Shown here: positions 1 to 32,925 of the stretch, piece by piece | How positions within the stretch are numbered: position 1 is the first letter of the stretch | How the letters are laid out: the number at the start of each line of letters is the position of its first letter | DNA from: Chloroflexota bacterium | GTDB lineage: Bacteria > Chloroflexota > Anaerolineae > Promineifilales > Promineifilaceae | DNA length: 32,925 nucleotides | Assembly (NCBI GenBank): GCA_019136785.1 | Contig: JAGVTM010000017.1 | Coordinates: forward strand, 1 to 32,925 | Direction: 5' to 3' | Translations under genes and position numbers: made by a program | The notes under the pieces: model-generated | What the model was told of the DNA's origin: nothing | The model's database searches: none | Seen by the model: the letters and a program-made list of their open reading frames with translations, nothing else

Positions 1-149
1 TGGACAAAGGCAACCTGCTGGCGGCTGTCCACGAACTGATCAAACGCTCCCTACTGGAAGTACGCGGCGCCGCTTCTCAGCCGCGCTACGGCATCCACCC
101 CCTCACGCGCAGCTTCATACTCACCGACATCATCCACTGGCCCCAATAA
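1..149 (+). CDS. C-terminal fragment of a probable NB-ARC/AAA-type ATPase
   Basis: The gene enters from the left edge and is read in the frame starting at base 3, ending at TAA 147-149. The 48 visible residues (ending HPLTRSFILTDIIHWPQ) look like the winged-helix end of STAND/NB-ARC ATPases, where a line such as 'L...SLLE......Y.IHPLTRSF' closes the effector-side helix bundle. No catalytic motif is in view. A TPR protein follows 177 bp downstream, and such ATPases are often followed by, or fused to, TPR proteins, as in the intact XRE/NB-ARC/TPR gene at 2083-4740. The assignment rests on a short tail only. Confidence 0.5.
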   Translation, partial: DKGNLLAAVHELIKRSLLEVRGAASQPRYGIHPLTRSFILTDIIHWPQ

Positions 150-155
150 CCCCCT

Positions 156-182
156 GTAGGACAATTTGTTAAATTGTCCTAC
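156..182. repeat. Perfect hairpin 1 of 3 (12-bp stem, 3-nt loop)
   Basis: Bases 156-167 and 171-182 are exact reverse complements around the loop GTT. It begins 7 bp after the stop at 147-149. It could be a terminator, but no T-run follows on either strand. Its architecture (long perfect stem, 3-nt loop) recurs at 210-244 and 284-316 with different sequence. Confidence 0.75.
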
Positions 183-209
183 TGTCTCGTCAAGCATAAA
201 ATGATGGAT

Positions 210-244
210 TAGATTGGTTCAATCTCCCAGATTGAACCAATCTA
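210..244. repeat. Perfect hairpin 2 of 3 (16-bp stem, 3-nt loop)
   Basis: Bases 210-225 pair perfectly with 229-244 around the loop CCC. The stem core reads AGATTGGTTCAATCT. It lies in the gene-free stretch 150-326 between the ATPase fragment and the TPR gene. Confidence 0.75.
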
Positions 245-283
245 TCAAATCACAACTGACAGAACACTACGATAAAATAAAAC

Positions 284-316
284 AAACTGGAGCAGTCTTG
301 GAGACTGCTCCAGTTT
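284..316. repeat. Perfect hairpin 3 of 3 (15-bp stem, 3-nt loop)
   Basis: Bases 284-298 pair perfectly with 302-316 around the loop TGG. The stem core is AAACTGGAGCAGTCT. The right arm ends one base before the ribosome-binding site AGGA (318-321) of the TPR gene, so in the transcript the stem would sit directly against the translation start region and could affect initiation. Confidence 0.75.
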
Positions 317-326
317 CAGGAAACTC

Positions 327-1508
327 ATGGTAAGCCCTCATTTTACCCAGGTCGTAGCCACCAATGTCGCCTATTGGCGCGACCGCGTCCATGATCTGAC
401 CGACGCCCGCATCCGCCTGGTTGACCCCGATCATCCCAATCTGCTGCGGGCGGCAGAGTTTGGTCAGGCGCTGCCGGCAACTCAGCCCGCCGTCGCCGAA
501 CTGATCCTGCACGCTTTCCCCCTGATTGAGCGCTGTGGTCACTGGGAAGCCTGGCTGCCCCTGCTCGATCAAGCCATCGCCGCCTGCGGCAATGACGCCC
601 TGCCTCTCAAAGGCAAACTGCTGAACTGTCGCGGGCTGCTGCTGCGGCTGTGCCGGCATCTAGATCAAGCCATCGCCGCTCACGAAGAAGCCCGCCGTCT
701 TGCCGAACGCCAGAGCGACCCCCAGGCCCTTGCCGAAGCCTGCTTCAATCTCAGCGAGGATTACCGCCTCCGCCGCGACTATGCCCAGGCTGAAGCCTAT
801 GGCCTGGCGGCATTAGCCGCCTTTAACCGCCTGCCAGGCGTAGAAAAATGGCAGGCTGCTGTCCTTAATACATTGGGCTTAGTGGCGCGAGAGATGGGAC
901 AGCACGATACCTCTGTCGCCCGGCTGCAGCAGGCAGTCGCCCTCTGGCGGCAGCTCCAACAAGCTACCGAACTGGGGCGCTCCCTCAACAACCTGGCAAA
1001 TACGCTGCAAGCCCAGGGAGAATACGCCGCCGCCCTGGAACGGTTCCAGGAGGCAGCGGAGGCTTTAGCCGGCACAGCCAGCCAACTCGACCAGATCATC
1101 GTCCTGCTTTCCCTGGGCAACCTGTACTTCCAGCTAGAGCAGTTTGAGCAGGCTGAAGCCGTTTTCCGCCAGGCGGACTCGCCCACGCTGTGGTCGCTGG
1201 GGAACAGCTATCTGCGCGCCGTCGTCACCCTCAACCTGGGCAGCGTGCTGCTCAAGCAAGGTCGCCTGACCGAAGCCGAACGCCATCTACGCCAGAGCCA
1301 GATATTCTGGCAGCAGACGGGCGACAATCTGGGATTGGCAAACGCCTCCGGCACCCTGGCTGAAACGCTGGCGGCGCAAAAACGGACAGCAGACGCCCGC
1401 CATTACTTTAACGAAGCCATCAGCTTATTAACCGACCACCACCACATTGCCTGGGCTGACAAGTTGTTCCACCAGTTCGTGGCTGCAAAAGAAAAGATAG
1501 ACCGCTAA
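327..1508 (+). CDS. TPR-repeat protein
   Basis: A 393-residue protein made almost entirely of TPR-like helical repeats. Recognisable units with the A/G-x-x-Y/L...A pattern run from about residue 95 to 370, for example AEACFNLSEDYRLRRDYAQA, then LNTLGLVAREMGQHD, LNNLANTLQAQGEYAAALER and LNLGSVLLKQGRLTEAERHL. The first 90 residues are helical without a clear repeat. There is no signal peptide, so it is probably cytoplasmic. TPR arrays bind other proteins. The position directly after an NB-ARC-like ATPase tail suggests it is the sensor/scaffold half of a split STAND protein (inference). ATG 327 follows AGGA at 318-321. The specific partner is unknown. Confidence 0.8.
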   Translation: MVSPHFTQVVATNVAYWRDRVHDLTDARIRLVDPDHPNLLRAAEFGQALPATQPAVAELILHAFPLIERCGHWEAWLPLLDQAIAACGNDALPLKGKLLNCRGLLLRLCRHLDQAIAAHEEARRLAERQSDPQALAEACFNLSEDYRLRRDYAQAEAYGLAALAAFNRLPGVEKWQAAVLNTLGLVAREMGQHDTSVARLQQAVALWRQLQQATELGRSLNNLANTLQAQGEYAAALERFQEAAEALAGTASQLDQIIVLLSLGNLYFQLEQFEQAEAVFRQADSPTLWSLGNSYLRAVVTLNLGSVLLKQGRLTEAERHLRQSQIFWQQTGDNLGLANASGTLAETLAAQKRTADARHYFNEAISLLTDHHHIAWADKLFHQFVAAKEKIDR

Positions 1509-1520
1509 ATACGGCTGCCG

Positions 1521-1566
1521 GCGCCCCGCTCGAATAGAGGTGCGACGCACCCCTACAGCGGGGCGC
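1521..1566. repeat. Nested inverted repeat after TPR gene
   Basis: Outer arms 1521-1530 and 1557-1566 (GCGCCCCGCT / AGCGGGGCGC) are exact reverse complements. An inner palindrome GGTGCG-A-CGCACC lies at 1539-1551. It sits between the 3' ends of two convergent genes (stop at 1508 plus, stop at 1597 minus). It may end transcription in both directions, but there is no T-run, so a REP-type repeat is equally possible. Confidence 0.6.
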
Positions 1567-1596
1567 ATCGCATACGCCCTCCCTACCTCACCGCGT

Positions 1597-1749
1597 TCAG
1601 GCGATCCTGATGCTCGTCGGGCAGTTGCCGGCATCCACAGGTACACAATCAACGTAAGTAGGCGGCAGCGCCGGCTTACCCAATAACAGAGCAAGCAAGC
1701 TCACAGTCAAAATAAAACGGGCAAACTTGACGGAAATAGACTTGAACAT
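1597..1749 (-). CDS. Small secreted peptide (50 aa), unknown
   Basis: A short open frame of 50 codons on the minus strand. It starts at ATG 1749 with a perfect AGGAGG ribosome-binding site at 1756-1761, 6 nt upstream, and ends at TGA 1597-1599. The N-terminus is a textbook signal peptide: MFKSISVKFAR (basic) followed by FILTVSLLALLLG (hydrophobic), then KPALPP. The mature part would be about 20 residues, TYVDCVPVDAGNCPTSIRIA, with two cysteines ten residues apart that could form a disulfide. No family is recognised. It is isolated on its strand between two STAND/TPR genes. The strong RBS and signal peptide support reality; the small size leaves doubt. Confidence 0.6.
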   Translation of the reverse strand: MFKSISVKFARFILTVSLLALLLGKPALPPTYVDCVPVDAGNCPTSIRIA

Positions 1750-1985
1750 CACGAGCCTCCTGTTATGCCTGGAAGCCCTGAGTACGGCGCGCCGGAGCCA
1801 GTTGCTGGCCCCCTCATGAGATGCTCAAGAGCCGTTAATGGGTTGAAAAATTACTGTCTCCACTATAAAAGAAAAAGGTTGTTTCCATAAGTACAATTCT
1901 GCACCAACAATGTACCAACTTGAGCTAACGCTGCCCCATCCCCAAAACCATACAAACACACCCTGGCACAAAACAACTTCCGACC

Positions 1986-2069
1986 ACTAACCACTCGCCA
2001 CTGTCCACTGTCCACTGTCCACTGTCCACTCACCACTGTCCACTCACCACTGTCCACCCGCCACTGTTC
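1986..2069. repeat. Heptamer tandem repeat (12 units)
   Basis: Twelve contiguous 7-bp units of the form ACTNNCC (mostly ACTGTCC, with ACTCACC, ACTCGCC, ACTAACC and end variants ACCCGCC and ACTGTTC). The array ends 13 bp before the ATG of the gene at 2083, inside its leader. It resembles in style the short tandemly repeated heptamers (STRR) described in cyanobacteria. The rest of 1750-1985 holds no convincing gene; a possible weak promoter TTGAAA (1843) / TATAAA (1864) has only a 15-bp spacer. Confidence 0.85.
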
Positions 2070-2082
2070 TCAATAGGAAATC

Positions 2083-4740
2083 ATGACCGAAGCTAATTCA
2101 TTGGCTGACCTTCTAAGCGAGTATATGAAACGCGCCCATATCGGCGACCAGCGCCTGGCAAACCTGGTTAACGATCTGGTCGGCTGGAATCTGCTCAACC
2201 GCTCTACCATCCGCAACTGGCGCGAGGGCACATCCCGTTCAGTCCAGGATTGGCGACAGATAGCCGCCATCGCCGCCGTCCTGAAGCTGGAGGGGTGGGA
2301 AGCCAACCTCTTACTAGCCGCCGCTGGTCAGCCTCCTCTCTCCATCCTGCCCCTCCTGGCTGGCGGCAGAGATCAGGCTATTCTGGGCGCGCTGCCCCCT
2401 CCCCCGGCGCCCGGCGCCGGCTCAGGGCGGGTCCCATTCCTGGCTCCCCCCCGTCCTTCCCGCCAACTGGTCGGGCGCGACGACCTGCTGCGCCAGATCA
2501 AGCAGCAGTTGCTTGCCGGCAATACCGTAGCCATCTCTGCCTTGAGCGCACTCCCTGGCTCTGCCCTGAGCGGACTCCCTGGCGTGGGCAAAACCGCCCT
2601 GGCTCTTACCCTGGCGCACGATCCCGACATCATAGCCCACTTTGGCGACGGCATATTGTGGATCGGTTTAGGGCAGCAGCCAGACTTGCTGGCTCTGTTG
2701 GGCATATGGGCCAAAGCTTTGGGCATACATGAGAGCGAAATAGCGCGGCTGGCAGACACCAAAGAGCGCGCCCAGGCTATTAACCGTGAAATCGGCGACC
2801 GCCGCATGTTGCTCATCATAGACGACGCCTGGGAAGCCGGCGCAGCCGCAACCTTCAAAATAGGCGGAAGTAACTGCGCCCACCTGCTCACCACCCGCTC
2901 GCCAGACATTGCCCGCAGTTTTGCCCTTGAGTATGCCCAGATCGTGCCAGAATTAAGCGCCGCCGACAGCCTGACGCTGCTGGCCCGCTTTGTCCCCGAA
3001 ATGGTCGCCAACGAGCCAGAAGCGGCGCAGGCTCTGGTACAGGCTGCCGGCGGTCTGCCCCTGGCGCTCACCCTGATGGGCCGTTATCTGCAAAAAGAAT
3101 CCCTGACCGGGCAGCCGCGCCGCCTGCGCGCGGCCCTGGAGCGGCTGCAAGAAACCAAAACCCGCCTGGAAATAGAAATACCTGTTTCGCCCCTGGAACA
3201 GCAAATTTCGCTGTCAGGCGCCACCCTTTCCTTATGGGCTTCCATTGAACTGAGCGTAAAAGTGCTGTCAGAACCACTGCAGCAGGCTCTACGCGCCCTC
3301 TCCCTCTTCCCGCCCAAACCCAATACCTTCGCCGAAGCCGCAGCCCTGGCAGTCACCGGCGCACCGCTGCAAACCCTGTATGAGCTAAATGACGCCGGTT
3401 TGCTGGAAAGCCTGGGCCCAGAGCGATACGCGCTGCACCAGACCATTGCGGATTACGCCCGCCTCCTCTTCGCCGGCCCTGCCGCCGCCGTCCGCATGGT
3501 TCATTACTACGTGGATTACGTGGAAACGCACCAACGCGACTATGCCGCCCTTGACCCCGAAGAGAAAAATGTACGCGCCGCCCTGGAAATAGCTGCCAGC
3601 CAGGAGTTGTCCGCGGCGCTGGTGCAGGGCGTCAACGCTGCCTACCATTTTTGGGACATTCGCGGCTTATATGAACTGGCTGAAACCTGGCTGCTGCGCG
3701 CCGAACCATACGCCCGCCGTCTGCCAGACGTGGCCCCGCTGGCGACGACGCTGCTCTACCTGGGCCGCACCGCCGACAGGCGCGGGGAGTACGCCCTGGC
3801 GGAAAGCCGCCTGCAAGAGGGGTTGGCGCTGGCGGAAGCCGCCATGCTCCATGAACTCACCAGCCTGCTGCTGCGCAGCCTGGGCGTCGTCGTTGCCCAT
3901 CGCGGCGACTATGGGCAGGCGCAAGCGCACTTTCAACGGGGGCTAACGCTCGCCCGCTTGCGCCAACAACCGGAAAGAATCAGCGCCTTACTGGTAAATC
4001 TCGGCGCAGTCGCCACCTACCAGGGCAGATACAAAGAAGCAGAAGCATATTACCAGGAAGCGCTGCCGCTGGCCCGCGCCGGCAATCAGCCCGAAAAAGT
4101 TAGCCTGCTGCTCATGAACATGGGCGTCCTGTCTGCTTATCAGGGAGCGTATGCCCAGGCAGAAGCCGCTTACACAGAATCGTTGCACATGGCGCAGGCG
4201 CTGGGCCATCGTGAAATGATTTGCCTGCTCCGGCAAAACCTGGGGTCAGTAGCCGTTAATCAGGCAAAGTACGAGCAAGCTGAGACTGACTTTCAGGAAG
4301 GGCTGGCGCTGGCGCAAAAGCTAGGACATCGCGAAAGAATTTGCGCCCTGCTGGAAAACCTGGGCGCAGCAGCCGCCCGTCGCGGCGCTTATAACCTGGC
4401 TCAGGACTACTTGACGAAAGGGTTGGATATGGCGCGGGCGTTGGGCCATCCCTGGCTGCTCAGCATGACGCTGATTGAATTGGGCAACCTGCAGTTGCCG
4501 CAGAACCTCTACGAACAGGCGCAGAAAAACTACGCGGAGGCGCAGATTGTGGCCCAGGAATCGGGTCTGCGCGACCTGGTTGCGCTCTCCCTCTATGGGT
4601 TGGCGCAGATAGCCCTGGCTCAAGGTGACCTGCCGGCAGCGCGGCAGTTAGGGCAGGAAAGTCTGGCTATTCTGGAATCCCTGGCGCATCGGGATGCCGC
4701 TGCCGTCAAGGCGTGGTTAGCCGGGCTGCCGGCATCCTGA
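2083..4740 (+). CDS. XRE-type HTH / NB-ARC ATPase / TPR protein (STAND family)
   Basis: An 885-residue STAND NTPase. Residues 1-85 form a helix-turn-helix-like domain (LADLLSEYMKRAHIGDQRLA...STIRNWREG). Residues 125-360 are the NB-ARC core, with Walker A GLPGVGKT at 164-171, Walker B RMLLIIDDAW at 241-250, and an LLTTRSPDIA sensor segment near 268-277. A winged-helix segment covers about 390-470, ending YALHQTIADYARLLF. About eight TPR units fill 545-870. STAND proteins act as ligand-triggered switches: TPRs sense, the NTPase oligomerises, and the N-terminal domain acts, here probably on DNA or transcription (inference). ATG 2083 follows AGGAA at 2075-2079. A 24-bp tandem duplication lies just before the P-loop. 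Some family members act in antiphage defence; nothing here proves that role. Confidence 0.85.
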   Translation: MTEANSLADLLSEYMKRAHIGDQRLANLVNDLVGWNLLNRSTIRNWREGTSRSVQDWRQIAAIAAVLKLEGWEANLLLAAAGQPPLSILPLLAGGRDQAILGALPPPPAPGAGSGRVPFLAPPRPSRQLVGRDDLLRQIKQQLLAGNTVAISALSALPGSALSGLPGVGKTALALTLAHDPDIIAHFGDGILWIGLGQQPDLLALLGIWAKALGIHESEIARLADTKERAQAINREIGDRRMLLIIDDAWEAGAAATFKIGGSNCAHLLTTRSPDIARSFALEYAQIVPELSAADSLTLLARFVPEMVANEPEAAQALVQAAGGLPLALTLMGRYLQKESLTGQPRRLRAALERLQETKTRLEIEIPVSPLEQQISLSGATLSLWASIELSVKVLSEPLQQALRALSLFPPKPNTFAEAAALAVTGAPLQTLYELNDAGLLESLGPERYALHQTIADYARLLFAGPAAAVRMVHYYVDYVETHQRDYAALDPEEKNVRAALEIAASQELSAALVQGVNAAYHFWDIRGLYELAETWLLRAEPYARRLPDVAPLATTLLYLGRTADRRGEYALAESRLQEGLALAEAAMLHELTSLLLRSLGVVVAHRGDYGQAQAHFQRGLTLARLRQQPERISALLVNLGAVATYQGRYKEAEAYYQEALPLARAGNQPEKVSLLLMNMGVLSAYQGAYAQAEAAYTESLHMAQALGHREMICLLRQNLGSVAVNQAKYEQAETDFQEGLALAQKLGHRERICALLENLGAAAARRGAYNLAQDYLTKGLDMARALGHPWLLSMTLIELGNLQLPQNLYEQAQKNYAEAQIVAQESGLRDLVALSLYGLAQIALAQGDLPAARQLGQESLAILESLAHRDAAAVKAWLAGLPAS
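2536..2583 (+). repeat. 24-bp in-frame tandem duplication before Walker A
   Basis: Bases 2536-2559 and 2560-2583 match at 22 of 24 positions. In protein they give SALSALPG followed by SALSGLPG, immediately upstream of VGKT, so the strand leading into the P-loop is eight residues longer than expected. Confidence 0.85.
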
Positions 4741-4749
4741 CCCGAAAAC

Positions 4750-4780
4750 ACTGACCACTGACCACTCGCCACTCACCACT
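4750..4780. repeat. Heptamer tandem repeat (4+ units)
   Basis: Units ACTGACC, ACTGACC, ACTCGCC, ACTCACC and a final ACT. This is the same ACTNNCC family as 1986-2069. It sits in the 61-bp gap before the protease gene and ends 10 bp before its AAAGGAG ribosome-binding site. Confidence 0.8.
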
Positions 4781-4801
4781 ATTTTCAAAGGAGATGTCAT
4801 C

Positions 4802-6880
4802 ATGAAGAAGCTGCGGTTTGATCTCATCCGCACTTCGTTGATCCTCAGCTTAACGTTGTTCAGCCTGTTCGTTTTCACCGGAGAGACGCCGCCGCTGCAC
4901 GCCAACTCGTCCTCCAAAGCGCCCCCCGGACTGCGCCAGCGCATCATGCAGCAGGGGCAGGCAGAATATCTGCTCGTTCTGCAGTCGCAGGCTGATCTCA
5001 GCGCCGCCGCCGCCATCAGCGACTGGAACGCGCGCGGGCATTTTGTCTATGACGCCCTGCGCGCCACCGCCCGCCGCACGCAGGCGGGCTTGTTGCGCAT
5101 TTTAGAACAGCAGCAAACTGCCGGCAGCGTGCAGCAGTTCCAATCCTTCTTCATTGCCAACGCCATCCTGGTGCACTCCAATGTCGCCGCCTTTGACCGG
5201 CTCGCTGCCCACCCCCAAGTCGCCCGCATCGAATTCGCGCCTGCTTTCTCCCTTGCCGGCGCGCCCTCCCTTGCCGATCCGACCCTCATCGAATGGAACA
5301 TCCAGAAAGTAAACGCCCCCCAAATCTGGGAGGAGTTCGCTGTATTGGGACAGGGTATGGTCGTCGCCAACATTGATACAGGCGTGGACTACGATCACCC
5401 CGCCCTGGTCAACCAATACCGCGGCAACCTGGGCGGCGGCGTTTTTGATCATAATTTCAACTGGTACGATCCGCTCAAAATCTGCAATATCCCCTATGCC
5501 GTTCCATGCGACCCAGATGGTCATGGCACACACACCATGGGCGTTATGGTTGGCAGCGATGGCCCGGAAAACCAGATTGGCATGGCCCCTGCCGCCAGAT
5601 GGATTGCCGTTAAAGCGTGTGACGAAACCACCCTATGCCCCATGCCGGTTCTGCTGCAAGCGCTGGCCTGGATTATCGCTCCCTGCCCCTTGTCCAGCCA
5701 GCCGGGCAGTTCTAACTGCCGCCCCGACCTGCGCCCCCACGTCGTCGCCAACTCCTGGGTCAACCCCGCCACAGACAACGGCCTCTGGTTAGCCATCATC
5801 CAAAACTTGCGCGCTGCCGGCATTTTTCCCGCCTTTTCTGCCGGCATCTCTGGCCCCGCCCCCGGTACCATTGGCGCGCCCGCCGGCTACGCCCCCAGCT
5901 TCGCTGCCGGCGCTACCGACATCAACGATGAGATCGCCCCCTTTAGCAGTCGCGGCCCCTCTCCCCTGACCGACGCCATCAAACCCGATCTGACCGCCCC
6001 TGGCGTCGCCGTGCGATCTTCCGTCAATGGCGGCGGTTACGACTATTTCAGCGGTTCATCTGTCGCCAGCGCCCACATCGCCGGCTGTTATGCCCTGATC
6101 AAATCTGCCCTCTCTTTCCTCTCCCTGGAAGCCGCCGAAAGCCGGCTGCGCAATTATGCCGTGGATCTGGGCGCGCCCACCCCCGATTACGATTACGGCT
6201 ATGGCCGGCTAGACTGCTACCGTTCCCTGCTAGATGGGCAGCCGGGCTTCATTCTCGGCGTGCTGCCCGCTGCCGCCTCTGTCTGCATCTCCAGCGCGCC
6301 TGGCAATCTTGACAACGCCGGCCCCTCTGGCGCCGCTCAATTCTCCATCTCCATCAACCCCATCAACAACTACCACGATCCCGTCACCCTGAGCATTACC
6401 AATGTGCCGGGCTACGTTCGCTTCGGCAGCGTGAACCCGGTGCCCGTACCGGGTCAATCCGCCATCTCCCTGGGCGGCGGCGACAGACCTGGCTCATTCT
6501 GGGTGAATATTACGGGCACAGGCCCCGGCACAGATACCCGCACCGTCACCGTTGAGCTAAAAGTCTACGACGCCAATCCGGGATCCCCTTCCCTGATCTC
6601 CCCAGCCAACGGCGACGTGAATGTATCGCTGACGCCCGCCTTCCAATGGAGCCAGACCAATCCAGGCGACGCCTACCTGCTCGTCATCAACAACCAGGAC
6701 AGCAGCGACCTGCGCTACGCCATAACCGCCAAAACAAACCACCAGTTTCCGGCCCCGTTGCAGCCCTTCACCGTTTATTACTGGTCTGTGCAGGCATACA
6801 ACCCCTGCGGCGTAGGCGACTTCGCCCCCGAAGCCATCTTCCGCACCCAGGACGTTTCCTCGACCACCGGTGATTATTGA
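4802..6880 (+). CDS. Secreted S8 (subtilisin-like) serine peptidase
   Basis: A 692-residue exported protease. Signal peptide about 1-35 (MKKLRFDLIR then a hydrophobic run). Residues 45-150 look like an I9-type propeptide. The S8 catalytic domain covers about 160-475: Asp192 in VVANIDTGVDYDHP, His241 in DGHGTHTMG, and Ser420 in SGSSVASAHIAG. The C-terminus has a beta-rich stretch (about 500-590) and an Fn3-like domain (about 595-685, SPANGDVNVSLTPAFQW ... YYWSVQAYN). The segment that normally reads AGNxG, giving the oxyanion-hole Asn, is here FSAGISG (Ile349), so activity may be reduced. ATG 4802 follows AAAGGAG at about 4788-4794. It probably degrades extracellular protein. Subtilase identity is secure; activity is not. 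Confidence 0.9.
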   Translation: MKKLRFDLIRTSLILSLTLFSLFVFTGETPPLHANSSSKAPPGLRQRIMQQGQAEYLLVLQSQADLSAAAAISDWNARGHFVYDALRATARRTQAGLLRILEQQQTAGSVQQFQSFFIANAILVHSNVAAFDRLAAHPQVARIEFAPAFSLAGAPSLADPTLIEWNIQKVNAPQIWEEFAVLGQGMVVANIDTGVDYDHPALVNQYRGNLGGGVFDHNFNWYDPLKICNIPYAVPCDPDGHGTHTMGVMVGSDGPENQIGMAPAARWIAVKACDETTLCPMPVLLQALAWIIAPCPLSSQPGSSNCRPDLRPHVVANSWVNPATDNGLWLAIIQNLRAAGIFPAFSAGISGPAPGTIGAPAGYAPSFAAGATDINDEIAPFSSRGPSPLTDAIKPDLTAPGVAVRSSVNGGGYDYFSGSSVASAHIAGCYALIKSALSFLSLEAAESRLRNYAVDLGAPTPDYDYGYGRLDCYRSLLDGQPGFILGVLPAAASVCISSAPGNLDNAGPSGAAQFSISINPINNYHDPVTLSITNVPGYVRFGSVNPVPVPGQSAISLGGGDRPGSFWVNITGTGPGTDTRTVTVELKVYDANPGSPSLISPANGDVNVSLTPAFQWSQTNPGDAYLLVINNQDSSDLRYAITAKTNHQFPAPLQPFTVYYWSVQAYNPCGVGDFAPEAIFRTQDVSSTTGDY

Positions 6881-6931
6881 CTGTTAGCTGTTCGTAGATA
6901 ACCTGACGAGTAACCATACACGCCCGCTCCC

Positions 6932-6967
6932 TGAGCCTGTCGAAGGGAACCGGTTTCGACAGGCTCA
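6932..6967. repeat. Inverted repeat TGAGCCTGTCGAA ... TTCGACAGGCTCA
   Basis: Arms 6932-6944 and 6955-6967 are exact reverse complements with a 10-bp loop. It lies 50 bp after the protease stop. A related half-site (CCTGAGCCTGCCGAAGGGG) is at about 18457-18475. It may act as a terminator-like structure, but no T-run follows. Confidence 0.75.
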
Positions 6968-7029
6968 ACCTGCGGAGGGAGTGAACAGTTACCCTGGCGA
7001 TTTGGGTTTGTAGTGACCGCTTTTGCCCC

Positions 7030-7210
7030 TTGAGAAAATAATCGGGTAATCCCGCTCCCATTGCCAGGGAAGGGGTACTGTAGGGCGAAGGGCGCGCAGC
7101 GCCCTCGCCCTCTCCGAAAGCCCCCTTCCCCCTTCAGGGGGAAGGGGGTTGGGGAATGGGGCCTGCCCTTCGCGGCGTCTTCGCCGCCGTTTACCTGGTT
7201 ATTTTCTTAA
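7030..7210. mobile_element. MITE-like element with terminal inverted repeats
   Basis: The 20-bp ends 7030-7049 and 7191-7210 are inverted repeats matching at 17 of 20 positions. Inside are two strong hairpins: 7083-7110 (GGGCG-a-AGGGCGC / GCGCCCT-CGCCC) and 7121-7148 (13-bp perfect stem CCCCCTTCCCCCT, loop TC). No open frame is inside. Parts of it recur at 8565-8662 and 10758-10836. It has the size and form of a non-autonomous MITE, but no transposase or target duplication was identified. It occupies most of the gene-free stretch 6881-7303. Confidence 0.55.
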
Positions 7211-7348
7211 ACCTCAATAGCGGTTTGGACTACCTTCAAACAGAACGGCTAACAGCATTGAATCGCGCTTGCTTTTTCCTCTGACATTGTTTATCTTTAG
7301 GTTGTGACAATGGTCAGTTCAAATGCGTATTCGGGAAGAGAATACCTG

Positions 7349-7651
7349 ATGAAACAATTGCCAATCCCCTACGAAGAAATTGCAGCCTTTTGCCGTCGTC
7401 ACCAGATTCGTCGGCTGGCTCTATTTGGCTCCTTCCTCCGCGAGGATTTTAGCCCTGATAGTGACATAGATGTCCTGCTGGAGTTTTCTCCAGGCACTTC
7501 GATAGGGTTTTTCCAACTGTACAATTTGGAACAGGAGCTATCACAAATCTTTAGCGGGCGAAAAGTAGAAATTAACACCCCACAGAGTTTGAGCAAGTAC
7601 TTTCGTGAAGAGGTATTAGCCGAAGCGCAGGTACAATATGCCGAAACATGA
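7349..7651 (+). CDS. mntA: MntA-like nucleotidyltransferase antitoxin
   Basis: A 100-residue minimal nucleotidyltransferase (MNT). The active-site signature G27-S28-x10-D39-x-D41 is present (LFGSFLRED...SDIDVLLEF), with Glu74 in KVEINT at the third carboxylate position. Family members of the MntA-HepT (type VII) pair neutralise the HEPN toxin by adding AMP to a tyrosine. Its stop lies inside the toxin gene (14-bp overlap), so the two are co-translated. ATG 7349 was chosen because family proteins begin about 20 residues before LALFGS and GGAAGAG lies at 7333-7339. In-frame alternatives are GTG 7304 and ATG 7310; the longer forms add a non-conserved 13-15 residues. A possible promoter is TTGCTT (7269) / TATCTT (7292) with a 17-bp spacer. 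Confidence 0.88.
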   Translation: MKQLPIPYEEIAAFCRRHQIRRLALFGSFLREDFSPDSDIDVLLEFSPGTSIGFFQLYNLEQELSQIFSGRKVEINTPQSLSKYFREEVLAEAQVQYAET

Positions 7652-7979
7652 TCCAATGATACGGCTAAAGCACATGCGCGATTACGCCCAAAAGGCCATA
7701 CAAATGGCAAGCAGTTATGCACGAGAGGACCTTGATCGCCATGAAATGTTGTCCCTGGCGCTGACGCGACTGGTCGAACTGGTAGGCGAATCCGCTAACT
7801 ATGTGCCTGAAGAAGTTCGGCAGCATTATGATCAAATCCCCTGGCCACAAGTTATCGGGATGCGCCATCGGCTTATTCATGGTTATGACCAGGTAGATTA
7901 TGATATCTTGTGGACTACTATCCAGCGTAACCTGCCCGAATTGCTCTCCGCTCTTGAGCAAATCGTGGGAAAAGAATAA
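7638..7979 (+). CDS. hepT: HepT-like HEPN ribonuclease toxin (DUF86)
   Basis: A 113-residue all-helical HEPN protein. The catalytic RX4HXY motif is intact: Arg76 to His81 and Tyr83 in GMRHRLIHGYDQVD. In characterised pairs Arg and His form the RNase site of a dimer, and the Tyr is AMPylated by the MntA partner. ATG 7638 overlaps the antitoxin gene by 14 bp and gives the standard family length. The antitoxin-first order is common. Outside the motif it matches DUF86 features such as LALTRLVELVGESANYVP. The target RNA is not known here; tRNA cleavage is described for a HepT homologue. Confidence 0.9.
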   Translation: MPKHDPMIRLKHMRDYAQKAIQMASSYAREDLDRHEMLSLALTRLVELVGESANYVPEEVRQHYDQIPWPQVIGMRHRLIHGYDQVDYDILWTTIQRNLPELLSALEQIVGKE

Positions 7980-8057
7980 TTGTGCGGGCAGAACACAATG
8001 TGAAGTGGAAAATCTTCGCTGGGCAAAACGTAAAGATTAACGTCCCCAAACAACACA

Positions 8058-8089
8058 ACCCACCGCCAGACTCTGCTCTGGCGGCGGGT
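8058..8089. terminator. Hairpin between convergent hepT and dodecin genes
   Basis: Arms 8058-8070 and 8077-8089 pair with one A/C mismatch; the core CCGCCAGA/TCTGGCGG is exact with a 6-nt loop. It lies between the stops at 7979 (plus) and 8180 (minus), a position suited to a shared terminator. There is no clear T-run on either side. Otherwise 7980-8179 shows no gene. Confidence 0.4.
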
Positions 8090-8179
8090 GAAATCCATCA
8101 TAGCGTGGACGGCAATGCCGGCATCACGCCCGGCTGCCGCGCCTTCACGCGCGCCTACCAGTCATTACCGCTCAAAGCC

Positions 8180-8395
8180 TCAATCACCCCCCTCATACTT
8201 GAATGAGACCTTCACCTTCGTGCGATAAGCGATCACCTCGCCATCCTCAAGCTGCATATCCATCTGCACGACTTCCGCAATACGCAAATCCCGCAGCGAC
8301 TTAGCGGCTCTTTCCACAGCCGCCCTGGCTGCTTTCTCCCATGATTCGCTGCTGGTTCCTACCAGCTCAATGACTTTATACACACTTTCTGCCAT
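8180..8395 (-). CDS. Dodecin family flavin-binding protein
   Basis: A 71-residue protein with the typical dodecin sequence: SVYKVIELVGTSSESWEKAA, then AAKSLRDLRIAEVVQMDMQLEDG and YRTKVKVSFKYE. Dodecins form hollow dodecamers that bind flavins (or CoA in some lineages) and buffer or store them in the cytoplasm. The length matches the family (about 68-71). Two adjacent ATG codons exist, at 8398 and 8395. The second has AGGAG (8403-8407) at 7-nt spacing and fits the family N-terminus MAESVYK, so it was chosen. The Trp in SSESWEKA is the residue that stacks on flavin in characterised dodecins. A good -10 lies upstream at 8445-8450. Confidence 0.93.
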   Translation of the reverse strand: MAESVYKVIELVGTSSESWEKAARAAVERAAKSLRDLRIAEVVQMDMQLEDGEVIAYRTKVKVSFKYEGGD

Positions 8396-8444
8396 CATAA
8401 CGCTCCTTTTGGTCGGCCACCCACAATAGAAGGCCATTGATCGT

Positions 8445-8450
8445 ATTATA
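8445..8450 (-). promoter_or_regulatory. -10 element for dodecin gene
   Basis: On the minus strand the sequence reads GATTGTGGTATAAT, with a perfect TATAAT hexamer, 49 bp before the dodecin start. No good -35 is seen at 17 bp. A nearly identical core, GATTGTGGTACAAT, lies on the plus strand at 12666-12679. Confidence 0.5.
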
Positions 8451-8564
8451 CCACAATCAGCCTATCCTCTGCCCCCTGACAAACGCTCCCTTGCCGGCAA
8501 CCCGGCAATTCTAATTTTGGCTGCGCAGCCTGCGGCGGAAATGCCCCCAGGGGCGGGGTCATAA

Positions 8565-8662
8565 AGGGCGAGGGGCGCAGAGCGCCCGCGCCGCGCGGCC
8601 CTCGCCCTCTCCGAAAGCCCCCTTCCCCCTGGGGGGAAGGGGGTTGGGGGATGGGGGGCCTC
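8565..8662. repeat. Second copy of GC-rich hairpin repeat
   Basis: It shares with 7082-7163 the start AGGGCGA.GGGCGC, the segment GCCCTCGCCCTCTCCGAAAG, the hairpin CCCCCTTCCCC / GGGGAAGGGGG, and a GGGGTTGGGG tail. The terminal inverted repeats of the 7030-7210 element are absent, so only the core is repeated. The remainder of 8462-8720 shows no gene. Confidence 0.75.
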
Positions 8663-8720
8663 CCTAACCAACGGAGCAGACTCGTTCAAATTGAGAACTG
8701 CTGGCGATAACCCTAAACGA

Positions 8721-8748
8721 TTGATCTGAATAGGAGATGGCTTATAAT
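8721..8748 (+). promoter_or_regulatory. Sigma70-type promoter for the methyltransferase/VOC cluster
   Basis: -35 TTGATC at 8721-8726, 16-bp spacer, -10 TATAAT at 8743-8748. It predicts a leader of about 120 nt before the TTG start at 8878. Confidence 0.6.
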
Positions 8749-8763
8749 GGGACAGTCAGGGCT

Positions 8764-8856
8764 TTTACCGCGCCCAAAGTTCTTCTCTTTACCTTCGCGT
8801 TCGCGCCACTGCGCCCCCGCGCGGGGGCGCGACGGCATCCGCGTCTTTGCGGTAAA
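8764..8856 (+). promoter_or_regulatory. Structured leader of the 8878 gene
   Basis: The leader has outer arms TTTACCGC (8764-8771) and GCGGTAAA (8849-8856). Between them is a perfect 20-nt palindrome at 8811-8830 (GCGCCCCCGCGCGGGGGCGC). The structure ends 7 nt before the ribosome-binding site at 8864-8870. No known riboswitch class is recognised. Confidence 0.4.
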
Positions 8857-8877
8857 TAGTTACAAGGAAGAAAGCTT

Positions 8878-9519
8878 TTGAGTAGATTTGGCCCCGATCC
8901 CCAGGCCTTTTTTGATTTCGTATACACAGAAACGCCGCCATGGGACATTGGCGGCCCCCAACCAGCCATGTCCGACCTTCTTGCCAGGTATCCCCCCACC
9001 GGCCCCATCCTGGACGTTGGCTGCGGTTCGGGCGACCTGGCCATTTTTCTGGCGCAACGCGGCTACCAGGTTGTCGGGATTGATTTTGTAAAAGCCGCCA
9101 TTGCTGCCGCTCAGTCCAAAAGGGACTCGCTCCCCCCGGCCACAGCTCGTTTGCTGCGTTTCCAGGTAGCTGATGCCTTACAGCCGTCCCACTTGCAGCA
9201 GCAATTTGGCTCGGTGGTAGACTCCGGCTTCTTCCATCTGCTCAGTCCGGCCCAATCTGACCGCTTCGTGGATGAACTGGCGTCAACCATAAAACCGGGG
9301 GGTTGGTACTATTTGCACGCATTTGCCGTCGAATTTCCATATCCCAACATGCCGCGCCAGGTTCACGCCGATGAGCTGCAATCCCGTTTCACACCGGACA
9401 AAGGCTGGCGCATCCAGGACATCCAACCGGCAGAGTTTCTCAGCCGCGTCGCCCCGCCCGTGCCGGCAATCTGCGCCTGTATCGAACGAACCGCCCCCAC
9501 CGCGCCCGCCGTCAGCTAA
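8878..9519 (+). CDS. Class I SAM-dependent methyltransferase
   Basis: A 213-residue cytoplasmic methyltransferase. Motif I is ILDVGCGSGD at 44-53, followed by the ribose-binding acidic residue Asp69 (VVGIDF) and a post-motif FFHLLSPAQSDRFVDELAS. The N-terminal PPWDIGGPQPA segment is typical of a small-molecule methyltransferase group related to thiopurine/tellurite-type enzymes (family knowledge). The substrate cannot be read from the sequence. The start is TTG 8878, with AAGGAAG at 8864-8870 and 7-nt spacing; no in-frame ATG fits as well. It is the first gene after the 8721-8748 promoter, and a VOC-fold gene follows 23 bp later. Confidence 0.85.
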   Translation: MSRFGPDPQAFFDFVYTETPPWDIGGPQPAMSDLLARYPPTGPILDVGCGSGDLAIFLAQRGYQVVGIDFVKAAIAAAQSKRDSLPPATARLLRFQVADALQPSHLQQQFGSVVDSGFFHLLSPAQSDRFVDELASTIKPGGWYYLHAFAVEFPYPNMPRQVHADELQSRFTPDKGWRIQDIQPAEFLSRVAPPVPAICACIERTAPTAPAVS

Positions 9520-9542
9520 CCACACCCATAAAGGAATGCAAC

Positions 9543-9896
9543 TTGAGAATCAAAATCGGTTCCATCGTCATCCGCTGTTACGAGTTCGAGAAAATGATGC
9601 AATTCTGGCAGGCAGCGCTGGGCTATACCCCTGTCAGACCAGAAAGCGGCGGTTTTGTCATTCTCTCCGATCCCGCGGGCCAGGGACCCAATCTCTCACT
9701 GGATCGCATGCCCCAAAAGCGGACGGGTAAGCGCGGCTGGCTGCACCTCGACCTCTATGCCTCCAACCAACAGGAAGAAGTCGCCAGGCTGGTCAAACTG
9801 GGCGCAGTTCCATACCCCTGGAGATACGAACCAGATGCCGATTATGTCGTCCTGGAAGACCCGGACGGCAACCTCTTTTGCGTCGTCCAGATATGA
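9543..9896 (+). CDS. VOC-superfamily (glyoxalase/bleomycin-resistance fold) protein
   Basis: A 117-residue single VOC module: MRIKIGSIVIRCYEF..MMQFWQAALGYTPV at the start, then HLDLYA near the middle and the hallmark DPDGNLFCVVQ at the end. VOC proteins bind a metal or small molecule in a paired beta-alpha-beta-beta-beta fold; members include glyoxalases, dioxygenases and antibiotic-binding proteins. The start is TTG 9543 with AAGGA at 9531-9535 (7-nt spacing); the ATG at 9536 is in another frame. The stop overlaps the next start by 4 bp (ATGA at 9893-9896), so the genes are translationally coupled. The specific substrate is unknown. Confidence 0.88.
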   Translation: MRIKIGSIVIRCYEFEKMMQFWQAALGYTPVRPESGGFVILSDPAGQGPNLSLDRMPQKRTGKRGWLHLDLYASNQQEEVARLVKLGAVPYPWRYEPDADYVVLEDPDGNLFCVVQI

Positions 9897-10726
9897 ACAT
9901 GCCCGACGATTACGCTGAGACCCGGATCCCCCTGCGAACGTCCCGCGAATGGCGCGAACATTACGAGCAAAACGCGCTGTCCCTGCTTCACATCCCCTGG
10001 GATGCTGGCGCAGACCTCAATCAGGCTGAGCGGTTGGCAATTGCCGCCTCCGTGCAAGGCTTTCAGGCAGGCGAAAGCTCAGAAGGTCGCCATCTGTATC
10101 GCGCCGCCGAAAAGTACGCGCACGCATCCGGCGACGACGAATACCTTCGCGCCATCAGGCTCTTCATTAAGGAAGAGCAGCGCCACGCCCGCGACCTGGC
10201 CCGCTTTCTGGAACTGAACCACATCCCGCCCCTGAAAACCACCTTCCCCGACCGCATCTTTCGCCGGCTGCGTCGCCTGGTTGACAGCCTGGAGATTTCC
10301 ATCGCCGTCCTGCTCACCGCCGAGATCATCGCCAAAGTCTATTACGCCGCCCTGCAGTCCGCCACGAACTCCACCGTTCTGGATGCGCTGTGCCGGCAAA
10401 TCCTGCGCGACGAAGAAAAACACGTCGAGTTCCAGGCAGAACAGTTGGCACGGTTGCGGGTTCGTCGCCGGGCTGCGGCGTATGCCGGCACGCTTGGCCT
10501 CCAGCGCCTGCTGCTCGGCGGAACCTGCCTTGTCGTCTGGCTCTATCACCGCCGCGTGTTTCACCGCGGCGGCTTCACCTTCAGCCAGTTCTGGCGCGCC
10601 TGTTGGCTGCATTTCAACGACGCCTTCGCCCACACCAGCGCCGCCAGCGCCCACCTGCGCCAGGCAGTCGCGCCATTACCCGGCCCCGTCTCGCCCGACG
10701 CCATGACACCCGGCAGCTCGCCATAG
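9893..10726 (+). CDS. Ferritin-like diiron carboxylate protein
   Basis: A 277-residue helical protein with the four-helix diiron ligand set: Glu64 (or Glu61) in GESSEGRHL, Glu95/His98 in KEEQRHARD, Glu144 in LTAEIIAKVYY, and Glu174/His177 in RDEEKHVEF. The ExxH pairs on helices 2 and 4 are the classic rubrerythrin/oxygenase signature, so it probably binds two irons and handles O2 or peroxide, or oxidises a substrate (inference). A hydrophobic segment at about 205-218 (LLLGGTCLVVWLYH) suggests membrane association. ATG 9893 overlaps the VOC stop (ATGA), which decides the start over ATG 9899. The last 20 residues are Pro-rich and not conserved-looking. Confidence 0.82.
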   Translation: MNMPDDYAETRIPLRTSREWREHYEQNALSLLHIPWDAGADLNQAERLAIAASVQGFQAGESSEGRHLYRAAEKYAHASGDDEYLRAIRLFIKEEQRHARDLARFLELNHIPPLKTTFPDRIFRRLRRLVDSLEISIAVLLTAEIIAKVYYAALQSATNSTVLDALCRQILRDEEKHVEFQAEQLARLRVRRRAAAYAGTLGLQRLLLGGTCLVVWLYHRRVFHRGGFTFSQFWRACWLHFNDAFAHTSAASAHLRQAVAPLPGPVSPDAMTPGSSP

Positions 10727-10757
10727 CCTCCCAGCGGTTAAGGTGCGTACCGTATGG

Positions 10758-10836
10758 CAGGGAAGGGGGTTGGGGGATGGGGTCTCTACCCTTGGGGTGT
10801 CCACACCCCCGTTTACCGAACTATTTTCTTAAACTT
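10758..10836. repeat. Partial third copy of the 7030-7210 repeat
   Basis: CAGGGAAGGGGGTTGGGG at 10758-10775 and CCGTTTACC....TATTTTCTTAAAC at about 10809-10835 match the right half of the MITE-like element, including its right terminal repeat. The left end is missing. It fills most of the 173-bp gap between the diiron and second VOC genes. Confidence 0.65.
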
Positions 10837-10899
10837 CAAACAGTTTGCCCTACATCTCCGCGCCCTCCGCGTGAATCTATTTTCAAAGGAGAAAAGATA

Positions 10900-11325
10900 A
10901 TGGACTTCAACGCATACCGCAAAGCGTACTTCGTTTATCCCGCCCCTGAGCCACGCTATCAATTCCAAAGTTCTTTCGGCGCCACGCTTTACTTTGAAGA
11001 TTACCAGGCAGCCATTGCCTTCTACGTCCAGGTGTTGGGCCCCCCGGGTTACGTAGAGGGCGCGGGCACGAGAGGATGGCCCATAGGCAACGGCTGGCTT
11101 ACCCTGCTGCAAGGAAGACAGGGCAATCCCCAAAACGTAGAGATCACCTTCGAGCTGAGCAGCGCCCATGAAGCAGAGGCGCTACAAAAAGAGTTCATTG
11201 CCGCCGGAGCCAGGGGCCAGCAGCCATCTGACCAGTTCATGTATCGCCCCGTGCGCTGCTGTCCTGTCGTGGATCCGTTTGGCCTGGCAATTATGATCAT
11301 CGCCCCACAGCCATTCTCAATTTGA
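10900..11325 (+). CDS. VOC-superfamily protein
   Basis: A 141-residue VOC-fold protein distinct from the one at 9543. The core runs FGATLYFEDYQAAIAFYVQVLGPPGYVEG, then NVEITFELSS..EAEALQKEFIAAGA and the closing VDPFGLAIMIIAP. The motif DPFGxxxxI is the usual last strand. The open frame extends far upstream, but ATG 10900 has AAAGGAG at 10886-10892 and an 7-nt spacing, and the upstream frame is antisense-like low-complexity sequence inside the diiron gene. It likely binds a small ligand or metal; the substrate is unknown. A methyltransferase follows 23 bp later, repeating the methyltransferase/VOC pairing seen at 8878-9896. Confidence 0.85.
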   Translation: MDFNAYRKAYFVYPAPEPRYQFQSSFGATLYFEDYQAAIAFYVQVLGPPGYVEGAGTRGWPIGNGWLTLLQGRQGNPQNVEITFELSSAHEAEALQKEFIAAGARGQQPSDQFMYRPVRCCPVVDPFGLAIMIIAPQPFSI

Positions 11326-11348
11326 AAAACGAGGAATAAGACCAACCG

Positions 11349-12125
11349 ATGCAGATAGATATCCGTTCCGCCGCCGCCAGATTCTACGACTTTAGCCCCG
11401 GTTTCCCGCCAGACGTGCCTTTTTATCAGGCGCTCATTCCATCCCCAAGGGCTGCCGTCCTCGAACTGGGATGCGGCACCGGGCGCGTCACCCTGCCCCT
11501 TGCCGCGCATTGCCGCTTCATACACGGCATTGACCTCTCCCCCGCCATGATCCAGTTGTGTCGTGATAAGCTGGCGCAGTCGCATCTCCCCGCTGGCAGG
11601 GTCGCCGTGACCGTGGGCGACATCACCGATTTTCACCTGGGGCAACAATTCGACCTGATCATTGCCCCCTTTCGCGTCCTGCAAAACCTGGAAACGGACG
11701 CCCAGGTAGACGGGCTGTTCAGGTGCATTGGGATGCACCTGGCCCCAGGCGGCACATGCGTGCTAAACGTCTTTAAGCCCTTTATGGGCCCAGACGAGTT
11801 GCAGACGCGCTGGGTGTCGCCTGAGGAACGGCTGGAATGGGAAACGCCTTTCGCCGGCGGCAAACTCGCCTGCTATGATCGTCGCCCGCGCGTAGACGAA
11901 CAGCGCGGCGTGTTATATCCCGAACTGGTTTACCGCCGCTATGCGGGTTCTACCCTGCAAGAGGAAGTCGTCCTGCATCTGGTCATGCGCTGCTACTGGC
12001 CCGAAACCTTTGCCAGCCGGGTCGCCGCGCACGGCTTTCAAATTGTGAACCGCTGGGGCGGCTACAAAGGCGAACGCTACGGGGAAGGGTCGGAACTGGT
12101 GTTGCAGTTTCAAGCTGGAGGCTAA
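11349..12125 (+). CDS. Class I SAM-dependent methyltransferase
   Basis: A 258-residue methyltransferase with motif I VLELGCGTGRV at 37-47, acidic Asp62 (HGIDLSPAMIQL) and motif IV-like DLIIAPFRVLQNL. After the Rossmann domain, a beta-rich insertion (LETPFAGGKLACYDRRPRVDEQ-like segment, RGVLYPELVYRR) and a final RYGEGSELVLQFQ match small-molecule methyltransferases of this type. It is cytoplasmic. ATG 11349 has GAGGAA at 11331-11336 with a long 12-nt spacing, so initiation may be modest. It is followed after 7 bp by the membrane protein gene, suggesting one transcript. The substrate is unknown. Confidence 0.85.
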   Translation: MQIDIRSAAARFYDFSPGFPPDVPFYQALIPSPRAAVLELGCGTGRVTLPLAAHCRFIHGIDLSPAMIQLCRDKLAQSHLPAGRVAVTVGDITDFHLGQQFDLIIAPFRVLQNLETDAQVDGLFRCIGMHLAPGGTCVLNVFKPFMGPDELQTRWVSPEERLEWETPFAGGKLACYDRRPRVDEQRGVLYPELVYRRYAGSTLQEEVVLHLVMRCYWPETFASRVAAHGFQIVNRWGGYKGERYGEGSELVLQFQAGG

Positions 12126-12132
12126 CAAAATT

Positions 12133-12642
12133 ATGACTGGCAACCACATTTATTTCGAGCGCGTCACCTCCAACCGCACCGAAGCCCTTTTCGTCGGGCT
12201 GTCGCTCCTGTTCTTCCTGCCATTTGCCAGGCAGTCCCGCCGCAGAGCACGCAAACCCGTGGGCATCCTGTCCGGCTGCCTGTCCGCCCTCTTTCTATTT
12301 TACGCCCTGAACTACAGAACCCTCACCATCCAGTTAAGCAAAGACGCGCTGAAGCTCACCTTTGGCATCTTCAACTGGACCATCCCCCTCGATAACGTGG
12401 CAGCCTGTCGCCTGGATGATTTACCCGTGCTCATGAAAATGGGCGGCGCCGGCATCCACTTCATGTTTATTCGCCAGCGATACCGCGCTTCCTTCAACTT
12501 TCTGGAACACCCCCGGGTAGTGATTGCCTTCAAGCAAAAAGTTGGTCCCGTGCAAGATATTTCCTTCTCCACCCGCCGCCCGCATGAACTGCTGCGGCTC
12601 ATTCAAGAAGCAGTCCATTCACAAAGCGCGCTATCCGGTTAA
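12133..12642 (+). CDS. Small two-TM membrane protein, possible bacterial PH-like domain
   Basis: A 169-residue protein with two hydrophobic segments (about 18-32 LFVGLSLLFFLPFA; about 43-61 VGILSGCLSALFLFYAL) and a basic loop RQSRRRARKP between them. The C-terminal 110 residues are beta-rich and end in a helix (STRRPHELLRLIQEAV), the pattern of a bacterial PH-like domain. The segment SFNFLEHPRVVIAFKQK looks conserved. The function is unknown. It is the last gene of the 8878-12642 cluster. A decayed paralogue lies about 600 bp downstream (13250-13478), so the gene was duplicated and one copy lost. Confidence 0.65.
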   Translation: MTGNHIYFERVTSNRTEALFVGLSLLFFLPFARQSRRRARKPVGILSGCLSALFLFYALNYRTLTIQLSKDALKLTFGIFNWTIPLDNVAACRLDDLPVLMKMGGAGIHFMFIRQRYRASFNFLEHPRVVIAFKQKVGPVQDISFSTRRPHELLRLIQEAVHSQSALSG

Positions 12643-13021
12643 GTAACTCAACTCTGGCGATTCTTGATTGTGGTACAATCAGTATCAAACCTTTAGCGAA
12701 TGCAGTAGTATTTGCGCTTTACACCCCTATGACACCAGTGGCATGAACGAAAATACGCCGTTATGGAAAAATTTCCGTGAAGGGTTAAAGAAAAAAGCAG
12801 GCACCAAGTGATTTTTGAGTCACTTCGATTCGTATGAATCGGCAGATTCGCGTAAGCGATGGCGCAATGTTTACGTACTGCATTAAGAAAAAAGTTAACC
12901 TATGCAATATAAACCTCGATTTCATCATTGAAATGCGAGATAGGTTTGTATTACCAAACGCCGGAATAAATTCTTGCGAAAAACCTGTTTAGAGAGCATT
13001 GTCGCTAAAGTCGAGTGAATA

Positions 13022-13196
13022 ATGGCACGGAATAAACAATTAGTGTCTGAAGAAAGAGATTATTTGGTTCTGAATGTGAGGCAAGCCAAACAAATTGCCA
13101 GGGATTGGTTGTCAGAAATTGACAGGAGAGGAATTACAGCCGTATCTGCTCAACACTTATGACAATGATGAAGATTTTGAAGATGATGAGATATGA
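13022..13196 (+). pseudogene. Possible small gene broken by a frameshift
   Basis: From ATG 13022 a frame reads MARNKQLVSEERDYLVLNVR...ARDWLSEIDRRG and then runs to TGA 13160-13162. In the +1 frame the sequence continues sensibly as KLTGEELQPYLLNTYDNDEDFEDDEI to TGA 13194-13196. The two halves together would make a plausible acidic protein of about 57 residues. ATG 13193 overlaps that stop (ATGA) and opens a 27-codon hydrophobic frame (MKQSYPILYLLVIVGFV..) ending at 13276. No family is recognised. The surrounding 12643-13249 stretch is AT-richer than its neighbours and otherwise holds no intact gene. Confidence 0.35.
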
Positions 13197-13249
13197 AGCA
13201 ATCGTACCCTATACTCTATCTCCTCGTCATTGTAGGCTTTGTCACCGAT

Positions 13250-13478
13250 CACGTACAGCAACCAAAACTATTTTGAAAGCGTCACTTCCAACCAGGATGA
13301 GCAAAGAATGATACGACTTTTTGAGATAGCTGAATGACATGACTTAGTGAGTTTTGACAACACCGTGATCTATAGAACCCTGACCATTCGGTTGAACGAA
13401 GATGCGCTGAAGTTCACTCTTAACGGCTTCACCTGAACGTCCCTCTGGATATCATTGAGGACTGCCGTCTCAATGATA
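13250..13478 (+). pseudogene. Degraded paralogue of the 12133-12642 membrane protein
   Basis: Pieces match the intact gene in order. NQNYFESVTSNQDE (from about 13258) corresponds to NHIYFERVTSNRTE. YRTLTIRLNEDALKFTLNGF (from 13373) corresponds to YRTLTIQLSKDALKLTFGIF. After a frameshift, VPLDIIEDCRLND corresponds to IPLDNVAACRLDD. The second membrane segment is deleted, there are in-frame stops (TGA at 13346 and 13433 regions), and the last two thirds of the soluble domain are gone. The 3' end is overrun by the convergent gene whose stop is at 13429. Confidence 0.75.
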
Positions 13479-15312
13479 ATCCGCCAATCCGCATAGTGTC
13501 GCCATACCCACGCGCACCCACCCAGACGCCCGCCGCGCCAGAGCCGTCGCGGCAGAGGCGCACACCGCGCACCTGCTGCGGCGTGATGAACTGGCCCACC
13601 GACAGGGCGTCGCACGCCAGACCAGCGCCATAGCGCAGCCATATCTTCTCTGGCGCCCCCGGCAAATAAGCCCACATCCCCGTCAACCCGCTCTCATCCA
13701 CATACGTGGCGTCCGCCAGCAGCGTAAAACGCCCGCTGCCGCGGCGGCCATCGTTCAGCCAATAGTCGTAATCCAGCCGGTCGGCAATCTCCACCATCTC
13801 CACCGCGCCAATGTCGCAGGCTGCGCCTTTGGGCCGCGCCACGCCCCGCTGGTCGAAGGGAACGGGATCGCCCATTATGTTGAGGCACGTGCCGGCATCC
13901 ACCCCCACACTCCCCGCCAACAACGCCTGCGTTTCCGTGGGCCCGCCGTTGTCCGCCAGCGGCCCCAGCAGCGGGTCCGTGTTAAAGAAATCTGTCGCCT
14001 GCGTAAAGTTACACGTCCCGTCGCTGCTGATGTTATACCCCAGCGAAACCGCGTGCACGATGTCATAACAGTTGCCGTCGCCGTTGTAAGCCACAATGCT
14101 GTTCTTGAACGTAAACGGCGAGCCAGACTCGTCGTTATACACGCCCTGCGCCGTGTTGCCCGCCACCACGCTGTGCGAAAACGTAAACGGTTTCATGGCA
14201 AAAGCCTTGTAAATGCCCTGCCCCACGTTTTGCGAAATGGTACTGTTCTCTATCGTCATCTGCCCGCCAATCAAGTAAATGCCCGCGCCGCTTAAGCTGC
14301 CCACATTGCCGCTGAGACTGCTCTGGGTAATGTGCACAGTGCCGGCATCCACATAAACCCCACCTCCCGCCGTCGCCTCATTATTCTGGATCGCCGTCCG
14401 CCTTATCTCCACCTCCCCCGAGTGTATATCCACCCCGCCGCCGCTGCTGTTAGCCGTGTTGCCCGCCGCCACACTGTCTTGCAGCAGCGTATACCCACCG
14501 CTCACATTGCTGATTGCCCCGCCAGCAATCGCGTCATTCTCCCGAAATTCACTCTCGTAGACCAACAACTCGCCCCCATAATTCTTAATCCCCCCACCCC
14601 GATAAGCGGCGTTATCCACAAAGGTCGTGCGCCGCACCTGCATGATCCCCCCCGAGTTATAAATGCCCCCGCCGCCCACTTGCGGGGCCACATTGTGGGA
14701 GAAAACGCTGTCGTTAATGCTCACCGTCCCATTCACATTTTGCACGCCCCCTCCCTGCGCCGAAGACCCGACGCTGTTGTTGGCAATCGTCGTGTGCGTA
14801 ATCGTCAGGGGCCCGCCATCATTATAGAGACCGCCGCCGCCCCCCCAGGCCATATTCCCCGTAATAACGGCGTAACTGACCACAGCCGACCCGTCCACGT
14901 AGATGCCGCCGCCCCCAACCTCCGTCGCGCCAGCAGCGCCGTCCCGTATGGTCATGCGCGCCAGAATGACGCCCACGCTGCTGACACGGAAAACGCGGCT
15001 GGCTTGATTGCCGCTAATCGCCAGGCTCTCCGCCCCCGGCCCCACAATCGTGACCGCCTTATCCACTACCAACTCCCCGCTGGTCAGCGTAATCGTCGCC
15101 GGCAACTCCAGCGCAAACGCAATCCGCCCCCCGCCGCACACCTGCCCCAACGCCCATCGCAGCGTCCCCGTCCCGCTATCCGCCGCGCTGGTCACCGCCA
15201 CCTGCGGGTCGCAATCCCCCTCCCCAGGCAACGAAACCGCCGCCGCGGACGCCCCTGCCACCAGCCCCAGCACCGCCAGAAAAAGCCTAAAGAAAAAACG
15301 CCCGGCAAACAT
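13429..15312 (-). CDS. Secreted beta-helix protein with choice-of-anchor Q-type region and novel C-terminal domain
   Basis: 627 residues from ATG 15312. Signal peptide MFAGRFFFRLFLAVLGLVAGASAAA. Residues 35-500 are right-handed parallel beta-helix coils rich in GGGGIY, NNSV and SGNT turns, of the polymorphic outer/secreted protein type. The segment DPLLGPLADNGGPTETQALL ... DAGTC ... FDQRGVARPKGAACDIGAVE (about 450-515) is the typical choice-of-anchor Q end. A further ~95 residues form a domain shared with the peptidase at 15547. The last ~26 residues (RGYGDTMRIGG...ISRGTFR) run into the decayed paralogue, so the original 3' end was probably lost. GGGAGG at 15322-15327 favours ATG 15312 (9-nt spacing) over ATG 15318. 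It is likely extracellular, for adhesion or glycan contact (inference). Confidence 0.82.
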   Translation of the reverse strand: MFAGRFFFRLFLAVLGLVAGASAAAVSLPGEGDCDPQVAVTSAADSGTGTLRWALGQVCGGGRIAFALELPATITLTSGELVVDKAVTIVGPGAESLAISGNQASRVFRVSSVGVILARMTIRDGAAGATEVGGGGIYVDGSAVVSYAVITGNMAWGGGGGLYNDGGPLTITHTTIANNSVGSSAQGGGVQNVNGTVSINDSVFSHNVAPQVGGGGIYNSGGIMQVRRTTFVDNAAYRGGGIKNYGGELLVYESEFRENDAIAGGAISNVSGGYTLLQDSVAAGNTANSSGGGVDIHSGEVEIRRTAIQNNEATAGGGVYVDAGTVHITQSSLSGNVGSLSGAGIYLIGGQMTIENSTISQNVGQGIYKAFAMKPFTFSHSVVAGNTAQGVYNDESGSPFTFKNSIVAYNGDGNCYDIVHAVSLGYNISSDGTCNFTQATDFFNTDPLLGPLADNGGPTETQALLAGSVGVDAGTCLNIMGDPVPFDQRGVARPKGAACDIGAVEMVEIADRLDYDYWLNDGRRGSGRFTLLADATYVDESGLTGMWAYLPGAPEKIWLRYGAGLACDALSVGQFITPQQVRGVRLCRDGSGAAGVWVGARGYGDTMRIGGLSLRRQSSMISRGTFR

Positions 15313-15403
15313 CGCCATCCACCTCCCAGATACCCCCATTAACCATTCACAAGCGGTGTCTTCACCGCCATTCACCAATTCACCCATTAATTATTCTCTT
15401 CCC

Positions 15404-15421
15404 CCCAGGCGCGCGCCTGGG
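15404..15421. repeat. Perfect 18-bp palindrome
   Basis: CCCAGGCGCGCGCCTGGG lies in the gap between the two minus-strand secreted-protein genes. Nearby, CCCAGGCGCC recurs at 15446-15455. Its role is unknown. Confidence 0.6.
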
Positions 15422-15492
15422 ACAGCCGGCGCAAAAGCCGCCTGCCCCAGGCGCCTATTTCCAAACGCTGCTGACGCCAACCTCATCCCCCC

Positions 15493-15533
15493 AATCAGCG
15501 TCATCAGCGCCCCATTAGCGTCATCAGCGTCCC
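15493..15533. repeat. Two tandem copies of a ~21-bp unit
   Basis: 15493-15513 and 15514-15533 share AGCGTCATCAGCG followed by YCCC. The unit sits just downstream of the peptidase stop at 15547 (minus strand). Confidence 0.6.
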
Positions 15534-15546
15534 ATCCCGGCTTTTC

Positions 15547-18315
15547 TCAAGGCAAATTACCTACCCACACCCCCGCCGCGCCAGAGCCGTCGCGGCAAAG
15601 CCGCCAGCCGCGCACCTGCTTCGGCGTGGGGAATTGGCCCACCGAAAGCGCATCGCAAGCCAGCCCCGGATCGTACCGCAGCATCAACTTCTGCGGCGTG
15701 CCGGGCAGATAACTCCACGTCCCGGTGCGGTCGCTTTCATCCACAAAAGTGGCATCCGCCAGCAGCGTGTAATGCCCATTGCCGCTGCTGCCGTCATTCA
15801 TCCAATAGGCGTAATTCATTTCCATAACCACGCCAGGGCCAGGGGAGACGCCGCACCACGTCAGCGTGGTGGCCAGCGTGGTCGGGCGCGCCGCTGCCGG
15901 CAGCGCTTCAAACGGAAAGCCCCAGAAGGTCGTCTGGTAAGCGGCAGATTTGGTCAGGGCGGCTGTGCCGGCATTCCCATTGAACCCCACCGCCGCCGTG
16001 CCATCCGGCGTCAACCGGTCGCTGTAATTCGTGAACGGATACGCCAGCGTGTACGGCCCCAACCCGCCATAGACGCCGCTGCCCGTCACCGTCGTCTGGC
16101 TGACGTCGCTCGTCGCCGACGCCACCCCCAGGTAGCTCTGCATAAAGGGCGTCACCCCCCGATCCCACACATAATCCTGGCTGCTGATCATCAGGCAGCG
16201 ACCATTGTCCAGGAATGCCGCCAGCGCCGCTTCACCGCTGCCGCCGGGACCCGCCGCGCCGCCAAACTCATCCCCCGTGAACCAGATTACGGCGCTGTAT
16301 TGGTTCAGCGTGGCTGCGTCTGGCTCATTATCGCTGTTGCCCGTATCCCACACGTCATAGCCGTACCCCAGGCTGTCCAGGGCTGCCGTATAGGCGCCGC
16401 GCACATCGGGCGCGTTGTCATCGTCATCTACCAACAAGATAGGCGGCAGCGGCAGCAGTTGGAACATTTGCGTCTGGTCGTGGTCGGCCACAATGGCCCG
16501 TTCCTCCAGTTGGTGACCAAACGCCGTCACGCGCAAGGTATAACTGTCTTCTGGCAAAGTCAGCATATAGAAGCCCGTATCCGGGTTGGTACTCACCGGC
16601 GGCAGCGGCGTATCCAATACGGCCACCTCCGCCGCCAGCGGCGCGCCCGTGCCCGCTTCCGTCACCTTGCCATAAACCAGATACGTGGGCGCTGCCGGCA
16701 GCGCAAAGTCCTGAATCGTCAGCGTATCCGTCAGAATGACCACGCCCGAAACGCTCTGCGGCAGGTAACCAAACGCCTCCGCCGTCACCTCATACGTCTC
16801 CGCCATCAGCGTGCGCGTATACACGCCGCCCGCATCCGTCGTCGCGGAGAAAGTATGGTTCATCGGGTCTGTCATGCGCACCACCGCACCGGCGATGGGC
16901 GCGCCGCCCTCCGCCGCGGAGGCCTCCGCCGCCGTCACCTGCCCGCTCAACGTGCCCAGGCCGCCTGGAATCAGGCAGCCGCTCATGTGCGCGAAGGAAC
17001 CCAACGACGCCTTAACGAAATCGGTGAAGTAAGCCATATCCAACACCGCCAGGCGGTCCTGCGTGGTGTGGTAATATGGGTTGAAGTCGCCGCCCGTGTA
17101 ATTCTCAATGCCCAGAATGGCATTGAAGCCATAATCCCAGAAGGAAGCGTGGTCGCTGGCGCCCGTGCCATTGGGAATGATGTGCGGAACCAGGTTCAAG
17201 TCATATACATTCACCACATCCGCAAACAACTGCGCCAGTTGCAGCGTGGGCGGGATGCTGTTGGTGGCGTGCAGTTCAATGTCCGGCGTGCTGTTCAACG
17301 TGTTCCAGCCGATCATGTCCAGGTTGATCACCCCCAGGATATTATCCCCCTGGTTGAAGGCGCGCTGCGCGTAAGCCTGGCTGCCCAACAGCCCCTGCTC
17401 CTCGCCCGTCCAGAAAGCAAAACGCAGCGTGCAGCCCCACTCATACTGGGTGAAGATGTCCGCCGCCAGCAGCACCGCCACTGAGCCGCTGGCGTTGTCA
17501 TCCGCGCCAGGGGCCACTGCCCCCGAAGGCATGTCGTCCAGATGAGCGGTGATCAGATACACGTCATCCGGGTTGGCGCTGCCCAGGCGTTCGCCAATCA
17601 CATTTGGCGGGCGGCTGGCGTTCCAGACGTGATATTCCACGTCTAACCCCAACGCCTGCATGTGCTCGCCCACATATTGGGTCGCCTTTTGCACAGGTTC
17701 GCCGCTGTACGTGTGGCGGGTCAGAATCGTATACGGCTGCCCGCCAATGGTCACGGGCCACTCGCCGCTGAGACCGCCATCGTAATCATACACAGCCTGG
17801 GTGGTGACCTGATCCATCATTTGTTGAATGAGCGGATCGGGGTCCACCGCCGCCGGCATGGCAGCGGGCAGGGCATCTAGCGGCTTAGGCGTCAAGGTCA
17901 AGGCGCGCAGGTCTACGCCTGTTTCCGCCAGCCGAGCGGCATCTGCCGCCGCCGCCCGCAGTAAAACCTGCTGCCCATCATCCAGCAGCAGGCGACCATA
18001 GGTATTCCAATCAGGCGCGCTGTGGCCAGGGACGGCATAAGCCAGGTAATAAGCCCCACCGCGTATGTCGGGATCAAGAATGCGAACGGTCAGGCCCGCC
18101 TGCTGCATGGCCTGCCGGCCTTGAGCATCTGCGCCCGCCAGCAAATAACTGCCCGTCAGACCTTGCAAACGGGCAAATGCCGGCATATCTGTGCCGGCAA
18201 ATCTCTCCAGATCATCAGGCGCGCGCAGCGAAACAGCCACCAGCGCCACGCCATCCGCGTTAGCGGCATCAGCGGCTGCCGCCTGCATATGCGCCGTATT
18301 AAATAGGACCAACAA
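15547..18315 (-). CDS. Secreted M28-family zinc aminopeptidase with C-terminal accessory domains
   Basis: The open part encodes 922 residues from TTG 18315. M28 metallopeptidase core about 180-445 with the full ligand set: His258 (ITAHLDD), Asp272 (GADDNASG), catalytic Glu305 and ligand Glu306 (WTGEEQGLLGS), Asp333 (INLDMIGW) and His416 (YYHTTQD). Two carboxypeptidase-regulatory-like beta domains follow (about 455-540, 541-625). Then comes a domain starting ILLVDDDDNAPDVRG (about 630-825), resembling glutamine-amidotransferase-fold modules of secreted peptidases. Last is a ~95-residue domain also found in the 13429 protein. It should hydrolyse peptides outside the cell. The natural start is ATG 18357 with AGGAG (18366-18370), but that frame has an in-frame TAG at codon 8; downstream TTG 18315 or ATG 18288 would shorten the signal peptide. 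Confidence 0.85.
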   Translation of the reverse strand: MLVLFNTAHMQAAAADAANADGVALVAVSLRAPDDLERFAGTDMPAFARLQGLTGSYLLAGADAQGRQAMQQAGLTVRILDPDIRGGAYYLAYAVPGHSAPDWNTYGRLLLDDGQQVLLRAAAADAARLAETGVDLRALTLTPKPLDALPAAMPAAVDPDPLIQQMMDQVTTQAVYDYDGGLSGEWPVTIGGQPYTILTRHTYSGEPVQKATQYVGEHMQALGLDVEYHVWNASRPPNVIGERLGSANPDDVYLITAHLDDMPSGAVAPGADDNASGSVAVLLAADIFTQYEWGCTLRFAFWTGEEQGLLGSQAYAQRAFNQGDNILGVINLDMIGWNTLNSTPDIELHATNSIPPTLQLAQLFADVVNVYDLNLVPHIIPNGTGASDHASFWDYGFNAILGIENYTGGDFNPYYHTTQDRLAVLDMAYFTDFVKASLGSFAHMSGCLIPGGLGTLSGQVTAAEASAAEGGAPIAGAVVRMTDPMNHTFSATTDAGGVYTRTLMAETYEVTAEAFGYLPQSVSGVVILTDTLTIQDFALPAAPTYLVYGKVTEAGTGAPLAAEVAVLDTPLPPVSTNPDTGFYMLTLPEDSYTLRVTAFGHQLEERAIVADHDQTQMFQLLPLPPILLVDDDDNAPDVRGAYTAALDSLGYGYDVWDTGNSDNEPDAATLNQYSAVIWFTGDEFGGAAGPGGSGEAALAAFLDNGRCLMISSQDYVWDRGVTPFMQSYLGVASATSDVSQTTVTGSGVYGGLGPYTLAYPFTNYSDRLTPDGTAAVGFNGNAGTAALTKSAAYQTTFWGFPFEALPAAARPTTLATTLTWCGVSPGPGVVMEMNYAYWMNDGSSGNGHYTLLADATFVDESDRTGTWSYLPGTPQKLMLRYDPGLACDALSVGQFPTPKQVRGWRLCRDGSGAAGVWVGNLP

Positions 18316-18357
18316 GGAAAGGGGAACGAAAAGCTAGAGCCAAAGACGGCGAGACAT
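18316..18357 (-). pseudogene. Interrupted 5' end of the M28 peptidase gene (in-frame TAG)
   Basis: ATG 18357 has an ideal AGGAG at 18366-18370 with 8-nt spacing. It opens MSRRLWL, then TAG at 18334-18336, then LFVPLS joining the peptidase frame LLVLFNTAHMQAAAA. Read through the TAG, this is a normal signal peptide. The stop therefore falls in the hydrophobic core of the signal sequence. TAG differs by one base from TGG or CAG/TTG, so a recent mutation or sequencing error is the simplest reading. Confidence 0.75.
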
Positions 18358-18738
18358 AAGTATTTCTCCTGCGAAGATAGCCAACTCCGTAAGGCGGGTT
18401 TCCAACCCACCCATTCCTTCGCCGACGGACAGCAGCCGTCCGCGCTCAGAACTTGCCCTGAGCCTGCCGAAGGGGACAGGGCTGCAAAAACAGCCTTACA
18501 CGGGGGCGCGCGAATCGCACATCTCTGTGCGTTCGAGCCGCCCGGTTTCATCCAACCTACGCTTCAAGATAGACAGGGAGACAACCGGAAACAAGTGACG
18601 AAAGTCACCAACTGTGGCGAAGAACTTCTATGCCGGGAATAACAACCCTGACCCCAATCCCCCCTGCCAGGCAATGCTACCCCCTATACTGCCCTATCAC
18701 AAAACATGAACAAAACATTAGCGAAGACTCGCAAATAC

Positions 18739-18767
18739 TTGTGCAATATCTGTGCATTATATAGAAT
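18739..18767 (+). promoter_or_regulatory. Putative promoter of the fasciclin gene
   Basis: -35 TTGTGC at 18739-18744, 17-bp spacer, -10 TAGAAT at 18762-18767, in an AT-rich patch. It would give a leader of about 165 nt. The rest of 18358-18940 has only a repeat half-site (18457-18475) and no gene. Confidence 0.4.
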
Positions 18768-18941
18768 TCCGTACAGTACTCAATTTGGGTAGGCAGCGGG
18801 AAAGCGTATCAACCAATGGGCATACCATTGAATCCCAAAATTTGCCCTCATCTGCACGCCCTTTGCAAGGGTATTCGCAAACTACGCCGCTGTGCGCAGC
18901 AGCGCAGTTTCAAACGAACCATCGAAAAGGAGAAATGTAAC

Positions 18942-19901
18942 ATGCGTCGTTCTATCACCACTACTTTGCTGCTATTCCTGGCCCTGCTCGTCGCCGTTCC
19001 GGCTGCCTTAGCCCGCGAGCAGCGCAACATCGTCGAAATTGCCGTTGAAGATGGTCGCTTCACCACCCTGGTCGCCGCCGTCGTCGCCGCCGACCTGGCG
19101 GACACGCTGTCCGGCGGCGAATGGACCGTTTTCGCTCCCACCGATGACGCTTTCGCCAAACTTGGTCTGAATGCGGACAACATCGCCTCCGCTTTCACCA
19201 CCGCAGAACTGACCGACATCCTGCTCTACCACGTGCTGCCCGGTGAAGTCAGCGCCAGCAAAGCCAAAGCCGCTGTGGGCGACATCGTCATGGCTAACGG
19301 CCAAAAGGCTGGCTTGAAATATTTCAATGGCGGTATCTACATCAACGATGACGCCAAGGTCATCATCGCCGATGTCACCGCCGCCAACGGCGTGATCCAT
19401 GCCGTAGACACGGTCATTCTCGGTCCCTGGCCCCGCAGCGGCAGCGAATCCGCCCCTGCCATGACGACCGCCGCCGCCAGCGGTAACACCATTGTAGATA
19501 TTGCCATTAACGATGGTCGCTTCACCACGCTGGTCGCCGCCGTTGTCGCCGCCGACCTGGCTGACGCCCTCTCCAGCGGCGAGTGGACTGTCTTCGCCCC
19601 CACCGATGACGCTTTCGCCAAACTGGGCTTAAACGCGGACAACATCGCCTCCGCCTTCACCAAAGAGGAGCTCACCGACATCCTGCTCTACCATGCCGTC
19701 GCTGGCGAAGTGAACGCCGACAAAGCCCTGACGCTGTTGGGCGACGTGACCATGGCCAACGGGCAAAAAGCCGGCCTGAAATACTTCAGTGGCAGCATCT
19801 ACGTCAACGATGACGCCAAAGTCATCATCCCCAACGTCAATGCTTCCAACGGCGTTATCCACGTGGTGGACACCGTTATCCTGGGCCCCTGGCCCCGCTA
19901 A
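18942..19901 (+). CDS. Secreted protein with two fasciclin (FAS1) domains
   Basis: 319 residues. Signal peptide 1-25 (MRRSITTTLLLFLALLVAVPAALA). FAS1 domain 1 about 30-165 and domain 2 about 184-319, each with the H1 box FTTLVAAVVAADLAD..., WTVFAPTDDAFAKLGL and the H2 box NGVIHxVDTVILGPWPR. The domains differ at few positions and end in the same ILGPWPR, so one is a recent copy of the other (offset 154 residues). They are joined by a Ser/Ala/Thr-rich linker (SGSESAPAMTTAAASG). FAS1 domains mediate adhesion in the extracellular matrix. There is no membrane anchor, so it is probably released or wall-associated. ATG 18942 has AAGGAG at 18927-18932; the frame is open further upstream but lacks a signal peptide there. 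A strong terminator follows. Confidence 0.93.
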   Translation: MRRSITTTLLLFLALLVAVPAALAREQRNIVEIAVEDGRFTTLVAAVVAADLADTLSGGEWTVFAPTDDAFAKLGLNADNIASAFTTAELTDILLYHVLPGEVSASKAKAAVGDIVMANGQKAGLKYFNGGIYINDDAKVIIADVTAANGVIHAVDTVILGPWPRSGSESAPAMTTAAASGNTIVDIAINDGRFTTLVAAVVAADLADALSSGEWTVFAPTDDAFAKLGLNADNIASAFTKEELTDILLYHAVAGEVNADKALTLLGDVTMANGQKAGLKYFSGSIYVNDDAKVIIPNVNASNGVIHVVDTVILGPWPR

Positions 19902-19928
19902 TCTCCCAACTGGTACCCTCCTTCATGC

Positions 19929-19961
19929 AAAAAGGCGCGGAGATTCCCTCCGCGCCTTTTT
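19929..19961 (+). terminator. Intrinsic terminator of the fasciclin gene
   Basis: Perfect 14-bp stem (19929-19942 with 19948-19961), loop ATTCC, GC-rich core GGCGCGGAG and a TTTTT run closing the stem, 27 bp after the stop. The A-run on the left arm means it could also work for the minus-strand gene ending at 19998. Confidence 0.9.
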
Positions 19962-19997
19962 GCTTTCCGTTGGGCGGGTCGGCAACCCGCCCCTGCC

Positions 19998-20771
19998 TCA
20001 CCTGTACACAGTCGCCGGGCGCGTCGCCGTGATGAGAAAAAACGGCAAATGCACCACCTGCTGCCAGACCTCGCGCCGGCTGGCGCTGGCGGCTGCCGCT
20101 GCTGTCACTGTCAGCCGCTCCGCATCCGTCAGCGGCAAGCCGCGCAGCAAATCGAACCGTTCCTCAGCCGGCGGTGACAGCGTCGCCAATAAATCCACCT
20201 GCACGTCAAAGCCGCGCTCAGCCAGCAGCCCCGGCAGCTTGCGCCCCACCAGCGCGTCCGCGCCCGCCCGCGCCAGCGCCGCCCGCCACACATCAGCCAC
20301 AGCCACGTCCGCGGGGTGCTCCATCATGCCGCCATAATCGGGTTCCAGGGCTATCAGCGCGCCCCCCGGAGCCATCACGCGCCAAACTTCCGGCAGGACA
20401 TCCGCCACAGGCAGCCACAACCACACCAACTGCGTAAAAATCAGGTCAAATGCCCCCGCCGCAAACGGCAAACGCCGCGCATCCCCCGCCACCCGCGCCG
20501 CGCCTGCCACCAGGGAGTCCGCCGCCCCCGCGCCTGCGCGCCGAGCGGCGCGGGGGTGTGCCCGCAGGGCCGCTTCGTTCCGATCCAGCGCCGCCGTCAA
20601 ACCGCCGCTGCGCCGCGCCAGTTCCGCCGTAACCGCCCCATAGCCCGCCCCCAGGTCTAGCACCCGCCGCCTATGCGCCACGCCTATGCGCCGCAGCAGC
20701 CGGGCGCGCGCTGGCGCCAGCCAGGCGGATTGCCGGCAGAGCAAATCGAGCGGGGGCAAGTCAGCGCGCAC
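19998..20771 (-). CDS. Class I SAM-dependent methyltransferase
   Basis: 257 residues, very Ala/Arg-rich. Motif I VLDLGAGYGAV at 37-47, acidic Asp62 (AALDRNEAAL), motif GDARRLPFAAGAFDLIFTQ and PGGALIALEPDYGGMMEHP, the pattern of Methyltransf_11-type enzymes. The last 100 residues (LARAGADALVGRKLPGLLAERGFDV) resemble the C-terminal cap of small-molecule methyltransferases. The start is GTG 20771, 6 bp after the upstream stop at 20778, so the gene is probably co-transcribed with the 20778-21143 gene. The substrate is unknown. Confidence 0.85.
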   Translation of the reverse strand: MRADLPPLDLLCRQSAWLAPARARLLRRIGVAHRRRVLDLGAGYGAVTAELARRSGGLTAALDRNEAALRAHPRAARRAGAGAADSLVAGAARVAGDARRLPFAAGAFDLIFTQLVWLWLPVADVLPEVWRVMAPGGALIALEPDYGGMMEHPADVAVADVWRAALARAGADALVGRKLPGLLAERGFDVQVDLLATLSPPAEERFDLLRGLPLTDAERLTVTAAAAASASRREVWQQVVHLPFFLITATRPATVYR

Positions 20772-20777
20772 CGCGCC

Positions 20778-21143
20778 CTAACCCTCGCTTTCTTCCAACA
20801 GGTCCACGATTCGTTCTTCCAACCGCGCCAGGTCCCAATGGCTCTGACTCTTGATGATCGAGCGCAGCGTCGGATCCAGGCTTTTCACCGCGTCCAGAAT
20901 ATCCGCCAGCAAATGCTGCTGCTCCCGCGCCCGCGTCACCTCCTGCGGCATCTCCACCATGTCGCGCAAGATAGCCGACTCCGAACGGGAAGCCACTACC
21001 GGCTCGCCCACCGCCTGCACATAGACCAGCGTGCGCTTGCCGGGCCCGCGCCCTTCTTCAATCGGCGCCAATCCCACAATATGATCGGCGCGAAAATATT
21101 TGCCATATCCCAGGGCTACCATTGTATCCTTTGTCACTCGCAT
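20778..21143 (-). CDS. Small conserved-looking protein, possibly RemA/DUF370-like
   Basis: 121 residues from ATG 21143 (GGAGA at 21151-21155, 7-nt spacing); a longer frame to 21209 lacks an RBS. The N-terminal half, VALGYGKYFRADHIVGLAPIE followed by KRTLVYVQAVGEPVVASRSESAIL, has the G-x-G-x...A-D/R-I...K-R layout of the RemA/DUF370 DNA-binding fold, though the match is loose. The C-terminal half is a charged helix (LADILDAVKSLDPTLRSIIK ... LEERIVDLLEE), suited to oligomerisation. It lies just downstream of a PIN/Phd pair (16-bp gap) and upstream of a methyltransferase. The function is unproven. Confidence 0.6.
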   Translation of the reverse strand: MRVTKDTMVALGYGKYFRADHIVGLAPIEEGRGPGKRTLVYVQAVGEPVVASRSESAILRDMVEMPQEVTRAREQQHLLADILDAVKSLDPTLRSIIKSQSHWDLARLEERIVDLLEESEG

Positions 21144-21159
21144 GGCTGCGTCTCCATTT

Positions 21160-21615
21160 TTAGGGCCGAATATATTTCTGCACAAATTCGGCTGCATCCA
21201 GGCATTCAAATGCGCTAACCTCTTGCGCCAGGGAACGTACCAACTCTCGATTGGCCGAGATGAAACAATCTACATGACCTGTTTTGGCTGCCAGATAAAT
21301 TTCTAAATCTTCTCGAGGAACCAGGCCAGACTTCTCCAAGACACTCATTTCCGCACTGTCTGGCAGAACATATTGCACTTGCATACCTTGCCAGATGCGG
21401 GCAACTATTTCTCCGCCCCAATCTTTACCCTGGATTCTTTTGGCTACCCGTAAAATCTGTTCAAAAAGGACATCGGATACCGTAACTTCGACTTCGGTTT
21501 TTGCTTGTCCATAAAACCCTGCCCAGTGTAAGATGACGGCTTCTGGGCTGTCAGACAAAGAAGCGCCAATAATATAAATGTTTGTATCCAGGAAAACGCG
21601 CAAAGGCCTCGTCAT
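21160..21615 (-). CDS. PIN-domain ribonuclease toxin (VapC-like)
   Basis: 151 residues with the PIN acidic set: Asp10 (VFLDTNIYI), Glu52 (DVLFEQILRV), Asp103 (VPREDLEIYLAA) and Asp116 (HVDCFISANREL). PIN toxins use these to bind Mg/Mn and cleave RNA. The ATG overlaps the last codons of the upstream antitoxin gene (ATGA, 21612-21615), so the pair is translationally coupled. At 151 residues it is slightly longer than classic VapC (about 130), matching the PIN group that pairs with Phd-type antitoxins. The RNA target is unknown. Confidence 0.85.
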   Translation of the reverse strand: MTRPLRVFLDTNIYIIGASLSDSPEAVILHWAGFYGQAKTEVEVTVSDVLFEQILRVAKRIQGKDWGGEIVARIWQGMQVQYVLPDSAEMSVLEKSGLVPREDLEIYLAAKTGHVDCFISANRELVRSLAQEVSAFECLDAAEFVQKYIRP

Positions 21616-21944
21616 GCGCCATCGTCGGAGGAATATTCTACCTGGCCGCGTTCATTGGCTATCTCTTGCTTCACTTTGCGCACCATCTCTACAATAGCCT
21701 CTCTGTCTGTGTAGCCGGCATTCACCAGGGCTTGTCGAAATTGCTGGCGGAGTTGTTCTGCTGGCATTAACTCACGATGAGCATAATCCCCCATGCCAAT
21801 CAGCGCCTCAAATGAATCTGCGCCAATGAGGATAGCTTTAGCTTTCCCCCTTGAGGTAATCACTATCAGGTCACGGCCATAGCTGGCCTGGTTAATCCAG
21901 TGGGACAAATTACGGCTGGCTTCGCTAATGCTAATTTGGGACAT
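21612..21944 (-). CDS. Phd/YefM-type antitoxin
   Basis: 110 residues. The N-terminal Phd/YefM DNA-binding domain is clear: ISISEASRNLSHWINQA..GRDLIVITSRGKAKAILIGADSFEAL. The C-terminal 55 residues are helical and charged, the usual toxin-binding arm. In such pairs the antitoxin blocks the toxin and, with it, represses the shared promoter. ATG 21944 has GAGGAG at 21954-21959 with 9-nt spacing. A TATAAT -10 lies about 30 bp upstream. The gene leads the PIN toxin by a 4-bp overlap. Confidence 0.9.
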   Translation of the reverse strand: MSQISISEASRNLSHWINQASYGRDLIVITSRGKAKAILIGADSFEALIGMGDYAHRELMPAEQLRQQFRQALVNAGYTDREAIVEMVRKVKQEIANERGQVEYSSDDGA

Positions 21945-21970
21945 ATTGGTTTTCTCCTCAATTTATAGAC

Positions 21971-21976
21971 ATTATA
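21971..21976 (-). promoter_or_regulatory. -10 element of the Phd/PIN operon
   Basis: Perfect TATAAT on the minus strand, 27 bp before the antitoxin ATG. The -35 region is poor (TTGTCG at 21996-22001, 19-bp spacer). The nearby GGGT....ACCC inverted bases at 21987-22004 could be part of an autoregulatory operator. Confidence 0.5.
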
Positions 21977-22033
21977 CCTGAACATTGGGTCATTTCGACA
22001 ACCCACTATACACTGTGTCTCATCACAAGGAAA

Positions 22034-22960
22034 TTACCACTCCCTGGTCCATGGCTCGTATAGCTCGCAGTCGTCGCCCATGACAGAGTGGTAAAGGGCG
22101 TTGGCGGCGGGTGAATAGCCGCCGACAAAAGCCAGCGTCGCGCCCATGCGCTGCAGCCGCCGCAGTCCTTCGGTCATGAGCGCCTTGCCCAGGCCACGCC
22201 GCTGGTGTGCCGGCACAGTCGCCACCGGTTCAAAGTACGCGCTGCGGGTCACATCGTCAAACCAGATAGTGCAAAAGGCGGCAATCGCCCCATCGGGGGC
22301 TATGGCTACCAGGTCCAGGTCGCGGCGATAGAGGGGGGCTGTTTGAATATTGAGATACCAGGTGGGATCGTCCCGGTTTTCCACGGCAATCTTTATGTCC
22401 CCCTCATGGAAGCCCAACCCCGAAGCGTAGCAGCGCTCTAGCAACTCCAGGCCATCCCCCAGCGCACGAATGGTATAGCCGGGCGCCGGCGGCGCGGGTG
22501 CAATTGGGTCAGCCAACTCCCGCCGCCATTGGTGTTCGGGCCAATCCGCTTTGGCATAACCGCGCCGGGTCAGAACGTCCTGGCGCAGCCCATCCGCCGC
22601 TGGCGACCAGACGCATAGCCGCTTCCCGTTTTCTGGGGTAATTGCCGGCAGCCGCTCCTCAGCCACCGTCAGCATTTCCTCTTCCAGCGCCAGCGTGCGC
22701 CGTTCGGGATGCACCAACAAATGCGCTTCACCACGCCCGCCGTCCGGCATAAGCATGGCAATGAGTTCCCCGTCCGTCTCCCAAAGATAGGCGACATCTT
22801 CTAGCCCCACGCCGGCGCAGTTCAGGCAGGTATGCCAGCGGGCATAATCCAGCCGGGCCACATGCCAGCTTCGTGCCCGCCGGTCATTCAGCAAAAACAC
22901 CTGGCGCAAAAACGCGCGCATCCGCCAGAAATCGTCTTCTATTTGATAGGAGCGAAACAT
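22034..22960 (-). CDS. GNAT-family N-acetyltransferase
   Basis: 308 residues from ATG 22960. The C-terminal GNAT domain (about 155-300) has the acetyl-CoA loop motif A in FEPVATVPAHQRRGLGKAL (R/Q-x-x-G-x-G/A at 253-261), followed by MTEGLRRLQRMGAT and NALYHSVM. The N-terminal half (YQIEDDFWRMRAFLRQVFLL ... LLVHPERR) looks like a second, degenerate GNAT module. ATG 22960 has GAGGT about 9 nt upstream. GTG 22975, which overlaps the upstream stop as GTGA, is an alternative start. It is the last gene of the radical SAM operon. Its substrate is unknown; acetylation of a product or peptide of that system is only a guess. Confidence 0.82.
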   Translation of the reverse strand: MFRSYQIEDDFWRMRAFLRQVFLLNDRRARSWHVARLDYARWHTCLNCAGVGLEDVAYLWETDGELIAMLMPDGGRGEAHLLVHPERRTLALEEEMLTVAEERLPAITPENGKRLCVWSPAADGLRQDVLTRRGYAKADWPEHQWRRELADPIAPAPPAPGYTIRALGDGLELLERCYASGLGFHEGDIKIAVENRDDPTWYLNIQTAPLYRRDLDLVAIAPDGAIAAFCTIWFDDVTRSAYFEPVATVPAHQRRGLGKALMTEGLRRLQRMGATLAFVGGYSPAANALYHSVMGDDCELYEPWTREW

Positions 22961-22971
22961 AGCTGCAAACC

Positions 22972-24846
22972 TCACCGCCCACCGCCAGCGCAGGCGCAGG
23001 CGCAGGCGCAGCCGGCGCAGGCGCAGGCGCAGCTACCGCCGCCGCTTCTGCCGCCGCTGCCGCCAGAACTGGAAGCCATAGCCTTAAACACGTCGCCCGT
23101 TACCTTGTCCACGCCGCTGAGGTTGATATAGCCGCCGCTGCCAGGGGCTTTAACGCTGCCGGGCAAAATGGCTCCAGCCAGCGTGCCCATCGTGGTTTCC
23201 GCCCAGCCGGCAAAACCCGCGCCCACGTCCCCCAAACTGGGCACAGATGCCCCTCCAGACCCCTTGCCGCCGCCCAAAGAGACGCCGCCGCCTGACGCGG
23301 TAGGACGCACCCAATGGGGGAAGTAGGTGTAAGAGGGCCGGGCGAAAACGGTAGGATACTGATCCGACATGAGAATCCACTCCAGGTTGCGGTCTACCGT
23401 TTTCTCAAATTCGGGCAAATCGCCGATGCTTTTGGCTTCGGTGATGGCCCGATCCACAATGCGGCGGTAATAGTCGCGGGTTTCCTCCAGGTTGAACCCT
23501 TTCAGGCGGGCGGCGACAGTTTCCAGAAAGGCATTCATGGCTTTGCCGAAGTTGATTTGGGGTACGGGTTTGCCGGGGTTTTCTTCCAGCGCCTCCAGGA
23601 AGGGATGCTCGTACTTGTGCAGCACCAGCCCGGCGTCTTGCGCTGCCTGTCGCCGTGCCTGCTCTTTTTCTTTTTTGGTGGTGGGCGCGGCCTTGCCGTC
23701 GGCAGCGCGGAAGGGTTCGCTGATTTCCAGCTTCAGCGGGGAGGCTTCGACTTGCTGCACCACGCCTTTTTTGAGCAAGCCAAACAAGATGAGCGTCAGC
23801 ACTTTGTTGAGGGGCATTTCCAGCAGGGCGGCTGCTTCGGCGGCGGTCAGACCGCGTTTAATGCCGCCGCCTTCAACGCTGACGATGGGCGGCAGGTATT
23901 TGCTTTTGCGCTGCTTCAGACCGCGCTCATTGACAAAGATGAGGGCGATCAGGGGGATGAAGCTGAGCATGTGCAGGCCGGGGCTGCTTACGTAGAGGAG
24001 AATGAGGCCGCCGGTCAGCAAGAACCAGAGGCTCCAACCCGTACCGCCGGAGAAGCGCAAGAAGAGGAAGGAGAAGAGGAGGACGCCGAGAATGCCGGCA
24101 GCCATGCGCACCCCCGGATTCCCCACAAACCAGTTAATCGCCAGGTCAAAGACCGACTGCTCAATCACGCGCTCCATCACTGATTGCGAGAAAGAGACGG
24201 CTACCCGGTTCTGACCGGTCAAACGCGCTTCGGGGAACTCCCATAGCGCCACAGCCCGCCCCTGAAACAACGCTTTCTCGGTGAAGGGCACATCCTGATA
24301 CAGAATATCGTCTGGATTCACCCCTTCAGGCAAGTGAATGGCGATTTTTATGTCCGTCGTCCCCTGCACAAACTGCCCTTCAAACCAGGTGGGCGAGATT
24401 TGCAGCGAGGCCAGTTCTTTATTGGTCACATCCTGGTAAACCAGGTCGGGGATGGTAAATTCCAGGTGGAGTATGCCTGTGCCCGATGGCGGAATGGTAA
24501 ACCGGCCCAGGTGAATCTCCACAGCCTGGCTGACAAGTTCCGACGGGCGAATGTCTGTGACCGCCACGCCGCCCACCGAGGCAGACATGTTGCCAATGTC
24601 ATAATCGGGGGTAGGCATGCCGATGTCCACAATGTCAATGACGTGCCCGCCGGCGCTGTTTTGAAAGGTGATGTCATACACAATGCGTGCGGAGGCATCG
24701 CGCTGCACAAACACCTGCATCTCTAATTCAGGCACGGCGAAAAGATAATCCTGCGCCGCAGCGGGCGTCGCCAGCAGCGCCAACATGCAGACCGCCAACA
24801 GCAACGTCAGGCGGCTGATTTTTTCAAAGCGAGTCAAGTCAAACAT
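22972..24846 (-). CDS. DUF2207-like membrane protein with alternating Cys-Ala C-terminal tail
   Basis: 624 residues. Signal sequence about 1-31. An extracytoplasmic beta-rich domain (about 32-235) resembles DUF2207. Three TM segments lie at about 247-265, 271-287 and 291-305, followed by KQRKSK, which places the rest in the cytoplasm. A winged-helix-like segment (LTAAEAAALLEMPLNKVLTLILFGLLKKGVV, 333-363) and a helical region follow. The last ~80 residues are Gly/Ser-rich and end in seven cysteines at 606, 608, 610, 613, 615, 617 and 619, alternating with Ala, then GGGR. The tail is coded by repeats of TGCGCC. It lies 34 bp downstream of two RRE/SPASM proteins, so the tail is the likely site of modification (inference). 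Stop overlaps a possible GTG start of the GNAT gene. Confidence 0.8.
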   Translation of the reverse strand: MFDLTRFEKISRLTLLLAVCMLALLATPAAAQDYLFAVPELEMQVFVQRDASARIVYDITFQNSAGGHVIDIVDIGMPTPDYDIGNMSASVGGVAVTDIRPSELVSQAVEIHLGRFTIPPSGTGILHLEFTIPDLVYQDVTNKELASLQISPTWFEGQFVQGTTDIKIAIHLPEGVNPDDILYQDVPFTEKALFQGRAVALWEFPEARLTGQNRVAVSFSQSVMERVIEQSVFDLAINWFVGNPGVRMAAGILGVLLFSFLFLRFSGGTGWSLWFLLTGGLILLYVSSPGLHMLSFIPLIALIFVNERGLKQRKSKYLPPIVSVEGGGIKRGLTAAEAAALLEMPLNKVLTLILFGLLKKGVVQQVEASPLKLEISEPFRAADGKAAPTTKKEKEQARRQAAQDAGLVLHKYEHPFLEALEENPGKPVPQINFGKAMNAFLETVAARLKGFNLEETRDYYRRIVDRAITEAKSIGDLPEFEKTVDRNLEWILMSDQYPTVFARPSYTYFPHWVRPTASGGGVSLGGGKGSGGASVPSLGDVGAGFAGWAETTMGTLAGAILPGSVKAPGSGGYINLSGVDKVTGDVFKAMASSSGGSGGRSGGGSCACACAGCACACACAGGGR

Positions 24847-24880
24847 AGCTTCCTACCTTCTGCCTTCTTCCTTCTGCCCT

Positions 24881-26170
24881 CTATCTTCCGCCCTTTGTCG
24901 CCCAACCAGCCGGTTCGGCGGGACAGTCGGCAGCGCAAATAGCCAGACCAGGGCACATCTGGCAGCGGGTGGGGGCTTCCACGCGCCCCCGATAGCGGCG
25001 AAAGGCGGCATGATCCCAGATGGCTTCCCAGGAGTTCTGCAGGAGATTGCCGGCATTGGTCGCGGGGCCTCGTGCCGGCATCACCGATCCATCCGCCTCA
25101 ATCCGTACCGCCACATCCCCGGCGCAGCGCGGCCCCTGCTGCACCTGCTGCGCCAGCGTCAGACTCGGATCGCGCTGCACAGGCGGCAGCCACAGATAAG
25201 CCACGCGCGCTTCCTCCGCCTCCTCTTCCACCAGCGCCGCCACCTGGCGCATGGCGGGCGCAGGGATAGCCCCATCTTGCTCATCCGCGGCAGCAGCCAC
25301 GGCAAAGAAAGAGACGTTCGTCACATGCAGCGCCAGCAAGGCATTCAGCGTGGCTTCCAGATGATTAATCGTCGCTGTTACCAGCGGCGTCAGTCCCACA
25401 TCTGCCATTTCTAACATCTGCGTGCGGCGGAAAAGCGTCTCCGCCGCGGCATGGTCGCCGCTGCCCAGCAGCGCGTCGTGAACGGCGGCATCCGCCGAGG
25501 CATAGAACACGGTGACGTGATCCAACCCCGCCAGGGCCAGATCGTCCAACAAGCCGCCCGCCGCCATGTCGCTGGCGCGCCCGCTGACGCCGCAGATCAG
25601 ACCCAGGTCTTCGGCGCGTTCCACAGCGCGCGTCAGGTGCAGCGGGTTGGGGTTGGCGGGGAGTAGAATTGTCACGTGGGGGATACCCACGTCCCACAGA
25701 CGGGACAAAATGGGCATCATCTGTTCAGGTGCAGCCAACGGTAAGCTGGCTTCCAGGGGAGCCATCAGGGATGTTTTTCCAGGCAGGACAGCGGCATCCT
25801 CCAGGTTAAAGACCGGGTAGCGGTCGTCCGGCTGCGCCAGGTCGCGCAGCAGCAGCTTGACCTGAGCCAGATCGTGTTCCAGGCGCGCCGCCGGGCTGTC
25901 CTGAAAGCGGTCTTGTAAATCGTGCAAAATGTCCCGCTCAGACTGATCCGCCAGCAGCCCCCTGGCAATAACTACGCCCACAGGCGAAAGGCGGGCAGCA
26001 GCAGCAGCGTTGGCGATGAGCATCCCGCTGCCGTCGGGTTCAACGCGCAAATGCAGGCGCGTGATTTGCCCGTCCGCCTCGCGCACGGTGTGGTAGAGTC
26101 CCGGCGGGACGGGCGCGGGCGGTTGTGGGCGGCGCAGGGTAAAAATTTTGTCTAGCAAGCCTGTCGTCAT
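24881..26170 (-). CDS. Degenerate radical SAM/SPASM paralogue with RRE-like N-terminus
   Basis: 429 residues. It parallels the enzyme at 26219. Residues 38-112 are a PqqD-like (RRE-like) domain: LHLRVEPDGSGMLIAN...ARLSPVGVVIARGLL...ILHDLQDRF...LEHDLAQVKLLLRDL. Residues 130-345 keep the radical SAM barrel pattern (VGIPHVTILL, LTPLVTATINHLEATLNALL). The CxxxCxxC loop is absent, and the SAM-binding GGE is replaced by LLPANP. The C-terminal SPASM-like segment keeps Cys349, 403, 406, 412 and 416 (RCQMCPGLAICAADC), but lacks two cysteines found in the partner. It should not cleave SAM and may bind substrate or partner. GGAG (26179-26182) is 8 nt before ATG 26170. It ends 34 bp before the tail-protein gene. 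Confidence 0.8.
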   Translation of the reverse strand: MTTGLLDKIFTLRRPQPPAPVPPGLYHTVREADGQITRLHLRVEPDGSGMLIANAAAAARLSPVGVVIARGLLADQSERDILHDLQDRFQDSPAARLEHDLAQVKLLLRDLAQPDDRYPVFNLEDAAVLPGKTSLMAPLEASLPLAAPEQMMPILSRLWDVGIPHVTILLPANPNPLHLTRAVERAEDLGLICGVSGRASDMAAGGLLDDLALAGLDHVTVFYASADAAVHDALLGSGDHAAAETLFRRTQMLEMADVGLTPLVTATINHLEATLNALLALHVTNVSFFAVAAAADEQDGAIPAPAMRQVAALVEEEAEEARVAYLWLPPVQRDPSLTLAQQVQQGPRCAGDVAVRIEADGSVMPARGPATNAGNLLQNSWEAIWDHAAFRRYRGRVEAPTRCQMCPGLAICAADCPAEPAGWATKGGR

Positions 26171-26218
26171 AGCGTTAACTCCAGGAAAGGAAGAGGGAAG
26201 AGGGAAGAAGGTGGGTGG

Positions 26219-27895
26219 TCATTTTGGGGGAGATGTTAGGGGGATGACAGTGGGGGTGGGTGCGGCGGCGGAGAATGTCACGTGGCTGAGGGGAATGATT
26301 TTGGGCATTTCGCCGCCGGCGTCGTCGCCGCGTCCGCGCACATCGGCGCGCGTCATGTGGTCGGTGGGGATGAAGCCGGCGGTGTGCAAGCCAACCAGGT
26401 GAGAAGTGTTGGTGCCGCAGCCGCCAGTTGTACTACAGCCGCCGCTGCTGCAGCCGCTGCATCCACCGCCGTCAGCCACGCGGTTGCCGTCGCGGGCTTC
26501 GCGCTCAATGCGGCAGCCGCCGCCGCACAGGGGCAGGTCGGGGCATTCCCAACATTTTTCGGGTAAGCCTGCCCAGCGGGGGTCTTGTTCGCGGTCGCGG
26601 AAGGTGCGGAAGAGGTGGCTGTGCCAGATGGTTTCCCAGGGGTCGCGCAGGATGTTGCCGGCGCTGACGTAATAGGACTGGCAGGGCAGCACGTCTCCGT
26701 TGGGTTCGATGCACATGGAGTATTCGCCGGCGTTGCAGCGTTTTGCCCCAATTTCCAATTCAACGGGCGACATGCGGCAATATTCGGTGGGGGTGTACCA
26801 GAGGAAACGCATGCCCAGATCGGCGGCGTGGTCGCGCACGCGGATGAGGAGGGCGGGCATTTCTTCTTCAAAAATAGCGCTGGGATGGGCAAAGCCGCCG
26901 CCGCTGTAAATCATGCCGTTCATGGCAAAGGTGCGGATGCCCAGGGCGTAGAGGAAATCTATGATCTCCTCCACGTGCCCCATGTTGGCGCGCATGAGGG
27001 TGGTGTTGGTGATGACGTGGACACGGCTGTCCAGAGCGTTTTGGATGCCGCGCACGGTCTGGTGGAAGGATTTAGCCGCCATCATCTGGTCGTGGACGGC
27101 GGGACGGGAGGAGCCTAAGGTCACTTGTAGATGGTTTAGCCCGGCGTCCGCCAGGGTTTGCATGTAGGGCTGGTGGGCAATGCGCCGCCCGTTGGTGTTC
27201 AGCCCCACAATGTGCCCCAACCGGTCGGCGTAGGCGATGATGTCTGGCAAATCCGGGTGCAGCGTCGCCTCCCCGCCCGTCAAGATGAGATGGGGCACGC
27301 CCACAGCGTGCAGGCGGTCAATGACTTGAAACCAGGACTCTTTGGGCAGCGAGGGCATCTCATACCGATCCGGTTCGTTGTAACAATGGGCGCAGGCGTT
27401 GTTGCAGCCATAGGTTAGAGCCAGGTCTACTTTGTACGGGGCATGAATGGGGGTGCTGAACAGGGCGGTGTGTGGGATTTCCCCCAGAGAGCGTTCGCCC
27501 AGGGCGCAGGTGGGGCAGCCATTGTCCAGGCGGCGCAGGTTGTGCACCAGGTCGTACATTTGCCGCAGTTCGGCGTCCAGTTGGGCGCGGCTGACGCTGT
27601 GGTATTGGGCGCGCAACTGCTGCCGCGCCTGCGTCTGCGGCACGTCTTCCAGCGCCAGGTAGACCATAAGGGCGGCAGTGGGGTTGAGGTGAATGACGTC
27701 GGTGACGTCAATGAACAGGACGCCGGCGCCGTCCGCTTCCACCCGAAAGTGGAGGCGGCGGGTATCCAGGTGGTCGTGTTCGTTGCGCCGCTGCAGGCGG
27801 TAGGTGTGCAAACCGGGGGGAGGGGGAGAGAATGCCGGCATGGGCGCCAACCAACTACGGGCGCGCTGCCACAGGACGGTGGGCATGGCTACCAT
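26219..27895 (-). CDS. Radical SAM/SPASM peptide-maturation enzyme with RRE-like N-terminus and Cys-rich tail
   Basis: 558 residues. Residues 47-122 are PqqD-like (LHFRVEADGAGVLFIDVTDVIHLNPTAALMVYLAL...), an RRE that binds leader peptides in RiPP enzymes. The radical SAM core about 152-370 has the 4Fe-4S triad Cys164, Cys168, Cys171 (CNNACAHC) and GGEA at 207-210. The SPASM domain has Cys387, 395, 405, 448, 451, 457 and 461 (KCWECPDLPLCGGGC). An extra tail about 465-558 has four more cysteines (479, 482, 487, 493) in Gly/Ser sequence. SPASM enzymes make thioether or C-C links in peptides. ATG 27895 has AGGAGG at 27903-27908 and overlaps the upstream gene by 7 bp. Confidence 0.9.
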   Translation of the reverse strand: MVAMPTVLWQRARSWLAPMPAFSPPPPGLHTYRLQRRNEHDHLDTRRLHFRVEADGAGVLFIDVTDVIHLNPTAALMVYLALEDVPQTQARQQLRAQYHSVSRAQLDAELRQMYDLVHNLRRLDNGCPTCALGERSLGEIPHTALFSTPIHAPYKVDLALTYGCNNACAHCYNEPDRYEMPSLPKESWFQVIDRLHAVGVPHLILTGGEATLHPDLPDIIAYADRLGHIVGLNTNGRRIAHQPYMQTLADAGLNHLQVTLGSSRPAVHDQMMAAKSFHQTVRGIQNALDSRVHVITNTTLMRANMGHVEEIIDFLYALGIRTFAMNGMIYSGGGFAHPSAIFEEEMPALLIRVRDHAADLGMRFLWYTPTEYCRMSPVELEIGAKRCNAGEYSMCIEPNGDVLPCQSYYVSAGNILRDPWETIWHSHLFRTFRDREQDPRWAGLPEKCWECPDLPLCGGGCRIEREARDGNRVADGGGCSGCSSGGCSTTGGCGTNTSHLVGLHTAGFIPTDHMTRADVRGRGDDAGGEMPKIIPLSHVTFSAAAPTPTVIPLTSPPK

Positions 27896-28230
27896 TTGGG
27901 GGCCTCCTCGATCTGGTAACTGGTGTCACAGTAAGGGCAGTGTACAAAAATGGCCCCCGCTTTCACTTCAATGGAGTTCTTCTCCAGCGGCGCGCTGCAA
28001 TTCTGGCACTTGAGCTTTTCCAGGCTGACGTTCCCGCTCAGGTCAATTTTCTGCACGTTGGTTGTTTGCGTCACCTGTGGCTGCATGCGCGTCAGGTAAA
28101 TGACCACGCCCGCGGCCACCAACAAAACGCCGCCCACCACAAAGCGAATGACCTGCCCCTGCGCGCCAATGATAAACATCAGCCCCATAAACCCTAACAA
28201 CACAGCCACGATATAAACGACTATCTTCAT
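27889..28230 (-). CDS. Membrane-anchored zinc-ribbon protein
   Basis: 113 residues from ATG 28230 (AAAGGAG at 28240-28246, 9-nt spacing); a longer frame adds 19 non-conserved residues. Two TM segments (about 4-22 and 27-46) are followed by a cytoplasmic zinc ribbon: Cys75-x2-Cys78 (KLKCQNCSAPLE) and Cys98-x2-Cys101 (VHCPYCDTSYQ). It is the first gene of the operon and overlaps the radical SAM gene by 7 bp. It may dock the soluble enzymes at the membrane next to the Cys-tail protein (inference). Similar small zinc-ribbon membrane proteins are common and otherwise uninformative. Confidence 0.75.
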   Translation of the reverse strand: MKIVVYIVAVLLGFMGLMFIIGAQGQVIRFVVGGVLLVAAGVVIYLTRMQPQVTQTTNVQKIDLSGNVSLEKLKCQNCSAPLEKNSIEVKAGAIFVHCPYCDTSYQIEEAPKW

Positions 28231-28277
28231 CAGGGGAATCTCCTTTCTCCCGTACCGTTTGTAGCTAACAAACCCGA

Positions 28278-28309
28278 GGGTCATCATGACCCACTACAAC
28301 AAATTGTAG
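28278..28309. promoter_or_regulatory. Two palindromes at the radical SAM operon promoter
   Basis: GGGTCA-TCA-TGACCC at 28278-28292 and CTACAA-CAAA-TTGTAG at 28294-28309 are perfect short inverted repeats. The second covers the -10 element; the first lies just downstream of the predicted transcription start. They could be operator half-sites or leader hairpins. Confidence 0.5.
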
Positions 28310-28330
28310 GAAGCCCTGGCCTTTTGTCAA
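28303..28330 (-). promoter_or_regulatory. Sigma70-type promoter of the radical SAM operon
   Basis: On the minus strand: consensus -35 TTGACA at 28325-28330, 16-bp spacer, -10 TACAAT at 28303-28308. It lies 73 bp before the ATG of the first operon gene and is the best-looking promoter in the window. Confidence 0.7.
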
Positions 28331-28439
28331 TGCCTGCGTAAGGACTTTAGAAATCTGGCAGATTTTTGTAGTCTGCGTCGTCAACCTGTCATTTCGAGCG
28401 GTCTTCGGCGAGAAATTCCTCGTAAATGGCGAGTTGCGC

Positions 28440-28560
28440 GGGATTCCTCGTTTCACTCGGAATGACAACGAGCGTGAGTTGAGTGGGATTCCTCGTTTCA
28501 CTCGGAATGACAGGCGGAGCGAGTTGAGCGGGATTCCTCGTTTCACTCGGAATGGCAACG
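28440..28560. repeat. Tandem repeat, 45-bp period, ~2.7 copies
   Basis: The unit GGATTCCTCGTTTCACTCGG recurs at 28441, 28486 and 28531, with variable filler GAGTTGAG between. A degenerate relative (CATTTCGAGCG...CGAGAAATTCCTCG) precedes it at 28390-28422. On the minus strand the unit contains CATTCCGAGTGAAACGAGG, a kind of intergenic repeat common in environmental bacteria. It occupies the gap 28331-28573, which has no gene. Confidence 0.85.
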
Positions 28561-28573
28561 GGTAAGCCAGCAG

Positions 28574-30940
28574 CTAGGGGCGGGGCCAGGCGCAGTGGAC
28601 GTGGGTGCTGTGGCCGGGGTCGCCGGGGCCGAGCACTTCCGTGGCCCCCAGGTTGACGCACGTCTGCATGAAGCTGGCGTAGTAGGGATTGCTGCCGCTG
28701 ACGCCAATGCCGTTGATGATGTCCACATCGAAAGCCACGCCGACGTAGTGGCGGGAGTTGACGCTGTGGGAGCCGCCGGCAATGGAGGTGACGCGGTAGG
28801 TGTAGCTGTTTGCCAGAGCCAACATGCCTTGCAGCATGGGCACGTCCAGGTAGGTTTGCCCGCAAGGGGCGTTTTGGTAGCAGCTGTTCTGCGCCATTAA
28901 GCCGTTGGCGGTGTCCAGCATATTGTCCCAGGCGGTGGCCCCATCTTCGTTGTAGATGGGATCGGGCGGGGATGGGTGGAACGGGAGCAAGGAGATGCCG
29001 GCATGATTGATCACATTATTAGCCAATTCAGCGCGAGGAGACGTGCCCGGCTCCAGGCAAACCAGCGCCGACCAGGTGAGGGGCCCAACAATGCCGTCGG
29101 GGGACAGCCCTTTGGAGCTTTGGAAGCTGCGCACGGCGCCATCCGTGCCAGGCCCAAAGTCGCCATCAATGGTCAGGTTGTAGCCATATTTGTACACCAG
29201 GAGATGCTGCACGGCGCGCACAGCGTCGCTGTTGTACACGCCTTGCTGCACCTGGACGATGATCGCCTGCCAGGTGTTAGGCCCGACAATGCCATCTGCC
29301 GTCAAGCCGTGCGCGACCTGGAAACTGGTGACGCGGCTGGCGGTGGTGGGGCCGTAACTGCCATCAATGGTCAGGCTATAGCCGTGATGGCGCAGCAGGT
29401 ATTGGATGGCGTAGACGTTGGGCCCGCTGTTGTTGGTGGTCTGGCTGTGAATGGGCCAGCAGTTGCCGCCGGGGATGGGTGTGGGCGTGGGCGGCGGCGG
29501 GGGTGTCGGCGTGGGCGGCGGCGGGGTGCTGGTGGGGGACGGCGGCGCGGGTGGGTCGTTGCTGCAAACGAGCACCGACCAGGTTTGCGAACCAACGATG
29601 CCGTCTACGGTGAGCAGGTTGTGCGCCTGGAAGTCGCGCACGGCGCTGTCGGTGGCGGGACCAAAGACGCCGTCCAGGGTCAGGTTGTAGTTGTGGCGGT
29701 TCTTGAGCAGGAACTGCACCAGCCAGACGGGCAAGCCGGAATCGCCTTGCTGCACGGTGATGACCAGGGCGGGCCAGACGGCGGCGTCTACTATGCCGTT
29801 GACGGGCAAGCCGTTGTCAGCCTGGAACGCTTCCACGGCGGCGCGGGTGCTGGCGCGGAAGATGCCATCTACGGGAACGGTGTAGCCGTGGGCGCGCAGC
29901 AATACCTGGGCCACGGCGACGTTGAGTTGGTAGGTTCCTTGCTGGTAGGTGGGCCAACATGCCGGCAGCGGATCGGGAAAGATGACATCCTGGCTAACCG
30001 TGCTGTTGTCGTAAAAGGAAAGCAAAATGTCCTGCCAGGCCACGCCGTCATCCGCCAGCCATTTGGAATCCCACTGCCCCATGCAGTTCCCCTCCAGGCC
30101 CGCGTCCTGGCATTGGGTGTAGTAGGCGCGATAGAAGGTCTGGAAAATCTGCCCATTGCGATGAATGCGCCAGCCCCAGGTGGTGTCCACGGCGGCGTTG
30201 GTGCTTTCGTAACTGACAGCGGGGTTGTACACCTGGTCGCAGGTGCTGTCGAAAACGTCGGCGTCGCTCCACTTGCCCCCTTGATTGACCCAATACCAGC
30301 CATACGACTTGGCGGCAATGGCCCCGGCGCGCAGCGAGTCGGCGGGCCAGGAGGCGATCCACTCATTGGGCAGCACGTGCTTGACGTACTCTTTGAAGTC
30401 CACCACATCCACGTAGTAGGGGGCGTTGACGTTACAGGCGGTTTCGCCCGTAATGCGCACGCGAATGGTGGCGGGTGGGGTCACGTCCGAGGCGATGACG
30501 GGCGGATAGGCGGGCGGGGCGTCGGAATTGACCGCCAGCAGGGGGCGCTGCCAGGCTAACACCTGCGGCGGGGGCATGGTCAAAGTGACCTCCTGCGCCT
30601 GCAGCGCGGGCTCCAGGATCAGCGTATCCTGCCGCACCAGGCGCACGTTCTGGATTGTCCAGGTTCCGTAGCCGGGGGCCGTCACTACGACATCCACGGG
30701 CTGCACGGCTTCCGCCAGCAAAATCGGCGCAAAGGCAAAGCGCCCCTGAGCGTCGCTGCCGGCAGTCAGGTCAAAACGCGGCACGGACACCTGGGCTTTG
30801 GCCACGGGCAAGCCAGACTCCTGGGCAGTGACGATGCCCACCAGCCAGGCGGCGTTGGGATCGGGGACGGCAGAGGAAGCAGCCACGCGCCAGCCGAGAA
30901 AGATGAGGGCGGGCAACAAAAGGAAGAGGACTTTTTTCAT
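28574..30940 (-). CDS. SpoIID-like / peptidoglycan-binding x4 / M15 peptidase fusion, secreted
   Basis: 788 residues from ATG 30940 (GGAG at 30947-30950). Signal peptide 1-24. A carboxypeptidase-regulatory-like beta domain about 32-115. A SpoIID-like domain about 155-320 (VDVVDFKEYVKHVLPNEW.., SLRAGAIAAKSYGWYW, QVYNPAVS). Peptidoglycan-binding units at about 335-392, 395-458, 500-562 and 565-628, each with ...DGIVG...TW. A Pro/Thr linker at 461-490. A C-terminal M15 D,D-peptidase-type domain with SxHxxGxAxD (Ser729, His731, Asp738) and HVH (His780, His782) plus a possible catalytic Glu768. It should bind and cut cell-wall peptidoglycan outside the membrane. This domain combination is unusual. 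The 106 in-frame residues upstream of ATG 30940 look non-coding. Confidence 0.9.
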   Translation of the reverse strand: MKKVLFLLLPALIFLGWRVAASSAVPDPNAAWLVGIVTAQESGLPVAKAQVSVPRFDLTAGSDAQGRFAFAPILLAEAVQPVDVVVTAPGYGTWTIQNVRLVRQDTLILEPALQAQEVTLTMPPPQVLAWQRPLLAVNSDAPPAYPPVIASDVTPPATIRVRITGETACNVNAPYYVDVVDFKEYVKHVLPNEWIASWPADSLRAGAIAAKSYGWYWVNQGGKWSDADVFDSTCDQVYNPAVSYESTNAAVDTTWGWRIHRNGQIFQTFYRAYYTQCQDAGLEGNCMGQWDSKWLADDGVAWQDILLSFYDNSTVSQDVIFPDPLPACWPTYQQGTYQLNVAVAQVLLRAHGYTVPVDGIFRASTRAAVEAFQADNGLPVNGIVDAAVWPALVITVQQGDSGLPVWLVQFLLKNRHNYNLTLDGVFGPATDSAVRDFQAHNLLTVDGIVGSQTWSVLVCSNDPPAPPSPTSTPPPPTPTPPPPPTPTPIPGGNCWPIHSQTTNNSGPNVYAIQYLLRHHGYSLTIDGSYGPTTASRVTSFQVAHGLTADGIVGPNTWQAIIVQVQQGVYNSDAVRAVQHLLVYKYGYNLTIDGDFGPGTDGAVRSFQSSKGLSPDGIVGPLTWSALVCLEPGTSPRAELANNVINHAGISLLPFHPSPPDPIYNEDGATAWDNMLDTANGLMAQNSCYQNAPCGQTYLDVPMLQGMLALANSYTYRVTSIAGGSHSVNSRHYVGVAFDVDIINGIGVSGSNPYYASFMQTCVNLGATEVLGPGDPGHSTHVHCAWPRP

Positions 30941-30988
30941 GAGGTACTCCAATGTACGGGCAAAAGAGATGAAAACAAAGGCAGGTAA

Positions 30989-31016
30989 AATATAGCGGAA
31001 AGCGGGCGATTGACAA
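30989..31016 (-). promoter_or_regulatory. Promoter of the cell-wall enzyme gene
   Basis: Minus strand: -35 TTGTCA at 31011-31016, 16-bp spacer, -10 TATATT at 30989-30994, 48 bp before ATG 30940. The remainder of 31017-31118 shows only G-rich sequence. Confidence 0.55.
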
Positions 31017-31118
31017 AGCGGGGGAATAAATAATTGGGGATTGGGGGAATGAGTGAATGGGGGAAGTCTGCGGCTTACTGGGGCATGGGATTGCCTGGGT
31101 TTTAGGGGTGCGGTGCGC

Positions 31119-31147
31119 TTGAGTCGGGCAGGTAAATGGTTTATAAT
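31119..31147 (+). promoter_or_regulatory. Promoter of the two-gene membrane operon
   Basis: -35 TTGAGT at 31119-31124, 17-bp spacer, -10 TATAAT at 31142-31147. It is divergent from the 30989-31016 promoter and gives a leader of about 95 nt before ATG 31249. Confidence 0.7.
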
Positions 31148-31248
31148 AGCTGGCAGGCGAGGGATTTTGAGCAGGCGTAGATTCGGTATGTGATGAATCT
31201 GGGGCGCACAATTGGGCCACCCCATACAATCCTCTTCTGGAAGAGCCA

Positions 31249-31821
31249 ATGCAAACATGGACTACAAACTCCCAATTTATGCGCCGTCTGCTGGGGCTTT
31301 TGCCGCTGGTTTTCTTTGGGGCGCGCCTGATGCAGTTAGCCAGCGAGGGTGAGGTCGCGCACATATTGTGGATGTGTCACGTATCCAACCTGCTGTTGGC
31401 GTTGGGGCTTTTGCTGGGGCAGCGGGAGTGGGTGCGCGTCTCGGTCTTGTGGCTGCTGTTGGGCGTGCCTCTCTGGCCAATTGAAATTGTGCGCACGGGC
31501 GTCATAGCCTGGACTTCTATTGGCACGCATTATATGGGGCTGGCGGTGGGGTTGCTGCTCCTGCCACAGATGGGTATGGGTAAGCGTTCCTGGCTGTACG
31601 CCTGGATATGGTTTCTGGGGCTGCAACAGGCAACTCGTCTGTTCACGCCTGCGGCGTTGAACATCAACCTGGCCCATGCTGTTTATCCCGGATGGGAAAA
31701 ACTGTTCCCCGCCTACTGGCAGTACTGGCTTTTCACGGCGACCGGATCGCTGTTGGCTTTGTGGCTGGCGGCGCAGGCGTTGGGGACAAAATGGTTTGTG
31801 CGGGGGAAGAAAGATGAATAA
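31249..31821 (+). CDS. Integral membrane protein, unknown function
   Basis: 190 residues, about six hydrophobic segments (around 13-27, 38-56, 63-83, 88-108, 117-128, 158-176). Polar loops carry LASEGEVAHILWMCHVSN and AALNINLAHAVYPGWEKLFPAYWQYW. His/Trp/Tyr residues cluster near the membrane edge, which could bind a cofactor, but no known motif is recognised. ATG 31249 follows GGAAGAG at 31239-31245 (close 3-nt spacing); ATG 31279 (MRRLLGLL) is an alternative that would remove ten residues. The stop overlaps the start of the next gene by 8 bp, so the two proteins are probably made together and may form a complex. Confidence 0.7.
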   Translation: MQTWTTNSQFMRRLLGLLPLVFFGARLMQLASEGEVAHILWMCHVSNLLLALGLLLGQREWVRVSVLWLLLGVPLWPIEIVRTGVIAWTSIGTHYMGLAVGLLLLPQMGMGKRSWLYAWIWFLGLQQATRLFTPAALNINLAHAVYPGWEKLFPAYWQYWLFTATGSLLALWLAAQALGTKWFVRGKKDE

Positions 31822-32743
31822 AAAGCGGGCAGCCATTGCTCTGGTTGTGATCGCGGGCAGCGCGCCTGTCGTATGGTACGGGTTGTTGGCGGATGGGGAG
31901 ATGGGGGGAAGGATTGCCGGCACATTCCGCGCCCTCTCATTGTTTGACCAGACTATGGTTGTGTTTACAGCTTTTGTGGCAAAGCCGCTTTACATGCTCA
32001 TGAGCCTGGGGCTGGCCTGGCAGTTGCGCCAGGCGCGGGCGGCGGATCTGGCGGCGCTGCGGTGGGGGTTGATTTCTTTTTTCATCGGGGAGGCTTTCTG
32101 CGCCATTAACTACCTGGTTTTTCAGGACAGGTCTATTTTGTCTGAATATTTGCACAACTACGGCATGGTGGCGGCTTTTGGTTTTATCGCCTTTGCGCTG
32201 CTGGAAGGGTTGGACAGGCGTGTGCTGCAATACAGCGACCCGCAAAAACGGTGCGCTTTTGCCGGCATCTGCGGGGAGTGCGTGAAGGGGCAGGGCGGGC
32301 GCTGCCGGCTGCGGCAGTTGTTCCAGCTTGCGAGTCTGGCTATGGGCATGGCGGCCCTGATCCCCCTCTCTTCGGCTTTGCGAGAGGTGAGTTATAACGC
32401 GAGCATTTTCGGGACGCTTTATCATTATACGCGCCTGGGGGTACACCAGTGGTTCGAGGTGCGGTATTGCCCGGCGCTGGCGGTGGGGCTGTTTGTGGCC
32501 GGTTTCGTGATCGTGCAGCGATCGGCAGAACCGCAAATACCGTATCTGGCGCGGGTGCTGGTGTGTGCCGGCATGGGCGCAACGGGATTCAGTTTGTTCC
32601 GGTTGTTCTTTGGCGCGGCGTTTGAGTCAAACCTGGCCTGGGCGGCTTCCTGGGAGGAGTTGACCGAACTTTTGCTGATGGTGGTGGTGGCTTATGTTCT
32701 GTGGCTGTTCCGGCAGAAGTTGGAGGTTGCGGCGCGCGGGTAG
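31814..32743 (+). CDS. Multi-spanning membrane protein with Cys-rich loop, unknown function
   Basis: 309 residues from ATG 31814, which overlaps the previous gene by 8 bp; the frame is open upstream but that part is a shadow of the first gene. About seven hydrophobic segments (near 7-23, 45-65, 85-105, 118-133, 175-195, 215-235, 245-265, with another at 285-300). A loop at about 147-171 holds four cysteines (KRCAFAGICGECVKGQGGRC), a pattern that could bind a metal or Fe-S centre, on the side set by topology. No family is recognised. Co-production with the 31249 protein suggests a two-subunit membrane system. Confidence 0.7.
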   Translation: MNKKRAAIALVVIAGSAPVVWYGLLADGEMGGRIAGTFRALSLFDQTMVVFTAFVAKPLYMLMSLGLAWQLRQARAADLAALRWGLISFFIGEAFCAINYLVFQDRSILSEYLHNYGMVAAFGFIAFALLEGLDRRVLQYSDPQKRCAFAGICGECVKGQGGRCRLRQLFQLASLAMGMAALIPLSSALREVSYNASIFGTLYHYTRLGVHQWFEVRYCPALAVGLFVAGFVIVQRSAEPQIPYLARVLVCAGMGATGFSLFRLFFGAAFESNLAWAASWEELTELLLMVVVAYVLWLFRQKLEVAARG

Positions 32744-32765
32744 CGCTGCGCTTAATCGTGATGGA

Positions 32766-32794
32766 CAATTTTGGGGCGTCTGCGCCCAAAATTG
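32766..32794. terminator. Hairpin after the membrane operon
   Basis: Arms CAATTTTGGG (32766-32775) and CCCAAAATTG (32785-32794) are exact reverse complements, 23 bp after the stop. No T-run follows directly, so it may be a Rho-type pause or a repeat. The final 130 bp show no gene. Confidence 0.45.
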
Positions 32795-32925
32795 CCCGGC
32801 GCCGCTGCCTTTTTGCCCGTTTTATGGAACCGCTAAAATTTCTGGGTTCAATTGTTCCCGCGGGCTGTTGGGCGGTTTGGGGGGATGGGGGTTAGTCTGG
32901 TTGGCGACGGAGAAATGGCGGTTCT

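Follow-up and report, generated by a model that had tools for sequence, protein, structure and literature searches.

A Cys-Ala-tailed membrane protein and its radical SAM partner point to an undescribed, very widespread protein-tail modification

In the sactipeptide, ranthipeptide and streptide systems (SkfB, CteB, SuiB), an enzyme combining an RRE with radical SAM and SPASM/twitch domains is genetically tied to a Cys-containing core. The GeoRSP systems (TIGR04303/TIGR04304) comprise an active radical SAM/SPASM enzyme, a SPASM protein without the radical SAM motif and a PqqD-like domain; we know of no CA-tail target for GeoRSP. TIGR04222 membrane proteins with Cys-rich tails have been proposed as MNIO substrates (PMC12452194). 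These are large multi-domain proteins in which a periplasmic C-terminal segment containing Ser/Gly and Cys is the proposed modification site, and more than one quarter of them lack the Cys. DUF2207 proteins have their N-domain outside, followed by TM helices and a cytoplasmic Gly/Ser-rich C-terminus (PMC10457818).

The window analyzed here, i.e., the whole stretch of 32,925 nucleotides of Chloroflexota DNA, contains a gene cassette comparable to these systems (Table 1). Five tightly packed minus-strand genes had been described in the first-pass annotation, and all five ORFs were confirmed, overlapping by 4-7 bases or separated by gaps of 34-48 bases. One of them encodes a DUF2207-like membrane protein (TAIL) whose C-terminal end reads CACACAGCACACACAGGGR. 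As in radical-SAM RiPP systems, an enzyme with a radical SAM core and an RRE (RSAM) is genetically linked to a candidate precursor with a core segment; with regard to possible thioether cross-links of the sactipeptide or ranthipeptide type, the core is Cys-rich and RSAM has an SkfB/CteB-like fold. However, in place of a short, released precursor with a cleaved leader, the proposed core forms the predicted cytoplasmic end of a membrane protein of roughly 520-700 residues with TM helices and is near-invariant across phyla, and the cassette is accompanied by a conserved methyltransferase (MT) but not by a conserved protease or exporter. The TIGR04222/MNIO pairs differ in that the present tail is predicted to be cytoplasmic, strictly invariant and paired with a radical SAM enzyme. 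The layout is that of DUF2207 proteins (PF09972/PF20990), whereas the typical DUF2207 proteins in the vicinity have Cys-free C-termini consisting of plain Gly runs (L036:14596-16632, L145:8033-9943). TIGR04303 and TIGR04304 scored 98 of 400 and 15 of 300 bits, respectively, far short of their cutoffs, and no published description of the CA-tail system was found in open-licence PMC text.

Table 1. Positions of the cassette genes, their main motifs and neighboring signals in the window
Feature	Position	Strand	Description
Promoter	28303..28330	minus	sigma-70-like, TTGACA-16-TACAAT; 11/12 consensus matches, upstream of cassette
ZNR	27889..28287	minus	small membrane protein, C-terminal zinc ribbon (CxxC...CxxC...EPKW)
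RSAM	26219..27895	minus	RRE/PqqD-like domain, radical SAM core and SPASM; proposed tail-modifying enzyme
RRE of RSAM	27533..27814	minus	PqqD-like winged helix, residues about 28-121
CxxxCxxC of RSAM	27383..27406	minus	C164, C168, C171; invariant in 41 sequences
SPASM cysteines of RSAM	26513..26737	minus	C387, C405, C448, C451, C457, C461
PSEUDO	24881..26170	minus	RSAM paralogue without CxxxCxxC; optional partner
TAIL	22972..24846	minus	signal peptide, extracytoplasmic beta-sandwich, three TM helices, cytoplasmic domain, Gly/Ser linker, CA tail
CA tail	22975..23031	minus	proposed core, residues 606-624 of TAIL
GNAT	22034..22975	minus	
MT	19998..20771	minus	class I SAM-dependent methyltransferase; fifth conserved member
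Palindrome	19927..19963	minus	16 bp, terminator-like, directly after MT

Exactly seven Cys lie within the last 19 residues of TAIL, alternating with Ala as noted earlier, the sole other Cys being part of the signal peptide. Among 121 family members read, 115 distinct DNA sequences encoded only six protein versions of the tail, all following the pattern (CA)2-5-G-(CA)3-4-GGGR at the exact C-terminus and ranging from 15 to 20 residues from Chloroflexota to Asgard archaea. Codon analysis of the 115 DNA sequences demonstrated that synonymous codons vary freely, and mean column identity over the whole TAIL protein was only about 30%, compared to the near-invariant tail. Relatives retrieved via the remainder of the protein ended, without exception, with the same tail. 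The (CA)4 DNA pattern occurred in 71 of the 396 class genomes, the reversed pattern in 5; this control and the codon analysis rule out chance or low complexity as the origin of the tail. Matches outside the family, nine in the collection scan and five in the class scan, were regarded as chance. In the structure model of TAIL, the tail segment was disordered.

Most members read possess a signal peptide followed by one or three TM helices and a K/R-rich stretch, a predicted topology that places the tail in the cytoplasm, in agreement with the earlier prediction for the window protein. The earlier designation as DUF2207-like was appropriate at the family level but not for the window protein itself, which had no Pfam match. 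The gathering scores of PF09972 and PF20990 were reached by none of 36 CA-tail proteins, and that of PF09972 was passed by a variant with CHSAC repeats (see below). TIGR04222 gave no match in the window protein and weak ones in 3 of 36 relatives (best 7e-4), not reaching the curated cutoff; CHSAC-type proteins scored 39 bits against a cutoff of 43. TAIL was therefore not assigned to Pfam DUF2207 or NCBIfam TIGR04222. Fold matches in the PDB to ribophorin I and the M1 aminopeptidase N-domain represented a generic beta sandwich only (TM 0.2-0.25 of query) and were given no functional reading.

Tail and RSAM were present together in 68 of the 396 class genomes, while two had the tail only, five the enzyme only and 321 neither (Fisher p ~9e-68, genomes taken without phylogenetic correction). 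Outside the class, RSAM adjoins the tail gene in most CA-tail loci; in 13 of the 14 cases examined, with all five Asgard genomes among them, it was present in the same genome. Further carriers of the system belong to Armatimonadota, Planctomycetota, Acidobacteriota, Fermentibacteria, Zixibacteria, Coatesbacteria and Asgard archaea. The first-pass annotation had stated that tails without a SPASM gene nearby, or Cys-less homologues in genomes with SPASM genes, would speak against its reading. With regard to the former, co-occurrence was near-perfect, but a few draft genomes are exceptions: no enzyme was detected in the tail carriers G364 (97% complete), G343 and the MAG G417. In five drafts (G043, G044, G163, G190, G373), several at contig ends, the enzyme occurred without a complete tail protein. 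In some genomes (G135, G205, G380), tail and enzyme are both present but reside at separate loci. With regard to the latter, no complete Cys-less homologue was found beside the enzyme, and the truncated tailless paralogues L169 and L181 both adjoin tailed copies.

The domain assignment of RSAM made in the first pass, RRE-like/radical SAM/SPASM, was borne out by the profile matches of the window protein (Radical_SAM, 2e-25; SPASM, 3e-12). Its RRE match is too weak by itself (PqqD, E 0.09); of 41 relatives, however, 36 gave PqqD matches, with E values down to 6e-8, and the region displays a three-helix winged-helix topology. The nearest solved folds are SkfB, SuiB, PqqE, anSME and CteB. The Cys-rich C-terminus of the window enzyme was rejected as a second core, being variable and missing from most relatives. 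In the enzyme tree, enzymes accompanying (CA)4 tails formed one clade (97) and those accompanying CHSAC tails another (100). In this sister group, CHSAC repeats are carried by a DUF2207 protein beside the sister enzyme, and the CHSAC tail and its own enzyme clade occurred together in 35 genomes, compared to 36 and 37, respectively, for each. Co-occurrence, adjacency across phyla, the tracking of tail type with enzyme clade and the cytoplasmic topology thus uphold the earlier suggestion that the tail is substrate-like for the RRE/SPASM enzyme, and they strongly support a predicted enzyme-substrate pairing of RSAM and tail.

Only ZNR, RSAM, PSEUDO, TAIL and MT were broadly conserved in the neighborhoods. 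In most CA-tail loci, ZNR lies next to TAIL or RSAM, and C94, C97, C117, C120 and the EPKW end are invariant in 28 homologues, whose starts suggest that the true start of ZNR is probably at 28230. PSEUDO, as annotated earlier, is a cluster-less paralogue which lacks CxxxCxxC and retains the SPASM cysteines. The expectation that the two SPASM genes always occur together did not hold, as PSEUDO is absent from the three Asgard TAIL-RSAM-methyltransferase loci and from L030, L105 and L162; it is likewise absent from the Aminicenantes and Fermentibacteria TAIL-RSAM loci read. GNAT, originally counted as part of the system, is not conserved and was rejected as a member, as the first set of cassettes searched contained no homologue of it, whereas the cassette extends beyond the original interval to MT (HMM, 273 bits; Methyltransf_11, 3e-14), which the original gene list lacked. 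In most CA-tail loci, among them Asgard L165, L166 and L206, MT adjoins the cassette; in the window, GNAT, a phd/PIN pair and one ORF lie between TAIL and MT.

The cassette probably represents a protein-borne RiPP-like system, in which RSAM modifies the Cys-Ala tail in the cytoplasm, MT acts on it further and the modified tail remains part of TAIL. This DUF2207/TIGR04222-type membrane protein carries the fixed (CA)nG(CA)3-4GGGR sequence at its predicted cytoplasmic C-terminus, following a flexible Gly/Ser linker. RSAM would then bind TAIL, produce 5'-deoxyadenosyl radicals and modify the Cys-Ala units, most likely yielding Cys-centred cross-links, e.g., thioethers to neighboring backbone or Ala carbons. 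PSEUDO, where present, would act as a non-catalytic helper, and MT would change the tail further by S-, N- or C-terminal carboxyl methylation. As no protease or exporter is conserved, the modified tail most likely remains attached and serves there as a metal- or redox-active site built on its cysteines.

Alternatively, the tail might be modified and then cleaved off, yielding a free peptide product or a cofactor comparable to PQQ or mycofactocin, with TAIL being a true RiPP precursor and its membrane protein a very large leader. This would involve the same modification step and differ in the fate of the tail. The core-like segment after a Gly/Ser linker, the RRE enzyme with a tailoring methyltransferase and the tandem tail genes found in one family would be in line with such a release, but it appears unlikely given that no protease or exporter was broadly conserved in the neighborhoods compared, a distant protease being still conceivable, and that RiPP cores are typically diversified and not near-invariant across phyla. 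Quite improbable, in our view, is that the tail stays unmodified and binds metal or an Fe-S cluster through its thiols in the manner of metallothionein, with RSAM and MT making some other small molecule or cofactor, which TAIL senses, carries or needs. The CxCxC spacing, suited to metal thiolates, and the accompanying zinc-ribbon protein ZNR would fit. By profile, RSAM is about equally close to peptide maturases and to the haem/PQQ-type enzymes AhbD, NirJ and PqqE, which makes a small-molecule substrate conceivable by sequence alone; yet RSAM carries an RRE, the tail type follows the enzyme clade and the invariance of Ala, Gly and GGGR is stricter than metal binding requires. That the tail, chemically unlinked to the enzyme, serves as a signal for sorting, anchoring or assembly or is a repeat kept by drift is very improbable despite the position at the extreme C-terminus and the exact GGGR end, as the tail co-occurs with RSAM and is cytoplasmic, unlike known C-terminal sorting tags, and drift is excluded by the finding that only six proteins are specified by 115 distinct DNA versions.

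Taken from Chloroflexota to Asgard archaea, the CA-tail membrane protein with RSAM and MT points to an undescribed and very widespread protein-tail modification, and a tail kept near letter-perfect while the proteins are otherwise only about 30% identical speaks for a fixed biochemical task. More tentatively, modification by RSAM and MT could constitute a class of posttranslational modification in many bacterial phyla and Asgard archaea, by which a fixed protein-borne Cys-Ala cofactor is installed on the cytoplasmic tail of a receptor-like membrane protein as a permanent site without a released product, with the CHSAC tails representing a second code carried by the same scaffold. If RSAM modifies the tail, radical-SAM peptide chemistry would reach beyond small secreted products and include a stable site within a large membrane protein, and this would hint at a function for DUF2207/TIGR04222-type proteins, which have so far had none. 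The system can be located by a simple 24-letter DNA signature, and tail modification is open to testing in cultured carriers (Ornatilinea apprima P3M-1, Leptolinea sp. HRD-7).

The LahSB match of MT was one of several generic ones, and the phd/PIN pair is an unconserved local insertion. Of the strong promoter proposed earlier, the site itself was recovered, but promoter-like sites in the region were close to chance (4 compared to 2.7 expected), so that a cassette promoter is plausible and unproven. The palindrome following MT likely marks the end of the transcription unit.

All five minus-strand open reading frames described in the first-pass annotation were present at the positions claimed, and four of them form a conserved cassette. 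The gene order is ZNR-RSAM-PSEUDO-TAIL within the window's family and ZNR-TAIL-RSAM(-PSEUDO) in remoter families. When 59 relatives were searched with RSAM and with TAIL, each on its own, mostly identical sets of genomes were recovered. The fifth frame, GNAT, had been counted as a member but has no homologue in the cassettes read in these relatives.

Features of the CA-tail cassette and the accompanying methyltransferase gene in the window
Feature	Description	Coordinates	Strand	Basis
ZNR	small zinc-ribbon membrane protein	27889-28287	minus	ORF reading
RSAM	radical SAM/SPASM enzyme	26219-27895	minus	Pfam Radical_SAM + SPASM
PSEUDO	RSAM paralogue without CxxxCxxC	24881-26170	minus	Pfam SPASM
TAIL	624-residue membrane protein, C-terminal end CACACAGCACACACAGGGR	22972-24846	minus	ORF reading
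GNAT		22034-22975	minus	ORF reading
MT	class I methyltransferase ORF	19998-20771		HMM / neighbour clustering
Palindrome	terminator-like, directly after MT	19927-19963		window sequence

The search for the tail in other genomes, which the first-pass annotation had proposed, was carried out in the 396 genomes of the class, with tail calls taken from pattern matches curated by locus reading plus four shorter tails. Tail and RSAM occurred together in 68 genomes, the tail alone in 2, RSAM alone in 5 and neither in 321 (Fisher p about 9e-68, which overstates independence as the genomes are related). All exceptions were draft genomes: in G364 and G343, TAIL, PSEUDO and MT were kept and no active RSAM was found, and in G043, G044, G163, G190 and G373, several of them at contig ends, RSAM was kept and a complete tail protein was absent. 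In family f7 and in G380, a genome has both tail and RSAM but not at one locus.

The 121 complete tails, encoded by 115 distinct DNA sequences in which the codons for Cys, Ala, Gly and Arg vary freely by position, represent just six protein versions; all 121 follow the formula (CA)2-5-G-(CA)3-4-GGGR up to the exact C-terminus. In an alignment of 36 TAIL members with a mean identity of 30%, the tail columns are invariant. This invariance was not produced by the DNA pattern used for searching, because tail-independent searches, with RSAM queries or the whole TAIL protein, reached the same tails. Near two loci of a sister system (CHSAC), DUF2207-type proteins have plain, Cys-free Gly runs at the C-terminus, and the Cys tail is therefore not merely a habit of the fold. 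In family f51 (L089, L090, L091, L092) the CA-tail protein is tandemly duplicated, with both tails intact and differing in length.

A 26-base signature of CACAGCACA, scanned across 84,980 species genomes, yielded at least 118 stretches, 80 of which were made into loci; nine matches were set aside as chance. Among the matches listed, nearly all that belong to the TAIL family share the same C-terminal tail, with RSAM adjoining where the contig permits. Bacterial carriers comprise Chloroflexota, Armatimonadetes, Pirellulales, Acidobacteriota, Aminicenantes, Fermentibacteria/Hyd24-12/Sabulitectum, Zixibacteria, Coatesbacteria, Edwardsbacteria, Zipacnadia and a deltaproteobacterium, including the cultured Ornatilinea apprima (L163) and Leptolinea sp. 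HRD-7 (L193); archaeal carriers are Hod-, Heimdall-, Sigyn- and Lokiarchaeota. RSAM was present in 13 of 14 genomes checked, all five Asgard genomes among them, and absent from an Armatimonadetes MAG (L218). In the Loki case, an Orc1/Cdc6 gene on the same contig makes bacterial contamination less likely.

The RRE-like domain expected on the enzyme was recovered as a PqqD match in 36 of 41 relatives (best 6e-8), the window copy being sub-threshold. The RSAM model consists of RRE, TIM barrel and SPASM, its nearest solved folds being SkfB, SuiB, PqqE, anSME and CteB. A Cys/Gly-rich C-terminal extension of the window RSAM (GGGCSGCSSGGCSTTGGCGT; 26219-26500) is partly present in same-family copies only. 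TAIL, for which the window copy gave no significant Pfam match, has a signal peptide and, on the outside, a beta-sandwich domain resembling ribophorin I and M1-peptidase N-domains in the model; one or three transmembrane helices, a stretch rich in K/R and a domain in the cytoplasm follow. Signal peptide, helix number and K/R-rich stretch together place the tail, disordered in the model (pLDDT below 50), in the cytoplasm, in agreement with the earlier prediction; DUF2207 proteins have been reported in the same orientation (PMC10457818).

Neighbour clustering identified MT as one further broadly conserved neighbour (33 loci). By HMM it partners most CA-tail loci, those of Hodarchaeota and Heimdallarchaeota included, and often overlaps the cassette or lies within a few bases of it. 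In the window it sits 2.2 kb off, separated by GNAT, a phd/PIN-type pair and one ORF. In this inserted toxin-antitoxin-like pair (21160-21944), a weak PIN-like ORF follows the gene for a Phd-type antitoxin.

On the simplest account, the Cys-Ala tail would be the substrate of RSAM, and MT would add to the modification. The analysis establishes anatomy, invariance, linkage, fold and topology; the identity of the substrate, the type of link, the methylation target and the function are inferred. A thioether is the favoured link, because among solved structures the closest relative is a maturase of sactipeptides and Cys makes up nearly half of the core. Clustering of the relatives' loci revealed neither a protease nor an exporter with broad conservation, which favours a permanent site on the protein rather than release of a peptide. 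As to the function of the modified tail we infer, as a guess from its thiols, a metal or redox role. RRE/SPASM RiPP chemistry is already known, and large membrane proteins with Cys-rich tails (TIGR04222 proteins) have been proposed as putative substrates for MNIO enzymes; their tails are predicted to be periplasmic and often lack Cys (PMC12452194). In contrast, the CA-tail system uses a different enzyme, an invariant cytoplasmic tail and a methyltransferase, and its family scored below the profile thresholds for TIGR04222, DUF2207 and GeoRSP. No paper on it was found in open PMC text; the system is probably a RiPP-like modification or, possibly, something categorically new.

In the enzyme tree, three Asgard enzymes make up a clade of their own. 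One clade (97) holds the RSAMs that belong to (CA)4 tails, and three (CA)3-type loci fall inside it. One of these (L130) has a shortened tail; in the others, L169 and L181, a truncated TAIL paralogue lacking both N-domain and Cys tail (L169:4274-5191, L181:4405-5433) lies beside the (CA)4-clade enzyme, with an intact (CA)3 TAIL next to it. A further clade (100) pairs with a different tail, ...ACHSACHSACHSACVHDACHSAC..., on a DUF2207 protein with about 13 Cys within its last 55 residues (L036:6868-8787, L037:9927-11894, L139-L147). This CHSAC tail occurs in 36 of the 396 class genomes, its enzyme in 37 and both in 35, with zero matches to the reversed pattern as control. Beside it lie an enzyme from its own RRE/radical-SAM clade and genes for two further proteins, one coiled-coil and one zinc-ribbon-like, so that this sister system repeats the design of the CA-tail cassette with another repeat unit.

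Catalytically dead radical-SAM paralogues form two separate groups in the enzyme tree (PSEUDO of the window; L096, L099, L129 and others); catalysis was perhaps lost twice, a single origin being a conceivable alternative. Immediately upstream of the cassette, a direct repeat coding for SFRVKRGIPLNS units (28265-28558) is probably intergenic, and an 894-residue protein (28574-31258), also upstream, combines SpoIID/LytB, carboxypeptidase-regulatory and four peptidoglycan-binding domains.
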